Source of the DNA: Turicibacter faecis
Lineage (GTDB): Bacteria; Bacillota_I; Bacilli_A; MOL361; Turicibacteraceae
Assembly: GCF_037076425.1 (NCBI RefSeq)
Contig: NZ_AP028127.1
Span: 1,022,001 to 1,086,000 of the forward strand
Direction of reading: 5' to 3'
DNA length: 64,000 bases
The position numbers and the translations under genes are program-made. Below, in pieces: positions 1 to 64,000 of the stretch. The notes under the pieces were generated by a model. The model worked only from the letters and a program-made list of their open reading frames with translations, did no database searches and was not told the origin of the DNA. Numbering within the stretch: the stretch's first letter is position 1; every line of letters starts with the position of its first letter.

Positions 1-1113
1 GGAATTGATGGCTTCCGTGTAGATGCTGTAGCCCATTTAGATCGCGACTTCTCATTTACTGATTCACATATGCCAAGTCATGGGAAATATAAAGAAGATT
101 GGTCAAAATTCTCTAACATGCCACTTGTTCATACTTACTTAAAAGAGTTAAATGAAAAAGTGTTATCTCATTATGATATTTTTACAGTTGGTGAAGTTGG
201 CGGAGGAGCGGATGTTAATGAGGCGCTTAAATACGCGGCGTATGATTCAAAAGAATTAGACATGGTATTTACGTTTGATCACTGCTGGGCAAACAATGGA
301 TATGACTCATTAAATGAAACATGGACTAATCGTGTGAACTTATATGACTTAAAACAAGTGTTTAAAAAATGGCAATTAGGATTACAAAATCGTGCTTGGA
401 ATCCACTTTATTGGTTAAACCACGATCATCCGCGTGTGATGTCACAATACGGTGAGGCAACACATTACCATAAAGAATCAGGAAAAATGTTAGCGACGTC
501 ATTATTAATGATGTGGGGAACACCATTTATCTATAACGGTGAGGAAATTGGGATGACAAACGCGGATCATTTAACATTTGATGATTATCATGATGTTTCG
601 ACAATTGAAAAAATTAAGAAATTATTAGGGGAAGGGCACCCAACGGAATTGATTGAACGTTATATTAAAGTGACTTCTCGTGATAATGCGCGAACACCAA
701 TGCAATGGGATCAAACGGAAAATGGTGGGTTTACAACGGGAACACCATGGATGAAAGTTAATCCAAATTATCAAACGATTAATGTGGCTTCACAATTAGA
801 GGACGAAGATTCATTATTTAATCACTATCGCCGTTTAATTGAGTTAAGACGTTTTAGTGACTATAAAGATATCATCGTTTATGGGGATTACCAGTTAGTA
901 GGTGAGCATCATCCAAATGTATACGCATATGTAAGAACATATGGGGATCGTCGATTATTAATCGTATCAAACTTCTTTGAAAAACCAACAACTATTTGTT
1001 TACCAGATTTAACAGCTAAACAAATGGTCATCTCAAACTATAAAGATTCATCAATGCATTTACCATGTTTAGAGTTAAGAGCTTATGAATCAATTGTTTT
1101 TGAATTAGTTTAA
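1..1113 (+). CDS. malL: alpha-glucosidase / oligo-1,6-glucosidase, GH13 (5' end outside window)
   Basis: Cytoplasmic glycoside hydrolase family 13 enzyme releasing glucose from the non-reducing ends of isomalto- or malto-oligosaccharides. The reading frame is open from base 1, so 370 codons are present and roughly the first 170-190 residues of a ~550-residue family member lie upstream of the window. GH13 region II with its nucleophile Asp (GFRVDAVAHL) is at residues 4-13, the acid/base Glu lies in GEVGG, and region IV is NHDHPR. SRDNARTPMQWD is typical of the MalL/oligo-1,6-glucosidase group; trehalose-6-phosphate hydrolase is a less likely alternative. The stop codon lies 7 bases before an IS element that separates the gene from a strong terminator at 2509-2559. 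Confidence 0.9.
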   Translation, partial: GIDGFRVDAVAHLDRDFSFTDSHMPSHGKYKEDWSKFSNMPLVHTYLKELNEKVLSHYDIFTVGEVGGGADVNEALKYAAYDSKELDMVFTFDHCWANNGYDSLNETWTNRVNLYDLKQVFKKWQLGLQNRAWNPLYWLNHDHPRVMSQYGEATHYHKESGKMLATSLLMMWGTPFIYNGEEIGMTNADHLTFDDYHDVSTIEKIKKLLGEGHPTELIERYIKVTSRDNARTPMQWDQTENGGFTTGTPWMKVNPNYQTINVASQLEDEDSLFNHYRRLIELRRFSDYKDIIVYGDYQLVGEHHPNVYAYVRTYGDRRLLIVSNFFEKPTTICLPDLTAKQMVISNYKDSSMHLPCLELRAYESIVFELV

Positions 1114-1119
1114 TTAATA

Positions 1120-2495
1120 CTATTAATGTGCAAAACTACTTCCAATTAATTTCCAGCTATAAAATACCAGTAAAAAAAGAAAAAACATTAACTTAAATCC
1201 CTGTATAATTAAGTCTCCTACAACCAATTAACGAGGGGGAATTAAGTTAATGTTCATGGATAGTATTATATCAGATTCAAATTCAATTTTCAAATTTTTA
1301 AAACAACTTGATTTAGATTTATTCTTATCTAAACCTCAGTTTAATCATGTTAACCAGTTTCTAAACTTGATGATTCAGGAAAATTATCAGGGGAAAATCT
1401 CTGCCGTTAAACACTGTCATCGGACAAGTTTTGGACGATTTTTAACGGATAGTCCTTGGGATGAGGAGGCGATCAGTCACCAGATTCAAACCTATGTTTT
1501 ATCCTGTATCTATCAGCGTTCTTATCAAACTCAACAACCTATTTACGTGATGGTTGATGATACGACTTGTGTTAAAACTAAACCTTCGTCACGGGCAACA
1601 CATCCTATTCAAGGATGTAGCTGGCACTTTTCTCATCTTCATCATCAACACGTTTATGGTCATCAATTTGTCGCCTTGATGCTTCAATGTGAGGATTTAA
1701 TTCTTCCTTATCAAATCATTCCCTATGAAAAAGAGAAACAGAGTAAAATCGAACTCGTTCGAAGAGCTCTGATGGAATTACCCAAACCTCCCTATAAAGG
1801 CTATGTCTTAGCGGATAGTTGGTATACGTGTGAAGCTCTCCTTCAAACGGCTAAGCAAGTCGGGTTTCATTATTTAGGAGCGATTAAAACGAATCGAATC
1901 ATTCTTCCTAAAGGTTACCGTCCCAACGGAATTCAACTGAAACAATTTGCGAAAACATTATCCCTTCATGATCTCGACTTAGTGACCGTCGGATCTGAGC
2001 GTTATTATACGTATCTATATAAGGGACGAATAAGAGGGGGACATGTCGTCCAAATCATTTTAAGTTGGCCCCAAACGGCTCCTTTGGAAGAAAAAGCTTT
2101 ACGTTGTTTTATGAGTCATGATTTGAAAATGTCTGCCAAACAACTACTTAAACACTATACTAAACGTTGGCCTATTGAAATTTTCTTCCGAGAAGTGAAG
2201 CAAAATTTCGGAATGGGGAACTATCAAATTCGAACTTTACAAGGGATTAAACGATTGATGTTAATGATTCAATTCGTTTACCTTTATTTAAAACGAATAA
2301 CGTTAAATAATCGTTGTTTGGGTGACAGTTTACGCCAGTGTCAACGAAAGCAAAAACAAGAATTAGTGAAATTAATTTATCATAAAGCTCAAAAAGGTGT
2401 GGAATTAAAAACCATTTTTGAAGAGTTGAAAATTGCATAGGGTAAGTGTATTTTCATTCCTTGGAAAATTTTTCTTAAAAATTGCACATTAATAG
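1120..2495 (+). mobile_element. IS4-type insertion sequence
   Basis: One complete IS of about 1.38 kb with a single intact transposase gene. The ends carry a perfect 14-bp inverted repeat: CTATTAATGTGCAA at 1120-1133 and its complement at 2482-2495. TTAATA at 1114-1119 and 2496-2501 could be a 6-bp target duplication. An alternative reading has 7-bp ends (TGTGCAA) with a TTAA target duplication, because TTAA also flanks that core on both sides; the AT-rich flanks prevent a firm choice. No second copy is in the window. Confidence 0.85.
1250..2440 (+). CDS. IS4-family DDE transposase
   Basis: Transposase of the surrounding IS, 396 residues, full length for the family. Visible catalytic features are the first Asp in the VDDTT segment (residues ~102-106), the second in VLADSWYTC (~187-195), and the Y-(2)-R-(3)-E-(6)-K signature in YTKRWPIEIFFREVK (~302-316) that defines IS4-like enzymes. 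A -10-like TATAAT lies at about 1204-1209 and a GAGGGGG ribosome site at ~1233-1239, which favours the ATG at 1250 over the one at 1256. No frameshift or stop is seen, so the element may still be active. Confidence 0.88.
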   Translation: MFMDSIISDSNSIFKFLKQLDLDLFLSKPQFNHVNQFLNLMIQENYQGKISAVKHCHRTSFGRFLTDSPWDEEAISHQIQTYVLSCIYQRSYQTQQPIYVMVDDTTCVKTKPSSRATHPIQGCSWHFSHLHHQHVYGHQFVALMLQCEDLILPYQIIPYEKEKQSKIELVRRALMELPKPPYKGYVLADSWYTCEALLQTAKQVGFHYLGAIKTNRIILPKGYRPNGIQLKQFAKTLSLHDLDLVTVGSERYYTYLYKGRIRGGHVVQIILSWPQTAPLEEKALRCFMSHDLKMSAKQLLKHYTKRWPIEIFFREVKQNFGMGNYQIRTLQGIKRLMLMIQFVYLYLKRITLNNRCLGDSLRQCQRKQKQELVKLIYHKAQKGVELKTIFEELKIA

Positions 2496-2508
2496 TTAAT
2501 ATTATTTT

Positions 2509-2559
2509 AAAAGAAAATACAGTATCAATACACTCTGACTTGATACTGTATTTTCTTTT
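2509..2559 (+). terminator. strong intrinsic terminator, probably the original malL terminator
   Basis: Perfect 20-bp inverted repeat (arms 2509-2528 and 2540-2559) around an 11-base loop. The ends are A-rich and T-rich, so it could act in both directions. It directly follows the IS and no other gene lies before it, so it most likely ended the malL transcript before insertion. Confidence 0.8.
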
Positions 2560-2560
2560 G

Positions 2561-2589
2561 TTGGTAAATGAGCGCGAATTGCGTATAAT
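2561..2589 (+). promoter_or_regulatory. sigma-A-type promoter for the small membrane protein gene
   Basis: TTGGTA (2561-2566), 17-base spacer, TATAAT (2584-2589). It lies directly after the terminator and reads towards the gene at 2812. Confidence 0.6.
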
Positions 2590-2811
2590 AGAGAAATCCG
2601 AGATAATTTTACTCAAGAAGACGCTCAAGGCTTTTAGCCAATCAAGGTGAACAGTCGTTTAGTTGCCCAATATAAGATTGATTGTGTAGCTAGATAGATA
2701 GAGGCGGGGTTCCTTTTGTGTTTTAAGCAGACATCCCTCATCCATAAAACATAAAAGGACGTTTGAGCGCATCCATGTGAAGGTCTTATTTGAATAGTGA
2801 AGGAGTTTACG
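2590..2811 (+). other. long untranslated leader (about 215 nt)
   Basis: No ORF with a ribosome site is apparent between the promoter and the gene at 2812. I did not recognise the conserved core of a known riboswitch class. The leader is much longer than the 85-codon-scale gene it precedes would need, so it may hold a structured regulator or a small RNA. Confidence 0.35.
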
Positions 2812-3054
2812 ATGAATCATATTTTACAATTATTAGTTGCGATCGTGTTCTTTTTTATCCTTTTTAAACAGTATAAAAAAACACATCAACCTCATCTTTT
2901 AGTGACACTACTGGCGTTAGTACTGATCGGTATTTGCCGACTAGTGGTTCCGCATCTTTCAAATCCCGCTATTCGGATAGGGGTTGTCTTTATTGCGGTA
3001 CTAAGTTGCGCCCTCAGTTATGGACTCATCTGCCGTGATGAAAAAAAACGGTAA
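2812..3054 (+). CDS. small membrane protein, three predicted helices
   Basis: 80-residue protein with hydrophobic segments at about residues 4-19, 30-46 and 53-73, separated by short basic loops (KQYKKTHQ, CRDEKKR). I do not recognise the family. A GTG at 2797 would give five more residues, but it overlaps the GAAGGAG ribosome site; the ATG at 2812 is correctly spaced and was chosen. It stands alone between its promoter and a terminator that begins at its stop codon. Cytoplasmic-membrane location is inferred from hydrophobicity only. Confidence 0.65.
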   Translation: MNHILQLLVAIVFFFILFKQYKKTHQPHLLVTLLALVLIGICRLVVPHLSNPAIRIGVVFIAVLSCALSYGLICRDEKKR

Positions 3055-3086
3055 GGGGTTAGCCTTCATGGCTAACTCCTTTTTTT
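3054..3086 (+). terminator. intrinsic terminator
   Basis: Stem of about 10 bp (GGGGTTAGCC / GGCTAACTCC) with a TTCAT loop, followed by eight T. Confidence 0.85.
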
Positions 3087-3369
3087 ATCAAAATGAAAAC
3101 TTAAGTGTGAAGGCGTCATATAGTAGTAGGGGAGAAACTTATTCTTCTTCCTTAGGGTGCTTTGAAATGGCTGCAAGAGGCGATCTATTATAAATGAAAT
3201 TCTGTTAAAGTAAATCACCTCATGTATGTGATTAACTGAAAATTTAACGGAAGAATAGGCGTTGATCTATTATTATTAAGGTTTTATTGAATAGGATAGA
3301 GTAGGCAGAAAATGTAGCTATTTTAAAGTAGGATAAGAAGCTAGGAACTCTCTGATTTGAGGTGAAACA
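3087..3369 (+). other. intergenic region with nested inverted repeats
   Basis: No gene seen. At 3204-3248 two inverted repeats are nested: GTTAAA/TTTAAC outside and AATCAC/GTGATT (3213-3218, 3228-3233) inside. This could be an operator or RNA structure upstream of the MazF-like operon; the function is unknown. Confidence 0.35.
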
Positions 3370-3579
3370 ATGGTTAATCGAGGCAAAGACGGCTGGAATA
3401 AAGGAATGTTACAAAAAGAAAAAACGTCTTCCAAAAGTACGCGTAGCGTAAAAAAAACGCCTCTTCAACAATTTGATGTCGCGGCTTTCTTCGAGGAAAA
3501 TTTGTTTGATATTATTGACCTAGAAGAAAATCGTTCAGGTGTCAAAGAGTTTGAAGATGCTGTGAAGAAGGATGAATAA
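3370..3579 (+). CDS. small protein upstream of MazF-like toxin; candidate antitoxin
   Basis: 69 residues with a basic, Ser/Thr/Lys-rich first half and an acidic second half (FFEENLFDIIDLEENR, then KEFEDAVKKDE). No MazE or AbrB DNA-binding fold is recognised. An AGGTGA ribosome site precedes the ATG. Its stop codon overlaps the start of the MazF-like gene (TAATG), so the two are translationally coupled. An acidic, probably disordered tail is a common way for antitoxins to mask MazF-type toxins, so an antitoxin role is plausible, but this rests on position and composition only. Confidence 0.6.
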   Translation: MVNRGKDGWNKGMLQKEKTSSKSTRSVKKTPLQQFDVAAFFEENLFDIIDLEENRSGVKEFEDAVKKDE

Positions 3580-4130
3580 TGGAGCTCCCTCGACTTGTTC
3601 AAAGTAAAGATATTCATCGAGGGAAAATCTTTTATGTTGCCTTACCGTATACGCAGGGAAGACCGTTTCGGTTTGTTGAAAAGGACGGACAATACGAGGA
3701 TTTGTATCGTATTATTGAGCGACCAGATGGATTTAAGGGGGTTTTTGAACCTGAGACCGGGAAGCGCCGTTCGGAAAATCTAGAAGTTGTAACAGGTATT
3801 AAATTACGCCCATGTATCGTCATTCAAAAAGATCAGTATAACCATAATGAGAAGTATCCATTTGTTGTCGTGTTACCCATTGCGACATTAACGAAGGAAC
3901 ATAAACAACGCCCGATTTTTAAGCGATTAATTGAGCATAATGATTTGGATCAATTCTATTATCTTGGAAATGATTGTTATATTACAGTCAATGATCCGAA
4001 ACGTGTGTATAAAAATACGTTATTCTATGTTGAAGGACGTTTAAAAATTGAGGAAAGTGACATCGATATGGATGAATTAATGATGCGCTTTGCAGAATGC
4101 TTAGCCGTCAAAAAAATACGTTCTGAATAA
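3579..4130 (+). CDS. PemK/MazF-like toxin (putative mRNA interferase)
   Basis: 183 residues. The segments match the PemK/MazF barrel in order: RGKIFYVALPY (residues ~14-24), RPCIVIQKDQYN (~78-89), VVVLPIATLTKEHK (~96-109), YITVNDPKRVYKN (~134-146). The conserved Arg after the first loop and the Thr in the ATLT segment correspond to residues important for RNA cleavage in MazF. It is about 65 residues longer than classical MazF (~115), mainly through an insertion of some 45 residues between the first strand and RPCIVIQ. It overlaps the upstream small gene by one base and is followed by a terminator, giving a two-gene unit. It could instead be a non-toxic PemK-fold RNA-binding protein. Confidence 0.7.
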   Translation: MELPRLVQSKDIHRGKIFYVALPYTQGRPFRFVEKDGQYEDLYRIIERPDGFKGVFEPETGKRRSENLEVVTGIKLRPCIVIQKDQYNHNEKYPFVVVLPIATLTKEHKQRPIFKRLIEHNDLDQFYYLGNDCYITVNDPKRVYKNTLFYVEGRLKIEESDIDMDELMMRFAECLAVKKIRSE

Positions 4131-4147
4131 GTAAGGGATACTTGCAA

Positions 4148-4176
4148 GAAAGGGATGCGTCAGGCGTCCCTTTTTG
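4148..4176 (+). terminator. intrinsic terminator
   Basis: Hairpin AAGGGATGC / GGCGTCCCTT with a short loop, followed by TTTTT. Confidence 0.8.
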
Positions 4177-4335
4177 TTGCTAAAAAAGTCGAATATTTAT
4201 TTAAAATAGTTTGCATTCTATTAAGAATATGATAAATTAGTTATGCTAGATTGAATTAAACAATGGATATTCATCATGCGATTGATGTTGCATTGTGTGG
4301 TGGATATGATGAGAATAAAGGGGCAGAATAAAAAG

Positions 4336-5976
4336 ATGACAGCAAAGAAAATGTTAAAACGACCAGAGATGAAACAACTGATTGAAAAAGTAAAGATGTT
4401 AAGCCCATTTGAATTAAAGGATGAATTTATTAAAATGGCGCAGAAATCGAAGGAGTTGGGGACCCCGAAAATTTTAAATGCCGGACGTGGAAATCCGAAC
4501 TGGACAGCGGCAACACCAAGGCAGGCCTTCTTTTCACTAGGACAATTTGCCGTTCTTGAGTCCCAATTAACATGGTGTGAAGGAGATTTGGCGGGAATGC
4601 CACAAAAAGAGGGAGCCTATGAACGCTTTTTGGCTTATCTTGCGAAGCACCCGGATGAATATGGGATGGATTTATTAAAACAGGTTGTAGAGTATGGAAT
4701 TGATGTGCATCAATTTGATCCGGATGAATGGGTATTTGAGTTAGTAGATGGGATTATTGGTGATAATTATCCGGTTCCTGATCGTATGCTTGTCCAAACG
4801 GAGCGTGTGGTGAAGGACTATTTAATTAAGGAAATGGGGGGCGATTCTCAAACAGCGACGCATGAGTTATTTGCCGTTGAAGGTGGAACGGCAGCGATGT
4901 GTTATATCATCGACTCGTTAAAGTCAAATTATTTATTAAAACCAAAAGATAAGATTGCATTATTTGTTCCTATTTTTACTCCTTATCTTGAAATTGCAAC
5001 GTTACCATCAAACGAATTTGAAATGGTGTTCATTCATGCCTCGGCGGTGAATGAGGAAGGGGTACCGACGTGGCAATATCCAAAAGAGGAGTTAGATAAA
5101 TTAAAGGATACGGATATTAAGTTAGCGTTTGTCGTTAATCCAAGTAACCCACCTGCCGTCGCCATGAATGAGGAGACGCTTGCGTATTTAGAAGAAATCG
5201 TAACAAAGCATCACCCTAAATTAATGATTGTTACAGATGATGTTTATGGAACGTTTTGCGATGGATTTAAGTCATTGATGATTACGATGCCTTATCATAC
5301 ACTAGGTGTTTATTCTTACTCTAAATATTTTGGGGTGACAGGATGGCGTTTAGGTCTGATTGCACTAGCAAAAGAGAATGTTTATAATCAGTTGATTAAA
5401 GAATTAAGTAAGGAAGAACAAGAAAAGTTAGTAGAACGATATGAGGCGTTAACGACTAACCCGAAAGAGATCTCATTTATTGACCGTCTTGTAGCAGATA
5501 GTCGTCAAGTGGCGTTAAATCATACAGCGGGACTATCAACCCCTCAACAGGTTCAGATGGCTATTTTTTCAGTTTTTGCATTGCTTGATGAAAAAAATCG
5601 CTATAAAGAGCAAACGAAGGCGATTTGTCGCCATCGCGAGCAGTTAATTTATCAAGAGTTAAAGGATTATCCTTACTTAGAAAATGAATTAAATACGGCT
5701 TATTATAATAAGTATGATTTACTTGTCTGGGCGAAGTTAAAGTACGGGGAATCTTTTGCGACATATTTAAAAAACGAACGGAGTGCGCTTGAATTTTTAT
5801 TTGACCTTGCACGACGCTATGGAATTGTCCTATTAAACGGGAGCGGGTTTGAAGGTCCTGCTTGGTCGATTCGTGTGTCACTGGCTAATTTAAATGACGT
5901 TGATTACACTAAAATTGGTCAGGCGATTAATGAGCTCTTCGAGGAGTACGCGAATGATTGGAAAAACGGGCAATAA
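4336..5976 (+). CDS. aspD: aspartate 4-decarboxylase / aspartate aminotransferase (PLP, fold type I)
   Basis: Converts L-aspartate to L-alanine and CO2. With an aspartate/alanine exchanger this can generate proton-motive force and acid resistance, but no such antiporter is in this window. Length (546 residues) matches bacterial Asd/AspD (~530-550). The N-terminal region has the family's LSPFELKDEFI and NAGRGNPNW motifs. The PLP lysine is in YSYSKYFGVTGWRLG near residue 330, and NPSNPP precedes it. A longer frame opens at 4276, but the ATG at 4336 follows AAAGGGG and removes a non-conserved 20-residue extension. The gene is monocistronic, with a terminator after it. Confidence 0.9.
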   Translation: MTAKKMLKRPEMKQLIEKVKMLSPFELKDEFIKMAQKSKELGTPKILNAGRGNPNWTAATPRQAFFSLGQFAVLESQLTWCEGDLAGMPQKEGAYERFLAYLAKHPDEYGMDLLKQVVEYGIDVHQFDPDEWVFELVDGIIGDNYPVPDRMLVQTERVVKDYLIKEMGGDSQTATHELFAVEGGTAAMCYIIDSLKSNYLLKPKDKIALFVPIFTPYLEIATLPSNEFEMVFIHASAVNEEGVPTWQYPKEELDKLKDTDIKLAFVVNPSNPPAVAMNEETLAYLEEIVTKHHPKLMIVTDDVYGTFCDGFKSLMITMPYHTLGVYSYSKYFGVTGWRLGLIALAKENVYNQLIKELSKEEQEKLVERYEALTTNPKEISFIDRLVADSRQVALNHTAGLSTPQQVQMAIFSVFALLDEKNRYKEQTKAICRHREQLIYQELKDYPYLENELNTAYYNKYDLLVWAKLKYGESFATYLKNERSALEFLFDLARRYGIVLLNGSGFEGPAWSIRVSLANLNDVDYTKIGQAINELFEEYANDWKNGQ

Positions 5977-6000
5977 TCCGTCTACATTATGAGAGAAAAA

Positions 6001-6034
6001 TGCCATCCTTTAAATAAAAGGAAGGCGTTTTTTT
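6001..6034 (+). terminator. intrinsic terminator
   Basis: GCCATCCTTT / AAAGGAAGGC hairpin with one mismatch and a run of eight T. Confidence 0.75.
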
Positions 6035-6171
6035 TATATTCGGTATATAATAGAAAAGTAGCAATCAATCGGTGAGAGATTTTTAACGCCTTTATTAAGA
6101 TTAAGGGCCTGTTTGTAAAAAGATGAAAGATAGTTTCATAGATAGAATGAAAACAGATTGGAGGAAATAGA

Positions 6172-6654
6172 GTGTCAAAGGTAAAAACAAATGCGATGAG
6201 ATGGTTGGACCAACACAAAATTGGTTATGATGTACTGGCCTACGAGGTTAAAGATGGAGCTGTCGATGGGATTTCCGTGGCAGCGAAGGTGGGCCGCCCC
6301 GTAGAAGTTGTTTTTAAAACATTGGTGACAAGAGGGGCGAGTAAAGCTATTTATGTGTTTGTCATCCCCGTTGCTAAAGAGCTCGATTTAAAAAAGGCTG
6401 CTAAAGCGGTCAACGAGAAAAAAATTGAACTCATTGCTGTCAACGAAATCAATAAACTAACGGGCTATATCCGAGGTGGATGTTCACCTATTGGGATGAA
6501 GAAGTCTTATCCGACACTTATCGACTCGACGGCGATGGCGCTTCCGACCTTTATTGTAAGTGCCGGAAAAATCGGTTTTCAATTAGAGCTCGATCCACAG
6601 GTTCTAAGTCGACTATTAGATGCCCAGTTTCTAGAGGTGACGATGGAGGATTAA
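6172..6654 (+). CDS. ybaK: YbaK/EbsC-family aminoacyl-tRNA deacylase
   Basis: Cytoplasmic editing enzyme that hydrolyses mischarged tRNA, classically Cys-tRNA(Pro). The 160-residue length fits the family. The catalytic lysine lies in VFKTLV (residues ~47-52), and the family signature GYIRGGCSPIGMKK is at ~101-114. The start is GTG at 6172, placed by the GGAGGAAATA ribosome site; the promoter -10 is probably the TATAAT near 6046. It ends 3 bases before the DUF1294 gene, so the two are co-transcribed. Confidence 0.9.
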   Translation: MSKVKTNAMRWLDQHKIGYDVLAYEVKDGAVDGISVAAKVGRPVEVVFKTLVTRGASKAIYVFVIPVAKELDLKKAAKAVNEKKIELIAVNEINKLTGYIRGGCSPIGMKKSYPTLIDSTAMALPTFIVSAGKIGFQLELDPQVLSRLLDAQFLEVTMED

Positions 6655-6657
6655 TAC

Positions 6658-6927
6658 ATGGGTTGGATTTTTTTACTTACGGTTAACTGTTTAGGATATG
6701 CCCTCATGGCGATTGATAAGCGAAAAGCTTGTCGTGGGGAATGGAGAATAAGCGAGCGATCATTATTTTTGTGCGCGTTTTGCTTTGGGAGTTTTGGCGT
6801 TTATGCGGGGATGCACAGTTGTCGGCATAAGACAAAGCATCGATCGTTTCAAGTTTGGATTCCCTTTTTAATGGCGATGCAAACCTGGATCATCTTAAAA
6901 TTGTATACAGGATCCGGCCTTAGTTAA
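6658..6927 (+). CDS. DUF1294 membrane protein
   Basis: 89 residues with three hydrophobic stretches. The DUF1294 signature is visible: MAIDKRKACRGEWRISERSL followed by GSFGVYAGM and the RHKTKH motif. Function is unknown; the family lies in the cytoplasmic membrane. The GGAGG ribosome site sits inside the end of ybaK, which supports co-expression. Confidence 0.85.
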   Translation: MGWIFLLTVNCLGYALMAIDKRKACRGEWRISERSLFLCAFCFGSFGVYAGMHSCRHKTKHRSFQVWIPFLMAMQTWIILKLYTGSGLS

Positions 6928-7009
6928 AGAGTTTTTTCTTCAGAGAAGGTCATGCCACCCTCATCCTTGCATATAATTAAGGTAAGGTGCAAGAAGGGAT
7001 GTGAGGGGG

Positions 7010-7369
7010 ATGATGAAGGACTTAGAGACAATTCGTCATCAACGAAGAGGGTTTGTTCGTGTGAAGCTATTAATTGAATATTTAGATCAACTCGCAGAAC
7101 TGAAACAACTCGAAATGGGAACCTACGAAGCAAGCGACGGGGCATTAGTGAACTATGTGGTCGTTGCTAAAGGCTGGAATCATTTTGGCTCATATATTCA
7201 ACTGTTATATGTTCCGCGTTCCTACGGAAAGCGATATCGCTTTTTACTTGGGGAGGTCGAGGGGACAGTTGATCAATATGAGCAGTTTGACTGTTATCTT
7301 TCAGACGCGATTCCAATGACAGAAACATTAATCGATTATATCGTGGATAAAAGTCAACATTTATCATGA
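7010..7369 (+). CDS. hypothetical protein, about 119 residues
   Basis: No family recognised. It is soluble-looking and rich in Tyr, Gln and Leu, with no signal peptide or membrane helix. Start uncertain: GTG 7001 lies inside the GTGAGGGGG ribosome-site region; ATG 7010 or 7013 is more likely. A TATAAT at about 6972-6977 could be the promoter -10, suggesting its own transcript about 80 bases after the DUF1294 gene. Confidence 0.6.
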   Translation: MMKDLETIRHQRRGFVRVKLLIEYLDQLAELKQLEMGTYEASDGALVNYVVVAKGWNHFGSYIQLLYVPRSYGKRYRFLLGEVEGTVDQYEQFDCYLSDAIPMTETLIDYIVDKSQHLS

Positions 7370-7539
7370 GAGCGCGTGGAAGGGGGATGCCGTAATAGAT
7401 ACCTTTTGGGACATTAAGTGAATCGGCCGTTTCAGTTTATAAGATGTTGGTGGTAAAGTTTTATGGCACTTGGTGTCCTTATATCGTCACTCGGGCGCTA
7501 GTGGGTTTAGTGGTTGACAAAGGAAAGGTGGACGAGGTA

Positions 7540-7905
7540 ATGAATATGGATGGAGTAGCTTTTTATAGTTGTTTGTCGTTAGCGGGGCTATTTTTCCTTT
7601 TAGCACTACTTTTAATGTTACTAGGTGAAAAGGGTGCCATATTAATTAGTGGATTTAATACCTGGCCAAAGTCTAAGCGGGACATGTATGATAAACGGAA
7701 GTTAGTAAGCGATCAAGCTCGTTTATTATGGATTTGGGCGATTATTTTGAGTATGGGTGCCGTGTTATCCTATTTTATTTCACCCTATTTTGGGCTGGTA
7801 GCATTTATTTTATGGTTGATTCTAGCGTTTAAAGACGTTCATTGGGATGCTAATCGGGCCTTTGAAAAATATCGGAAATCACCTCATTCGGAACATAAAA
7901 AATAA
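7540..7905 (+). CDS. DUF3784 membrane protein
   Basis: 121 residues with three membrane helices. Between helices 1 and 2 it carries the DUF3784 core ISGFNTWPKSKRDMYDKRKL, which in this family follows the first helix. A frame is open from 7444, but AGGAAAGGTG at 7521-7530 correctly precedes the ATG at 7540, and family members begin just before the first helix. Function unknown. It converges on the acetyltransferase gene across a shared terminator. Confidence 0.8.
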   Translation: MNMDGVAFYSCLSLAGLFFLLALLLMLLGEKGAILISGFNTWPKSKRDMYDKRKLVSDQARLLWIWAIILSMGAVLSYFISPYFGLVAFILWLILAFKDVHWDANRAFEKYRKSPHSEHKK

Positions 7906-7911
7906 AATGAT

Positions 7912-7950
7912 AAAAAAATAAAAAGGGGATTCCCTTTTTATTTTTTTTAT
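7912..7950. terminator. bidirectional terminator
   Basis: AAAAAGGG / CCCTTTTT hairpin with a GATT loop, flanked by A-rich and T-rich tracts, between convergent genes. Confidence 0.75.
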
Positions 7951-8549
7951 TTTGACATTAATATCGCGTCAATGACAGTTGGATCTAATTTATTAAATGG
8001 AATAAATGGTGTTGGAGGAGTAGTCGGGGTGGCAATCATTTTTTCCATCCAGATGATGTCGTACCAGTCATGAAATTTATAGGCATGGTCATGAAAATGA
8101 GCTACTTGTTTAAAGCCACGGTGTAGGTGAAAATAATAACTCGTTTTTGGGAGTCGCTTATCTTCTTGATCCGTATACGTGAGACAAGCATTTAAATAAG
8201 TGATGTTTTGTGCTCGAGAAATCTGTTCAATTTTTTCATAAAGAAGGGTTCCGAGTCCGCGTTGTTGGAGATTGGGTTTAAGGTAGATACTTGTTTCTAC
8301 CGCCCATTGACAAGCTTCACGTTTATTAAAGGGACTCGTATAGGCAAATCCTAAAATTTCATCTTTCTGTTTGATGATCAGATAGGGATAAGCTACTAAG
8401 GTTTGTTGAATTCGGGTATAAAAATCTTCTACGGATGGAAGATGACATTCGCATGTAATCGCTGTATGTAGAATATAATAAGTATAGATATGAAGTAATT
8501 CTAAAGCGTCTTCAGGCTTAGCGATAGAGATTTGAATTGTTGAGCTCAT
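7947..8549 (-). CDS. GNAT N-acetyltransferase, phosphinothricin-acetyltransferase-like
   Basis: 200 residues. N-terminal ISIAKPEDALELLHIY, then IYLKPNLQQRGLGTLLYEKI, which carries the acetyl-CoA-binding Q/RxxGxG/A segment at about residues 88-107, and LNACLTYTD. This arrangement is that of the Pat/Bar group, which acetylates free amino groups of small molecules; the real substrate cannot be read from the sequence. GGAGGAGAC precedes the ATG. The C-terminal ~25 residues (Pro/Thr-rich) extend beyond the domain. Confidence 0.8.
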   Translation of the reverse strand: MSSTIQISIAKPEDALELLHIYTYYILHTAITCECHLPSVEDFYTRIQQTLVAYPYLIIKQKDEILGFAYTSPFNKREACQWAVETSIYLKPNLQQRGLGTLLYEKIEQISRAQNITYLNACLTYTDQEDKRLPKTSYYFHLHRGFKQVAHFHDHAYKFHDWYDIIWMEKMIATPTTPPTPFIPFNKLDPTVIDAILMSK

Positions 8550-8748
8550 TTAAGTCTCCTCCTCATTTTGAATGGTGCGAAAAGCTGGGTGTTTACTATT
8601 ATCAGAGTAGTCAAAGTTGTAGAAACAAACCTGTCTTGCCCCTAACCTAAAAACAATGTCGATTATTGTAGAAAACTATCTTTTTTAATAAAGAAAGGCG
8701 TGGTATAATTAAAGGCATTGGTTAATGTTTGATGAAAGGAAGGGATTC

Positions 8749-9000
8749 ATGCACTGGGTTTATATCGTTGAGTGCTCTGATGGGACTTATTATACGGGAT
8801 ATACAACGGATGTCAAGCGTCGGTTGAAAGAACATAATGAATCACCTAAGGGGGCGAAGTATACGCGGGCTCGACGGCCGGTGACCTTATGTTATCAAGC
8901 AAGTTATGAAACACGGAAAGAGGCTTGTCAGCGGGAATATCAGATAAAAAAGATGACGCGGCAACAGAAAATAGAGTTAATAATGTCTCAAAGCAAGTGA
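8749..9000 (+). CDS. GIY-YIG nuclease-superfamily protein (YazA/UPF0213 type)
   Basis: 83 residues. VYIVECSDGTYYTGYTTD contains the GIY-YIG pair, followed by the RRLKEHN Arg/His motif, TRARRP, and a Glu within ACQREYQIKKM that matches the catalytic Glu of the fold. The frame is open from 8725, but AAAGGAAGGG at 8735-8743 places the start at 8749. A TATAAT lies near 8703. These small stand-alone domains are widespread; their DNA substrate is not known. Confidence 0.85.
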   Translation: MHWVYIVECSDGTYYTGYTTDVKRRLKEHNESPKGAKYTRARRPVTLCYQASYETRKEACQREYQIKKMTRQQKIELIMSQSK

Positions 9001-9001
9001 T

Positions 9002-9050
9002 TTGACAAATTTAAAAATAGCATCTACAATTTAAGTAGTAATCATTATTA
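9002..9050 (+). promoter_or_regulatory. perR promoter with overlapping Per box
   Basis: TTGACA (9002-9007), 17-base spacer, TACAAT (9025-9030). Immediately downstream, TAGTAATCATTATTA at 9036-9050 matches the Per-box consensus TTATAATNATTATAA at 11 of 14 defined positions. This fits autorepression by the regulator encoded next. Confidence 0.7.
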
Positions 9051-9080
9051 TTATAATTTATAAAAAAAGGGGTGATGGAG

Positions 9081-9467
9081 ATGAAATACTCTAAACAGCG
9101 TGAAATGATTCATAACTGTGTGAAGGATAATCCTTGTCACTTAACGGCGGATGCTATTTATGAAATGTTAAAAAAAGATCATCCAAATTTAAGTTTAGGA
9201 ACGGTCTATCGCAATTTATCTCAGTTAGCAGAGCATGACATGATAAAAAAAGTGAGTATCCCAGGTTATCCGGATCGTTTTGATGGAACATTAGAGGATC
9301 ACTTTCACTTTATTTGTTTAGAATGCGGTGAAGTAAAGGATTTATTTATTCCTGAATTGTATGGAATTGACTCGGTCGTGGAGCAATCAACGGGAGTTGA
9401 TGTTTCAAAATGTGAAATGACCTTCAAAGGAATTTGTGAAAAATGTAAATCGACTAAAATAGTTTAA
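9081..9467 (+). CDS. perR: Fur-family peroxide-responsive repressor, PerR type
   Basis: 129 residues. N-terminal winged-helix DNA-binding domain (SLGTVYRNLSQLAE), then a metal-binding dimerisation domain. RFDGTLEDHFHF carries the Asp after Arg-Phe and the His pair characteristic of PerR rather than Fur. Two structural zinc Cys pairs are present (CLECG, CEKCK). The regulator senses H2O2 through metal-catalysed oxidation of His. Start 9081 is placed by AAAGGGGTG; ATG 9075 is possible. The Per box over its own promoter supports both the assignment and autoregulation. A terminator follows. Confidence 0.85.
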   Translation: MKYSKQREMIHNCVKDNPCHLTADAIYEMLKKDHPNLSLGTVYRNLSQLAEHDMIKKVSIPGYPDRFDGTLEDHFHFICLECGEVKDLFIPELYGIDSVVEQSTGVDVSKCEMTFKGICEKCKSTKIV

Positions 9468-9468
9468 A

Positions 9469-9497
9469 AGAATCCTAGGCCGTCTAGGATTTTTTTT
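9469..9497 (+). terminator. intrinsic terminator
   Basis: AATCCTAG / CTAGGATT hairpin with GCCGT loop, then eight T. Confidence 0.85.
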
Positions 9498-9535
9498 ATG
9501 GATTACAATAAAATAGAGAGGAAGGGGGAAGTTAA

Positions 9536-10030
9536 ATGGGGAATTTTAGTTTTTCATCGCTTGGTGTGTTATTTTTATTGTTGGTATTGATTCCGAATGC
9601 CTGCTGGTGTTTTAAAAAGCCAAAAGATGATACGGCAGAAAGGGAGAATCGTTGGTTACAAACGTGTGAACAGCTTGGGCAGGTCTTAACGACAATAGCT
9701 CTTCTTATCGATGGGAATTTAAATTGGCACGGATGGTCCAATCGGTGTTGGTGGCTTATCTTAGCTAGTTGCTTTATTTTTTTGTATGAGTGGTTTTGGG
9801 TTCGATATTTTCGAAGTGATCGAAATTTAATTGATTTTTATCGCCCATTAGTGGGGGTTCGAGTGCCAGGAGCAACTTTTCCTATCCTTTCGTTTTTATG
9901 CTTGGCTTTATATGGACGTGCGCTCGTTTTAGGTTTTGCAACTTTTTTATTAGGGGTTGGCCATATAGGCATTCATTTATCACATGAACAAGAGCTTAAG
10001 ACTCAACTACTGAATCAGGTTAAGGATTAA
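9536..10030 (+). CDS. hypothetical multi-pass membrane protein
   Basis: 164 residues. Four or five hydrophobic segments (about 8-24, 66-86, 110-125, 127-146) and a Trp-rich second helix. Family not recognised. Ribosome site GGAAGGGGGAAG precedes the ATG. It lies between perR and an SGNH hydrolase gene, with separate spacing of ~90 bases on the downstream side, so co-transcription is uncertain. Confidence 0.65.
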   Translation: MGNFSFSSLGVLFLLLVLIPNACWCFKKPKDDTAERENRWLQTCEQLGQVLTTIALLIDGNLNWHGWSNRCWWLILASCFIFLYEWFWVRYFRSDRNLIDFYRPLVGVRVPGATFPILSFLCLALYGRALVLGFATFLLGVGHIGIHLSHEQELKTQLLNQVKD

Positions 10031-10120
10031 TTTTTATTAAAAAGGGACTTTATTCCCGGTCCAATTTTCGATATCATAGGAGTCATAGAAGAACGGTCAG
10101 GAAAGGAGAACAAAAGGTTG

Positions 10121-10963
10121 ATGAAAAAAAGATCAAAATGGTTGCTAGGTGCCTTTGGAACTTTGGCGATCACGAGTGCAGGATATACGATTTATCGCTT
10201 TAGCCGTCGTCCAAAAAATAGGGCAGATCGTTTTAAAGAGGAAGGGAATTATAAAAAAATCGTTGCCTGTTTGGGGGATAGCCATACTCAGGGGACGATG
10301 GCGCATAATTTTGTAGACGATTTAGCTAAGGAATTAGGTTCAGAAGGATACGAGTTTATTAATGCAGGGGTCAATGGGGATTTAGTTTATAATGCCTTGC
10401 ATCGGATGGGGGAAGTGATTGATACGCATCCCGATTATATTATTATTTTGATTGGAACGAATGATATTTTGGCGCGCTTAAGTAAGTCAAATGAAATTCA
10501 CTTTGAATTAAAAAAACATTTACCTCAAAAACCGACGGAGGATTGGTTTATACGTAATTTAAATCAATTGTTATGGGAATTGCGGCAACGAACAGAGGCA
10601 AAAATTGCTATTTTATCATTACCACTTATTAGCGAAGATGAAAATTCTGTTGCTTTTAAAACAGCGGTTGCGTATAGTCACGATATTTATAAAGTGGCGA
10701 AGATTCATGGAGTGACTTACCTTCCACTTAATGAATGTCAGTTGAACTATTTACAGAAAAGTCGTCCGGAAACGAAGCGTTCAGTCGTTCGTTCACCATT
10801 TGCGTATTTTATGCCGTCATTTAAACATTATGTTTTAAGAAAATCGTGGGAAGACATTTCAAACGATGCGGGGCTTCAACTCACGATTGATACGGTCCAT
10901 CAAAATAAAGTAGCGACGGCAATGATTGTTAAATTAGTTCGTTCATTTTTACAAACCGAATAA
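10121..10963 (+). CDS. membrane-anchored SGNH/GDSL hydrolase
   Basis: 280 residues. Hydrophobic N-terminal anchor (~7-26) followed by a basic stretch, then the SGNH blocks: GDSHTQG with the nucleophile Ser (I), NAGVNGD with Gly (II), IGTNDIL with Asn (III), and TIDTVHQNK with the Asp/His pair (V). This fold hydrolyses esters of lipids or cell-wall sugars; the substrate is unknown. The anchor predicts an extracytoplasmic domain. A TTG at 10118 in frame is an alternative start behind AAAGGAG. Confidence 0.85.
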   Translation: MKKRSKWLLGAFGTLAITSAGYTIYRFSRRPKNRADRFKEEGNYKKIVACLGDSHTQGTMAHNFVDDLAKELGSEGYEFINAGVNGDLVYNALHRMGEVIDTHPDYIIILIGTNDILARLSKSNEIHFELKKHLPQKPTEDWFIRNLNQLLWELRQRTEAKIAILSLPLISEDENSVAFKTAVAYSHDIYKVAKIHGVTYLPLNECQLNYLQKSRPETKRSVVRSPFAYFMPSFKHYVLRKSWEDISNDAGLQLTIDTVHQNKVATAMIVKLVRSFLQTE

Positions 10964-10991
10964 AAAAACTTCTCTCAGGAGAAGTTTTTTT
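10963..10991 (+). terminator. intrinsic terminator
   Basis: AACTTCTC / GAGAAGTT hairpin with TCAG loop and seven to eight T. Confidence 0.85.
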
Positions 10992-11047
10992 GTTCTAATC
11001 ATCGAGGTAATGACATAGAGTGAATTGTATAAACAAAAAGAAAGAAG

Positions 11048-13795
11048 GTGTCGGTCATTAAACATTTGGCAAATGAAGCAAAATCAGCTAACATCGCAGA
11101 ATCAGCTAACATTGTTGTTACAGATTTGAAGACAGGTTTAACGAAACAAGAAATCGAAGCATTACGATCGCAACATGGTGCAAATGAATTTACAAAGCCA
11201 AAAGAGCGTGGCCTATTTTGGGAGTTATTTGATGTATTTAAAGAGCCGTTAATGGTGATTTTAATTATTGCCAGTGGACTTAGTTTTCTAGTCGGTGAGT
11301 ATCAAGACGGTATTGGGATTTGCATGGCCGTGTTGCTAGGAATTATTATCGGGCGTGTAACAGAGGGACGCTCGAAAAAGGCGGCAGAGTCATTGGCGAA
11401 GATGACAGAGGATGTATTAGTCACTGTTTTACGCGATGGAAAGAAACAAAAGGTTCGTAAAACAGATATTGTTCCAAATGACCTTGTTTATTTGGAAACA
11501 GGGGATATGGTTCCAGCCGATGGGGTTGTCCTTGAGTCAACAGATTTAAAATTACGTGAAGATATGTTAACGGGTGAAGTAGATCAAGTTAAGAAGGACA
11601 AAGAGGATTTAGTTTATGGAGGGACTCTGGTCGGAAATGGACAGGGACTTATTCAAATTGTTAAAATCGGGGATCAAACCGAGATGGGGGCAATTGCTAA
11701 AGATCTCAATCAAGAGGAACAGATGACGCCACTTCAATTAAAATTAGGAAAGCTTGGGCAGATTATTTCGTCGATTTCCTCAGGGGTTGCGGCGATTCTA
11801 TTTGTCTATATGTTAATCCAAATTTTAAAGGATAGTCATATTCAATTAGAGTTTTCAAGTTTTGGTGCCTTTATTGATTCATTAAAAGAGGTTCACTTTG
11901 TGTTTCCAAGTATTAAGACAGCCTTTATTGTCTGTGTAGGATTAATTGTTGCGGCAGTACCGGAGGGATTACCGACGATGGTTAATATTACATTAGCTAT
12001 GACAATGGCGAAAATGGCGAAAATCAACGTCTTAATTCGTAAAAAAGAGGCTTGTGAAACGATTGGTTCTGTTAGTGTGATTTGTAGCGATAAAACAGGA
12101 ACATTAACAGAAAATAAAATGAAGGTTGGAAAATTATTTGCCAACGGTCATGAAACGCTATTTAAAGAAGTGAATGACTATCCATTACTTGTAGAGAACT
12201 GTTTAGTGAATAGTTCTGCTGAAGTTGAGTTCAATGGAACACATCATAATTATTTAGGGAATCCAACTGAAGGAGCAATCATTGCCATGGTGAATAACCC
12301 AAGTTATCAACATGTGCGTGAAAAAGCAAATATTGTGTATCAAATTCCATTTGCTTCTTCAAATAAATATATGTTAACGGTGACCAAACATTCGATGAGT
12401 TATCATATTTTATCAAAAGGTGCACCGGAGGTTATTTTAAAACAATGTAAGAGTGAATTAGTAGACGGGAAAATTCGTCCGTTAACAAAAGTGCGTGAGC
12501 AGGCAATATTAGATCAGATGAAAGAACTTCAATCGAATGCAATGCGTATTATTGCATTTGCATCAGCGGAAACAACGCGTAAAGAGGACTTCATGAATAA
12601 AAAACAATGGTTCCATCAACTGACGTTCCAAGGGTTTGTCGGAATTAATGATCCATTACGCGAAGGGGTAAAGGAGTCAATTGAATGCGCACGTGATGCA
12701 AGAATTGAAACAAAGATTTTAACGGGGGATAATATCCATACAGCAATTGCAATTGGAAATGAAATTGGAATCTTAACGCCGGATAAACGAGCAGTTGAGG
12801 CAAGTTATATCGATGGATTAACGGATGAGCAATTACGCGAAGAGGTAAAGAGTATCGCTATTGTGGCAAGATCGATGCCAAATACAAAGATGCGTATCGT
12901 TTCTGCTCTTCAAGAGAATGGAGAGGTTGTTGCCGTCACAGGTGATGGAATCAATGATGCTCCCGCATTAACGAAGGCGGATGTCGGAATCGCTATGGGA
13001 ATTGCCGGAACAGAAGTTAGTCGAAATGCAGCAGACATTATTTTAACGGATGATAGTTTTAATACGATTGTTGAGGCGATCAAGTGGGGACGTGGAATTT
13101 ATAATAATTTCCAACGCTACTTACAATTCACTTTAACTGTTAATATTATTGCTTTCTTACTGACGATTATTTCGCAATTATTAGACCAACCGTTGCCATT
13201 TACAACGATTCACTTACTGTGGGTAAATATTATTATGGATGGTCCACCGGCGCTAGCGTTAGGATTAGAGCCTGTCCGTCAAACGGTGATGAAGCGTAAA
13301 CCAACGTCTAAAAATGCAAGTATTATCAATCGTTTAATGATTAATACGATTGTTATGAATAGTATCTTTATGATCCTAGTGTTGCTCGCTCAGTTGAAAT
13401 ACAACTTCTTAGGAGCTAATTTAGATCATGTCACACATGGAGCAAGCGAAGGACAAACGGTGATTTTTAGTTTATTTGTAAGTTTAGTTTTATTTAATGC
13501 CCTTAATTGCCGTGAATTTGGATTAGTGAGCATTTTCAAAAACTTCTTAAAAAATAAAATTGCCTTGTTAATTTTAGCCGGAACATTCATTATTCAGGTG
13601 ATTGTGACGCAATTAGCAGGAGGTTTCTTCCATACGGTTCCATTAAGTGCCGTGATGTGGCTTAAAATCGTAGCAGTAGGTTCAACCGTTGTTTTATTTA
13701 ATGAAATTTTAAAATGGGTGTTACGATTAATTAATCAGACACGTCGCCGTGTTCGTCGAGCGAAAAAACGTCGCGTCGCAACGACAAATGCTTAA
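11048..13795 (+). CDS. P-type Ca2+-transporting ATPase (PMCA-like, type II)
   Basis: About 915 residues, full length. The actuator-domain TGE lies in MLTGEV (~173-178), the phosphorylation site is Asp of CSDKTGTLTE (~347), PEGLP is in the fourth helix (~303), and the hinge is VTGDGINDAP (~630). TM6 has WVNIIMDGPPALALG, the NxxxD calcium-site pattern of PMCA-type pumps. It exports Ca2+ across the cytoplasmic membrane. The C-terminus is strongly basic. The start is odd: GTG 11048 overlaps the AGAAGG ribosome site, and an in-frame ATT at 11057, followed by Lys, is better spaced. Confidence 0.9.
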   Translation: MSVIKHLANEAKSANIAESANIVVTDLKTGLTKQEIEALRSQHGANEFTKPKERGLFWELFDVFKEPLMVILIIASGLSFLVGEYQDGIGICMAVLLGIIIGRVTEGRSKKAAESLAKMTEDVLVTVLRDGKKQKVRKTDIVPNDLVYLETGDMVPADGVVLESTDLKLREDMLTGEVDQVKKDKEDLVYGGTLVGNGQGLIQIVKIGDQTEMGAIAKDLNQEEQMTPLQLKLGKLGQIISSISSGVAAILFVYMLIQILKDSHIQLEFSSFGAFIDSLKEVHFVFPSIKTAFIVCVGLIVAAVPEGLPTMVNITLAMTMAKMAKINVLIRKKEACETIGSVSVICSDKTGTLTENKMKVGKLFANGHETLFKEVNDYPLLVENCLVNSSAEVEFNGTHHNYLGNPTEGAIIAMVNNPSYQHVREKANIVYQIPFASSNKYMLTVTKHSMSYHILSKGAPEVILKQCKSELVDGKIRPLTKVREQAILDQMKELQSNAMRIIAFASAETTRKEDFMNKKQWFHQLTFQGFVGINDPLREGVKESIECARDARIETKILTGDNIHTAIAIGNEIGILTPDKRAVEASYIDGLTDEQLREEVKSIAIVARSMPNTKMRIVSALQENGEVVAVTGDGINDAPALTKADVGIAMGIAGTEVSRNAADIILTDDSFNTIVEAIKWGRGIYNNFQRYLQFTLTVNIIAFLLTIISQLLDQPLPFTTIHLLWVNIIMDGPPALALGLEPVRQTVMKRKPTSKNASIINRLMINTIVMNSIFMILVLLAQLKYNFLGANLDHVTHGASEGQTVIFSLFVSLVLFNALNCREFGLVSIFKNFLKNKIALLILAGTFIIQVIVTQLAGGFFHTVPLSAVMWLKIVAVGSTVVLFNEILKWVLRLINQTRRRVRRAKKRRVATTNA

Positions 13796-13816
13796 TTAAT
13801 GTCCATGACAAACAAA

Positions 13817-13851
13817 AAACCAACTCTTCATTATGAGGAGTTGGTTTTTTT
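13817..13851. terminator. terminator shared by convergent genes
   Basis: AACCAACTC / GAGTTGGTT hairpin with A-run before and T-run after; it lies between the ATPase gene and the sulfotransferase gene on the other strand. Confidence 0.8.
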
Positions 13852-13861
13852 GATGGCAAGA

Positions 13862-15808
13862 TTAGAAGGTAACAGATTGATGGAGCGTATAAAGGGTGCC
13901 ATCAATTTCAAGGTAAAGTTCATAGGTTCCTGATAATCCCGCTGCGTTAATATACTTAGTGACGCTTAATCGATCGTTGTCCTTAATCTGCTCTTTATCA
14001 AATAAATCGACACACATGGCTGAGTAAGCTTTGCTAGATACTCGAATATCATAGACCTTCTGTTCTCCAAGTTTATTTAAAATGAGTTTCACCTTTTGCC
14101 CTTCATGGAAGTCCCCTGTAAAAATAAGACGATCAGGTTCTTTAGATAGTTTAATTGCATAAGTGTCATCGGTTAGAGCATTAGCCTGATTGAGATGTTT
14201 TACTTTAATAGGAAGGGTTGGTGTTTCTCCTAAAGTTCCGCGTATTTCTCCAGGTGTAAGGGAGTAGCTAAGATGGGGTGGATAAAGACTCATTTTTGAT
14301 GCTCTATAAAAGTGGGCCGGTAAAGTGAGTTCGAAAATGGTTTCTCCATTTTTAACTTCTACGGTTTGACTTGAAAGTGTCGGGTGATCATAGAAGAAGG
14401 CCGGTTGGTTCGTCGCCACCCCGTTAACTGAACCAATTCCTCCTGAATGAACGAGGTAATGATCGGTTTCTAACTCGTCGATTTCAGAGATATAAGGGGA
14501 GTAAAATTCACTTCCACGCTCTTTTCCAAATTGAAAGGTTTGTTCAATCGTCATGTCCTGAGGATTGAGATGGTAGACAACGCCCCGTGAGTAATTGTTC
14601 GGAGCAGGGAGATAGGTGAACGGATCTTTTGAACGGTTATTTCCGTTATCAAATAGGGCTAAATCTCCATTGGCTAGAATTTTAGCGGAGTGTTGCGACC
14701 ACTGCCATTCAAAATCATCACCGATAGGGGTAAAGAAGTAAGATTGCATGTCATCTGGCCAACCCGTAGGATCACCAACAATCCACTTTAGCTCCCCTGT
14801 GTCGTAATCCAAATAGACCACTGCATCTTGGTGACGTCCCGATAAAACGATGGCACGGTTGGCTTCATCATAGGCTACCGAATTATTATGGAACCAATCT
14901 TCTTTCGTCCAGTTTTCGCTTTTAGCGGCTTCCATCGGTAAGATTTTTGTTAAATCCCATGTTTTAATGATTTCTCCCGTTTGACGATCAACTTCGACAA
15001 TTGCATCTTCAACGGTTAATGCATGCGGTGTATTGGTAGCAACTAAAAAGTTTCCGTTGGGTAATTCAATGGCGTCATGATGGTAGCCTCCGGGTAATTG
15101 ATAGTCAACATAAATTTTTCCGATCAAATCCATTTCAACAAGTCCCGTCATATAGTAAGGAGGAGCGCTTGTTCGATCGGCACTTAATAGGAGATGCCCA
15201 TTATTAAGACGAGATACCTCCCAAATATTTTTAGTTGTTAAGAACCAACGAACATCCCCGTTTATGTCGTAGGCAGCCGTATAGCCAGTAGAAGCAGGGG
15301 TCAGAAAATAAAGGTCATTCCCTAATTGTTGACGATCGGCAGACGTATGGGTTGGTAGGGGGAAATCAGCAGGAAGGGGATCAGTTTGAAGTTCAATGGT
15401 TTGTGTTTTTTCCTCGCCGAGCGTTAAGGTAACTTGATTTAACGTATCTGCATATAGCCCATAAACTGGAATTAAATGGGAGGTTGTTGCATCAAAGGTA
15501 TGGGTGAACGTTGTTTGTTCATCCTTCCCTTTAACGGTCAAGGTCACCGGTTGGGCTTCGTCGGTATGAAAGGCAATTAAGGCAGAAAGCGGTGCATTGC
15601 CGTAGGGATTTAAGCTAACATAAGGGGATTCAAATGTATAGGTCGTGTTTTTTAATGTCTCACTAAGCGTTTGGTCAATCTGGTGTTGATGAGACATAGT
15701 ATGATCGATTTCCTCAACCGAAGGTGATTTTTGGTTGAAGAATAGTAAGCATACTCCAATAAGCAAGGCGATTCCGCCTAATAAATAAAGTTTTGTTTCT
15801 CGTTTCAT
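13862..15808 (-). CDS. arylsulfate sulfotransferase (AssT family)
   Basis: 648 residues. Transfers sulfate between phenolic compounds without PAPS, through a sulfo-histidine intermediate. After an N-terminal membrane segment (~8-24) comes an Ig-like domain and then the six-bladed propeller. The active-site segments of characterised AssT are all visible: YHHDAIEL, WFHNNS, SGRHQD and QWSQHSAKIL, the last with the His that carries the sulfate (~372). Probably anchored outside the cell. No DsbL/DsbI partners accompany it, unlike in some Proteobacteria. In gut bacteria such enzymes could act on sulfated phenols; that use here is inference. Confidence 0.88.
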   Translation of the reverse strand: MKRETKLYLLGGIALLIGVCLLFFNQKSPSVEEIDHTMSHQHQIDQTLSETLKNTTYTFESPYVSLNPYGNAPLSALIAFHTDEAQPVTLTVKGKDEQTTFTHTFDATTSHLIPVYGLYADTLNQVTLTLGEEKTQTIELQTDPLPADFPLPTHTSADRQQLGNDLYFLTPASTGYTAAYDINGDVRWFLTTKNIWEVSRLNNGHLLLSADRTSAPPYYMTGLVEMDLIGKIYVDYQLPGGYHHDAIELPNGNFLVATNTPHALTVEDAIVEVDRQTGEIIKTWDLTKILPMEAAKSENWTKEDWFHNNSVAYDEANRAIVLSGRHQDAVVYLDYDTGELKWIVGDPTGWPDDMQSYFFTPIGDDFEWQWSQHSAKILANGDLALFDNGNNRSKDPFTYLPAPNNYSRGVVYHLNPQDMTIEQTFQFGKERGSEFYSPYISEIDELETDHYLVHSGGIGSVNGVATNQPAFFYDHPTLSSQTVEVKNGETIFELTLPAHFYRASKMSLYPPHLSYSLTPGEIRGTLGETPTLPIKVKHLNQANALTDDTYAIKLSKEPDRLIFTGDFHEGQKVKLILNKLGEQKVYDIRVSSKAYSAMCVDLFDKEQIKDNDRLSVTKYINAAGLSGTYELYLEIDGTLYTLHQSVTF

Positions 15809-15907
15809 CGTATTCTCCTTTTGAAGACAAAAATAGAAAGCTATAGTTAAATAATAACCATTTTACAAAAAACTAAACCAAAAATCAACAAATTTAGTAA
15901 GGTGAGG

Positions 15908-15946
15908 AAAATAGAAAAACAGCTCATGGAGCTGTTTTTCTATTTT
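15908..15946. terminator. bidirectional terminator
   Basis: Near-perfect 17-18-bp inverted repeat around ATG with A-rich and T-rich ends. The stop codon of the phosphoesterase gene (15940) lies inside it. Confidence 0.75.
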
Positions 15947-17457
15947 ATAATGTGGATAAAAGAACGGTCATCAACTGTTACATGTGAATGTTTCATAAAA
16001 TAATTAATAATAATTTCCGTCATTTCGATTGGGATTTCTTTTAAGACTTTGCAACCGCGTAGGCACTCGTAACCCCCGACGCCACTCGCACGGTAATTGT
16101 TCATCACGAGACTGAAGGAATCATGAGGTTGAACTTCTTGATCATGGACACGCATTGACACGACACGTGATCCAACCGGTTGAGTTAAGTCAAACGTATA
16201 AAAGACGTTCGAGAAGAAGTCATAGTTGTAGTGAGCCACCTTCGGCTGTAAAAAGCGACGGGCAACGGATAATTCATTGTTTTCGTAATGAATATAAGAG
16301 GCACAGACTTCAAGCGCTTCTTTTAAAATGGCCCCCGTCACTTCAAGAACAACGAGTGTATTTGGATACACATAGGTTGAAACAATATCGCGAACTGTCA
16401 CGCGTTCGTTAAACCCTTTAACGACATTAGCAAAAGAGGTACAAGAGAGATCCGCATCAGAGACCTCGAGCTGAATCTGATTAATAAAGTTTGCAAGAAG
16501 GGAACCTTGAGTTGCCATCTGAATTCGCTCATCGGGTTGTAAAGGCTGATTTAAGAAGCCTGCCGGTTCATCTAGCCAGGTTTGAACGCTTTGTTGAAGG
16601 GGCATTAATGCCTGATAAAGCGTCGGATCAGGGGTATCTCCAGCAGGTTTTAAATCAGAGGTAATTTTAAATGAAGCGGTTTGATCGTCTTTTTTAACTA
16701 TAATTTCCGCATATTGACTGGCATTATGTGGGGGCTGAACCACGTGGGTTCCGAATAAGTCATGATCTTTTAATGGAACATGTTGATGCCCCGTCAGAAG
16801 AACGTCAAAAGCAAGTTCTTGACAAATTTTATAGGCAATGTTTTCAGATGATGTACTCAATTGTTCGTGCGTCGCTAAGTCATATTCAAATCCACCATGG
16901 TAGATTCCAATTAAAAGATCGACTTGAGGTTTGAGTTCGTCATGAATGGATTGAATCGATGAAAAGGTATCACGCACTTCAAAGTTTTCAAGGTTGTGCG
17001 CTTTTTCCCAGATGGGGATAAAATCAGTGGTAAATCCGATGATTCCTACTTTTAATCCATTTTCCATCACTTTAATGTCTGATGAAAATAGGGGAAGTTG
17101 CCCTGTTTTATCAACGATGTTTGCACAGAGGCATTTAGCGTTAAGGGAAGTTAAGTAAGATTTTAAGTAATCATAACCATAGTTAAATTCATGGTTTCCA
17201 AGGGTGATGTAGTCATATCCCCCTCCGTTCATGACTTGGGCCACCGGGTGGGCTGTTAAGGGGCGTGAACTTAAATAGGTCATAAAAGGCGAACCTTGAA
17301 TGGTATCCCCACCGTCAATGATGAGGGTATTCCCGTCTTTTTTGTAATTAGACACAATATTTAGCATCCCCATCGGTTTTTCGGTGCGATCCGTATAATC
17401 TGTCGGATAAACGTATCCGTGTAAATCTGATGTAAAATAAATTTTTAATTGTTTCAT
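15940..17457 (-). CDS. 5'-nucleotidase / 2',3'-cyclic-nucleotide phosphodiesterase-type metallophosphoesterase
   Basis: 505 residues. N-terminal calcineurin-like metal-binding domain: TSDLHGY, IDGGDTIQGSP, TLGNHEFNYG, and later GIYHGGFE and LTGHQHVP. The C-terminal 5'-nucleotidase substrate domain begins around residue 300 and includes NVVKGFNERVTVRDI and GVGGYECL. There is no signal peptide, so a cytoplasmic location is likely, unlike UshA. The five extra residues upstream are not used: GAGGTG is correctly spaced for ATG 17457. Confidence 0.88.
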   Translation of the reverse strand: MKQLKIYFTSDLHGYVYPTDYTDRTEKPMGMLNIVSNYKKDGNTLIIDGGDTIQGSPFMTYLSSRPLTAHPVAQVMNGGGYDYITLGNHEFNYGYDYLKSYLTSLNAKCLCANIVDKTGQLPLFSSDIKVMENGLKVGIIGFTTDFIPIWEKAHNLENFEVRDTFSSIQSIHDELKPQVDLLIGIYHGGFEYDLATHEQLSTSSENIAYKICQELAFDVLLTGHQHVPLKDHDLFGTHVVQPPHNASQYAEIIVKKDDQTASFKITSDLKPAGDTPDPTLYQALMPLQQSVQTWLDEPAGFLNQPLQPDERIQMATQGSLLANFINQIQLEVSDADLSCTSFANVVKGFNERVTVRDIVSTYVYPNTLVVLEVTGAILKEALEVCASYIHYENNELSVARRFLQPKVAHYNYDFFSNVFYTFDLTQPVGSRVVSMRVHDQEVQPHDSFSLVMNNYRASGVGGYECLRGCKVLKEIPIEMTEIIINYFMKHSHVTVDDRSFIHIIK

Positions 17458-17647
17458 GTTGTAACACCTCATTTTAAATTATAACACAAAAAACGACATT
17501 TATTAGCCCTCCGTGCTCGTTTATTGAAGAATGCGTAGACCGTTAGGAATCGGTTGTTATTTTCCTAAAAAAGTCCAAACTCTCTCTAAACGAGGCAAAA
17601 AATGTGGTAAAATAAAGAAAAAGATGCTGATAGAAAAGGAATGACGA

Positions 17648-18148
17648 ATGATGACAGAGAAAATGTTAGTGACAGCGACGCCACCCATGCAAGAAGAATG
17701 GAAAGAATTAGAAGAAAGTGAGTTATGGGAACTGTTAACACAATTACGAGAAGTCGATCCCGAGCTTTATGAGGATGCCGTTCAACGAATTCCTTATTTA
17801 GTGAAGCAAAACAAGTTAGTGTTTAAGTCGACACAAAAAACAGTGAAGCAGTTAACAAAATCGGCGAAGCAGACAAAAAAATATTATTATAAATTATCGA
17901 AAGCAATCATGAAGTTAATTAAGCGGGATGATGTCGCTCAGGAATTGAAATTAGAGTTGATTGAGCTATTAAAGGAATTGACGATTAAAATGGAGGGATG
18001 CGATCAACAAGGACAAGCGGCCCTCGTGGAGCGCCACAAGAAAACGATGGGATATGGAACGCTCGCTTTAATGACCATTGCGGCTGTTTATGGAGTTGTT
18101 ACTCGCCAAAAGTCAACAGAGGTGACGCCAAACGATGACCGTTCTTAA
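17648..18148 (+). CDS. hypothetical coiled-coil protein with C-terminal membrane helix
   Basis: 166 residues. Acidic N-terminus (EEWKELEESELWELL), a long Lys/Gln-rich helical middle likely to form a coiled coil (~55-115), and one C-terminal hydrophobic helix (~135-152, YGTLALMTIAAVYGVV), giving a tail-anchored topology. Family not recognised. AAAGGA lies 7 bases before the ATG. The 3' end overlaps its own terminator. Confidence 0.65.
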   Translation: MMTEKMLVTATPPMQEEWKELEESELWELLTQLREVDPELYEDAVQRIPYLVKQNKLVFKSTQKTVKQLTKSAKQTKKYYYKLSKAIMKLIKRDDVAQELKLELIELLKELTIKMEGCDQQGQAALVERHKKTMGYGTLALMTIAAVYGVVTRQKSTEVTPNDDRS

Positions 18149-18160
18149 CGGTCTTTTTCT
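18135..18160 (+). terminator. intrinsic terminator overlapping the CDS end
   Basis: GACCGTT / AACGGTC hairpin with a three-base loop and TTTTTC tail; its left arm holds the last codons of the upstream gene. Confidence 0.8.
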
Positions 18161-18397
18161 TTGGTGCGATAAACGTTGAAATTTAAGAATCACATGCAAG
18201 TTTAAAAGAAGTGTCTGTGGGAGTTTAATTTTTTTAAACGTTGGTTAAGGTCAGAGGAAATAAGGGAGGGCTATCTTACTGACGTGAGGATGAAGGACAA
18301 AAAAGGGGGAATCATCGTTCTGACTCGAGATATTTTTCATGATTTGCCTCGATGTGGAATATACTTTAGTAGACGAACGTATAGGGGGGGGAGGAGA

Positions 18398-18985
18398 ATG
18401 AAAAATCCAATTCAGTATCAACGGCAAATGGCGTTGCAACTTCATTGTGGGATTCACGCCTTTTGTTTTGTCGTAACGTTTATTTGTATGTTGTTTTTGC
18501 GCTTTGAGGTCGGCTTTTTAGAGGTTTTGGCCCTCATCATCCCGCTTATTGGGGTTTTGGCTCTCTTTTTAAACTCTAATTTAGGAAAGGGACGACGAGT
18601 GATGAAGGAATGTTACCTTTGTGCGAGTGCGGCGAGCGTTCTATCCTTATTTTTGCTTTCACAGGTCTTAATGCAATTTTGTTGTAATTACTGGTTTGGC
18701 GGGCTTTTGTATTTCTTATTTACAGGGGCAGCGCTTGCCGGATTAGCCTATTTTATTTTTTTAGGCGACATGCAGTTTTTATCGAAATGTTTAACGCCAA
18801 TTGCCCTTGTTGGAAGTATTGTGATCGGTCTTTTAGTGGCAATTGTTATCTATAAGTTTTTCATTGCCTATTGGTTTAATGCGGGGTTTATTTTATTTTT
18901 AAGCTATGGCCTATGGGTATTAAATTTAGTCTTAACTATTTTTATTTGTTTAGATTTGCGCATTTTATTTTTAAAAGGACGTTAA
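18398..18985 (+). CDS. hypothetical six-helix membrane protein
   Basis: 195 residues, highly hydrophobic, with about six helices separated by short loops; Cys-rich in the centre. No family recognised. A frame is open from 18284, but the run AGGGGGGGGAGGAGA directly before 18398 marks the start, and the upstream 38 residues look like translated leader. It is followed closely (14 bases) by an acetyltransferase gene, so the two are probably co-transcribed. Confidence 0.65.
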   Translation: MKNPIQYQRQMALQLHCGIHAFCFVVTFICMLFLRFEVGFLEVLALIIPLIGVLALFLNSNLGKGRRVMKECYLCASAASVLSLFLLSQVLMQFCCNYWFGGLLYFLFTGAALAGLAYFIFLGDMQFLSKCLTPIALVGSIVIGLLVAIVIYKFFIAYWFNAGFILFLSYGLWVLNLVLTIFICLDLRILFLKGR

Positions 18986-18999
18986 AAGGAGTTTAAAAG

Positions 19000-19494
19000 A
19001 TGGAATCCATAACGGTTTGTTATCGACGGATGGCTAAATCAGATTTAAAGGGGCTATTGGAATTATCTCAAGATCCCCACTTCTTAGCAGGATATGGGCA
19101 GACAACGGATTGGCCAACAACACCGGAGCAAATTCTGAGTTGGTATGAGGCTAATCTTTTGGACCCTAAGACCGCCTATTTTTCAATTGAGGTGGGGGAA
19201 GAGAAACAATGGGCAGGTTTTATGAGTTTAACGGATTTTAGTGAAACAAAAGAAGAGGCATGGTTAAGCATTGGTGTTTGTCCGAAGTTTTGGGGACAAA
19301 AAATTGCAACGAAGGTGTTAGGGCAATTCATTCAGGATTGTTTTGCAAGTGGTCCTCTAAAACGTTTAAACTTGTTTGTCTTTGCAACTAATCAACGGGC
19401 GCTAAGACTTTACACTCGACTCGGTTTTACCGTTCACTCATTTCATAAAACGCCATTTGGAGAGGTATATCAACTGTATGTGATGAATTTTTAG
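19000..19494 (+). CDS. GNAT-family N-acetyltransferase
   Basis: 164 residues. RimJ/RimL-like layout: YRRMAKSDLKGLLEL at the N-terminus, AWLSIGVCPKFWGQKIATKVLGQF holding the acetyl-CoA loop (~87-110), and NQRALRLYTRLGF (~128-140), the classic motif near the C-terminus. Substrate unknown. AAAAGGAG precedes the ATG. Part of a three-gene run with the membrane protein before and the small protein after (10 bases). Confidence 0.85.
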   Translation: MESITVCYRRMAKSDLKGLLELSQDPHFLAGYGQTTDWPTTPEQILSWYEANLLDPKTAYFSIEVGEEKQWAGFMSLTDFSETKEEAWLSIGVCPKFWGQKIATKVLGQFIQDCFASGPLKRLNLFVFATNQRALRLYTRLGFTVHSFHKTPFGEVYQLYVMNF

Positions 19495-19504
19495 GAGGGT
19501 TGAA

Positions 19505-19951
19505 ATGAAAAACAGGATTGAGAATAGCTCGTGGCTAGAAGGGGAGGAGCAATCCCCACGCTTATTTAAAACCGAAGGGAAACTTCATTTTGATCAAGCG
19601 ATGAGGGAGGGGGATCGCTTAGCGAGTTTAAGCTTTAATATGTCAGATTATGAACGCTTAGTCTATACAGAACAAATTGCAACACAAGGATGCAACTATT
19701 TGACGATGGGGCTCATTGTTCGAGGGAACGACTTAGATGAAATTAATTATAAGGTCGCCTTTTATAATGAAAACCTCACGTGTCTAGATATATACGTACA
19801 AAACGTTGCTCCTGAGATTGAGACCCATTTTAAGCGAATCTGTGTCACCTATCCCATTCCAACAGATACAGCTTTTATTCGCGTCGGTTGGGAATTTAAA
19901 GGGCTTATTACAGGGATGAGTTGCTTTCATCCGTTTGTTTATTTACAGTAA
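19505..19951 (+). CDS. hypothetical protein, 148 residues
   Basis: Family not recognised. No membrane segment or signal peptide. Alternating hydrophobic pattern in the second half (NYKVAFYNENLTCLDIYVQ, IRVGWEFKG) suggests beta strands, possibly a jelly-roll ligand-binding fold; this is a guess from pattern only. AGGAGG sits at the end of the preceding acetyltransferase gene, so it is last in that operon, and a terminator begins at its stop. Confidence 0.6.
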   Translation: MKNRIENSSWLEGEEQSPRLFKTEGKLHFDQAMREGDRLASLSFNMSDYERLVYTEQIATQGCNYLTMGLIVRGNDLDEINYKVAFYNENLTCLDIYVQNVAPEIETHFKRICVTYPIPTDTAFIRVGWEFKGLITGMSCFHPFVYLQ

Positions 19952-19985
19952 AAAAGACGTCTTCTATTTTAGGAGACGTCTTTTA
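19951..19985. terminator. terminator between convergent genes
   Basis: AAAAGACGTCTT / GAGACGTCTTTT hairpin; A- and T-rich ends suit both directions. Confidence 0.8.
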
Positions 19986-19987
19986 AA

Positions 19988-21385
19988 TTAATGATGAGAT
20001 GATCGCTTTTCCATGCTCCATCCTGTTGCCGCTAAAATTAAAGAAATGATGGGAGAAAGTAAGTTGAAGAAGGCAAAAGGTAAGAAGGCGATCGGATTTA
20101 AGCCAAGCGTGGCTAGCATATAAGAACCGCATGTCGTCCATGGAATTAAGGGTGAGGTAACGGTAGCACTATCTTCAATCGCGCGTGATAAATTTTTAGC
20201 TGCTAAATCGCGTTTTTCATATTCTTCCTTATACATGCGTCCTGGCATTACAATGGCTAAGTATTGATCACCGGTCACAATATTTGTGAAGATACAGGTC
20301 ATTAAGGTTGCGAAAACGAGACCGAAGGTCCCTTTAGCGAATTTTAGAATATGAGATGAAATGGTTTCAAGCATCCCGGTCTTTTCTAACACCCCACCGA
20401 AAGAAAGGGCGCAAAGAACAAGGGAAACGGTCCATAACATACTATTTAATCCACCGCGGGTTAGTAAGTCATCAACGGCTTGCACCCCGGTATGAGATTC
20501 ATAGCCGTAATGCATGGCTGACATCACATCGGCTAAACTTGCCCCTTGAAAAATCATCGCTAAAACACCACCGATAACGGTTCCCGTTAATAGGGCTGGT
20601 AATGCTGGGACTTTTAAGATGACCATGGCAATGACCGAAATCGGAGCGAGTAAAAGAATAGGGGATAACGTATGGAAATGGTTTAAAAGCGTCGTTTGAA
20701 TTAAATCAATTTGTGCGGTATCGAGGTTTTTTCCCGCAAAATTAATTCCAATCAGCGCGTAAAGAACTAGCGAGATAAGGTAGGCGGGGACGGTTGTATA
20801 AAGCATATGCTTGATGTGTTCGAATAAATGGGCCCCGGCCATAGCGGGCGCTAAGTTGGTTGTATCAGATAACGGTGACATTTTGTCTCCAAAATAAGCG
20901 CCAGAAATGATGGCCCCTGCAATAATAGGGGCACTGATCCCAAGCGTTTGTCCAATTCCAAGGAGCGCAATCCCCACTGTTCCGGCTGTTGTCCAAGAAG
21001 AACCTGTTGAAACCGCGACGATTGAACAAATGAGAAGGGTGGCTACTAGGAAAATACTTGGCGATAAAATGTTAAGCCCCCAATAAATCATCGAAGGAAC
21101 GACACCACTTAAAATCCAAGTTCCAATTAAAGTTCCAACAATTAGCAAAATTAAAATTGCCTGAACCGCCATCGTAATGGTTTGAATAATTCCGTTTTCA
21201 AGCTCTTCCCACTTAAAACCGAGTCGATAAACACCAATGAGGGCCGCAACGACCGTTCCAAGTAAGAGCGGGATTTGAGGGTCCACTTTAAAGAGGGTTA
21301 AGGATAAACCTAAAATAATAATTAAAAAGATAATCGGGATTAGTGCTTCAACTAGCGTTGCCTGGCGGGCCTTTTTCACGCTCAT
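19988..21385 (-). CDS. nhaC: Na+/H+ antiporter NhaC family
   Basis: 465 residues with about twelve membrane helices. Conserved segments include STGSSWTTAGTVGIALLGIG, SGAYFGDKMSPLSDTTNLAPA (the ion-binding signature of NhaC) and IVTGDQYLAIVMPG. It exchanges Na+ (or an organic acid such as malate/lactate with Na+ in MleN-type members) for H+ at the cytoplasmic membrane. AAGGAG lies only 2 bases before ATG 21385; GTG at 21379 is better spaced and may be the true start. The gene stands alone. Confidence 0.88.
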   Translation of the reverse strand: MSVKKARQATLVEALIPIIFLIIILGLSLTLFKVDPQIPLLLGTVVAALIGVYRLGFKWEELENGIIQTITMAVQAILILLIVGTLIGTWILSGVVPSMIYWGLNILSPSIFLVATLLICSIVAVSTGSSWTTAGTVGIALLGIGQTLGISAPIIAGAIISGAYFGDKMSPLSDTTNLAPAMAGAHLFEHIKHMLYTTVPAYLISLVLYALIGINFAGKNLDTAQIDLIQTTLLNHFHTLSPILLLAPISVIAMVILKVPALPALLTGTVIGGVLAMIFQGASLADVMSAMHYGYESHTGVQAVDDLLTRGGLNSMLWTVSLVLCALSFGGVLEKTGMLETISSHILKFAKGTFGLVFATLMTCIFTNIVTGDQYLAIVMPGRMYKEEYEKRDLAAKNLSRAIEDSATVTSPLIPWTTCGSYMLATLGLNPIAFLPFAFFNLLSPIISLILAATGWSMEKRSSHH

Positions 21386-21564
21386 CACTCCTTTTTCAAT
21401 AGAACTCTATTTATATCATATCTAAAAAGCACAAATAATATCTTAAAAAATTGATTTTTGTCAAACATTACTATATCATGCAAAATAGGAGGATGTAAAT
21501 TAATTTTTTAAAGAAATCAAGAGGAAGGGTAGCCCTTAAAACACGTAAATATTAGATATTAAGG

Positions 21565-21737
21565 TTGCCTATCCTGAAAAAATATGGTATAGTTTAACTA
21601 TGCTTAATAGTTCTTTTGGTATTTTTCACAGCATCAAATTAATTGAGTTTCTTGGGGTTTATAACGAAGGGGAATTGTGTGGGGAACAAAATTGCATTAA
21701 GTATTAAATTTTGAAGTTTTTTTGGAGGTATCAGATA
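21565..21737 (+). promoter_or_regulatory. cold-shock gene promoter and long 5' leader
   Basis: TTGCCT (21565-21570), 17-base spacer, TATAGT (21588-21593). The predicted transcript begins near 21600, giving a 5' leader of about 135 nt before the start codon at 21738. Long structured leaders of this size are typical of csp mRNAs and act in temperature-dependent translation. Confidence 0.6.
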
Positions 21738-21935
21738 ATGACAGGAACAGTTAAATGGTTTAACGCAGAAAAAGGATTTGGATTCATTTCAGTTGAAGGT
21801 GGAGACGATGTATTCGTACATTATTCAGCAATTACAGGAGAAGGATTCAAAACTTTAGAAGAAGGACAAAACGTTTCTTTCGAAATCGTTGAAGGAAACC
21901 GTGGAGCTCAAGCTTCTAACGTTGTTAAATTATAA
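21738..21935 (+). CDS. cold-shock protein, CspA/CspB family
   Basis: 65 residues, exactly the family length. [20 protein letters not shown] and DVFVHYSAI contain the RNP1 and RNP2 nucleic-acid-binding motifs. It acts as an RNA chaperone and single-stranded nucleic-acid binder. The frame opens earlier (21711), but TGGAGG places the start at 21738. Strong terminator after the gene. Confidence 0.95.
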
Positions 21936-21956
21936 TTAAACGTTTAAAACGTTGCT

Positions 21957-21994
21957 AAAAAGGTTAGCATCCCTCATGGGTGCTAACCTTTTTT
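21957..21994 (+). terminator. intrinsic terminator
   Basis: AGGTTAGCATCC / GGGTGCTAACCT hairpin and T6. A second C5/G5 hairpin follows at about 22003-22022. Confidence 0.85.
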
Positions 21995-22218
21995 ACTTAG
22001 GCCCCCGTTTAAAAATGGGGGGAACTTTTCCATCTGGTATCAATAACCTTAAACAGTTTGATGCATCATCGTCGATCACGTCCTCTTTAGTTGGGTAAAA
22101 ATATAGTAATGGGTTTAGGGTCTGTATTTATTAGGATTTTTTGAGATTAGTTTTCAACGCATGAAGAAGTCAAACTAAATAAATTTAAGTATCTATTGGG
22201 ATAAGTAGACGTCTACCT

Positions 22219-22389
22219 ATGAGTGGGGGAGTTATTTCAACAGAAGGATTTTTTCTAAAATATGATGGAGGAGTGACGAAGAAGGAAAACTCCATAATGG
22301 GTGTAAGTAGGGGACGAGGTCATTATAAAATTCCGCTTAGAATAAATAACAGACTTGAAATAGCTAAACTGATACTGAAAAGTAACTAA
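22219..22389 (+). CDS. doubtful 56-residue ORF
   Basis: Open frame with an ATG three bases after a 12-bp palindrome; no ribosome site before it. The product is basic (KIPLRINNRLEIAKLILKSN at the end) and matches nothing I recognise. It may be a gene fragment rather than a live gene. Confidence 0.2.
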   Translation: MSGGVISTEGFFLKYDGGVTKKENSIMGVSRGRGHYKIPLRINNRLEIAKLILKSN

Positions 22390-22595
22390 GACTGAGTGTT
22401 GTTCTATATTAAAAAAACCGAACAGATCAAAATTAATCGAGTAAGTTAAAAGAAAGACTGTAAGGATACATCCATTCATGATATAGGAGGGCCCCTTAGT
22501 TTAAGAGACGAACGCAAAGATTCCAATAGGAGATTTTTTAAACGATTATAAAATCATCACGACTGTTTAATGGTGTTTAAATGAAAATAAAGTAC

Positions 22596-22628
22596 AAAAA
22601 AGCAGGCGTTAATCGCCTGTTTTTTTTA
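22596..22628. terminator. isolated terminator-like hairpin
   Basis: CAGGCG / CGCCTG with TTAAT loop, preceded by six A and followed by eight T. No annotated gene ends here, so it may close a small RNA or a lost gene. Confidence 0.7.
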
Positions 22629-22897
22629 ATGATAATCCCCTTTAAGGAAGGGGGGGATTAGGTTTTTCCTGCTAATAAATGATGAACGGTGATAGAAAAC
22701 ACTGCCTTTGTCTAAAAAAGGAGGTGAATAAAAGGGGCATCAATGGTCGATAATTTAATGAGACATGCGTGTATGATTTTTGTTTAAAGATTCGTTATCA
22801 ACGAGGAACTAAAATTCACTTGAAAAATAAAGTGGGCATATACATTTTATGGTGAATTTGATAAAATAAAAGAATCTGACGAGAGAGGGGGATTTTT

Positions 22898-25432
22898 ATC
22901 AAAATATTAATAACCGAGCTATTTTTGAGTCATATTCCGACGGGGAAGACGGCATTTGTCTTGCAAAAAATGAGCCAGTTTGTGCAAGAGTATGAAGCAT
23001 CAAAGTTTAACATGTCTTCGATGCGAGCTGGGGTATCTGTTCGTGAAATTAAACATAATAAAAATGGCTTACGAATTTTTAAATTACGAATTAATAAAGG
23101 CGATCGGTTGTTGTTTACCTTTGATACGATGCGAATCCGCCCTGAATATCGCCAATCCATTATTTTTTTAGATTACTGTCATCACGATGATCAAGCGATG
23201 CAAGGTCGAACCATTGGGTTACATTCACAAGACGTTTTGGAATACGAACCGATCGAAGAGCGCATTGAACTTGAAATTGACCAGCGTTACGCAGATTTTG
23301 ATTATGATCCTAATCGAGTGATTACCCGAGTGATGGATGTTCAAACGATGGCTCAACTTCTTGATGATCGTGAAGATCGGGCTGTTTATTATTTAAATGA
23401 TGAACAGTTTGCGTGTTTAAAAGAACAGGATGCCCCGACCTTTATTTTTGGAAGTGCGGGCAGCGGGAAAACAACGATTAATATACATAAGGCTTTTATC
23501 TTGGCAACCCAACCGATGAACATCGGATACTTTACGTACTCGAACTATTTAGTGGAGGATGCTAAGAAGTTATTTCACAAAATTATTGAACAGTCACCCG
23601 AATATCGAGCCGATGACCTTATTCGACGTGTGAATTTTCATCCCCTTAACGAGTACATGTCGGCCACCATCAATCAGTATAATGTTGTCACTTACGAACA
23701 GTTCCGGACGTGGATCATCGAGCGTCAACCACTCCTTCTTCGTCAACTCGATCTCCCGATTTATGATATTTGGAAAGAAATACGTGGGCTGATTAAGGGA
23801 ATGATTCCAAAAGAGTGGCTGACCTATCGTGTCAATATCCATCAAAAAAAGATACCGATGGACCTGGTCGATGTATTAATCCAAAAAGGATTAGCGAAAC
23901 GAAGCGGGGACGATCTTCAACTCCAAGCTGAAAAACTCTACGCAGCGAAAGCAAGATTTTTAGATGCTTATGAAACACGGGCGATTTTGTTAATGCATGA
24001 ATTGCTCGATGAATATTTACTCACCCATCCAATGATTGACGAAAACATTTACTACGCCCTTGATGAACAATATTGTGTGTATTCGAGGCAATCTCGCGAA
24101 TGGTTATATGAGTTAACTTTACGTTATCAGGCATTTCTACAAGAAACCGGGCTACTTGATGAAAATGATCTGGCGCGTGAATTTTTAAAAAAAGTTAGTC
24201 AAAAAGAGATGGCTTTGTTTGATTTTGTGATTGCCGATGAAATTCAAGATTTAACAGAAATTCAAATTTATTGTTTAATTCGCCTCGCTAAAAATAAAAA
24301 TCAACTGTTATTTAGCGGAGATATTAATCAAACAATTCGCCCGACGTATTTTCATACGGGACGAATTGAAAGTTTATTAAAAACATCGAATACGCATCTT
24401 GGGTTTATTAAACATCAATTGATTAAAAATTACCGAAGTACGAAAGAAGTTGTTGATTTGGCCAATCAAGTGGTCGACTTGCGAGTCGAACACCTTGGGC
24501 GTCAAAAGAAACATGATTATCATGAAGTTGCCGTTCGTGAGGCTAAACATTCGATCTATTATTTTAATCCCGCCCAACCTAAAGAAGTCATGCGATTACT
24601 TGAGACGGCGATTCAACGTCATTATGTGGCAATCGTTGTTCCAAATGAAGCGGAAAAACGTAATTTTCAACAGTTAACCCAATTAAAAGGGGCGATTTTC
24701 ACGGTTGAAGAAATTAAGGGGATTGAAAAGGACTATATTATTTGTTACAACGTAATGAGTTATTATCACAAAGAATGGGAACGAATTTTAACAACAGATG
24801 TAAAATATCAAAATCAATATCGATATTATTTTAATCTTCTATATGTTGCGCTCACGCGCGCGAGACATCATTTGTGTTTCATTGAGGAAAGGGTGCCCTC
24901 ACTTCTTTTTGAATATTTTCGTCCGCACTTTTTAATGTTTGAGGCATTTGATGAGGCGGAGTTGAAGTTAAATCAAATTTCAACGGATAATGAGTTTTAT
25001 AAAGAGGCGAAACGATATGAAGCGCATGAGTTATATGAGCAGGCGATTTTAGAGTATGAGCGCTCGAATCTTGCAGGAGCTGATCAAGATGTGAAGCGAT
25101 GCCGGGCGTTAATGTTAAATAAGGAAGGTCACCACTTAGAGGCCGGTCACGCCCTTATGCAGTTAAAGGCATACGAGCTTGCAGCGAAATGTTATCGTCA
25201 GGCGCAAAATCAGCTACTGTATTTAAAGGCACGGGTTTTTTCCGATATTCCGTTTCAAACGCTAAAAGCAGAGTTTGAACAGGAAGGGATTGATTTAGTA
25301 TCGTTTGTCTATGACCGAGAGGAGCCCATTAGTTGGGTGAAACGATTTAATCGTCTCTACATGAAATACGTGTTTGAACAAATGAAAGGCATCAATCGAA
25401 TGATAGACACGATAGAGAAAATGAAGGGGTGA
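22898..25432 (+). CDS. RelE/ParE-like domain + SF1 (UvrD/Rep-type) helicase + TPR-like C-terminus
   Basis: About 844 residues. The first ~110 residues end in KLRINKGDRLLFTFD, the strand pattern of RelE/ParE toxins. An SF1 helicase core follows with all motifs: GSAGSGKTT (~184), ADEIQDLT (~447), SGDINQTIR, LIKNYRST, EIKGIEKDYI and LLYVALTRARHH (~650). From ~700 the repeats resemble TPRs (YEAHELYEQAILEYERS, YELAAKCYRQAQNQ). The first conventional codon is TTG 22925, without a ribosome site; GAGAGGGGG at 22883-22891 points to ATC 22898, which adds a beta strand (KILITELF) fitting the RelE fold. Five bases separate it from the coiled-coil gene. An ATP-driven nucleic-acid enzyme, possibly defence-related; role unproven. 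Confidence 0.75.
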   Translation: MKILITELFLSHIPTGKTAFVLQKMSQFVQEYEASKFNMSSMRAGVSVREIKHNKNGLRIFKLRINKGDRLLFTFDTMRIRPEYRQSIIFLDYCHHDDQAMQGRTIGLHSQDVLEYEPIEERIELEIDQRYADFDYDPNRVITRVMDVQTMAQLLDDREDRAVYYLNDEQFACLKEQDAPTFIFGSAGSGKTTINIHKAFILATQPMNIGYFTYSNYLVEDAKKLFHKIIEQSPEYRADDLIRRVNFHPLNEYMSATINQYNVVTYEQFRTWIIERQPLLLRQLDLPIYDIWKEIRGLIKGMIPKEWLTYRVNIHQKKIPMDLVDVLIQKGLAKRSGDDLQLQAEKLYAAKARFLDAYETRAILLMHELLDEYLLTHPMIDENIYYALDEQYCVYSRQSREWLYELTLRYQAFLQETGLLDENDLAREFLKKVSQKEMALFDFVIADEIQDLTEIQIYCLIRLAKNKNQLLFSGDINQTIRPTYFHTGRIESLLKTSNTHLGFIKHQLIKNYRSTKEVVDLANQVVDLRVEHLGRQKKHDYHEVAVREAKHSIYYFNPAQPKEVMRLLETAIQRHYVAIVVPNEAEKRNFQQLTQLKGAIFTVEEIKGIEKDYIICYNVMSYYHKEWERILTTDVKYQNQYRYYFNLLYVALTRARHHLCFIEERVPSLLFEYFRPHFLMFEAFDEAELKLNQISTDNEFYKEAKRYEAHELYEQAILEYERSNLAGADQDVKRCRALMLNKEGHHLEAGHALMQLKAYELAAKCYRQAQNQLLYLKARVFSDIPFQTLKAEFEQEGIDLVSFVYDREEPISWVKRFNRLYMKYVFEQMKGINRMIDTIEKMKG

Positions 25433-25437
25433 GATGA

Positions 25438-26145
25438 ATGGATCGTGAGTTTTTAGAATTAATTCAGACGTTTGATCGAGCAGCGGGACGTCTAGAAACA
25501 CTGGAAGAAACGATTTTAACGTTTAATGATGTCATAGAAAAGTTGCATCATCATTTAGACGAATTACTTGAACTTGTTTATTTAGATAATATTGTGACAT
25601 TAGCGGAACAAAGTAATCAAAAACTGGGACAATTGAATCACCATTTAGATCAAGTCGCTAAAACGTATGAATCGCTTGTGCAGGTGAAGCAATTGATGAA
25701 TGTCCACGCATTAGAAAATGAAGAGGGGACGTTGACATCGGTTGAAGATAAGCAGTATGTCTACTATGTGGTGTCGGAAACGAACCAAGTGATGGCAGTC
25801 AAAAAAGAAATGGGTGGTTATCACGGGCCCGTTCATAACCTTATTTCTAAAAAATTGGTGCAGGCGAACCAAATGGCGTTTGCTTTACGTGAGGAAACAG
25901 GTGAGGTCGTCTTATTACAGGGACCACAACTCGCGATGACATACCCACTTGAGGCGACTGACTTTACTATTTTTGGTTATGAACTGTATTATCTAACGGA
26001 ACAAACCGTAAAGAAATTCCATTTATTAACCCAGGAACAAACAACACTCCTAGAAGGCGTGTGCGCCATAAGGAGCAAAAAGGGCGGGTTATGGTGTCAA
26101 TCCTTTGATGGGACGCCCCAGTTCATTCCTTTTGCATCTATGTAG
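25438..26145 (+). CDS. coiled-coil protein, partner of the helicase
   Basis: 235 residues. The first ~95 are strongly heptad-like (LETLEETILTFNDVIEKLHHHLDELLEL and onward), predicting a long coiled coil; the remainder looks like a beta-rich domain (YVYYVVSETNQVMAVKKEMG, VVLLQGPQLAMTYPL), perhaps propeller-like. No family recognised. GGGTGAGATGA overlaps the end of the helicase gene and acts as its ribosome site, so the two genes form one operon, with a repeat cluster starting 5 bases after the stop. A protein-protein partner role is inferred from this coupling. Confidence 0.65.
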   Translation: MDREFLELIQTFDRAAGRLETLEETILTFNDVIEKLHHHLDELLELVYLDNIVTLAEQSNQKLGQLNHHLDQVAKTYESLVQVKQLMNVHALENEEGTLTSVEDKQYVYYVVSETNQVMAVKKEMGGYHGPVHNLISKKLVQANQMAFALREETGEVVLLQGPQLAMTYPLEATDFTIFGYELYYLTEQTVKKFHLLTQEQTTLLEGVCAIRSKKGGLWCQSFDGTPQFIPFASM

Positions 26146-26150
26146 CTAAA

Positions 26151-26307
26151 GGCAAAGAGCTAGGAACATTTATAAATGGCAGGGAACCTTTGCCCTAGTA
26201 GTTAAGGGTATGCATGGGCTTTGCCACATGCACTAGGGAATCCAAGCCTTAGTAGACGAGGATAACTAAGAGTTCTTTATGCTCACACCTTAGCGTAGGG
26301 GACTCGG
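26151..26307 (+). repeat. cluster A of structured repeats (three units)
   Basis: Three tandem units: 26151-26188 (partial), 26192-26243 and 26246-26307. They share the frame GCCCTANNAGNNGAGGATA - hairpin - NNAGGGRAYYC with the cluster at 35675-36022. Hairpin stems differ in sequence but stay paired: the 26192 unit has TGCATG-GGC/GCC-a-CATGCA, the 26246 unit has CTAAG/CTTAG. The outer CCCTAG/CTAGGG pair is perfect in the 26192 unit. They lie just after the coiled-coil gene. Confidence 0.8.
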
Positions 26308-26386
26308 GTAAGTTATGTAGGTTGGGTGTTTTTTTGTATGGAATAACTAGGGCAAATGTGTTATGTTAAACGGAGGAGGGGATAAG

Positions 26387-27073
26387 ATGAAGTATGAAAT
26401 TTTCGGAAACGATTTACCGGGTGTATCGATTTTGTTAGATAAGGGGGAGTCGGTGTATACGCAATCCGGTGGGATGTCGTGGATGTCAGATAAAATGAAA
26501 ATGGAAACAAACGTTAAAGGGGGCCTCATGAAGGGGATTGGTCGAATGTTTTCAGGGGAATCTCTGTTCATGGTAACCTATACTTCAATGGCTGCGGCTC
26601 AGGAGATTGTGTTTGCTTCAACGTTTCCCGGACAAATTTTAGCATTTGATTTATCAAATGGTGAGGAATGGATTTGTCAGAAGAGCTCATTTTTAGTTGG
26701 AGAACCAAGCATCCACTTAAGTGTGGAATGGACCAAACGTTTTTCATCGGGATTGTTTGGTGGAGAAGGCTTTATCCTACAACGAATTAGCGGGAAAGGA
26801 AAGGTTTTTTTAGAAACGGCAGGAAGTGTCGTTAAACGAGAACTAAAGGCAAATGAGGTTCTTAAAGTGGATACTGGAAATGTGGTTGCCTTTAGTCGCG
26901 GAGTTAAATATGAAGTTGAAACCGTAAAAGGATTTAAAAATATTTTCTTTGGTGGAGAGGGGCTCTTTTTAACAAAGTTAACGGGGCCAGGGACTGTTTA
27001 CTTACAAACTTTAACCATGCAAAATGTAGCGGGACGTTTAATTCCCTATCTTCCAACAGGCGGAAATAATTAA
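26387..27073 (+). CDS. AIM24 / TIGR00266-family protein
   Basis: 228 residues. Family features: opening MKYEIFGNDLPGVSI, SGGMSWMSD, the Gly-rich GGLMKGIGRMFSGESLF, FPGQILAFDL, GGEGFILQRISGKGKVFLE and the near-repeat GGEGLFLTKLTGPGTVYLQ. The fold is a beta-barrel repeat with no known enzymatic role. The frame opens at 26363, but GGAGGAGGGG places the start at 26387. Single gene, terminator after it. Confidence 0.88.
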   Translation: MKYEIFGNDLPGVSILLDKGESVYTQSGGMSWMSDKMKMETNVKGGLMKGIGRMFSGESLFMVTYTSMAAAQEIVFASTFPGQILAFDLSNGEEWICQKSSFLVGEPSIHLSVEWTKRFSSGLFGGEGFILQRISGKGKVFLETAGSVVKRELKANEVLKVDTGNVVAFSRGVKYEVETVKGFKNIFFGGEGLFLTKLTGPGTVYLQTLTMQNVAGRLIPYLPTGGNN

Positions 27074-27077
27074 ACCC

Positions 27078-27109
27078 AAAAAGGACAAAACAATCTGTTT
27101 TGTCCTTTT
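27078..27109. terminator. terminator between convergent genes
   Basis: AAAAGGACAAAAC / GTTTTGTCCTTTT, 13-bp stem with AATCT loop; A and T tracts on both sides. Confidence 0.85.
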
Positions 27110-27148
27110 AATCATTCAAAAAATAACGAGGTGAGTCTCACGTTTTAT

Positions 27149-27763
27149 TTAATCGATGTCTATTTTCATTTCCTTAAAGTAGTATTCATAGTCGCGTTCA
27201 TTAATCGCTCGTAATACTTTACATGGATTTCCGACAGCTACGACATGATCAGGAATATCTTTTGTGACGATACTCCCCGCTCCGATGACCGTGTTATCCC
27301 CAATGGTAACACCCGGTAAAACGACAGCTCCCGCTCCAATCCAAACATTATTTCCAATGGTAATGGGACGATTAAATTGAGCTTGCTTGATTCGAAGCTC
27401 GGGGTGAATAGGATGAGCAGCCGTTGCTAACGTGACATTGGGTCCAAACATCACATGATTTCCAACATAAATATGGGTATCATCTACTAAAGTTAAATTG
27501 AAATTTGCATAAACTCCGTTTCCAAAATGAACGTGGTGTCCCCCCAAATTGGCACGGAGTGGGGGTTCAATATAACAGCCTTCCCCAATTTCAGCAAACA
27601 TTTCTTTTAGTAACTCAGTTCGTTTTTGAAACTCAGTTGGACGTGTTTGGTTAAAGTCATATAGACGGTCCAAACATTGTTCCTGCCGTGCTAAAAGTTC
27701 TTCGTTATGACAGTAGTATAACTTTTGATGATGCATGCGTTCTAAGGTTTCCTTGTCATCCAT
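27149..27763 (-). CDS. maa: maltose/galactoside O-acetyltransferase (hexapeptide-repeat, LacA/Maa type)
   Basis: 204 residues. N-terminal Mac domain (ERMHHQKLYYCHNEELLARQE), then left-handed beta-helix hexapeptide repeats (IGNNVWIGAGAVVLPGVTIGDNTVIGAGSIV). The catalytic His is in TAAHPIHPELR (~115). It acetylates the 6-OH of glucose, maltose or galactosides with acetyl-CoA. AAGGAG is too close to ATG 27769 and fits ATG 27763. The gene stands alone. Confidence 0.9.
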   Translation of the reverse strand: MDDKETLERMHHQKLYYCHNEELLARQEQCLDRLYDFNQTRPTEFQKRTELLKEMFAEIGEGCYIEPPLRANLGGHHVHFGNGVYANFNLTLVDDTHIYVGNHVMFGPNVTLATAAHPIHPELRIKQAQFNRPITIGNNVWIGAGAVVLPGVTIGDNTVIGAGSIVTKDIPDHVVAVGNPCKVLRAINERDYEYYFKEMKIDID

Positions 27764-27991
27764 ATCCATTCTCCTTTTTAGTAAAGCGTTTCAATTTTTA
27801 TCTTATCATAGGAGTATTGGGGAGACAAGTTGGAATAGCTGACTCCTTCAATCATTTATTTAGTTTGGTGTACCTAGCAAGGTTTGTTTGTTTTTTCGTT
27901 GGGTGTGATGCCATGAAAGAGACATGAGGAAAGTGAGACAAAGAAAAAGTTTCAAGAACTTTGTGATGTCTAATGAAGTGAGGTAATGAAA

Positions 27992-28612
27992 ATGAAACTT
28001 GGGCGCGTATCATATCCTCCTAGTTTAAAGGAGGTCACTTTAACAATTCCACGAGGAATCACGTATTTATCGGGAAGTAATGGAGCTGGCAAATCCACGT
28101 TATTGGATTGCCTAAGTGGGGTTAATCCGGCGTATGAAGGGACCATTTTAGGGAATGAGTCAGTCGTTTATTTAAATCAACAGCTTTACTTTTCTCCGCG
28201 ATTACGAGCGCGTGATTTTCTCGATTTTATTTGTCAATTAGAAGGCATAAAGGCGTATGAACAATTATTTAACGCTTTTTTAAAAACGTATGATTGGGTA
28301 GAAACTTATGAATCAATCCAGAATAAACAAGTCGGTAAACTTTCTGGGGGAGAACGTCGATGCTTCTTTTTTATCGTCATTTGTTTTTTAGAACGTGAGT
28401 GGTATCTTTTTGATGAACCGTTTGCGGGCGTGGATGAAGCGGGAAAGAAAGTCATGATAAACATGATGAAGGCACTCCTTCGTCAGGGGAGAAACATTCT
28501 TTTGACGAGTCATGAAAAGGAACCTCTTCGTGATTTTGAAGCATTAAACGTGATAGAACTCACCGAAGGGACGTTAATTTTAAAGTCAGTACACAAAAAC
28601 CACACGGATTAG
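27992..28612 (+). CDS. ABC transporter ATP-binding protein without an adjacent permease
   Basis: 206 residues. Walker A GSNGAGKST (~28-36), signature LSGGERR (~114-120), Walker B WYLFDEPFAGVDE, switch His in LLTSHEKE. All catalytic motifs are intact. It is small for the family, and no membrane subunit lies beside it, so a permease elsewhere or a non-transport role is possible. GAGG lies too close to ATG 27986; 27992 is better spaced. It converges on the SdpI gene over a shared terminator. Confidence 0.85.
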   Translation: MKLGRVSYPPSLKEVTLTIPRGITYLSGSNGAGKSTLLDCLSGVNPAYEGTILGNESVVYLNQQLYFSPRLRARDFLDFICQLEGIKAYEQLFNAFLKTYDWVETYESIQNKQVGKLSGGERRCFFFIVICFLEREWYLFDEPFAGVDEAGKKVMINMMKALLRQGRNILLTSHEKEPLRDFEALNVIELTEGTLILKSVHKNHTD

Positions 28613-28627
28613 CGTGTGGTTTTTGTG
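28592..28627. terminator. bidirectional terminator overlapping both stop codons
   Basis: CACAAAAACCACAC / GTGTGGTTTTTGTG, perfect 14-bp stem; the stop codons of the ABC gene (28612) and sdpI (28609) are inside it. Confidence 0.85.
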
Positions 28628-28995
28628 ATTGGTTGGCCCTTGGCGTCAAAGTTTTTTCTTAACGCATGTTCGGTTAGAAAAATTGGAATAAAGAGGACGA
28701 TGAGTTGAGGAATGTAAAGGAGATCACCGCCGATAGCGAAAGGGATGTCTTTTGCGCCCATGAGGATCAATCCCATTAAAAGGGTGAATACGAGTAAATA
28801 GAGGCCCCATTTTTTAAAGAGACGCCCACAGAAGTAGTGGGCAAAAACCCAAGTGTCCTTATTTTTCATCGAACGTGTCGTGCGATATCCCCAGACCGGA
28901 TTGATGGTTTTGGGGACGTGTTGAGAAAAGAGGAAACCTATTATTAGCATAGTAAGTGGGATAAAGAGTTGAAATGAAAAAAGGAGTATTTTCAT
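28609..28995 (-). CDS. SdpI-family membrane protein
   Basis: 128 residues, about four helices. The SdpI C-terminal signature PVWGYRTTRSMKNKDTWVFAHYFCGRLF (residues ~33-60) is complete in layout. In Bacillus subtilis SdpI is the immunity protein and signal receptor for the SdpC toxin and works with the repressor SdpR. Here no SdpC is nearby, and an SdpR-like regulator lies 30 kb away, so the role is open; many SdpI homologues are orphan. ATG 28995 chosen over GTG 29004. Confidence 0.82.
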   Translation of the reverse strand: MKILLFSFQLFIPLTMLIIGFLFSQHVPKTINPVWGYRTTRSMKNKDTWVFAHYFCGRLFKKWGLYLLVFTLLMGLILMGAKDIPFAIGGDLLYIPQLIVLFIPIFLTEHALRKNFDAKGQPITKTTR

Positions 28996-29240
28996 TGGAT
29001 TCACGTCCTTTGTAAGTTTGAGTTAATCATAACACATGAGATAGTGGGGGGGCAAGGAAAAGTATTCCTAAAGCGTGTGGTGTGTAACAGGTGGTGAGAA
29101 TTTGATGAAAAGAGGCGGTCTTTTGCCTTTTTTTGTGCCCAAATGTACACGGAGAGCATATAATAAAGTGTCAATCCATCGTCGAGTGAAACGTGTTAAA
29201 TAGTTAGTCAGCCCCGACAGGAAAGGGAAGGGATGGGGTT

Positions 29241-29669
29241 TTGGTGAATATTAATCGAGTGGAGGTTTTAATCTTAAATCATAAGGAGCAGGCAGTTAAA
29301 AAGTTTGGGCGTAATAGTCAGGCAATTCGTTACTATCAGGAAGGAACGAGCAGCGATTTAATCAATGATTTATATCAACATTGGTTTGGAATTAATGAGG
29401 CGTGTATCGTGGCGCATCATTTGGCAACGATTAGTGACGAGCAAGATGATGTCAATTACATGGTGGCGGTCAATCATTTTAATGCATCGACCTCTTACGA
29501 ATTGAAAAAAGCAAAGGGAAAACGGCTTCGCTACGTCTTTGTCTTTTTTGATCAAGAAGAGCAAGAGGCCCGTGCCTACGCTTATCAACTGCTTAAGCCA
29601 ATGCTCCTTGGTAACAAAACGCAACCGGTATCAGTGGATATCGATTATCATAATGTCACTTTTTATTAA
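29241..29669 (+). CDS. hypothetical protein, 142 residues
   Basis: No family recognised. Mixed alpha/beta pattern, soluble; notable segments are HWFGINEACIVAHHL and LRYVFVFFDQEEQEARAYAYQLL. Starts with GTG at 29241 behind AAGGGATGGGG. The 230 bases upstream hold no gene. It is single and ends at a terminator shared with the MFS gene. Confidence 0.6.
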   Translation: MVNINRVEVLILNHKEQAVKKFGRNSQAIRYYQEGTSSDLINDLYQHWFGINEACIVAHHLATISDEQDDVNYMVAVNHFNASTSYELKKAKGKRLRYVFVFFDQEEQEARAYAYQLLKPMLLGNKTQPVSVDIDYHNVTFY

Positions 29670-29675
29670 GAAAGA

Positions 29676-30941
29676 TTAAAAGGGGAAGAAAGCTCTTCCT
29701 CTTTTTTTATGCGGGATTTTTGTAGTAGAATCGTCCCTTGTTTGGAACGTTTCTTGTTTCATTAAATGGAGGAATTGCGGAAGAGCAGAAAGGAGCAAGA
29801 GAATGGAGCAGATGATCCATGAGGTTGAAAGTGAAAATTGATCGGATAACCACCCAACGAAGACGAAGCAAAGAACGGTAAATCCAGATTCAAGTGTATT
29901 AAAGGTAGAGAGGAGAGTCGCACGATGAGAGGATTTGATTTCATTGTTTAAGACCGAGTAACGGTAAACTTGTTCGGACGACATGGCGACAATATGCAAA
30001 GCAAAAAAGATAAGGGCGAGCGTGAATGAGCGGGACCATGCCGTTAGGAGAATAGCGCCTGCATTTAAACTCGTTGTTAGCAAAAAGAAGGAAAGTTTAT
30101 TTTCAAATCGTGAGGCTATTTTAGGCGTTAAATAATGTCCGAGCATGGCACAAAGTGTAATGAGAATTGAAATATATCCAGTGATGAGTGTTTCTGATTT
30201 TTGACTAAAGAACAGTTGCCACTGTGAGGCGGGCCCACTTAAGATGAACTGCAAGGGAAGAAGGGAAAGGGCGAGATGAAAAAAAGAAGGGTTGGCTTTA
30301 AATGCCTGTATGCCGGATAGAAGTGTCGGACGCTCACCCTCCTCTGCCTGCCGTTGAGTCTGATAGGGAGTTTTTGCATCCATTTTACACATGACAACAA
30401 GGACATTGAGGAGTAACAGGAGGGGAGCAAGAATGAAGGGGAGTTGGAGATTAATTTTGGCAAGAAGTTGAGCACCTAGGAAGGTGACGATGAGATTCGC
30501 GGCACTTAAGTAGAATTTATCCTTTGAAAAGAGTTGGGTGGAATCAAAAGTCGGATCGAGGGCATGGATTCGATCTAAGGCCCAAGATTCTAATGTCCCT
30601 GATTTTAGTGATTCGCCGATAGCAGTTAGAGCCGCGGCGGTCAATAGTCGTCCGATATGATGATGAGAAACTAATAAAAGAAATAATCCGAGTGCACGGA
30701 TGAGACCACTTAAGATCATTGATGCTTTTCGCCCATAGCGATCAGAAAAAACGCCGGCAGGTAGCTCGGTTAAAAAGTTAACGAGCCAAAAGGTCCCACC
30801 GAATAAGTTAATATGTAAAAACGAAAATCCGAGCTGTTGTAAATAAAGATAGAAAATAGCACCAAAAATAGCGAGCGAACTCGTGTAAGAAATATTAATC
30901 ATAAAATACGCGTGTTTAATTTTTTTGATGGATGTTTCCAT
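29676..30941 (-). CDS. MFS transporter, drug:H+ antiporter type
   Basis: 421 residues with twelve predicted helices. The loop 2-3 signature of the major facilitator superfamily is present as GVFSDRYGRKASMI (~62-75). A long central loop (DAKTPYQTQRQAEEGERP) separates the two six-helix halves. Substrate unknown. The frame opens 21 codons earlier, but AAGGGGG places the start at 30941. Confidence 0.85.
   Translation of the reverse strand: METSIKKIKHAYFMINISYTSSLAIFGAIFYLYLQQLGFSFLHINLFGGTFWLVNFLTELPAGVFSDRYGRKASMILSGLIRALGLFLLLVSHHHIGRLLTAAALTAIGESLKSGTLESWALDRIHALDPTFDSTQLFSKDKFYLSAANLIVTFLGAQLLAKINLQLPFILAPLLLLLNVLVVMCKMDAKTPYQTQRQAEEGERPTLLSGIQAFKANPSFFHLALSLLPLQFILSGPASQWQLFFSQKSETLITGYISILITLCAMLGHYLTPKIASRFENKLSFFLLTTSLNAGAILLTAWSRSFTLALIFFALHIVAMSSEQVYRYSVLNNEIKSSHRATLLSTFNTLESGFTVLCFVFVGWLSDQFSLSTSWIICSILLLLSALPQFLHLMKQETFQTRDDSTTKIPHKKRGRAFFPF
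29678..29709. terminator. terminator between convergent genes
   Basis: AGGGGAAGA / TCTTCCTCT hairpin, AAGC loop, seven T. It lies within the last codons of the MFS gene on the other strand. Confidence 0.75.
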
Positions 30942-31228
30942 GGCAGGTTCCCCCTTTTTATTGCAACGCTCCGCATCTATTAAAGGGAGGAGATTCCCGT
31001 TCAACCGGTGAGGCGTTTTCTTTTTTCTATTATTACAGATTTTTAGGGGGGCAAGAATTGTTTGGTAATTATAACCATTTTATTACTTTTGAGAGAAAGG
31101 ATTGGACCTTTAAGTTTTCTTTAAGGTTCGTCGGTATAATGAAAGAGGAAGGCGGCTTTTCAAATCCATACACGCCGGTTAGGAAAGGCCCAATGAGTCA
31201 TATCGCAAATGAGATGGGAGGTCTATCA

Positions 31229-31972
31229 ATGGCAAAACTAATGACGTTTAGACGGTATGAGAAAAAGTTTATGTTAACCCGGGCGCAATATGAGGCACTG
31301 ATTCCACGATTGTTAGTTTATATGGAATTGGATCATCATTGTAAGAATCATCGGCCCTATTCCATTTATAACGTCTATTATGATACGGTGAATTTTGATG
31401 TGATTCGCCATTCGATTTCGAAGCCTTATTATAAGGAAAAGTTGCGTTTACGAAGTTATCGTATCCCGGGGAGTGAGGAGGAAGAGGTTTTTTTAGAGTT
31501 GAAGAAAAAAATTAAGGGCATCGTGAGTAAACGCCGAATGGCGCTCTCGTTAGCAGAGGCCAAGGCGTTTGTAAAGTGTGGGATTTTACCGACAGTTAAA
31601 GATGAGAAATCGAGTCAAGTGATGGCAGAAATCGCCTACTATTTAAAACATCATCGCGTGCGAGAAGCGGTTTATGTTGGGTATCAGCGATATGCCTATT
31701 TTGCAAAAGATAATCCCGATTTTCGTCTGACGTTCGATTTTAATATTTTGACACGACGTGAGGTGTTAAAACTAGAAGCGGGTTATTTTGGGACAGAATT
31801 GCTAGGCCCCTCTGAGTATTTAATGGAGGTTAAGATTTTAGGGGCAATCCCTAGTTGGTTTACGTCGCTGTTATCGGAGCTTCGTATTTATCCGACACAT
31901 TTTTCAAAATACGGTCAGGAGTATTTAAATCATTGTCAGTTTAGTGAAAAAAGGAGAGAACAGTTATGTTAG
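31229..31972 (+). CDS. VTC-domain polyphosphate polymerase
   Basis: 247 residues. The VTC/CYTH-like tunnel fold uses charged strands, all visible: RRYEKKFML, VYYDT, KEKLRLRSYR, EVFLELKKKIKG, SKRRM, RLTFDFNI and LMEVKI. It makes or binds inorganic polyphosphate from nucleoside triphosphate at the inner membrane face. The frame extends far upstream, but GGGAGGT places the start at 31229. It overlaps the DUF4956 gene by 7 bases. Bacterial VTC-domain proteins commonly neighbour DUF4956 and CotH or beta-helix surface proteins, as here. Confidence 0.85.
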   Translation: MAKLMTFRRYEKKFMLTRAQYEALIPRLLVYMELDHHCKNHRPYSIYNVYYDTVNFDVIRHSISKPYYKEKLRLRSYRIPGSEEEEVFLELKKKIKGIVSKRRMALSLAEAKAFVKCGILPTVKDEKSSQVMAEIAYYLKHHRVREAVYVGYQRYAYFAKDNPDFRLTFDFNILTRREVLKLEAGYFGTELLGPSEYLMEVKILGAIPSWFTSLLSELRIYPTHFSKYGQEYLNHCQFSEKRREQLC

Positions 31973-32643
31973 AAACGATTATTCAAACGGTTGATGGGAC
32001 ATCATTGACGTTAGTAAATACGTTAATCATTATTGGAACGTCATTTCTTTTAGGGGCGCTCATTAGTGTGGTGTATATGAAAACGATGAAAAAGACGGGG
32101 TATAGCCCAAGTTTTGCTGTTACGTTGATCATGTTACCGATGATTATTTCGGTGATTATTTTGCTCGTTGGTAATAATGTCGCTCGTGCGTTTAGTTTAG
32201 CGGGAGCCTTTTCGCTCATTCGCTTTCGCAGTGCCCCAGGGGAGCCTAAAGATATTGCTTACGTCTTTTTTACATTGGCCGTTGGACTTTGTACAGGGAT
32301 GGGCTACCTCGGATATGCTGTTATTTTTACGGCAATCATGTGTGTCGTGATGTGGGGAGTTGAGGTAACAAATTTTGCGCGAATGAAAACGAAGACGATG
32401 AAATTAAAAATTGTCGTTCCAGAAGATTTGAATTATGAGGGAACGTTTGATGAAATTTTAGAGGATTATGCGTTAACTTATCACTTAGATCAAGTGCGGA
32501 CGCGGGATTTTGGGGCGCTTTTTGAGTTAACTTATACGCTAAGTCTCGATGAATCGACGTCTCAGAAACAGTTGATAGATGAGATTCGATGCCGAAACGG
32601 CAATTTAAATGTGACATTAATTCAATCTGAATTAATGGTTTAA
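31966..32643 (+). CDS. DUF4956 membrane protein
   Basis: 225 residues. Three or four N-terminal helices (about 17-38, 49-66, 95-130) with the conserved FSLAGAFSLIRFRSAPGEPKDIAYVF at ~76-101, then a soluble C-terminal domain of ~90 residues. Usual partner of VTC-domain polyphosphate polymerases. It probably forms the membrane part of that complex; its exact role is unknown. Overlaps the upstream gene and is 24 bases before the lipoprotein gene: one operon. Confidence 0.88.
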   Translation: MLETIIQTVDGTSLTLVNTLIIIGTSFLLGALISVVYMKTMKKTGYSPSFAVTLIMLPMIISVIILLVGNNVARAFSLAGAFSLIRFRSAPGEPKDIAYVFFTLAVGLCTGMGYLGYAVIFTAIMCVVMWGVEVTNFARMKTKTMKLKIVVPEDLNYEGTFDEILEDYALTYHLDQVRTRDFGALFELTYTLSLDESTSQKQLIDEIRCRNGNLNVTLIQSELMV

Positions 32644-32667
32644 AGTGAAAATAAAGGAGCCTTTGTT

Positions 32668-34575
32668 ATGAAAAACAAGCGAATTTACCGAGGTATGTTT
32701 TTAAGTCTAGCTTTAATCGCTGGATGTGAGGGGGTAAAGGATTCCCCTTCTTCGGCGGACGAAATAAAAGATTCCCTGTCATCGACGTTAACAGAAGGGA
32801 CTGCCATCCAATTAGGAGAAACGATTACCATTGATGGGGAGGGGGCGACGGCGTCGAACCAAACCGTGAGGATTACACAGGCGGGAACGTACTTAATTAG
32901 TGGAACGCTTGAGGATGGTCAGATTCAAGTGGAAGTTGGCAATCAAGAAGAAGTGAATTTGGTTTTGAATGAGACTCAGATTTCTTCCACCACTGGTGCG
33001 CCTATTTTAATCACGCAGTCTGCAAAGACAACGATCACGCTAATGGAGGGAACACAAAATGTTATTTCCCATCAAATGGTCATGAATGATGGGGAGGAAG
33101 TGAGTAAGGAAGAAAAGGCGGCTATTTTTAGTCAGGATGATTTAATGATAACGGGGACGGGTTCTTTAACGGTGGATGCAAAGACGTATAATGGCATTGT
33201 GAGTCAGGATGATTTGGTGATTGAGGATGGAAACTTTGTCATCGAGTCGGCTAATCACGGGCTAAAGGGGAAAGATTCAGTTGTCATTGAAGAGGGGACG
33301 TTTAAGATGACGACGAAGGGAGATGCCATTCAATCGGATCAAGAGGCAGATGAAGAGAAGGGATTTATTACGATTCGTGGGGGAGATTTTGATTTAGTGG
33401 CAGAGCAAGATGGAATTCAGGCTCAAACGAAGTTAGTCATCGAGGGTGGAACGTTTAAGATTGAAACGGGTGGTGGATATGAAGCAGGCGCGGTAAAGGA
33501 AACGACGTCGCAACCTCCTTTTAATCGTGGAGCCTCGGCGACGGCCGAGACGGCTACTACTCCTAGCGCTAAAGGTTTGAAAGCAGGCCAGGAGTTAGTG
33601 ATTGAAGGCGGAAGTTTGACGATTAATTCAGCGGATGATGCGTTGCACACGAACGGCTCATTATGGATGAATGGGGGAGAGGTGACACTTTCAACGGGGG
33701 ATGATGGGTTGCATGCAGATGAGACGGTTGAAGTGAATGGTGGAACGGTTGATATTTTAACGTCTTATGAAGGTTTAGAAGGTCAAGTCGTCCGAGTCAA
33801 TGATGGGGTGATTCGATTAGTCGCCACCGATGATGGGATAAATGCCGCGGGTGGAATGGATGGCTCTGGATTTATGTCTTTTTTTAATCCAACGACAACA
33901 TCACAACAAGAGGGCGAATCGGGATGGATTGAACTTAATGGTGGATGGCTTTACGTCAACGCCTCGGGAGATGGTTTAGATGCAAATGGCTCAATCATCA
34001 TGACGGGCGGTGTGGTCATTGTTGAAGGGCCGACGAGTGGACATGATGGCATTCTTGATTTTGATGAGACATTTGATCTTCAAGGGGGACAGTTGATAGC
34101 CTCAGGAGGTGTCGGAATGCTGCAAACTCCGAGCGAGACTTCAACGCAACCGACGTTGGTGATTCAAGATTCATTTGAAAGTGGCGAGTTGATTCACATT
34201 CAGTCCGAAGAGGGGGCAGAAATCGTGACTTTTTCTCCGTCGAAAGCGTCACAGGTCCTGATCATCAGTTCACCCGACCTTAAGATGGAATCGACCTATC
34301 GTGTGCTAAGTGGGGGAACGTATTCGGTAGAGGCGACAGACGGAGTGTATCAAGACGGAACCTACACCGAAGGAGAGGAACGATTCCAAGTCGCCCTTTC
34401 AGATTTGATTACGAGTAACGGGACTTTAACTGGTGATGGGATGCGCGGCCCTGGAATGGAAGAAGGACCTGGGATGAGAGGGACCAAAGACATGAGGGAA
34501 GCACCGGAAATAAAGGATCATCCAAAAATGGAAATGAATTCGGACTTAAAAACCCCTACGTTAAATTCTTTTTAA
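32668..34575 (+). CDS. secreted beta-helix lipoprotein, Cthe_2159-like carbohydrate-binding (DUF4353)
   Basis: 635 residues. Signal peptide with lipobox LIAGC (Cys at ~20). The body is a right-handed beta helix built of repeated turns such as NGIVSQDDLVIEDG, HGLKGKDSVVIEEG, DALHTNGSLWMNGG and DGLHADETVEVNGG. The Cthe_2159 group binds acidic polysaccharide. The last ~60 residues are rich in Gly, Met, Pro and Glu and look disordered. As third gene of the polyphosphate-polymerase operon it may display or organise polymer at the cell surface; no CotH kinase gene is present. Confidence 0.82.
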   Translation: MKNKRIYRGMFLSLALIAGCEGVKDSPSSADEIKDSLSSTLTEGTAIQLGETITIDGEGATASNQTVRITQAGTYLISGTLEDGQIQVEVGNQEEVNLVLNETQISSTTGAPILITQSAKTTITLMEGTQNVISHQMVMNDGEEVSKEEKAAIFSQDDLMITGTGSLTVDAKTYNGIVSQDDLVIEDGNFVIESANHGLKGKDSVVIEEGTFKMTTKGDAIQSDQEADEEKGFITIRGGDFDLVAEQDGIQAQTKLVIEGGTFKIETGGGYEAGAVKETTSQPPFNRGASATAETATTPSAKGLKAGQELVIEGGSLTINSADDALHTNGSLWMNGGEVTLSTGDDGLHADETVEVNGGTVDILTSYEGLEGQVVRVNDGVIRLVATDDGINAAGGMDGSGFMSFFNPTTTSQQEGESGWIELNGGWLYVNASGDGLDANGSIIMTGGVVIVEGPTSGHDGILDFDETFDLQGGQLIASGGVGMLQTPSETSTQPTLVIQDSFESGELIHIQSEEGAEIVTFSPSKASQVLIISSPDLKMESTYRVLSGGTYSVEATDGVYQDGTYTEGEERFQVALSDLITSNGTLTGDGMRGPGMEEGPGMRGTKDMREAPEIKDHPKMEMNSDLKTPTLNSF

Positions 34576-34586
34576 ACGAAATGAAT

Positions 34587-34618
34587 AAAGGCAGTCCGAT
34601 GAATGCGGACTGCCTTTG
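34587..34618 (+). terminator. operon-end hairpin
   Basis: AAAGGCAGTCCG / CGGACTGCCTTT perfect 12-bp stem, but only three T after it, so termination may be partial. Confidence 0.65.
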
Positions 34619-34830
34619 TGGTAAGAAGGAGAGTTAGAGAGGTGAGGAGGTTAAGGAGAAGATTTCAAATGTTATCAATGTGCAACGTGAATAGTCATTT
34701 ACTTTGTGCCTACTTATCCCCATCTTGACATCGTAAGAATAATAGAGTTACAGTTATAAAAAAGGATTAAAACGATGCGGGGGTTAAAATGAGCCTTTCT
34801 TTCAAGCTAGTGCTATCTTTGAGCATCGAA
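34619..34830 (+). other. intergenic region after the polyphosphate operon
   Basis: No clear gene. A 19-codon frame at 34669-34728 follows AAGGAG at a 10-base distance; it could be a micro-ORF but nothing else supports it. Confidence 0.3.
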
Positions 34831-34861
34831 AAGAAAAAAGAACCTTCTCGTTAGAAGGTTC
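34831..34861 (-). terminator. terminator for the rpn gene on the minus strand
   Basis: GAACCTTCT / AGAAGGTTC hairpin; read on the minus strand it is followed by a T-rich tract. Confidence 0.75.
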
Positions 34862-35674
34862 ATGATAAACAATCTCAATGTTAGGGATAGATGCTAGGAT
34901 GTATGGACGAGATTTTTAACATTGTTTATCGATATTCCTGTCACTTCCGACACACATTCAATATCCATTCCCGTTGATAATAGTTTTTTTGCGACTTCTA
35001 GTTTTCCTTGTTCAATGCCTTCATCGCGTGCGGTTTGTAAACGACTCGTTTCATCAAGCAAAGCTTTTAAACGTGCCTCATAGTATAAACGGAACTGCTC
35101 ATTACAACTTAAAATTAGGAGGTCATCTTTTGCCTCACGAATGGTTTCATCTTGACGGGCTAACTCGTAGCTCACTTGACTTTCTGGATGCTTAATAAAT
35201 TCAAGCCACGCTTCTAACTGCGTTTTAATGTCACTTGCTTGCTTTATATCCTTTATTTTATCAAGTTCGATAAAGTGAAGTTCTAATAAATCACTAAGTA
35301 TCTCATTGCGCTCTTTTTCTTTTAGAACATAACAGCTATGATACTCGGGCGTATCGAGTAAATTAAAGTCGAGGAGATTAATGCAAATCGTTCGCCCAAG
35401 CTTTTGATACGGATTTCCGGATTGAAGTTGTCCAGAAAATAAACGGCTCCAATAATATAAACTACGCTCAATCATGTTCTTTTCATCTGCTACCTGAACT
35501 TCAACATTAATCAGTTCCCCTTTGTTTGTTGTAGCTAAAATATCTAACGATCCGAGCTTATCATTTTTATATTGTTTATCGAGTACTCGATCCTTAAAGG
35601 TAATCGAAGTAATCGGTTCATCTGGAAGTAAAACAGCGTTTAAAAATGAAATTAATAATTCTGGTCTTTTCTAA

Positions 35675-35734
35675 GCCCTACCAAAGGAGGATAGCTAAGA
35701 GTTCGTTACACTCACTCCTTAGCGCAGGGGACCC
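35675..35734 (+). repeat. structured repeat, cluster B unit 1 (inside rpn)
   Basis: 60 bp. Hairpin GCTAAG-AGT-loop-ACT-c-CTTAGC between the conserved flanks GCCCTACCAAAGGAGGATA and GCAGGGGACCC. It splits the rpn reading frame between the FGN and KRPELL codons. Confidence 0.85.
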
Positions 35735-35794
35735 GTTTCCAAACAGCCCCTTGAACACAAAGTCCATGGTCGGCGGTAATAACACAGGTCCATT

Positions 35795-35853
35795 CCCTAC
35801 CAGTTGAGGATAGCTAAGAGTTCGTTACACTCACTTCTTAGCGCAGGGAACCC
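35795..35853 (+). repeat. structured repeat, cluster B unit 2
   Basis: 59 bp, almost identical to unit 1: GCTAAG-AGT-loop-ACT-t-CTTAGC. It lies in the rpn 5' coding region. Confidence 0.85.
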
Positions 35854-35854
35854 A

Positions 35855-35907
35855 GCCCTACTAGTGGAGGATAGCCAAGAGCTTTCGCTACTTGGCGCAG
35901 GGAACCC
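35855..35907 (+). repeat. structured repeat, cluster B unit 3
   Basis: 53 bp. GCCAAG-AGC-TTTC-GCT-a-CTTGGC: both stems carry paired changes relative to units 1 and 2, with the same one-base bulge. Directly adjacent to unit 2. Confidence 0.85.
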
Positions 35908-35976
35908 ACGTCTTTCCCATCTCCCTCTAATTGTTTCAATTGTTCGATTAATAGATTTGAATGCATCATTTTTACT

Positions 35977-36022
35977 GCCCTAGCAATGGAGGATACATTA
36001 TCGTTGTAAACAGTAGGGGTCC
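35977..36022 (+). repeat. structured repeat, cluster B unit 4 (diverged)
   Basis: 46 bp with the conserved left flank GCCCTAGCAATGGAGGATA and right AGTAGGGG, but a poor inner hairpin. It lies just before the rpn start, where its AGGG could serve as the rpn ribosome site. Confidence 0.6.
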
Positions 36023-36154
36023 TTTTTTGATGAGTTTGATTTTCGCTATAAAAAGGGGAGAAACGGAGTCATCTCATGGATGATCAATTTTTCCCGATGA
36101 TAGGTTTTGCAGTTCGCTTTTCTTCTCAGTTAATCAAGAGTCGTTATCTTGTGT

Positions 36155-37423
36155 CTAGGAAGGTTTGATAGGTAGGGTGACAACAAAGGTTGTTTTTCCA
36201 GATGAAGTACTGGTTGCGAAAATATTTCCGTGGTGTGCCGTGATAATGGATTTAGCAATGGCGAGTCCAAGTCCATGACCGCCTGTTTCTCGTGTGCGCG
36301 ACGCATCGGCACGATAGAAACGATCAAAGATTTTAGGAAGATCTTCAGTTGCAATGACTGTTCCTGTGTTTTGGACGGTCAGTTCATAAACAGAAGGACG
36401 TCGTTTGAGAGAGATGTGAATGGTGCTACCATCTAAGGCGTGTTTAATGGCATTATCGAGTAAAATAACGACGACTTGTTGGATTCGTGTCACATCGCCA
36501 TATGCGATCAGTTCAGGTTCGATGTCAAGCGCTAATTGTTTATGGGATTCAAAGGCTACTGACTCCAGTGGAAGAATCGCGGTCATGAGAGCGTCGCTGA
36601 GTGAGAATGGGGTAAGCGTCATCTCCATTTCCTGGCTATCACTTTTCGCTAAAAAAAGGAGATCATTTACGAGCTTTTCCATCCGATTGGATTCTGTCTG
36701 AAGGTAATTGATCCATTTTTCTGAGGCCTCGATGGTCTGTTTAGGGTGAGTGGTTAGCACTTCGAGTGTTGTTTTAATGACAGCAATTGGTGTTTTTAAT
36801 TCATGGGAAGCATCCGCCATAAATTGTTGTTGTAATTCATAAGACTTGGCAATGGGGCGAATGGCCCAGTTGGCTAAAAAGTAGCTAATGATGGTTAGGA
36901 CAATGAGTGAGAGACCACCAATGGCCAGAAGAATCATCGTCAGTTGTGTCAACGTTGCCAATTCGGCGGAACGGTCTAAGAAGACAAGTAGCTTTTCACC
37001 GTCCGGTCGTGGTTGGATAAGATAACGCAATTTAAACCCCTCAAAGGAAAAGGTTCCAGTTTCCTTATCTTTGGCTAGCACCCTTTCAACAAGTTCCTGC
37101 GGAGATTCGATGGACGTATCGGGTGGCAAATGGGAAATAGAGGCGACGATTTGTCCCTCTTCATTGATTTTAAAAATGAAGCTTGATTGAAGCAGTAATG
37201 GATTAAAAGGAGATTTTTTCAAGGGTCCCCATTTTTTCGGCTCATTCATCAAAGGAGGTGGAAGATTTCCATCGTTTCTTGCCAACTCTTCCATGATTTT
37301 TAGCGCTTGCCTCGTTTCAGCTTTGGACATCAAACCGTAGGTACTGATAAAAATAGATAAAAATACGGTCAGTAAAATGGAGAGATGGATGAGAAGAAAA
37401 CGTCGTTTTAAATGTGGAATCAC
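36155..37423 (-). CDS. sensor histidine kinase, two-component system
   Basis: 422 residues. Two membrane helices (~10-32 and ~160-187) flank an extracellular sensor domain of about 125 residues. HAMP-like linker, then HisKA with the phospho-acceptor His in SHELKTPIAV (~205) and HATPase_c: N box LLDNAIKHA, F region IFDRFYRAD, G box GGHGLGLAIAKS. The signal is unknown. It overlaps the regulator gene by 4 bases. The neighbouring polyphosphate operon is a possible target, but this is only positional. Confidence 0.9.
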   Translation of the reverse strand: MIPHLKRRFLLIHLSILLTVFLSIFISTYGLMSKAETRQALKIMEELARNDGNLPPPLMNEPKKWGPLKKSPFNPLLLQSSFIFKINEEGQIVASISHLPPDTSIESPQELVERVLAKDKETGTFSFEGFKLRYLIQPRPDGEKLLVFLDRSAELATLTQLTMILLAIGGLSLIVLTIISYFLANWAIRPIAKSYELQQQFMADASHELKTPIAVIKTTLEVLTTHPKQTIEASEKWINYLQTESNRMEKLVNDLLFLAKSDSQEMEMTLTPFSLSDALMTAILPLESVAFESHKQLALDIEPELIAYGDVTRIQQVVVILLDNAIKHALDGSTIHISLKRRPSVYELTVQNTGTVIATEDLPKIFDRFYRADASRTRETGGHGLGLAIAKSIITAHHGNIFATSTSSGKTTFVVTLPIKPS

Positions 37424-38100
37424 TCCTCCCCTCCTCCTAACGTGTAGCCGACGCCACGGACAGCCTTAATCATAAGAGGAGACTTTATGAATTGAAGCTT
37501 TTTCCTTAGAAAGGATATATACACCTCAACATTATTATAATCGACATCAGCATCATATCCCCAAACCTTTTCGATGAGCATCTCTTTCGTGACAATTTGC
37601 CGTTTATGATGCAATAAACAACTCATCAAGTTGAACTCTTTTAGCCCAAGTTGAATCTTTTTCTCCCCATGGCAAAGTTCGTGGGTTGAAAGATGAAGAG
37701 ACGTTTCTTTGAACCGAAGGCAATCTTCCGTTAAGACGTTGCCTTGCCGACGTAGTAGGGCCCGAATTCGGGCAAGCAATTCTTCAGTTGAAAACGGCTT
37801 GGTTAAATAATCATCAGCGCCTAAATCAAGACCATGGACTTTATCTGAAACTTGATCTTTGGCAGTTAAAAGTAAGACAGGGGTCGTTACATCGTACTGA
37901 CGAATCATGTTCAATACGTCAAATCCATTTCTTTTAGGGAGCATCACATCTAGGATGATGACATCATAAATCCCACGGAGTCCATATTCAAGTCCGGCTT
38001 CGCCATCGTAGCAACAGTCGACGATATACTTTTTCGCTTTTAACAGATGGGCAATGGCATCCGATAAATGACGTTCATCTTCAACTAATAAAAGTCGCAT
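37420..38100 (-). CDS. OmpR/PhoB-family response regulator
   Basis: 226 residues. Receiver domain MRLLLVEDERHLSDAI with acidic pocket, phospho-acceptor Asp in VIILDVMLPKRNG (~51), Thr and Lys in LLLTAKD and LTKPFS. C-terminal winged helix (KEFNLMSCLLHHKRQIVTKEML, NNVEVYISFLRKKL). The frame opens at GTG 38109, but that lies in the ribosome site GTGAGGTG; ATG 38100 is correctly spaced. First gene of the pair with the kinase. Confidence 0.92.
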   Translation of the reverse strand: MRLLLVEDERHLSDAIAHLLKAKKYIVDCCYDGEAGLEYGLRGIYDVIILDVMLPKRNGFDVLNMIRQYDVTTPVLLLTAKDQVSDKVHGLDLGADDYLTKPFSTEELLARIRALLRRQGNVLTEDCLRFKETSLHLSTHELCHGEKKIQLGLKEFNLMSCLLHHKRQIVTKEMLIEKVWGYDADVDYNNVEVYISFLRKKLQFIKSPLMIKAVRGVGYTLGGGEE

Positions 38101-38298
38101 TTTAATCACCTCACTTTCATTTTATCACACATTTCTTAAAGGATTCTGAAAAAAGAGGGGCGGTAGCCGTTATTCCTGTCGCCATCAGACTGTTAATTTT
38201 TTTTGTGCAAATCATGAAACAGATGGTATGAATCAAAAAAATCGACAATATAATGAAATGAATATAGGTTTTATCGATGGGAAAATGGGGTGGAAGAG

Positions 38299-39387
38299 AT
38301 GATGAATTTTTTAAATAATATGAATTTGTTACCTAAAAATTTTATCGTTGCAAATATTGTTGAAATTTTGAAAGAAGACCCGGATAACGGGGTTGATAAG
38401 TTGTATGAAATGTCGGGAACGTTTATCACCGATCCGCAGATTAAGGGTGTGATTGACCAAATTAAAATGTATTATGATACGCATCCTGCGATTAAACGAT
38501 ACGTCAAAAATATGATGTATAATACGAATAAAACGTGTTTGAATCATTTTTTGCAAAATGTTGCGGTGAAGGAGTTGTGGGAGGGAATTTCAACACGTGA
38601 GGAGATGTCTAAAAAGTATTCGGTCGCGATTCCTAATGCGTTAGTGTTAGACCTTGGGATGACGTGTCCGCTGTCGGGGCGTGGTTGTACCTGTCGACCT
38701 CAACCGGGAAATGTGATGCCTGTCTCTGAGGTTCATCGTTTAGTAGGGGAGGCACGGGACTTAGGTGTTCATATCGTGGTGTTAACAGGAGGGGACCCAT
38801 TTTTAGAGGAACGATTATTTAGTGTGTATGAAGCTTATGATGATGTCGAGTTTATCGTCTTAACAACAGGACTTGCCGTGACTTCAGTTGTTGCACAACG
38901 CATCGCAAAACTTGGAAATGTGTTACCGCTCGTTATTTTAGAGGGGACCCAAGCCTTGGATTCAACGACACAACAAACGGTTTTACGTTCCCTTGATATC
39001 ATGAAAACAAACGGCATTTTATTCGGTATTTTAACGCCAGTGACACCCAAAAATGTCGCGCAGGTGACAACAGATGAATTTATTTTACCGCTCATTCGTA
39101 AAGGTTCGCGTTTGAATGGTTATGTCATTTCATTACGGCAAACGGAGGCGCCATGGAGTCATGAGGCGCTCAAAGACTTAGAGGAGCATATTTCCTTTAT
39201 TCGTCAAACCCGCCCATACGTCACCGTTTTACTTGAAACGGATCAGATGACTAAACGTTGCGCAGTTGGTTCATTGGCCTTTCACTATGGTTTTGATGGA
39301 CAAGATCAAGTCCTTGTTTTTCCACGAGTAACAACGACACAAACTGTGAATCAGCCATTAATTCAGGTGCTTCGCTTGATGCGATAA
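38299..39387 (+). CDS. radical-SAM-like protein with altered Cys motif
   Basis: 362 residues. The layout is that of a radical SAM barrel: VLDLGMTC, VHRLVGEARDLGVHIVVLTGGDPF (a GGEP-type SAM motif), a strand at IVLTTGLAV and VLPLVILEG. However, the [4Fe-4S] motif CxxxCxxC is replaced by CPLSGRGCTC (C-x6-C-x-C, ~122-131). It may bind a cluster differently or have lost radical chemistry. The N-terminal ~110 residues are helical. GGGGTGG precedes ATG 38299; GTG 38290 is inside that site. Substrate and pathway unknown. Confidence 0.7.
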   Translation: MMNFLNNMNLLPKNFIVANIVEILKEDPDNGVDKLYEMSGTFITDPQIKGVIDQIKMYYDTHPAIKRYVKNMMYNTNKTCLNHFLQNVAVKELWEGISTREEMSKKYSVAIPNALVLDLGMTCPLSGRGCTCRPQPGNVMPVSEVHRLVGEARDLGVHIVVLTGGDPFLEERLFSVYEAYDDVEFIVLTTGLAVTSVVAQRIAKLGNVLPLVILEGTQALDSTTQQTVLRSLDIMKTNGILFGILTPVTPKNVAQVTTDEFILPLIRKGSRLNGYVISLRQTEAPWSHEALKDLEEHISFIRQTRPYVTVLLETDQMTKRCAVGSLAFHYGFDGQDQVLVFPRVTTTQTVNQPLIQVLRLMR

Positions 39388-39428
39388 AAGACCTAAATGG
39401 AGTTCTAGAAATAAGGGGCTTTGTTTGA

Positions 39429-39464
39429 TATAATCACCTCCAGAGAGAAAGAGGTGATTTTTTT
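39429..39464 (+). promoter_or_regulatory. -10 element overlapped by an inverted repeat that covers the ribosome site
   Basis: TATAAT (39429-39434) overlaps AATCACCTC (39432-39440), which is the perfect complement of GAGGTGATT (39451-39459), the ribosome site of the EamA gene. As RNA it would hide the ribosome site and is followed by a T-run; as DNA it could be an operator. Which applies depends on the transcription start. Confidence 0.45.
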
Positions 39465-39893
39465 ATGGCACAATGGTTGATTTTTGCTTTATTAGCCGCA
39501 GTGAGTGCAAGTTTCGTGACGATTTTTACAAAAATCGGGATTCATCATTTAACGCCGGGGTTAGCCACGAGTGTGCGTGCAGTTATTATGGCTATATTTT
39601 TAGTGGCCGTTTCGTTCAGTCGGGGCGACTTTCACCAGTTAAAAGAGCTTGTGATGTACAAGCGGGATGTTGCATTTTTAATAGGGGCTGGAATTTGTGG
39701 GGCACTTTCATGGTTATTTTTAAACATCGCATTGAAAACGGGAAAAACATGGCAGGTCGCGCCCATTGATAAATTATCAGTTGTGATTACCGTTGTTGTT
39801 TCGTTGCTGATCTTCCAAGAAGAAATAACCATGAAGGGAATCATCGGCGTTGTTTTAATTGCAATTGGGACCGTATTTGTAGCGCTAGCTTAA
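39465..39893 (+). CDS. EamA/DMT-family half transporter
   Basis: 142 residues, one EamA domain with five helices; full DMT exporters have two such domains (~300 residues), so this probably works as a dimer. Conserved features are FTKIGIHHLTPGLATSVRA and the C-terminal APIDKLSVVITVVVSLLIFQEEI. Substrate unknown. GAGGTGA lies 7-8 bases before the ATG. Single gene with a very stable terminator. Confidence 0.85.
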   Translation: MAQWLIFALLAAVSASFVTIFTKIGIHHLTPGLATSVRAVIMAIFLVAVSFSRGDFHQLKELVMYKRDVAFLIGAGICGALSWLFLNIALKTGKTWQVAPIDKLSVVITVVVSLLIFQEEITMKGIIGVVLIAIGTVFVALA

Positions 39894-39926
39894 CAGGTGA
39901 GACGGCATTAGCTTATTCGTTTGGTA

Positions 39927-39975
39927 TGTTAAAAGCCCTTCATTTTCGTTTGAAAATGAAGGGCTTTTAACATAA
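39927..39975. terminator. very stable terminator
   Basis: Perfect 21-bp inverted repeat (39927-39947 and 39952-39972) with a GTTT loop; T-run inside the right arm. Confidence 0.85.
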
Positions 39976-40044
39976 AATGATGACCTGAAGCCCATTCTAT
40001 CCCATGATTAAATTTTTAAAAGCTTCACAAGAATATATTAATAT

Positions 40045-40288
40045 TTAAGAACTGTCTATTAACTTTTCTTCACCTTTTAAATCAAAAACATTTTCTAAAT
40101 CAACACTCGTCATAGTATGAAGATAAACATCTTCTTCACTACTTTGATTAAATGCTAATTCATAAGCTTCCTTCAACGAAAGAGAAGTATTATTTTTTGA
40201 AAGATTTAAATTAAAATAATAACCTATACAAACTATAAAAAAAACAAAAAATAAAGGGTATTATTATTTTCCTATTATAAAATCTCAT
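40045..40288 (-). pseudogene. small secreted or membrane-anchored protein, frameshifted at a T8 run
   Basis: On the minus strand, GGGAGA precedes ATG 40288 and a hydrophobic start (MRFYNRKIIIPFIF). At a run of eight T the frame must shift by one base to continue into VCIGYYFNLNLS and the acidic tail KEAYELAFNQSSEEDVYLHT, ending at 40045. The length (244 bases) is one more than a multiple of three. No family recognised. Confidence 0.5.
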
Positions 40289-40316
40289 AAATCTCCCACC
40301 CAAAAAGTACAAAGAA

Positions 40317-40611
40317 TTACCTTGGAGATAAATGGTTTCTCCAAGGTAATTCTTTATTACTATCAATATAAATATATGTACCAAAAGAGATTATTGGATT
40401 TTGCCGATTACTTCCTACCCAATGGACTGATGCATATCCAACTTCCGGAACTTTACCAGAAGCAGTACGATTGGTTCCACTATAAGCATTAACATCTTGA
40501 TTATAACGAACTGCTACTTTAATATTTATATCATTTTCTGAGAAAAACAACCAACATAACCACTAACCTCAATGTTAATAACAATCTGCTTTTTATAATA
40601 ACAACTCCCAT
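40317..40611 (-). pseudogene. secreted 3D-domain-like protein, frameshifted
   Basis: On the minus strand a hydrophobic leader (KSRLLLTLRLVVMLVV) is out of frame by one base with the body (VAVRYNQDVNAYSG, TASGKVPEVGYASVHW, FGTYIYIDSNKELPW). The break is at a run of five T. The body resembles the 3D (Asp-Asp-Asp) fold of cell-wall enzymes, but its end is short and runs into an 18-bp terminator-like hairpin at ~40313-40357. The leader's best-placed start is ATA about 8 bases after GGGAG. Confidence 0.5.
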
Positions 40612-40692
40612 AGTTTTTATATTAAAGCGTATAATATAAATATCCATTCTAAATGAACACTATCTTAAAATCATCAAACAGTGAGGAAAAAA

Positions 40693-41112
40693 ATGAAAAA
40701 AACAAAAAACATCCTGTCTTTATTATTAATTTCAATTTCTTTATTTTTAAATTATAACTCAACTAAAATTTTAGCTGAAAATAAAAATTTATTTTTTAGT
40801 CATCTCTCAAATGAAGAAAAACTTTCACAATACAATCGAATACTAGATTTACTATTATTTGATTCTATACAAAAATCAATAAATGAAATTTATGGTGAAA
40901 ATCAACGAGAATATTGGAATTTTGAAATTATAGAAATTGAACGAGGTTATTATCCATCACCATTTAATTATCGTTTAACAGTGAAATTTCAAACCTTTGC
41001 TGGGGCGCATAGTGAACCATACGACGATAATATAGCAGTATACGATATTATTAATTTTTCCCCATTAAAAATAAAAGAAATTAAATTCGAACATCATCCA
41101 ACAGAAAATTAA
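40693..41112 (+). CDS. secreted DUF3888 protein
   Basis: 139 residues. Signal peptide (KKTKNILSLLLISISLFLNYN), then the DUF3888 core: LLLFDSIQKSINEIYG and VKFQTFAGAHSEPYDDNIAVYDI, with GAHxxPY being the family signature. Function unknown. GTGAGG places the start at 40693. Its AT-rich codon use (many ATA, AAT, TTA) differs from the genes outside 40000-41400. It diverges from the frameshifted gene at 40611. Confidence 0.75.
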   Translation: MKKTKNILSLLLISISLFLNYNSTKILAENKNLFFSHLSNEEKLSQYNRILDLLLFDSIQKSINEIYGENQREYWNFEIIEIERGYYPSPFNYRLTVKFQTFAGAHSEPYDDNIAVYDIINFSPLKIKEIKFEHHPTEN

Positions 41113-41156
41113 AAATGTGTATACAACATAATAATATTGCATAATTTAAATAATAA

Positions 41157-41190
41157 AAAAAGGTAGAAATATTTCTACTTTTTTTTATTT
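41157..41190. terminator. bidirectional terminator
   Basis: GTAGAAATATTTCTAC palindrome with A-rich left and T-rich right flanks. Confidence 0.75.
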
Positions 41191-41195
41191 TTCTT

Positions 41196-41396
41196 TCAAA
41201 ACCCTACATAATTCATATAACCAACATTCCGAGCATATGTTTCAAGCGTCATTTCACTCTCTAATTCTTCATCCTTTTCAGAATCAATATGAATTAAATC
41301 ATCATTTTGTGTATCATCTAAATTTAATTTTTTATGCCACTCTTTTATGAATGCTAAAATAAATGTGTTTCTTCCGCCTATAAGATATCTTTTCAT
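41196..41396 (-). CDS. short ORF, probably a gene fragment
   Basis: 66 residues, acidic C-terminal half. No ribosome site lies before the ATG, and the frame continues open a few codons upstream (ALPDI), as if the ATG were internal to a longer lost gene. Family not recognised. AT-rich like its neighbours. Confidence 0.4.
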   Translation of the reverse strand: MKRYLIGGRNTFILAFIKEWHKKLNLDDTQNDDLIHIDSEKDEELESEMTLETYARNVGYMNYVGF

Positions 41397-41500
41397 TATA
41401 TCAGGTAAAGCGTTTTATCACCCAAAGTCAGGAAGAACCAACTCCTCTTGATTACATATATAGATTTTATTCACCCACACGATTTGACAAAGAGCCGTTT

Positions 41501-41536
41501 TAAAAAGAAGGTCACCCAATCAGGGGACCTTCTTTA
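41501..41536 (-). terminator. terminator of the AGCS symporter gene
   Basis: AAAGAAGGTC / GACCTTCTTT hairpin; T-rich when read on the minus strand. Confidence 0.75.
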
Positions 41537-41560
41537 GATCATTCAATTAAACTTGAAGGG

Positions 41561-42994
41561 TTAGTTCCATTCATCAACGTTTGTTAGGCCTTCAATGTCT
41601 GAAGCTTTAAACGTTGGGTTTTGAATTCCTTGTTTACGTTGCATCGTGTAATTTTGTAGCGCTCTAAAGGCAAATTTACCAAGTAATAAGATAGCAATTA
41701 AGTTGACAATCGCCATAAATGACATAAATAAATCAGCTAAATCCCATACGATGGCAACCTTTGTAAGAGATCCGAAAATAATCATTGCAACAACAACAAC
41801 GCGGTAGGCGATTAACCACCCTTTTTTCGTGCTCATAAATTCGATATTCGATTCTCCATAATAATAGTTTCCAATAATAGAACTAAAAGCAAAAAGTAAA
41901 ATACAAAGGGCAATAAAGTAGTTTCCAATTACTCCGATTTGTGAAGTTAATGCAGCTTGTGTCAGTTGGATTCCTGTTAAATTAGGATCAGCGTGTGTTC
42001 CAGATAATAAAATAACAAAAGCTGTACAACTACAAATTAAAATTGTATCTGTAAAAACACCAAGTGTTTGGATTAATCCTTGTTGAACTGGGTGGCTAAC
42101 TTCAGCAGTTGCGGCTGCATTTGGCGCTGATCCCATTCCGGCTTCATTTGAGAATAATCCACGTTTAACCCCTTGAATAAACATCACACCAAAGGCACCT
42201 GAGGCGAATGATGTAAAATCAAAGGCTTCTGAAATAATCAGACCAATTAATGCTGGAATCTTTGTGATGTTTAAAACGATGACTAATAAGGCCACAAGAA
42301 CGTAAGCGACAGCTAATACAGGAACGATAATTTCTGAAACTTTCGCAATTCGTTGAACACCACCAAAAATAACACCCGCGGTAATAATCGCAAGTAAAAT
42401 TCCCATGAATAATTTGTCCATTCCAAACGCCGTTTGGAATGCTTCTGTAATGGTATTGGCCTGAACGGCATTAAAGACAAATCCAAAGGTAATCGTAATT
42501 AAAATAGAGAAGAGTAATCCAAGCCAACGCTTGTTTAATCCTTTTTCAATATAATAAGCGGGACCTCCACGGTAAGCACCAGAAGCATCTTTTACTTTAT
42601 AAATCTGTGCGAGCGTACTTTCGACGAAGCTTGAAGCACCACCAATAAGGGCGATAATCCACATCCAAAACACAGATCCTGCTCCACCAACGGCAATCGC
42701 TAAGGCAACCCCTGCAATATTTCCTGTTCCAACACGTGAGGCAGTACTAATACAAAACGCCTGGAAAGATGAAACTTTTCCATCTTTTGATGATTGTAAG
42801 GCACCATCTCCGAGTAATTTAATCATGTCTTTAAACATTCTAAATTGTACGAATTTCAACTTAAAAGTGAAATAAAATCCTGCGATGAGCAGTAATACGA
42901 TGAGTAAGTACGTACCAATATACGTATTTCCAAAACTAATAATTGCATTAAGGAAGGTTAAGATCTTTTCCCCGATAACTTGTAACATTTCCAT
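41561..42994 (-). CDS. sodium:alanine/glycine symporter, AGCS family
   Basis: 477 residues, about eleven helices. Conserved AGCS segments: CISTASRVGTGNIAGVALAI (~80-100), ASSFVESTLAQIYKVKD, GAYRGGPAYYIEKGLN (~133-148), and LFSNEAGMGSAPNAAATAEVSHPV (~285-305). It imports alanine or glycine with Na+. AAAGGAGGAC precedes the ATG. Single gene. Confidence 0.92.
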   Translation of the reverse strand: MEMLQVIGEKILTFLNAIISFGNTYIGTYLLIVLLLIAGFYFTFKLKFVQFRMFKDMIKLLGDGALQSSKDGKVSSFQAFCISTASRVGTGNIAGVALAIAVGGAGSVFWMWIIALIGGASSFVESTLAQIYKVKDASGAYRGGPAYYIEKGLNKRWLGLLFSILITITFGFVFNAVQANTITEAFQTAFGMDKLFMGILLAIITAGVIFGGVQRIAKVSEIIVPVLAVAYVLVALLVIVLNITKIPALIGLIISEAFDFTSFASGAFGVMFIQGVKRGLFSNEAGMGSAPNAAATAEVSHPVQQGLIQTLGVFTDTILICSCTAFVILLSGTHADPNLTGIQLTQAALTSQIGVIGNYFIALCILLFAFSSIIGNYYYGESNIEFMSTKKGWLIAYRVVVVAMIIFGSLTKVAIVWDLADLFMSFMAIVNLIAILLLGKFAFRALQNYTMQRKQGIQNPTFKASDIEGLTNVDEWN

Positions 42995-43110
42995 AATGTC
43001 CTCCTTTTGATGTTATATTATTGTCATATTCTGACACTCCCGCCAATAAGTATATCGTAAAATTGATGAAAATGGAAGAAGAAAGAAACAAAATGAAAAA
43101 AATGCCAATT

Positions 43111-43147
43111 TAAAAAGAGCAACTTGCAAGAAAGAAGTTGCTCTTTT
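43111..43147 (-). terminator. terminator of the hypothetical gene at 43151
   Basis: AAAAGAGCAACTT / AAGTTGCTCTTTT hairpin with A/T tracts. Confidence 0.8.
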
Positions 43148-43150
43148 CAT

Positions 43151-43567
43151 TTAGTTTTGGAAAGGTTTAAATCCTGTGAGAACAAGTGTTGCCCAATCTG
43201 AATCAGGAGTTGTTTTCCATTCACATGTGACATTTAATTTTTTTAACCAGGCATTTAATCCTGTTGCAGTTTTACCGTCTGTTGCTGCCTGACGCCCAAA
43301 GACCTCTTTAATATATTCAAGGAGCTCCTTTTGCATCGTTGCATCTAGTGGCTTATCGATTAATGTTTCTAAATGTTCACGAACAGTGGTATAGTTTTGT
43401 TTATCATCGCGGTATAAATCGTTGACTAATAGTTGACGCTCACGATTTAACTCTAAGACAACCGCTTTAATTTCATCATGATTCGTTAAATATTTTTTAG
43501 CAATATTCATCGCTTGAACGGCTTGATCAATTTTAACAATACGTTTTTCAATAGCTGAACTTTTCAT
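43151..43567 (-). CDS. hypothetical helical protein
   Basis: 138 residues. The first ~95 are helical and highly charged (EKRIVKIDQAVQAMNIAKKYL, LELNRERQLLVNDLYRDD); the rest is less regular. No family recognised and no membrane segment. The start is uncertain: ATG 43567 (weak GAAGTG) or 43582. Single gene with its own terminator. Confidence 0.6.
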   Translation of the reverse strand: MKSSAIEKRIVKIDQAVQAMNIAKKYLTNHDEIKAVVLELNRERQLLVNDLYRDDKQNYTTVREHLETLIDKPLDATMQKELLEYIKEVFGRQAATDGKTATGLNAWLKKLNVTCEWKTTPDSDWATLVLTGFKPFQN

Positions 43568-43846
43568 GTTTTCACTTCGCATTTCTACTAGTTTTTATTA
43601 TAAGCCTAAGCATTATAACACTCTTATTTTAACTTTTCAATATAGGAATTTAAAAATTTGGTGTGATGAATGAGGAAAGAAAGTAAGTTGCTTTTTTTAT
43701 TCGATTTCTAAGGAGAAAGGTTAAGGGGAGCATCTTAAGGAACAAGGGATAAAGAAGAAAAAAGAACCATATTTTTGTATAAAAGAAAAAGATTTTCGTC
43801 TACAATAGAATATTATGGTTAATGGTTGATAAAAGGAGCGGGCAAG

Positions 43847-44299
43847 ATGAAGATTTATATTGATGCGGATGGATGTCCGGTAGTGAAGGAAACGATTGAG
43901 GTGGCGACTGCTTTTTTGATTCCTGTTGTGATTGTTTGCGATGTGGCCCATGAATTTTTTTTTGACGGGGTAGAAGTTGTGACGGTCATGCGGGGGATGG
44001 ATGCTGTTGATTACGAGATTATGAATCGACTTGAAGTTGGCGATTTGGTTATTACGCAAGATTATGGCTTAGCGGCGTTGGTGTTAGCCAAGCGTGGTTA
44101 TGCATTGAATCAAAATGGACGGCAGTACGATGAAAATAATATTGATGAACTGCTTTATCGTCGGCATACATTAAAGAAATTAAGGCAAGCGGGTGAGCGA
44201 GTGAAAGGTCCTAGGAAACGTTCAAAGGAAGATACGGCTCATTTTGTAAAAGCGTTGACGACATTTTTGACCGAAATTTGTGAAACCTGTTCTAGATAA
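43847..44299 (+). CDS. YaiI/YqxD family (UPF0178, DUF188)
   Basis: 150 residues. Typical opening KIYIDADGCPVVKETIE, with VMRGMDAVDYEIMNRLEVGDLVITQDYGLAALVL and the C-terminal KGPRKRSKEDTAHFVKAL. A PIN-like NYN-superfamily fold with conserved acidic residues (DAD, DAVD, TQD) suggests a nuclease, but no activity is established. AAAGGAGC places the start at 43847. A TnpB remnant follows. Confidence 0.9.
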   Translation: MKIYIDADGCPVVKETIEVATAFLIPVVIVCDVAHEFFFDGVEVVTVMRGMDAVDYEIMNRLEVGDLVITQDYGLAALVLAKRGYALNQNGRQYDENNIDELLYRRHTLKKLRQAGERVKGPRKRSKEDTAHFVKALTTFLTEICETCSR

Positions 44300-44339
44300 A
44301 CTTATCAAATGGCGAAATTTAAGGTATAATAGTATTTTT

Positions 44340-45068
44340 GAGACTAAAATGTCAGGTTGAATTAAAAGTTAAAAAAAGTTGGCTTGCTTGAAAAAAGGGG
44401 GGGGATTCAAACCAATGGACAACCTCCCATAAAAAATATCCGAATCCTCATATGATCAAGATGGGAAATATGAGGACTTATCAATTGGATTTGAATAAGC
44501 ATGAGAAACTATCTACTTAACGGACGCCAGTTTTGGAATGAAGATGGTCATTAAAGACTTAGTTGTTTGCAGTGACGCACATGTTTTTAAAAATATCCAT
44601 CAAACACCCGTCGTTCGTAAGTGAGAGAGGCGTTTAAAACGACTTCAAAAACATATTTCTTGAAAATATAGAAGGAATAAAAATAATTAAAAGGAGGTGA
44701 AACCCGTTGTCAATTTGTTAAAACAGCAAATATTATAAAACTCGCACGTGAAATTCGATGACGACACCGGTGGTAAAAAAACAAGAAGTCATCCTACTTC
44801 ACCTCATAACGAATTAGAGAGTGAAAACCAAACCTTCTCGTCTTGCTATAGAGATTTCAACTCTTCTTGGTATGATGAGAAATAAACGGTTATCAAAAGC
44901 TATTTAAAAGCAAGTCTCCTATGCATTTAAGCGCTAAATTCACTATAACGGTGAAAAGTATCGGGACGAGTTCGTAGAAGCTAATAAGTGCAATCCTTCG
45001 TTTAAAATTTGTTCTTGTTGTGAAAATATTAAATCGGAAACGGTGAACAGAGGACCTAACAAGTAAGG
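44340..45068 (+). pseudogene. decayed TnpB (IS200/IS605-type OrfB)
   Basis: Pieces of TnpB in order across shifting frames: SYDQDGKYEDLSIGFE; VIKDLVVCSDAHVFKNIHQTP; ERRLKRLQKHIS; KTANIIKLAREIR then RHRW; KTKPSRLAIEISTLLGMMRNKRLSKAI; HYNGEKYRDEFVEANKC; and the zinc-ribbon start NPSFKICSCCENIKSETVNRG. Several stops and frameshifts separate them. The RuvC-type Asp expected before KDLVV is replaced, so it is a dead guide-RNA nuclease gene. No transposon ends or guide RNA were identified; it abuts the cls gene. Confidence 0.8.
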
Positions 45069-45103
45069 ATAGAGTTTTATAATCTTTTGGCAACGGCTGT
45101 GTG

Positions 45104-46558
45104 ATGCTAACGTGGATGATTGCTTTATCACTTTTTGTGATACAGTTTATCAATTTATGGACCATCTTACGAATGATTTTTAAGCGCAAAGATGAACCTA
45201 TTTATATTATTGCATGGACATTAATTATGACCTTTATTCCGTTTATCGGATTTTTATTGTATCTTTTATTTGGTCATGGTCCAATCATGGCTAAAAAAGC
45301 GACGTTTCTCGATGAGGTAGAGGAGCGGGAATATCAGGAAACGGTGGAGTGGCAACTGAAGAAATTGATGAATCGACGCATTCATTTTCCTTATTTATCG
45401 TTTATAATATTTAATTTAAATTATAATAAATCACTGGTGATGGGGGCAAAGACATTTACCTATTTTAACGATGCAAAGGAGAAATATGAGGCATTGCTTG
45501 CGGATATATTAAATGCCAAAGATTCGATTCATGTTCTTTACTTTATTATTCGTGGGGATGAGAGTGGGGAACGGTTGATTCAAGCATTGACACAGAAGGC
45601 ACGCGAAGGTGTACAAGTTCGACTTGTGTATGACGATGGGGGCAGCTTTATGACGCCTGCTTCTTTATTTCGTCCACTAAAAGAGGCTGGGGGGATGGTT
45701 GTCAAACACTACCCGGCAAAGTTAAAGATTTTTACCCTCAATTGGAATTACCGTAATCATCGTAAAATTGTTGTTATTGATGGGAAGATTGGTTATTTTG
45801 GCGGGATGAACATTGGCGATGAGTATTTATCGAAAAATCCGAAGTTTACCCCTTGGCGAGATGCCCACGTCCGTGTAACGGGAGAGGTTGTTCGTTCATT
45901 ACAACTTCGGTTTTTAAAGGACTATACAGCTGTTATTGAACGTCTGTCAGATTTAGAACAGATTAAAACGCATCTTTCACGTTATTTTCCCGAAGAAGAT
46001 CACGAGGATGCTGAAATTGAGTTACAACTTGTTTATGATGGACCGGATCAAGAACGGGACCACATGCGTGCGACTTATATTAAGTGGGTCACGATGGCGA
46101 AGGAAAGCATTTGGATTCAATCGCCTTACTTTATTCCAGATAGTGAGTTTTTACATGGATTAAAAATTGCTTCTCATTCGGGAATTGACGTTAAAATTAT
46201 GATTCCAATTATCCCGGATAATCATTTCGTCCACCGTGCCACGACCTCATATATTAAAGAACTATTAGAAGCGGGGATTGAGGTTTATTTTTACGATGGC
46301 TTTTTACATTCTAAAACGATGGTTATTGATGGTCAATTAGCGACGATTGGGTCCGTCAATATGGATGTTCGTAGTTTTAGTATTAATTTTGAGTTGGCGG
46401 CATTTATTTATCACGAATCAGTTGCCCATCAGCTAATTGAGCAGTTTAAAGCGGACCAGCAACGGTGCCGTTTATTAGATTTGACAGATGAGAACAATAA
46501 ATCGTGGTGGATGAAAGCGGAAGAGTCAGTGTATCGTCTTTTATCCATGCTTATGTAA
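45104..46558 (+). CDS. cls: cardiolipin synthase, PLD superfamily (copy 1)
   Basis: 484 residues. Two N-terminal helices (~1-20, ~33-55), then two HKD motifs: NHRKIVVIDGKIGYFGGMN (~217-235) and LHSKTMVIDGQLATIGSVN (~400-418). It condenses two phosphatidylglycerols into cardiolipin at the membrane. The start region is abnormal: there is no ribosome site, and the TnpB remnant ends about 35 bases upstream, so the original 5' region may be lost. It is probably co-transcribed with the ArAE gene 23 bases on. A second copy is at 59582. Confidence 0.9.
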   Translation: MLTWMIALSLFVIQFINLWTILRMIFKRKDEPIYIIAWTLIMTFIPFIGFLLYLLFGHGPIMAKKATFLDEVEEREYQETVEWQLKKLMNRRIHFPYLSFIIFNLNYNKSLVMGAKTFTYFNDAKEKYEALLADILNAKDSIHVLYFIIRGDESGERLIQALTQKAREGVQVRLVYDDGGSFMTPASLFRPLKEAGGMVVKHYPAKLKIFTLNWNYRNHRKIVVIDGKIGYFGGMNIGDEYLSKNPKFTPWRDAHVRVTGEVVRSLQLRFLKDYTAVIERLSDLEQIKTHLSRYFPEEDHEDAEIELQLVYDGPDQERDHMRATYIKWVTMAKESIWIQSPYFIPDSEFLHGLKIASHSGIDVKIMIPIIPDNHFVHRATTSYIKELLEAGIEVYFYDGFLHSKTMVIDGQLATIGSVNMDVRSFSINFELAAFIYHESVAHQLIEQFKADQQRCRLLDLTDENNKSWWMKAEESVYRLLSMLM

Positions 46559-46581
46559 GGTTTTAAAAAGGAGAAGTTTAA

Positions 46582-47595
46582 ATGAAGTATCGTTTAGGGA
46601 TGCGAACCATTAAGACGGCGCTAGGGGCAACCCTAGCTATTTTAGTGGCGCAGGCACTAGGATTAAAATACGCGCTATCGGCAGGGATTATTACGGTGTT
46701 AAGCGTGCAAAATACGAAGCAAAAATCAGTAGAAATAGCGAAATTACGTTTATATTCAACTGTACTCGCTCTGTTATTGAGTGGGATTCTTTTTGTAACA
46801 TTCGGATTTCATCCGGTTTCATTTGGTCTGTATTTACTGCTATTTATTCCGTTAGCGGTTGAATTTAAATTGAGTGATGGGATTGTCATGAGCTCTGTCT
46901 TAGTGACGCATGTGCTCGGTGAGGGATACATCCATTGGAATTTACTCGTCAATGAACTGTTATTAGTCGCTATTGGTGCTGGCATTGCGTTAATCTTTAA
47001 TCTCTATATGCCCAAAATGGTTCAACAGATCAAACACGATCAAGCTACAATTGAGGAGCAGTTTCGTAAAGTTTTGTTTTGTCTGGCCAAAACGATTCGT
47101 AGTCGTTCCGTGACAATTGATGAGGAAGTATTGTTTCAATCACTTGCGGATCAGTTAGAGTTAGCAAAGGTACGGGCTGAGCACAATCGTCAAAATTATT
47201 TATATGATGAGATGACGTATTATGCACAATATATGGAAATGAGGCTGATGCAATATCAAGTTTTAATTGGGATGCGTCAGCTTCTTGGAAAGTTGCAGAT
47301 GACACTCGATCAATCGATTTTACTGGCGGATTTAACCGAGCATATTGCGAGTAGTTTGCATGAATTTAATACGACAGATGAGCTCATGGTTGAGACAACA
47401 CAAGTGCTTCACATCTTCAGAAATCAATCATTACCAAAAACACGCGAAGAATTTGAAAATCGCGCCATGTTGTTTCAATACTTGAATGATGTCAAACACC
47501 TCTTAGAAATTAAGCGTCAATTTGTGATGAATTTAACGGAGGAACAACTTCAGAAATTTAAGCCGGAGGCGTCTTGCTCTTTGGATGAAAAATAA
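46582..47595 (+). CDS. aromatic acid exporter family protein (ArAE/DUF939)
   Basis: 337 residues. N-terminal four to six helices with the DUF939 motif RTIKTALGATLAILVAQALGL and SAGIITVLSVQNTKQKSV, then a cytoplasmic helical ArAE_1_C-like domain from ~155. Predicted efflux role, substrate unknown. AAAAAGGAG precedes the ATG. It follows cls in the same transcript and ends before a shared terminator. Confidence 0.85.
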   Translation: MKYRLGMRTIKTALGATLAILVAQALGLKYALSAGIITVLSVQNTKQKSVEIAKLRLYSTVLALLLSGILFVTFGFHPVSFGLYLLLFIPLAVEFKLSDGIVMSSVLVTHVLGEGYIHWNLLVNELLLVAIGAGIALIFNLYMPKMVQQIKHDQATIEEQFRKVLFCLAKTIRSRSVTIDEEVLFQSLADQLELAKVRAEHNRQNYLYDEMTYYAQYMEMRLMQYQVLIGMRQLLGKLQMTLDQSILLADLTEHIASSLHEFNTTDELMVETTQVLHIFRNQSLPKTREEFENRAMLFQYLNDVKHLLEIKRQFVMNLTEEQLQKFKPEASCSLDEK

Positions 47596-47632
47596 ATAAT
47601 GAATTTATCACGAGTTGCGGAGTTTGGAGGGT

Positions 47633-47677
47633 AAAAAAAATCATGTTCAATGAAAGGTTGAACATGATTTTTTTATT
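47633..47677. terminator. terminator between convergent genes
   Basis: AAAATCATGTTCAA / TTGAACATGATTTT hairpin with A8 and T7 flanks. Confidence 0.85.
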
Positions 47678-48822
47678 TATTTTTTAACTGGGATAAATTG
47701 ACCGTGGCTGACTTGCATTTCTTCAAATTGAATATCAAATTTCTTTTGGTATTTTTTTAAAGTGCTAAGGTCTTTATCGGTAATAATACAAATTGATTTT
47801 CCATCAGAGAATCCGCGGGCGGTACGTCCGGCACGATGTAAATATTCATTTGGATTTGACGGACAGTCAAGGTGGATAATGTGAGTCACAGCGGGAATGT
47901 CAAGTCCACGTGCGGTCAGGTCAGAAGAGATTAAAAGTTTGATTTTACCGCTGCGGAAGGCGTCTAATGCACGTTTTCGCTCTTCTTTTTTTATATTACC
48001 ACGCATCATAAACGTTTCTTTTTGGTGATAATTTAATTTTTCTGCAATTTCTTGCATGGAATCGTTTTGGTTAACGAAAATAAGGGCACGTTCTGGATCT
48101 TCAGCAACGATCAGTTTACGTAATAATTCGAATTTATCTCGACGATCGCCTTTTAAATAAAAATGAGCAATATTCGGATTCATTGAAATACGATCCGTCA
48201 TTTTTAAGACGACCGGTTCTTTCATAAATGTTTTCGCTAACTCTTCTGTTTGTGAACTAATTGACGCTGAGAATAAGCATAATTGACGGTCACGTAACGT
48301 TGTTTTAATAATATCTTGGATCGTTTTAGTATTTGTATTATCAAGTAAGCTATCTGCTTCGTCAAGGATGATCGTTTTAATGGTATGGGCCGTAATTTTT
48401 TTCTTTTTGATGAGTTCTAAAATTCGCCCTGCGGAACCGATAATGAAGTGTGGTTTTTCTTTTAATTTTTTGATTTGTTTATCAATGTTTGCTCCGCCAA
48501 TAATCGTTGTTGAAGTGACAGGCTCACCCGAGTTAGCCGCTAATAACTTCACTTGGGCATCAATTTGCATGACTAACTCATGCGTTGGGGCTAAAATTAA
48601 CACTTGCATCTCGCGTTTGGTTACATCGATTTTTTGAAAAAGGGGAAGAAGGAAGGCGAGTGTTTTCCCGCTTCCGGTATGCGATTGAGCAATCAGGTCC
48701 TGGTGGTTTAAAATCAGGGGAATGGCTTGTTCTTGAATGGGAGTTGGGGTTGTAATCTGTTGTTTTGCTAATCCTTCAATCAGAGAAGGAGTTAATTGAA
48801 GTGTTTCAAATGATAAAGACAT
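47677..48822 (-). CDS. DEAD-box RNA helicase, YfmL-like
   Basis: 381 residues, a minimal two-domain helicase without C-terminal extension, close in length to Bacillus subtilis YfmL. Motifs: Q motif TTPTPIQEQAI, I SHTGSGKT (~46-53), Ia APTHELV, II LDEADSLL (~152), III SAS rather than SAT, IV IFVNQ, V TARGLDIP, VI HRAGRTAR. YfmL-type helicases help ribosome assembly and growth in the cold. The 50-residue gene 37 bases upstream on the same strand may be in the same transcript. Confidence 0.88.
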   Translation of the reverse strand: MSLSFETLQLTPSLIEGLAKQQITTPTPIQEQAIPLILNHQDLIAQSHTGSGKTLAFLLPLFQKIDVTKREMQVLILAPTHELVMQIDAQVKLLAANSGEPVTSTTIIGGANIDKQIKKLKEKPHFIIGSAGRILELIKKKKITAHTIKTIILDEADSLLDNTNTKTIQDIIKTTLRDRQLCLFSASISSQTEELAKTFMKEPVVLKMTDRISMNPNIAHFYLKGDRRDKFELLRKLIVAEDPERALIFVNQNDSMQEIAEKLNYHQKETFMMRGNIKKEERKRALDAFRSGKIKLLISSDLTARGLDIPAVTHIIHLDCPSNPNEYLHRAGRTARGFSDGKSICIITDKDLSTLKKYQKKFDIQFEEMQVSHGQFIPVKK

Positions 48823-48859
48823 AGTTGTTCTCCTTTAATTAAAGTTGGGTGCGACAAGA

Positions 48860-49012
48860 TTATTTATCGAATAGTCCGCCACCTTTGTGTCGTTTAATGC
48901 GTTTGCGTGCTTCACCAATTTGTTTATCTGGTCGCTTTAATTTATCTTGTTGTTTCGTTTTTTGTCGTTTTTCTTCAATGATTTTTTTCATTAACTCCAT
49001 ATTTGTTGTCAT
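48860..49012 (-). CDS. small basic protein, 50 residues, upstream of the DEAD-box helicase
   Basis: Starts MTTNMELMKKIIEEKRQKT, has KRPDKQIGEARKRIKRHKGG in the middle and ends GGLFDK. Clear GGAGGA ribosome site 9 bases before the ATG. Very basic, so RNA or ribosome binding is plausible. Similar short proteins ending in GGLFDK occur in related Firmicutes as far as I recall. The same strand and 37-base gap suggest co-transcription with the helicase. Confidence 0.75.
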   Translation of the reverse strand: MTTNMELMKKIIEEKRQKTKQQDKLKRPDKQIGEARKRIKRHKGGGLFDK

Positions 49013-49224
49013 AATTCATTTTCCTCCATATAAACTAATGATATTCTTTTGGATGACCTCTTTTTATTTTATACCATTTACAACGTTTTATCTATACAAA
49101 AACCGACAAGTATTTTTGGATGAGGGGTGTCAGTGGTAAGAATAAAAGGGTGGGCTTAGGCGGGCGGTGTGTGAAAAGGCAACGATTAATGTCTGATGAA
49201 AAAAAATGAAAGGTGTGGTTTGAA

Positions 49225-49506
49225 ATGAAAATTGGTTGTTTAGAAGTGACGCTCGGTGTTCCATTTGTCACGAGTTTAAAGGAGAAGCGGATGATTGTTC
49301 GAAGTTTGGTCGCGAAGATTAGAAATCAGTTTAATGTATCGGTTCATGAGGTTGGGGCGCTTGATGTCCATCAACAAATAGTTTTAGGCGTGACAACAGG
49401 ATCTAATTCAGAAGCAACGTTGCATTCTGTTTTAGATCACGTCATTAATTTTATAGAATCTAACTATGATGTGAGTGTGGAGGAAGTCATTAAAGATATT
49501 TTTTAA
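49225..49506 (+). CDS. DUF503 protein (YlxP-like)
   Basis: 93 residues. Characteristic IGCLEVTLGVPFVTSLKEKRMIVRSLVAKIRNQFNVSVHEVGALD. In Bacillus this family lies by rbfA in the nusA-infB operon; here it is alone. Function is unclear, possibly linked to ribosome maturation. AAAGGTG places the start at 49225; four codons upstream are not needed. Confidence 0.85.
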   Translation: MKIGCLEVTLGVPFVTSLKEKRMIVRSLVAKIRNQFNVSVHEVGALDVHQQIVLGVTTGSNSEATLHSVLDHVINFIESNYDVSVEEVIKDIF

Positions 49507-49578
49507 ATGGAACAGGAGAAACCCATAAAATGAAATCATTCGTTTGGGGTTAGTAAAATTAATGCTTCGAGCATGAGA

Positions 49579-49606
49579 AAAGGCAACCTTGATCAAGGTT
49601 GCCTAA
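49579..49606. terminator. terminator
   Basis: AGGCAACCTTGATCAAGGTTGCCT, a perfect 24-base palindrome flanked by A/T-rich bases; ends the small gene at 49612 on the minus strand and possibly the DUF503 gene. Confidence 0.8.
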
Positions 49607-49611
49607 ATAAA

Positions 49612-49761
49612 TTAGCCTAAAACACCGGCTTTTTTGCGTGAACTTTTTCCTTTTTGTCCTTTGACCATTTCACGGCTTGGTATAAGTTGCGTTTTTTGAT
49701 TTGCCGTCTGTTGTTTTTTTTGTTCGAGTAGGGCCTTGATGGCTTGCTTGGTTTGGCTCAT
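49612..49761 (-). CDS. small basic protein, 49 residues
   Basis: Begins MSQTKQAIKALLEQKKQQT, continues with SREMVKGQKGKSSRKKAGVLG. Strong AAAGGAGACG ribosome site and its own terminator, so it is a real gene. Very Lys/Gln-rich; function unknown. The layout (helical Lys/Gln start, Gly/Lys end) recalls the 50-residue protein at 48860, perhaps a distant relative. Confidence 0.75.
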   Translation of the reverse strand: MSQTKQAIKALLEQKKQQTANQKTQLIPSREMVKGQKGKSSRKKAGVLG

Positions 49762-49839
49762 AGTGAACGTCTCCTTTGTTTAGTTTATTATTATTTTACC
49801 GAAAAATGTCGATTTATCCTAGTGGTTCGTTAAAAAAGA

Positions 49840-49949
49840 TTGATTATTTAATAAATTTTAGATATAATAAATTGTCTATGAGAGTGTAAAAATTACATTA
49901 TAAGTGTTGAACCCCCACTTTGAAAAAACTTCAAACTGGGGGATTTTTT
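49840..49949 (+). promoter_or_regulatory. promoter and riboswitch-like terminator/antiterminator leader of the MATE gene
   Basis: TTGATT (49840-49845), 17-base spacer, TATAAT (49863-49868). The transcript would start near 49875 and meet a small hairpin TGTAA/TTACA (49885-49889, 49893-49897). It then meets AAGTG (49902-49906), which can pair with CACTT (49916-49920). That pairing excludes the terminator CCCCCACTTTGAA / TTCAAACTGGGGG + T6 at 49912-49949. Such a short switch before a MATE pump recalls the mepA-motif (guanidine-IV) riboswitch; the class is not proven here. Confidence 0.6.
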
Positions 49950-50001
49950 ATGTAAAATGGTCAATACTAAAAAAAACACATGGAGAGGAAAGAGGCGAAC
50001 G

Positions 50002-51354
50002 ATGAAAAAAGAAACATCATTTTATAAGCGATTATTTATTTTAACCTTGCCGATTGTCATTCAAAATTTAATTACGACATCGCTTAATATGTTAGACACG
50101 GTTATGATTGGAAGTTTAGGTGAAGTCCAATTGGCGGCAGTTGGGGTGGCGAATCAATTTTATTTTTTATATAGTTTGTTAGTGATGGGCGTGGGTGCAG
50201 GTTGCGCCATTTTGATTGCCCAGTTATGGGGAAAACGAGATGAAGAAAAGATTCATGCCGTGTTAAAGCTTGGATTACTTGGGGCAACTGCCTTTGCGGT
50301 TGTCTTCATGGTTGTGGGCTTTTTAATGGCACAAAAAATTATCGGGTTGTTTAATACGGATCCCGATGTTGTACGTTTAGGAAGTGAGTATTTACGCATT
50401 TCAATTTTTAGTTATTTTGTTTCAGCCATTTCCTTTGTGTATGCAGGCGCTTTACGAAGTATCGGAAATAGTGCGTTGCCGATGTGGGGAAGTTTAGTTG
50501 GTTTAATTGTCAATGGCGTTTTAAATGCGATTTTAATCTTCGGTTTATTAGGGGCGCCTGCGCTTGGCGTGAAAGGGGCAGCGATGGCGACCCTTGTGGC
50601 ACGTGTGGTGGAGTGTGCGATTATTTTGACCGTCGTCACGATTAAAGTAAAGCCTTTGCGTCTTCGTTTCAAAGACTTTAAAACCATTGAACTTCCGTTA
50701 GTGAAATTGTTATATCAAACGGCGTTACCGGTTGTGTTAAATGAGGCGTGTTGGGGATTGGCGAATGTGACGTATACGATGATTTATGGTCATATCGGGG
50801 TCAATGCGATTGCAACGACACAAATTACGTCGACGATTCTAAATTTATTTACGATTGTTATTTTCGGGATGGCCCATGCGTCGGTTGTAATTATTGGAAA
50901 TGAAATTGGGGCCAATCGTGAGGAACAGGCGCTTTTATATGCGAAGAAGATTATTCGTTTATCTGTTGTTGTTGGTTTAGTGATGGCGGTGACGCTTGCG
51001 GCCTTATCACCTGCCATTGTCTTAATGTACAATGTGTCAGACACAGTTCGAGCGGATGCGATTAAGATTTTAATTATTTATGCGATTTTTATGTTGCCGC
51101 GTGTTTATAACGGGGTGCAAATTGTCGGAATTTTACGAGGTGGAGGCGATGCGAAATATGGATCAATTGCCCAAGGGTTATCGATGTGGTTAGTCGGAAT
51201 CCCGCTGGCATTTATCGCCGCTTATTGGTTGAAATGGTCGATTTCCTCGGTGATTTTCCTTTCGACGTTAGAAGAGGTCCTTCGTTTCTTTATTTTAAGA
51301 CACCGATTTAAATCAAATAAATGGATGAATAATATGGTCAAAGATATGGCTTAG
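50002..51354 (+). CDS. MATE-family multidrug efflux pump
   Basis: 450 residues, twelve helices in two bundles. Family features: LPIVIQNLITTSLNMLDTVMIGSLGE at the N-terminus, YAGALRSIGNSALPMW (~136-151), the matching second-half GVQIVGILRGGGDAKYG. Expels cationic compounds with Na+ or H+. The frame opens at 49957, but GAGAGGAAAGAGG places the start at 50002. Transcription seems controlled by the leader hairpin upstream. Confidence 0.92.
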   Translation: MKKETSFYKRLFILTLPIVIQNLITTSLNMLDTVMIGSLGEVQLAAVGVANQFYFLYSLLVMGVGAGCAILIAQLWGKRDEEKIHAVLKLGLLGATAFAVVFMVVGFLMAQKIIGLFNTDPDVVRLGSEYLRISIFSYFVSAISFVYAGALRSIGNSALPMWGSLVGLIVNGVLNAILIFGLLGAPALGVKGAAMATLVARVVECAIILTVVTIKVKPLRLRFKDFKTIELPLVKLLYQTALPVVLNEACWGLANVTYTMIYGHIGVNAIATTQITSTILNLFTIVIFGMAHASVVIIGNEIGANREEQALLYAKKIIRLSVVVGLVMAVTLAALSPAIVLMYNVSDTVRADAIKILIIYAIFMLPRVYNGVQIVGILRGGGDAKYGSIAQGLSMWLVGIPLAFIAAYWLKWSISSVIFLSTLEEVLRFFILRHRFKSNKWMNNMVKDMA

Positions 51355-51384
51355 TAGTATATTCTACATCCTATTTTCATATCA

Positions 51385-51431
51385 TGCTTGTAAAGATGAG
51401 GCGGAGCGTCGCATCCTTACAAGCTTTTTTT
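51385..51431 (+). terminator. intrinsic terminator
   Basis: GCTTGTAAAGATG / CATCCTTACAAGC stem with an 11-15-base loop and T7. Confidence 0.85.
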
Positions 51432-51491
51432 ATGAAAGGAAAATGGTGTGACGTGAGAGTAACATCAATTTTAAACACGAAGGTTAGGTAA

Positions 51492-51728
51492 ATGGACGTG
51501 AATGCAGATGGTAGTAAAAATGAAGACCATGGTTCTTATTGTTTTGAAAACGGAGGGTTTACGTTTAATGGAACAATGGAAGAAATGATTGGAATTTGTG
51601 TTCCTCATACGGCCGCTGCAATTTCTAATCTGACGGAGGAAGGCGTAAGAAGAGCCATGCGTGAATGGTTCCCGATATTAAAGCGTTGGGTGTTGAGAGA
51701 CGTAATGAAAGGTCCATTGATGCAATAG
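51492..51728 (+). CDS. hypothetical short protein, possibly a fragment
   Basis: 78 residues, ending in a helical GVRRAMREWFPILKRWVLRDV. AGGTTAGGT precedes the ATG. No family recognised. It lies between the MATE gene and an MFS pseudogene in a stretch with other gene damage, so it may be a remnant. Confidence 0.45.
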   Translation: MDVNADGSKNEDHGSYCFENGGFTFNGTMEEMIGICVPHTAAAISNLTEEGVRRAMREWFPILKRWVLRDVMKGPLMQ

Positions 51729-51803
51729 AAGTGTCTTTAGTTTAGCTAGTTATAGGATAAAAGATTTTATTTGATTGATGATAGCCTGAGGGAGGCGAAT
51801 CTA

Positions 51804-53028
51804 TATGTTCTTTAATAAAATAGGATCTCTCCTTTTGTTAGAGGAGTCCCTACGGTGTATCGTGAGTGAGATTTTTAGTTTTTGATTCCGATTGTTGGAT
51901 TGAAAGTATTGCAGTTAACGACGTCTGAAATTTCTTTTGCGACCATGTTATTTAGTCTCGGCTATTTATTGTTTAGCTATGTTTTAGGAAGGCTTGCTGA
52001 TCGGTTTGGGAAGAAACGATTGATTTTAATTGCCTTGGGTGTGGCCTCATTTTTACTTATCTTATGCTCACTGTCCATCGGAGTCGACTCTTTTTTTAAG
52101 TGGGAGTATTTTTTGATTGTTTTAGGGATGGGTGTGGCAGTAGTGAGTAAGGAAACAACAATGGGTGCTTGGATTCCTGAGTTGTTTAGTCGTAATGAGT
52201 GGTTGAAAGTGAATGGGGGTATTCAGGGAACAAAATCTGTCGCCAATTTAGTGGGGCCGCTTTTAGGTGGGATGATGGTTTCTTCTTTTCAAGTGCCCGT
52301 GTCACTGCTGATTCTTTCGGTGTTATTAATAGTAGGAATGGGGATGTTAAGCACGATTAAATCAGTAGAGCGTGAAGAAGTGAAGATAAATGAGGGGACT
52401 GAGCCGTTTAGCACTCATTTTTTCAGTCGAGTGAAGCTCGCTTTGAGGGAGCCTTCCCTCCGGGCTGTTTTATTGACAACGGCAACACTTAATTTAGCCA
52501 TGTCACTTTATCAAACGATTCTTCTTCTTTATCTCATGACGTCGTTGAATTTAGGAGAGTCATTGAGCGGTTTTGTTCTCTCGATTAGTGGGATAGGAGC
52601 GATCTTAGGAGCTGTTTTATCTCGTCGTTTCATTCAAGTTGTCGGTTTGAACAGGACGATGTTTTTGATGCCCCTCTTAGGTGGAATTGGTGTTTTATTG
52701 ATAGCTCTTCCTTTAGGGAAGGCTTGGATGTTTCTTTTGGTGATGGGACAATCTCTTTCTTTATTTGCACGAAGTGTGGGGAGTACAGCCGAACGACGGT
52801 GTGGCAATTGAAGGTTCCATCAACGATTCGAGGGGAAATGAATGGAATGATGACGACTTTAACTTGGGGGATGATTCCACTGGGTTCTTTTTTAGCCGCT
52901 GTTTTTGCCCCATTCATTTCGTATGCTTGGATGATTGTGATAGCTTAATCATGGGGGCAAGTGTTTGGACGGTTGGCGTGTGGAAAGATTCTTTGATTGC
53001 TTCAGCGTCCCTTTCTAGTGAAAGATAA
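51804..53028 (+). pseudogene. MFS transporter with three frameshifts
   Basis: GAGGGAGGCG and ATG 51804 begin MFFNKIGSLLLLEESLRC; at a T5 run (~51882) the frame changes to LIPIVGLKVLQLTTSEIS and the MFS body with VLGRLADRFGKKRL. A second shift near 52793 leads to TVWQLKVPSTIRGEMNG, and a third near 52950 to GASVWTVGVWKDS, ending at 53028. The pieces together make one ~400-residue MFS protein. Inactive unless the shifts are sequencing errors. Confidence 0.8.
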
Positions 53029-53050
53029 ATTAAAAAGTTTGGATTGACTC

Positions 53051-53079
53051 TTGTCAAGTGAGGGATTTCTCGTTATAAT
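53051..53079 (+). promoter_or_regulatory. promoter of the T-box operon
   Basis: TTGTCA (53051-53056), 17-base spacer, TATAAT (53074-53079). Confidence 0.7.
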
Positions 53080-53085
53080 AGTTAA

Positions 53086-53340
53086 CAATAGTAAAGATGA
53101 TGATAAGAAGGAGTACATTTAAGCGATCTTTTTAGCGAGCTGATGAGGGTGAAAATTCAGTAAGAGTCATTAAATGGAAGCAGTCTTTGAATTGCGCACT
53201 GAGAACTAAGAATTTTTCTTAATGTAGGTGTTGCCGGTTGCCCACGTTACGGGTGTCGAGTGGGTCATCGCACGATGACTTATGAGGGTGGTACCGCGAA
53301 GTTGTCCTTCGTCCCTTTTGGGATGAAGGCTTTTTTTATT
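53086..53340 (+). ncRNA. T-box leader
   Basis: Contains the T-box core GAGGGTGGTACCGCG (53284-53298), followed by the terminator CCTTCGTCCC / GGGATGAAGG + T7 (~53306-53338). A Stem I-like region includes AGCGAGCTGATGAGGGTGA with a CTGA/TCAG arm at ~53138-53166. Uncharged tRNA binding would favour the antiterminator and expression of the downstream regulator and aminotransferase. I could not settle the specifier codon by eye. Confidence 0.9.
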
Positions 53341-53359
53341 TTAAAAAGGAGGTCATGTC

Positions 53360-53839
53360 ATGGAAGAAATCTTAGAGATTTTAGAACAAAATAGTCGTTA
53401 TACGGATGAAGAAATTGCCGTTATGGCAGGAAAAACGGTGGAAGAAGTTCGCGAGGCGATTCGTGATTATGAGGAGCGTAGCATCATTGCGGGCTATACA
53501 ACGTTGATTAACTGGGAAAATACAGGGAAGGAAAAAGTAACGGCCTTGATTGAGGTGAAAGTAACTCCTCAACGTGGTGAAGGCTTTGATAAAGTTGCGG
53601 AGCGTTTGTATCAGTTTGATCAAGTACGTGCGTGTTATTTAATGTCAGGCGGTTTTGATTTAACGGTCATTGTTGAGGGTAAAACAATGAAGGACGTCGC
53701 GATGTTTGTATCAGAGAAATTAGCGGTGCAGGAATATGTGCTTAGTTGTTCAACACATTTTGTCCTTAAAAAATATAAAGAGCACGGAACCATTTTTAAA
53801 GAACGAGAATTTGATGATCGCGAGGTGATTTTCTTATGA
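53360..53839 (+). CDS. Lrp/AsnC-family transcriptional regulator
   Basis: 159 residues. N-terminal helix-turn-helix (YTDEEIAVMAGKTVEEVREAIRDYEE, ~14-40), then the ligand-binding RAM domain (ALIEVKVTPQRGEGFDKVAERLY, CYLMSGGFDLTVIVEGKTM). It overlaps the aminotransferase gene (ATGA). This pair is common in Firmicutes, and the regulator presumably senses an amino acid related to the partner enzyme. Controlled by the T-box leader. Confidence 0.9.
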   Translation: MEEILEILEQNSRYTDEEIAVMAGKTVEEVREAIRDYEERSIIAGYTTLINWENTGKEKVTALIEVKVTPQRGEGFDKVAERLYQFDQVRACYLMSGGFDLTVIVEGKTMKDVAMFVSEKLAVQEYVLSCSTHFVLKKYKEHGTIFKEREFDDREVIFL

Positions 53840-55005
53840 TGATGGAAGACATGATTTTAGAACGCGTAAAAAAAATGCCCCCATCGGGGATTCGTAAATA
53901 TTTTGATATGGTGCATGAAATGGAAGGGGTTATTTCTTTAGGTGTTGGAGAGCCAGACTTTGTCACGCCATGGAACATTCGAGAAGCGGGGATTTATTCG
54001 CTTGAAAAAGGACATACCCATTACTCATCAAATGCAGGTTTTTTAGAGTTGCGTGATGAAATTTCACGTTACTTACATCGACGTTTTGAGTTAAGCTACC
54101 ATCCAGAAGATGAGATTTTGGTGACCGTTGGGGGAAGTGAAGGGATTGATCTAGCGCTTCGCGCCCTAGTTGGACCAGGAGATGAAGTTATTATTCCTGA
54201 ACCAAGTTTTGTTGCTTACCAAGGATGCACGACTTTTACAGGGGCGACACCGAAGGTGATTGAACTAAAAGCAGAGAATGAATTTAAATTGACAAAGGAA
54301 GAGCTATTAGCAGCGATAACGCCAAAAACAAAGGTGCTGATCATGCCGTTTCCAAATAACCCAACAGGAGCCATTATGACAAAAGAAGAGCTCCAAGACA
54401 TTGTTGACGTGATTAAAGATCGGAATATTGTTATTATTTCAGATGAAATCTATGCAGAACTGACGTACGAAACGAAACATGTTTCCATCGCAAGTTTTGA
54501 AGAAGTTAAAGATCAAACGTTATTAATTAACGGATTTTCAAAGGCATATGCGATGACAGGGTGGCGGTTAGGGTATGCCTGTGGGCCTAAAACATTAATT
54601 CAAGCCATGAAAAAGATTCATCAATACGCGATTATGTGTTCGCCAACTACGTCACAATATGCTGCCATTGAGGCGATGCGAAATGGCGATGCAAGTGTCG
54701 AAATGATGGTTAAGGAATATAATCGCCGTCGACGTGTTCTTGTCGATGGGTTTAGAAAGTTAGGACTTGATTGTTTCGAACCGTTAGGGGCTTTTTATGT
54801 TTTTCCATGTATTAAGTCAACAGGATTATCAAGCGATGAATTTTGTGAACAATTACTTCTGAGTGAGAAGGTATTAGCAGTTCCAGGAAATGCCTTTGGT
54901 GCATGCGGTGAAGGTTATATTCGTGCGTGTTATGCGGCTTCATACGAAGATATTAAAGAGGCACTCGTGCGAATTGAACGTTTTTTAACTCAATTAAAAA
55001 AATAG
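53836..55005 (+). CDS. class I/II aminotransferase (PLP)
   Basis: 389 residues. ISLGVGEPDFVTP at the N-terminus; MPFPNNPTGA with the carboxylate-binding Asn; ISDEIYAELTY; PLP lysine in LINGFSKAYAMTGWRLGYA (~236); RACYAASYE with the C-terminal Arg. It resembles the PatA/AraT group of aspartate- or aromatic-type transaminases. A T-box upstream ties expression to the charging of one tRNA, so the product is probably that amino acid; which one is not resolved. Confidence 0.88.
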   Translation: MMMEDMILERVKKMPPSGIRKYFDMVHEMEGVISLGVGEPDFVTPWNIREAGIYSLEKGHTHYSSNAGFLELRDEISRYLHRRFELSYHPEDEILVTVGGSEGIDLALRALVGPGDEVIIPEPSFVAYQGCTTFTGATPKVIELKAENEFKLTKEELLAAITPKTKVLIMPFPNNPTGAIMTKEELQDIVDVIKDRNIVIISDEIYAELTYETKHVSIASFEEVKDQTLLINGFSKAYAMTGWRLGYACGPKTLIQAMKKIHQYAIMCSPTTSQYAAIEAMRNGDASVEMMVKEYNRRRRVLVDGFRKLGLDCFEPLGAFYVFPCIKSTGLSSDEFCEQLLLSEKVLAVPGNAFGACGEGYIRACYAASYEDIKEALVRIERFLTQLKK

Positions 55006-55007
55006 TG

Positions 55008-55041
55008 CTCAAAGCTCTCCGATGATTTGTGAGAGCTTTTG
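55008..55041 (+). terminator. intrinsic terminator
   Basis: AAAGCTCTC / GAGAGCTTTT hairpin with about 11-base loop. Confidence 0.75.
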
Positions 55042-55094
55042 GCATATTTAAACCGGTCCTTTCATACGTTTGTAAGAGATTGAGATGGGGGGGG

Positions 55095-56273
55095 ATGTTG
55101 TTGCGAAAAATTTTGTTTAAAACGGTGCTTCATTTATTAGCTTCTGTTTCATTGATGTTCTTAATTATTATAGGCGGCCTTTTTGTTATGCGACAACTCT
55201 CCTTTCAATCCACGTTAGCACAAGCTGACCAACTGAACAAACAAGGTGGGATTAGTGAAATGCGCGAAGTCTCTTTAGGTGGAATTTCTCAATACATTGC
55301 GATTGAGGGAGAAAATCGGGATAATCCCGTTTGCCTTTTTTTACATGGGGGACCCGGACTCTCGCTTCCATACGGCATAAGTGGCCGTCATCAAATTGAG
55401 ACGATCAGTTCCCACTGTAATGTTGTTTATTGGGATCAACGGGGTGCTGGGAAGACGTTCAGTGATCAGAAAGGGGACTCTGATTTTACGTATGAACAAT
55501 TGGAGTCGGATGCAAAAGAATTAATTGCCTATTTAAGAGAGGAATTTGAACAAGATAAAATTTATTTGGTAGGTTATTCTTGGGGAAGTGTATTGGGTCT
55601 GCGACTTGCGAAAGCTTTACCGGATCAGTTAGCAGGCTATTTTGGTTTGTCACAAGTTGTTAATCCAAAGGCTTCTGAACGATTGCTTTATGAGTGGTTG
55701 CTTGAAGAATTTGAAACAACGGGCCACCATCACTTTATTACGCAACTGCGGCAACTTGGGCTTCCCCCTTATGAGAAGCAGAGTAGTCAACAGGCCTTTC
55801 AGGAGTTGTTAACACAAAGTAATGCTTATGTGAAATGGAATGAGGGGCTTCCGAATGTGAATGTGTTACAGTGGTTTTATCAAGTCTTTGCGTGTCCAGA
55901 TTTATCTATTGGGGAGGCTTATGATACACTATTTCAAGCATCGGATAAGATGTTGAATCAGGGAAACTATTGGAAGCAATTGCAAGAGGTTAACTTGATT
56001 GAAGAAATCAAGCAGGTTCAAATACCGCTTTATTTTGTAACGGGAGCGGATGACTATATTTGTCCGGTTTCCTTAGTCGAGGAATTTATGAATCAAGTGT
56101 CGTCGAGTGAAAAAGAATTGTTAGTTCTTGAACATTCAGCTCATTACTTTTCGGTAGAGGATGAGACGAAGATGTATGATTGGATGAAAGAAAAAATTAA
56201 AGGAGCGCACACTAACGAGGCTTCTGATGAAGAGCAAACGGTTGGGGATGTCATTTCTAACTTGTTACAGTGA
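55095..56273 (+). CDS. membrane-anchored alpha/beta hydrolase
   Basis: 392 residues. One N-terminal membrane helix (~12-32), then an alpha/beta-hydrolase of the prolyl-aminopeptidase-like group: oxyanion HGGPG (~83-87), WDQRGAGKT, nucleophile elbow GYSWGS (Ser ~161), acid Asp in TGADDYICP and His in EHSAHYF. Substrate unknown; extracytoplasmic location inferred from the anchor. The ATG directly follows a run of eight G, so one of the next two TTG codons could be the true start. Confidence 0.82.
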   Translation: MLLRKILFKTVLHLLASVSLMFLIIIGGLFVMRQLSFQSTLAQADQLNKQGGISEMREVSLGGISQYIAIEGENRDNPVCLFLHGGPGLSLPYGISGRHQIETISSHCNVVYWDQRGAGKTFSDQKGDSDFTYEQLESDAKELIAYLREEFEQDKIYLVGYSWGSVLGLRLAKALPDQLAGYFGLSQVVNPKASERLLYEWLLEEFETTGHHHFITQLRQLGLPPYEKQSSQQAFQELLTQSNAYVKWNEGLPNVNVLQWFYQVFACPDLSIGEAYDTLFQASDKMLNQGNYWKQLQEVNLIEEIKQVQIPLYFVTGADDYICPVSLVEEFMNQVSSSEKELLVLEHSAHYFSVEDETKMYDWMKEKIKGAHTNEASDEEQTVGDVISNLLQ

Positions 56274-56371
56274 AAAATTTCAGGAGCTGTCATGACAGGA
56301 ATCACGAAATGTTTAAATAAGCCGACACCTTTTGAGGTATACTAAGGCTAAATGAACATGGGGTGATTTTA

Positions 56372-57220
56372 GTGAAGAAAGTTAATTTGTATTCCTGGGC
56401 GATTATTATTTGTTCGCTTCTTGCCGTCATCATGACGGTTATTCAATTGACTGTACCACTGAGTGAGACCTGGAATCGATGGTTTAATCGGATTGATACA
56501 ATGATTTGGTTGTTTTTTTTGTTCGATTACGGATATCGATTGGTGAAAAGTCCGAATAAAAAGCAATTTATAAAGGAAAATAAAGTGGATTTATTAACGA
56601 TTATTCCCTATTTTTCTGTTCTTCGTTTATTGAGAATTGTTAGAGTGACACGTGTGTTCTCCTTGTTACATTTTGCAAAGGTGCTACGGGCAAGCGCAAT
56701 GTTAAGTCGGCTTTCTAAGCGAATGGGGGAATTTTTTAAAACGAATAATTTTCACTATATTACGGGTGTGACATTTATCGTGATTTTACTCGGTTCAGGA
56801 AGTCTGTCGCTCGTTGAGGGATTGCCGTTTAAAGATGCTCTTTGGTGGTGTGTCGTAACGGTGACAACGGTAGGATATGGAGATATTGTCCCTAAAACGG
56901 GAATGGGGCGAATAATTGCAGCCCTTGTTATGATGAGTGGAATTGGATTTTTAGGGGTTTTTACCGGAACCATTTCAACCTATTTTTTAAATCGTCGGCA
57001 GGAGAAGAAAAGACCGGCCTACGTGTTAGACCTAGTGGATCGTTTAGTTCACTTTGAGGAGTTGAGTCCGGATGAATTTGAGGAAATTATCTCTATTTTA
57101 CGGGTGGTAAAAATGGGAGAAGTCTCACCGACGAAGTCTCATGAGGAGGAGACGATCAGACGGAATACGAATGAGGAAAAAGAAGGAGATTACTGTGAAA
57201 AGACAGCCAGAATTGATTGA
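56372..57220 (+). CDS. voltage-gated-type K+ channel
   Basis: 282 residues, six helices. S4-like positively spaced segment LRLLRIVRVTRVF (~84-96), pore helix and selectivity filter TVTTVGYGD (~163-171), C-terminal cytoplasmic tail of ~70 charged residues. Forms a tetrameric K+ channel. GGGGTGA places the start at GTG 56372. It overlaps the following acetyltransferase gene by 26 bases. Confidence 0.9.
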   Translation: MKKVNLYSWAIIICSLLAVIMTVIQLTVPLSETWNRWFNRIDTMIWLFFLFDYGYRLVKSPNKKQFIKENKVDLLTIIPYFSVLRLLRIVRVTRVFSLLHFAKVLRASAMLSRLSKRMGEFFKTNNFHYITGVTFIVILLGSGSLSLVEGLPFKDALWWCVVTVTTVGYGDIVPKTGMGRIIAALVMMSGIGFLGVFTGTISTYFLNRRQEKKRPAYVLDLVDRLVHFEELSPDEFEEIISILRVVKMGEVSPTKSHEEETIRRNTNEEKEGDYCEKTARID

Positions 57221-57683
57221 GATTAAACCAGGTTTAAGACTGAGAACACCTAAGAAGGAAGAGTGGAGGCTTGCCCATCCATGGTATCAAAATGAGAAAG
57301 TGATGTACCTTTCTGAGGGAGTTAAAAATAAAACTTATAACTTATCACAAATTTATAATATGTATGAATATTTAAGTACGCGTGGCGAGCTTTATTTTAT
57401 TGAGGTCTTTGAGCACAATCGCTGGTTAGCGATTGGCGACGTGACGCTTTGGGAAGAAAACTTACCGATTGCGATCGGTGTCGAAGCGTATTGGGGTCAA
57501 GGAATTGGAAAGGCAGTGATCAACTGCTTATTAAAGCGAGCGAAGGAACTTGGAATGACAAAAATCTCAGTGCCAGCTATTTACCATTATAATAAAGCGT
57601 CCCTTCGCCTTTTTGAATCGTGTGGGTTTAAAAAAATTTCAGAAAATGAAACCGAGAAATCATATGAAAAAATGATTAAATAG
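57195..57683 (+). CDS. GNAT-family N-acetyltransferase
   Basis: 162 residues. AIGVEAYWGQGIGKAVINCLLKRAKELGM holds the acetyl-CoA loop (~100-128), and NKASLRLFESCGFKKI the C-terminal motif. Starts at GTG 57195 behind AAGGAGA, inside the end of the K+ channel gene. Substrate unknown. Confidence 0.85.
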   Translation: MKRQPELIEIKPGLRLRTPKKEEWRLAHPWYQNEKVMYLSEGVKNKTYNLSQIYNMYEYLSTRGELYFIEVFEHNRWLAIGDVTLWEENLPIAIGVEAYWGQGIGKAVINCLLKRAKELGMTKISVPAIYHYNKASLRLFESCGFKKISENETEKSYEKMIK

Positions 57684-57768
57684 AAAGATTGACAGACCAG
57701 ACATTGGAAATTATAATAAAGAATATCATTAAATAATTTTCTAATTATAGGGGATTGGGGGAGAGCAC

Positions 57769-58590
57769 ATGGTAAGCTCATTTGCAATGATCATGATGGG
57801 CCTAACAGCCATCATTTGTTTTTTAGTACCACTTGGGACACTCTACTGGATTAGAAGACGGTATCAGGCATCACTGAAAAGTTTTCTTGTCGGAATGGTC
57901 ATGTTTATTGTGATGGTTCAGATCCTAGAAGGACTACTTCATCTTTATTTATTAAAAATCAATCAAACGACAGCAGCATGGCTGATGCAACCATTCATTT
58001 ATGCGATTTATGGTGGGTTAATGGCAGGGGTATTTGAGGAAACCGGACGCTACGTCAGTTTTAAATGGTTTTTGAAAAAAGAAACTCGGATTCAAGATGC
58101 ATTAAGTTATGGAATCGGCCATGGTGGAATAGAAGCCATGCTTATTGTCGGAACAACGTACGTGAATAATTTAATTGTCTCATTTTTGATTAATCAAGGA
58201 CAACTTTCGATGCTCGGATTAGGAGCAGAAGTTGAGGAACAGATTGTAACCCAATTAACACAACTTCCCCCATTTATTTTTGGATTAGCGGGGTATGAGC
58301 GCTTCATGACCTTTATTATTCAAGTCGGTCTTAGCGTCTTAGTGTTTAAAGCGGTGAAGGAACGAAAAAAATATTTTTACATCTTAGCGATTGTCATTCA
58401 CGCATTACTCGATATTCCGGCAGCTTTGGCCCAAGTTGGCGTATCGAATGTCTATGTTGTAGAAGGGATTGTAACATTTGTCGCTATTTTATTTGTTAGT
58501 TTTATGCTAAAACAATTAAAAGTTTATCGTCAAGATTTAAAACAACCGGAGGATCCTGAACTAGAGGGTTACCAAAAGGCGGGATATTAA
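57769..58590 (+). CDS. YhfC-family intramembrane metalloprotease
   Basis: 273 residues, about seven helices. Motifs in order: GVFEETGRYV (Glu-Glu pair ~85), SYGIGHGGIEAMLI (~112) and IVIHALLDIPAA (~205), the metal-ligand pattern of YhfC proteins, relatives of CPBP/Abi proteases. Substrate unknown. GGGGGAGAGCAC precedes the ATG. Followed by the SdpR unit; YhfC-like and SdpI-like membrane proteins are frequent neighbours of SdpR repressors. Confidence 0.85.
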   Translation: MVSSFAMIMMGLTAIICFLVPLGTLYWIRRRYQASLKSFLVGMVMFIVMVQILEGLLHLYLLKINQTTAAWLMQPFIYAIYGGLMAGVFEETGRYVSFKWFLKKETRIQDALSYGIGHGGIEAMLIVGTTYVNNLIVSFLINQGQLSMLGLGAEVEEQIVTQLTQLPPFIFGLAGYERFMTFIIQVGLSVLVFKAVKERKKYFYILAIVIHALLDIPAALAQVGVSNVYVVEGIVTFVAILFVSFMLKQLKVYRQDLKQPEDPELEGYQKAGY

Positions 58591-58613
58591 GAGAAGGTAA
58601 AGGAGGTGTCCGT

Positions 58614-58646
58614 TTGCTAATAGGGTTAGCAGCGGAAGTATTGTGA
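58614..58646 (+). CDS. ten-residue leader peptide coupled to the sdpR-like gene
   Basis: AAAGGAGGTG at 58599-58608, the strongest ribosome site in the area, lies 5 bases before TTG 58614. The frame MLIGLAAEVL ends with TGA at 58644-58646, overlapping the GTG start of the repressor (58643). The repressor itself has a weak site, so its translation probably depends on this mini-ORF. Confidence 0.5.
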   Translation: MLIGLAAEVL

Positions 58647-58903
58647 ATAAAGCATTTCAAGCATTAGCAGATCCAACAAGGAGAACGATTTTAAAAAAAT
58701 TAAATAAGGGGGAGATGACAGCGGGGCAAATTGCCGCGTGTTTTGATATGAGTAAACCCTCGATTACCCATCATTTAAATATCTTGAAAAATGCCAATTT
58801 AATTCAGAGTGAAAAGCGAGGTCAATTTGTTGTTTATACGTTGAATACAACAGTGATTGGCGATGTTGTTGGTTGGTTTTATGAGTTTGGGTATCGACTT
58901 TAA
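58643..58903 (+). CDS. ArsR-family repressor, SdpR type
   Basis: 86 residues. ALADPTRRTILKKLNKGEMTAGQIAACFDMSKPSITHHLNILKNANLI is the winged-helix core of SdpR/autorepressor proteins; the C-terminus VIGDVVGWFYEFGYRL is also typical. It lacks the metal-binding Cys of ArsR. SdpR usually represses its own operon with a membrane partner; here the partner may be the YhfC protein upstream. GTG start inside the leader peptide stop codon. Confidence 0.85.
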   Translation: MNKAFQALADPTRRTILKKLNKGEMTAGQIAACFDMSKPSITHHLNILKNANLIQSEKRGQFVVYTLNTTVIGDVVGWFYEFGYRL

Positions 58904-58914
58904 AATAATGAGGA

Positions 58915-58946
58915 GGAGTCTAGAGCGGTGCTTTAGACTTTTTTTG
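58915..58946 (+). terminator. intrinsic terminator
   Basis: AGTCTAGAGC / GCTTTAGACT hairpin and T7. Confidence 0.75.
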
Positions 58947-59035
58947 TAAAAAAATAAAGGATACTTTATGGAATCACGAATGGATGTTGCCTTTTTTGTT
59001 ATACTAATTTTAAGAAAGATAAAGGGGGAGTATCA

Positions 59036-59539
59036 TTGGATAATGTGCAGGTTATTTTAGATTATTTATCCGAGTATGGATTGTTTTTTTTGTTTGTCAT
59101 TGTTTTTTTAGAATATCTTAATTTACCAGGGTTACCTGCAGGAATTATTATGCCAGCGGTCGGTATTTTAGTCGCGGCTAATGATATGAGCTTTTTGATG
59201 GCTTTGGTAGTATCTGTATTGGCAGGACTCCTTGGAAGTTATGTCCTATATTTGATTGGGTATTTCCTAGGCCATCCCATTTTGGAATGGTTTTATGAAC
59301 GCTTTGAGCAAATGCGCCCGGCGATTGAGCGGGCGATACGGTATACGGATCAGTACGGGGATAAGGGAGTCTTTATTGCACGACTCATTCCGGTAGCACG
59401 AACATTAGTCTCATTGACGGTTGGGACTGTTCGAATGAATGTCTTGAAATTTACGATTTATTCGACGTTCGGAATTATCATTTGGAATTTTGTCTTTATT
59501 TATGCCGGTTATGGATTCGGTCATTTATTTTTAAAATAG
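59036..59539 (+). CDS. DedA-family membrane protein
   Basis: 167 residues with about four to five helices. Conserved DedA elements: FLEYLNLPGLPAGIIMPAVG, LAGLLGSYVLYLIGYFLG, and the arginine-containing FIARLIPVARTLVSLTVGTVRM. The family moves lipid carriers or phospholipids across the membrane. TTG start behind AAGGGGGAG. First gene of an operon with cardiolipin synthase and a phosphoesterase, which fits a phospholipid role. Confidence 0.88.
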   Translation: MDNVQVILDYLSEYGLFFLFVIVFLEYLNLPGLPAGIIMPAVGILVAANDMSFLMALVVSVLAGLLGSYVLYLIGYFLGHPILEWFYERFEQMRPAIERAIRYTDQYGDKGVFIARLIPVARTLVSLTVGTVRMNVLKFTIYSTFGIIIWNFVFIYAGYGFGHLFLK

Positions 59540-59581
59540 GGGGAACCGGGGGAGTTTAAAGTAAGAGGAGGCGCCCCTATC

Positions 59582-60994
59582 ATGGCAATCTTAATGTTTA
59601 TTTCCCGTGTGATCAGCCTGTTTTTAATGGTTGTCTTAATTTTTTATAAAAGAAAGGAGCCAGCGCTCTTAATGGCCTGGCTGCTTCTTTTAGTCTTTCT
59701 TCCTCCAATTGGTTGCGTGATGTACTTATTGTTTGAACGGACCCCCTTGCCGAGAAAAGCCGGACTTTTTTTAAATGATATTAAAGACGAGCGCAGGGGG
59801 CGCCAAGCATCGGTTTCCCTCAATGATAAAATAACATCGCTGGTCCATTTTAATGAAAATTATAACAGTAGCCGCCTCTACCTCTATCAAGATTTTATGT
59901 ATTTTGCAGACGGAAAAAGTAAATATCAACAATTATTTAAAGATATCGAGGGAGCTAAGCAATCCATCCATCTTCAATATTTTATTATTCGAGAAGATGA
60001 GGTCGGTCGTCAATTAGTCCAGTTATTGACTGAAAAAGCGGCACAAGGGGTTGAAGTTCGCCTGATTTTTGATAGTGCTGGTTGCTTTGGGACCCGACTT
60101 AAATACTTTGCTTCCCTTATGGAGGCAGGGGGACAGGTCTATCAATTTCATCCTCCAACCTTTCGCTTAATTGGATTGAATTATAATTATCGTAATCATC
60201 GTAAAATTGTCGTGATTGATGGTCGAATTGGGTATTTAGGTGGGATGAATATTGGAAATGAATATATGTCTTTGGACCCTAAATTTTCACCATGGCGAGA
60301 TGCTCATTTACGTTTAGTAGGCGATGCTGTTTGGGAGTTACAACATCGCTTTTTAAAGGACTATTACATGGTGTGTGATCATCAAGAAGATGAAAGATAT
60401 ATTAAAGATCACTTAAATCACTATTTTGCCTCTCCTTTATCAACGACTCTGTGTCCAATGCAAATTGTTTCAGACGGCCCTGATACGACGACAGATGATA
60501 TTAAGTTAACATTTGTTAAAATGATTCAAAGTGCCGTTCATACAATTCAAATTCAAACGCCGTATTTTATTCCTGATTCGTTGTTTTTAGAGACGCTCAA
60601 AATTGCAGCTTATTCAGGGGTAAAAGTTGAGGTGATGATTCCAACGATAGCGGACCATCATTATGTGTATCGCACCACGACCTCATTTATTAAAGAATTG
60701 CGTGAAGCCAACATTGACGTTTATTTTTATAAAGGATTTTTACATTCAAAGATTATTATTATCGATGAAGAGTTATGTACGATTGGGTCAACAAATATAG
60801 ATCAACGAAGTTTTAAAATTAATTATGAAATTAATGCCTTTATTTATGATAAAACATTGACGCGTCAAGCGGTTCATCAGTTTCAACTGGACTTAGAAAA
60901 TTGTTTGTTAGTGGATGATTCCTATGAACAAAATAAATCAGCTTGGATTCGGTTTGAAGAAAAGGTCTATCGACTGGTCTCCATGCTTCTTTAA
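59582..60994 (+). CDS. cls: cardiolipin synthase, PLD superfamily (copy 2)
   Basis: 470 residues. Two N-terminal helices, then HKD motifs NHRKIVVIDGRIGYLGGMN (~204-222) and LHSKIIIIDEELCTIGSTN (~386-404). About half identical by eye to the copy at 45104, with the same ending (KVYRLVSMLL versus SVYRLLSMLM). It lies 42 bases after dedA and 30 before the phosphoesterase gene, giving a membrane-lipid operon. Confidence 0.93.
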   Translation: MAILMFISRVISLFLMVVLIFYKRKEPALLMAWLLLLVFLPPIGCVMYLLFERTPLPRKAGLFLNDIKDERRGRQASVSLNDKITSLVHFNENYNSSRLYLYQDFMYFADGKSKYQQLFKDIEGAKQSIHLQYFIIREDEVGRQLVQLLTEKAAQGVEVRLIFDSAGCFGTRLKYFASLMEAGGQVYQFHPPTFRLIGLNYNYRNHRKIVVIDGRIGYLGGMNIGNEYMSLDPKFSPWRDAHLRLVGDAVWELQHRFLKDYYMVCDHQEDERYIKDHLNHYFASPLSTTLCPMQIVSDGPDTTTDDIKLTFVKMIQSAVHTIQIQTPYFIPDSLFLETLKIAAYSGVKVEVMIPTIADHHYVYRTTTSFIKELREANIDVYFYKGFLHSKIIIIDEELCTIGSTNIDQRSFKINYEINAFIYDKTLTRQAVHQFQLDLENCLLVDDSYEQNKSAWIRFEEKVYRLVSMLL

Positions 60995-61024
60995 ACAAAG
61001 TAATAGTGGAAGGGGGAGAAAAAG

Positions 61025-61906
61025 ATGCTCGTGTTGGTGGTTGTTGCGGTTATCTTGTTTTTTTATAGGGAACAAAATGCCTTCTCGACGACTTTTTATC
61101 GATTAACAACGCATAAATTTCACTCTACACAGGGACAGATACGAATCGTCCAGTTATCGGATTTACATTCTAAAACGTTTGGACGGAAGAATAAACGATT
61201 AATCAACAAAATAAAAAGGCTAAATCCAGATTTAATTTTTGCAACGGGTGATTTGATCTCATCTACAGATACCAACGGTGGCGCTTTCTTAGATCTTATT
61301 GATGGGCTGAAAGGTCAATATCCCATCTTTTATATTGAAGGAAATCACGAAACGACAGCTAGATATGACCAGATGAATAATGAAAGTGGTTGGTATGATG
61401 ACTTTTTAAGGCAGTTAAAAGAAAAGGGCATTTGCCGATTAGACAATGCTTACCAACAAGTAGAAGTGAATGGGGAGGAACTGTTTATCTATGGATTAAC
61501 GCTCCCCTTAACGCATTATAAGGCAGTTCCTCAGGCGATAAAAGATCGAGCGAACCACCGTGAGATTACTGATTTATCTGAGGTGTTTTCACCACTTAGG
61601 TTAGAGTCAATCAATATTTTATTGGCACATTCCCCATTTTTAGCAACGTTGTATGAAAAGCACGGATTTGATTACACCTATTCAGGGCATGTTCACGGAG
61701 GGATTTTGCGACTTCCTTTTGTAGGTGGTGTGCTCTCCCCCGAACGGAAGTTTTTCCCTACGTATAGCTGTGGTATCTATTCCATGAATCGGATGACACT
61801 CATTGTGAGTCGTGGATTAGGGAAGCTTCGCTTATTTAATCGTCCCCATTTAGTTGTGGTAGACTTAGTTGCTGATCCAAACAAACCTCGGCACCCAAAA
61901 GGTTAG
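61025..61906 (+). CDS. membrane-anchored metallophosphoesterase (YkuE-like)
   Basis: 293 residues. One N-terminal helix (~2-13), then calcineurin-like motifs: QLSDLHS (~42-48), FATGDLI, IEGNHETT, LAHSP and YSGHVHGG (~218-225). YkuE-type proteins bind metal and act on phosphate esters at the membrane or wall. AAGGGGGAG precedes the ATG. Last gene of the DedA operon. A lipid-linked substrate is plausible but inferred. Confidence 0.87.
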   Translation: MLVLVVVAVILFFYREQNAFSTTFYRLTTHKFHSTQGQIRIVQLSDLHSKTFGRKNKRLINKIKRLNPDLIFATGDLISSTDTNGGAFLDLIDGLKGQYPIFYIEGNHETTARYDQMNNESGWYDDFLRQLKEKGICRLDNAYQQVEVNGEELFIYGLTLPLTHYKAVPQAIKDRANHREITDLSEVFSPLRLESINILLAHSPFLATLYEKHGFDYTYSGHVHGGILRLPFVGGVLSPERKFFPTYSCGIYSMNRMTLIVSRGLGKLRLFNRPHLVVVDLVADPNKPRHPKG

Positions 61907-61936
61907 ACGCTATGTTTAACGTTAGGGTGCCTTTTT
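61889..61936 (+). terminator. intrinsic terminator
   Basis: GGCACCC / GGGTGCC outer stem with a GTTA/TAAC inner pair and T5; the left arm lies in the last codons of the gene. Confidence 0.7.
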
Positions 61937-62278
61937 GTCGCCTCCAATTATCGTGTAGGGAACTTCATAGGAGGGGAAAAAGCTCAGAGGATTAAAGATA
62001 AAGGTTTAGAGATAAACTTTTATTAGGAGACTAGAAGGCAATGGAGATAGGCATCGGACGCTCGTTCGTTTAATTGGCTATCGGTCGAGCAGTCGTCACC
62101 ATGTCAGACATCTAGGATTGTCCTAAGGAGGGTTACGTGGAACACTTGATTACCCTAATAAAAGGGTGAAACAACAAAGTTGGAAATAGATACGATATTT
62201 TCATAAACTTGGCATACAAAGTTTTGGAAAACTGGTGAACACTAAGGGTGTAACAGAATTTGAAAGGAGATTAAGAAG
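61937..62278 (+). other. intergenic region before the DUF2680 gene
   Basis: No clear gene. A ten-codon frame starting with GTG at 62137 follows AAGGAGGG at a good distance and ends at 62169; weak evidence for a leader peptide. No promoter stands out. Confidence 0.35.
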
Positions 62279-62686
62279 ATGAAGAAATTAAACATGGTTT
62301 TTAGTACGGCTTTATTAGCCGCAACACTTGGTTTTACAGCGTATGCTAAAGATGAGGTTAAAGAAGTTCCTAATCATCCTCAATTAACAGAGGAACAAAA
62401 AGCGGAAGTGAAGCAACAATTTGAAGCCGATTATAAAGAAATGCAAGAAAAATTTAATCAATTAACAGATGATCAAAAAGAAGAAATTTATGAGTTATAT
62501 GATAAAGTTAATGTTGCTAAAGTAAAATTATTAGATAAATATGTTGAGCTTGAACTGATGACTGAAGAAGAAGTAGAGGACATTCAAAAACATATGGCAG
62601 AAATGTCGGAAAAAATTCGAGAAGAAAAACAATTTATTGGCTTTAAAGCACCTTGTCCAGCTAAACAAACAGAAAAAACGAATTAA
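62279..62686 (+). CDS. secreted DUF2680 protein
   Basis: 135 residues. Signal peptide ending at TAYA-KD (~24). The mature part is helical and acidic, with the DUF2680 layout QKEEIYELYDKVNVAKVKLLDKYVELELMTEEEVEDIQKHM. Function unknown; the family is common in secreted proteins of Firmicutes. GAAAGGAG precedes the ATG. Confidence 0.8.
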   Translation: MKKLNMVFSTALLAATLGFTAYAKDEVKEVPNHPQLTEEQKAEVKQQFEADYKEMQEKFNQLTDDQKEEIYELYDKVNVAKVKLLDKYVELELMTEEEVEDIQKHMAEMSEKIREEKQFIGFKAPCPAKQTEKTN

Positions 62687-62796
62687 AGAGGAACATTATT
62701 TAACAAATTATTTAAAAGTTGATAAAATTATTGATTTTATCTGTATAAAGATGAATGATATGACTTTATTTGTTAAAAATAAAAAAGAATGGGGAA

Positions 62797-62900
62797 TGTC
62801 ACTTGAATCAAGAGACATTCTTTTATTTCTATGCAATGACGAAGAGACCAAAAAGGGGCCTTTTGCATACGATAAATTAGAAAAAAGTAAAGGCGTGTGA
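62797..62900 (+). CDS. doubtful small ORF
   Basis: 34 codons, MSLESRDILLFLCNDEETKK then GPFAYDKLEKSKGV, ending 4 bases before the gene at 62905. GGGG lies too near the ATG. A different frame (TTG 62803, 25 codons) overlaps. Possibly a coupled leader. Confidence 0.25.
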
Positions 62901-62904
62901 AATC

Positions 62905-63054
62905 ATGAGAGAACATCAACCAACAGTAACCAATCAAACAAAACGGGTGATTTCTGCCACAACTCATCATACATTTAAATTAAAATTAAGTGTTGATGAA
63001 CAAAAAAGAAAAGCCTATTTTGCTCGTATTAGAGGATATCGTGACCGTAAGTAA
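62905..63054 (+). CDS. small basic protein, 49 residues
   Basis: Begins MREHQPTVTNQTKRVISATT and ends DEQKRKAYFARIRGYRDRK. AAAGGCG lies about 10 bases before the ATG, and a strong terminator starts within its last codons, which supports a real gene. Very basic; family not recognised. Confidence 0.55.
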   Translation: MREHQPTVTNQTKRVISATTHHTFKLKLSVDEQKRKAYFARIRGYRDRK

Positions 63055-63076
63055 CAGCCACGGTATCCTTTTTTTT
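63034..63076 (+). terminator. intrinsic terminator overlapping the CDS end
   Basis: GGATATCGTG / CACGGTATCC stem (one wobble) and T8. Confidence 0.8.
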
Positions 63077-63293
63077 GCTCGATAACTAAAAAAATTAAAA
63101 ATTAGACAATTCTCTAATATTCGATTTATTAAAGGTATCTTATCTTATCCAAATAAAGGGGCGAATTTTTTAAAAAAAGGAGCATTTTAGGAGTAGGGGC
63201 ATAGTCTAAAAGAGAAACCCTGTCTTTTTAATCAAAGGAGTTATAGGAAAATAGGGACGAAGAGGGCTTTTATCATCAAAAGGGGAGAGAACA

Positions 63294-63983
63294 ATGTTGT
63301 ATGGGGATCATTTATGGGCTGTGTATCAAATGGCAGCTAAGCAACCGGGGGTCGAGGCGCTCTATTATAAACAGATGATGGAGGGGAACGACCTGTTTTT
63401 AATTGTATGCCACGAGCCTGTTTTCTTTTTTTTACAGCTCGATTGGGTCCAGGCAATGGGGCCGTTTTTACACGTGGAAAAGGAGTGGAGTCGAGGGAAA
63501 CAGTTTCATTGCCGAATTATTTTTCAGTCAGGATGGGAGTGTCTGTTCCAATTTATTGCTCAAAGACCATCGCTAGATGAAGATTTGCGAGTGCTTATCG
63601 ATCATCATCCCATCGTTTATCAGGAACAATCCTTCAAATTAGATAGAATGGAACAAGAAAAGAAAGCTAATGAATTTGCAAAAGTAGCACACAACTTTTA
63701 TATGCATGCCCTCGTTTGGGTGCGACATTTAAAAAATGGGTCCCCGTCAACTTGCCTATGGCGAGAGAGGGAGTTAAAGAAAATATATGAGCAGCTAAAT
63801 GAAAAGGAAAGACGCGCATTAGGAGAGGAAAGGATACAATGGAGTCAACTAACTGCACTTCTTGAATGGGGCGATACGTTGTTAGATGAGGTAAAGCGAA
63901 GACAAGGCCCCCTTCCCCAGGAAGGGCAAATTTTCCGTTTAAAAGAACTAATTAGACAACTTATGGGGGATGGAGGGTCATAA
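63294..63983 (+). CDS. hypothetical protein, 229 residues
   Basis: No family recognised. The first half looks alpha/beta (ALYYKQMMEGNDLFLIVCHE, FHCRIIFQSGWECLFQF); the second half is helical, with NEFAKVAHNFYMHALVWVRHL and LWRERELKKIYEQLNEKE. This bipartite layout is reminiscent of nucleotidyltransferase-like proteins, but the catalytic GS-and-Asp motif was not found. AAAGGGGAGAG precedes the ATG. It ends 17 bases before the window end. Confidence 0.6.
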   Translation: MLYGDHLWAVYQMAAKQPGVEALYYKQMMEGNDLFLIVCHEPVFFFLQLDWVQAMGPFLHVEKEWSRGKQFHCRIIFQSGWECLFQFIAQRPSLDEDLRVLIDHHPIVYQEQSFKLDRMEQEKKANEFAKVAHNFYMHALVWVRHLKNGSPSTCLWRERELKKIYEQLNEKERRALGEERIQWSQLTALLEWGDTLLDEVKRRQGPLPQEGQIFRLKELIRQLMGDGGS

Positions 63984-64000
63984 AAGGATCGAAATGGTGC

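Follow-up and report, generated by a model that had tools for sequence, protein, structure and literature searches.

The window, a stretch of 64,000 nucleotides of the Turicibacter faecis genome, carries two adjacent genes, the first of which (ORF1) appears to join a RelE-like RNase fold, a complete SF1A helicase and TPR-like repeats in a single chain, while the second (ORF2) encodes a coiled-coil protein. The RelE fold and the SF1A helicase are known building blocks; what appears to be new is their combination in one protein with a coiled-coil partner gene. A first-pass annotation made from the letters alone had noted that no described system is known to have this exact pair, and we likewise found no description of a RelE-UvrD fusion in the open-access papers searched. 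As far as this literature goes, the architecture appears to be undescribed. We tentatively favour, with less than even confidence, the view that the two proteins form a helicase-gated RelE-type RNase or a ribosome-docking or ribosome-binding surveillance complex resident in Turicibacter. The features are listed in Table 1.

Table 1. Features of the two-gene locus (positions in the window)
Feature	Position	Strand	Residues	Basis or remark
ORF1, RelE-fold / SF1A helicase / TPR-like protein, 844 aa	22898..25432	+		start ATC (AUC) 22898
Predicted RelE-fold domain	22898..23191	+	1-98	AF2 model, Foldseek PDB matches, alignments
Invariant R70 (codon)	23105-23107	+	70	alignments A3 and A7
Near-invariant H96 (codon)	23183-23185	+	96	alignments A3 and A7
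SF1A (UvrD/PcrA-type) helicase core	23366..24862	+	about 157-655	Pfam, motif positions, PcrA in PDB
Walker A	23450-23473	+	185-192	
DEIQD	24236-24250	+	447-451	
Motif VI	24842-24862	+	649-655	
TPR-like C-terminal repeats (approximate extent)	24977..25267	+		TPR_1 E=0.034
ORF2, coiled-coil partner, 235 aa, 5 bp 3′ of ORF1	25438..26145	+		ORF call, heptad score, conservation
ORF2 long helix / coiled coil	25444..25713	+	3-92	AF2 model, heptad score
ORF2 C-terminal domain, fast-evolving, beta-rich, beta-propeller-like (low confidence)	25762..26130	+	109-231	AF2 model, dN

Both reading frames turned out to be real and conserved. The start of ORF1 is unusual, as its frame contains no ATG, GTG or TTG from the upstream stop codon to a TTG at 22925. 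The window and the sister species G002 have ATC at 22898, three sister species and one more distant relative have ATG at the same codon, and relatives read ATG-Lys-Ile-Leu from there. A GGGGG Shine-Dalgarno sequence precedes the codon. Codons 2-9, which encode the first strand of the RelE fold, differ only synonymously between the window and G002, so this stretch is translated. Together with the ATG of the relatives, this makes initiation at AUC likely in both species and bears out the position at which the gene had first been placed. The AUC codon is possibly a translation-control feature that lowers expression, similar to the near-cognate start of infC.

The claim of a complete SF1 helicase also held. 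ORF1 matches the Pfam UvrD-helicase family (E=8.7e-16), has the whole set of SF1A motifs I-VI (further motifs are GDxxQ at 474-478, NYR at 511-513 and motif V at 604-610), and its closest solved structure by sequence is PcrA (PDB, E=1.8e-7). The TPR-like repeats are weak in ORF1 itself and clear in a relative (TPR_2 1.2e-9), and strong TPR or ankyrin matches are found at the tail position in relatives, the type of repeat varying by branch.

RelE toxins are usually small, free-standing proteins under antitoxin control. Searches of Pfam, NCBIfam and PDB sequences did not recover the RelE family for the N-terminal domain of ORF1, and a structure search was therefore needed. We modelled residues 1-119 with AF2, using four sequences only; the resulting model, of medium confidence (mean pLDDT 69.7, pTM 0.65), displays a beta-alpha-alpha-beta-beta-beta-beta topology. 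A blind Foldseek search of this model against the PDB returned RelE-superfamily toxins, including YoeB, YafQ, HigB and RelE, as nearly all of the 35 best matches, with TM-scores by target length of ~0.46-0.65 (0.60-0.65 for the top matches). The N-terminus is thus predicted, with medium confidence, to have the beta-alpha-alpha-beta4 fold of microbial RNases, in line with the RelE/ParE-like segment proposed earlier. At the same position, two cyanobacterial relatives gave sub-threshold profile matches to a HigB-like toxin (0.012) and YoeB (0.023), and hhalign aligned the ORF1 N-terminus to RelE-type profiles with E-values of 0.008-0.04 and low probability.

For the comparison of catalytic residues we used RelE R61/R81/Y87 and YoeB E46/R65/H83/Y84. 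RelE R61 stabilises the transition state, and E46, R65, H83 and Y84 of YoeB are essential, with H83 acting as the general acid (PMC2807027, PMC12620021). In the hhalign alignment R70 of ORF1 lies opposite YoeB R65 and RelE R61, and H96 sits after the last strand, placed like YoeB H83. In alignments of relatives, R70 is kept in 14 out of 14 sequences and H96 in at least 90%. The position of the YoeB general base E46 shows no conservation across the family, so the catalytic outfit would be only partly present. The domain is also the most constrained part of ORF1 and shows the strongest purifying selection. Comparing the window with G002 gives a dN of 0.039 for the RelE domain, as against 0.085 for the tail and 0.100 for the SF1 core (dN alone was compared because dS is near saturation), and identity is 98% in the RelE domain and 85% in the SF1 core.

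The non-conserved general base, the medium confidence of the model, the low hhalign probability, the lack of a partner gene beside relatives outside the class and the usual work of UvrD-type helicases, which is on DNA, count against an RNase engaged in surveillance, and a helicase of this type fits a role on DNA at least as well. ORF1 could be a UvrD-like translocase working in DNA repair or replication, with the RelE fold as a non-catalytic module for docking to the ribosome, RNA polymerase or gyrase. The SF1A/UvrD motif set, the core conservation in Turicibacter and the general base that is not conserved agree with this, as does the operon of the relative G197, which comes after AddB-AddA-like genes. 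We nevertheless consider it unlikely, as the arginine and histidine at the RelE/YoeB catalytic positions are near-invariant over six phyla, beyond what a docking surface would need.

Regarding ORF2, the AF2 model shows a single helix of 90 residues, and the heptad score of the protein (0.77) exceeds the 99th percentile of a background of 131 ORFs (0.55). We found no meaningful match of its family in Pfam, PADLOC, NCBIfam or PDB, which accords with its first description as a tightly coupled coiled-coil protein of no known family, and the model was too poor to assign a fold beyond the helix and the beta-rich tail. The two genes are 4-5 bp apart in each of the five Turicibacter species. Among members of the class, a coiled-coil gene is next after the ORF1 relative in each of the 15 cases examined, at -35 to +5 bp, and 13 of these partners score above the background 99th percentile. 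In Turicibacter the C-terminus of the partner is beta-rich and evolves fast (dN between the window and G002 is 0.30, as against 0.14 in the helix). It varies in kind across the class: the G114 version is transmembrane-like, and others are rich in lysine. As the G114 partner (L111 10868-11710) ends in transmembrane-like helices, it may tether its helicase to the membrane. Co-occurrence of the two genes, named in the first-pass annotation as a point to check, thus holds in the class members examined but not outside the class: no partner gene was found beside the relatives in Clostridia, Fusobacteria, Cyanobacteria, Deinococcota and E. coli, and the partner is therefore not obligatory.

This distribution also bears on the question whether the locus is a strict toxin-antitoxin pair, in which a RelE-domain toxin is joined to a helicase and the coiled-coil protein is the putative antitoxin. 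A two-gene operon with such close spacing and a dedicated partner would suit this, but the partner gene lies downstream, where upstream is usual, and is not found with so many of the relatives; moreover, ORF2 has no DNA-binding domain match and the antitoxins of the RelE family look different. A pair of this kind is very improbable.

The gene order NhaC-cspA(-MATE), the pair, AIM24 is shared by all five Turicibacter species. Identities to the window for G002, G004, G001 and G003 are 86, 69, 67 and 63% for the helicase, 95, 86, 85 and 81% for AIM24 and 88, 84, 82 and 82% for NhaC; the ranking of the helicase is that of AIM24 and largely also that of NhaC. Judging from these comparisons, the pair is inherited vertically in the genus. 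The locus had been called a typical accessory location, but the synteny of the pair across the five species contradicts this for the genus. Among the neighbours scanned in Turicibacter there were no defence-specific genes, only a generic ABC ATPase match. An accessory site beside defence genes or mobile elements is thus not what we see in Turicibacter, and is seen in part in distant relatives.

The gene-poor stretch before ORF1, given at first as 880 bp, is real and measures about 960 bp (21935-22897). It is mostly species-specific, the gap between cspA and ORF1 being 232 bp in G002, and a MATE transporter fills this position in three other Turicibacter species. About 730 bp of the gap is extra non-coding sequence, of which 190 bp resemble a single place in G001 (76% similarity). 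No remnant of a MATE gene is left there, and searches for an RNA gene gave sub-threshold chance matches only. On the other side, the supposed repeat cluster proved to be one diverged copy of an interspersed repeat of about 125 bp (26179-26303), which matches two further places in this genome, and also places in other Turicibacter, at 77-83% identity; the tandem-repeat finder detected no tandem array. Elsewhere in the window, a T-box leader was recognised at 53091-53319 (114.6 bits).

We found full-length relatives, in which the helicase follows immediately after the RelE-like domain, in Turicibacter and elsewhere in its class, and outside the class in Paraclostridium, Cetobacterium, E. coli, two cyanobacteria, Thermus and Deinococcus, so that the fusion is present in at least six bacterial phyla. 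Among 22 relatives compared, partly by eye, a recognisable RelE-like domain is missing only in G520. The family is rare and patchy (14 of 395 class genomes). Cousins in E. coli, found in 111 of 5426 genomes, are accessory and located on islands or plasmids, the islands carrying AlpA, inovirus Gp2 and CP4-type toxin-antitoxin genes. The cousin of strain 1105 (L094 12049-14894), an ankyrin version, is annotated as frameshifted and adjoins a contact-dependent inhibition locus. The ORF1 family had no match among 50,697 phage records, which speaks against a phage origin of the pair, and a set of viral contigs gave one useful relative only (L068).

We also searched the neighbours of distant relatives using PADLOC. 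The G135 relative adjoins TmtA/Tiamat (753 bits) and PDC-S41, and other listed neighbours are Vsr (G266), a SoFic-like gene (G197) and a Mokosh-like helicase (G205); these are raw occurrences, uncorrected for a background rate. At L054, a large SF1 helicase with a DUF2726 nuclease-like domain (12540-15584), Mokosh-like by PADLOC, lies a few genes 5′ of a relative of the pair, and a resolvase and an IS3-type transposase are found in the same stretch. The relatives in G266 and G474 share synteny, and that of G520 is situated among housekeeping genes. For the pair itself PADLOC has no model and gave generic helicase-core matches only.

The first-pass annotation had proposed a possible defence module, and the pair could be an antiphage module of the abortive-infection type, in which phage DNA or replication intermediates, once sensed by the helicase, would trigger release of the RelE-type toxin, with the coiled-coil protein restraining or assembling it. 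The defence-related neighbours and the islands of some distant relatives, the patchy spread and the fast-evolving partner C-terminus point indirectly in this direction. In Turicibacter, however, the pair is a core gene set, vertically inherited in the same place among non-defence genes, an outcome that the annotation itself had named as refuting its proposal; some relatives are in housekeeping or genus-syntenic loci as well, and a PADLOC model is lacking. An antiphage module is rather doubtful, and we rank it below the surveillance complex and above the DNA helicase with a docking domain, which in turn comes before the strict toxin-antitoxin pair.

In the surveillance complex that we favour, ORF1 and ORF2 would act as one unit, in which an SF1A translocase bears both the RelE-fold domain and the TPR-like repeats and is held or anchored by its dedicated coiled-coil partner. 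Recognition or anchoring of the complex could fall to the TPR-like tail and the coiled coil. On meeting an abnormal nucleic-acid structure (a stalled mRNA or ribosome, an R-loop or invading DNA), the helicase would engage it and hydrolyse ATP, and this step might unmask the RelE-type site. That site would then act at the ribosome by cleaving mRNA or rRNA, or would at least dock there. In Turicibacter such a complex would be a resident stress or surveillance factor, possibly with intrinsic phage resistance, rather than mobile defence cargo. More broadly, we regard it as possible, though clearly short of probable, that the family represents a class of helicase-gated RelE nucleases that is widespread and so far undescribed, in which an SF1A translocase with its own RNase responds to aberrant nucleic acid by cleaving RNA, under control of the coiled-coil partner in Bacilli and as a resident immune or quality-control complex in Turicibacter. 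The interest of the family is that a motor protein contains a RelE fold whose RelE/YoeB-like arginine and histidine have been retained across at least six phyla, and that it has a constant coiled-coil partner in one class. Should the domain prove active, it would tie translocation along nucleic acid directly to the cutting of RNA in bacteria, would recall the helicase-nuclease RNA surveillance of eukaryotes and would be open to testing in a genus common in the gut.

Among known systems, the best PADLOC match of ORF1 is GajB of Gabija (63.6 bits, residues 345-574), also a UvrD-like helicase, and the match is limited to the generic helicase core. Unlike Gabija, the pair has a RelE-fold domain in the ORF1 chain, a coiled-coil partner and no gene for a GajA-type (OLD) nuclease; no GajA match was found among the neighbours scanned, and the locus is not counted as Gabija. 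With the ribosome-dependent mRNA interferases RelE, YoeB, HigB and YafQ it shares the predicted fold of residues 1-98; it also has an arginine equivalent to RelE R61/YoeB R65 and a histidine placed as H83 is in YoeB. It differs from them in being joined to a helicase without a classical antitoxin and, from YoeB, in the lack of a conserved E46-type general base, its RNase activity being only putative. ORF1 has the full motif set of the UvrD/PcrA SF1A DNA helicases, although its score is far under their equivalog cut-offs, and departs from them in the N-terminal RelE-fold domain, in a long insert between motifs I and II and in the TPR or ankyrin tail, which in the ORF1 family replaces the Tudor tail of PcrA.
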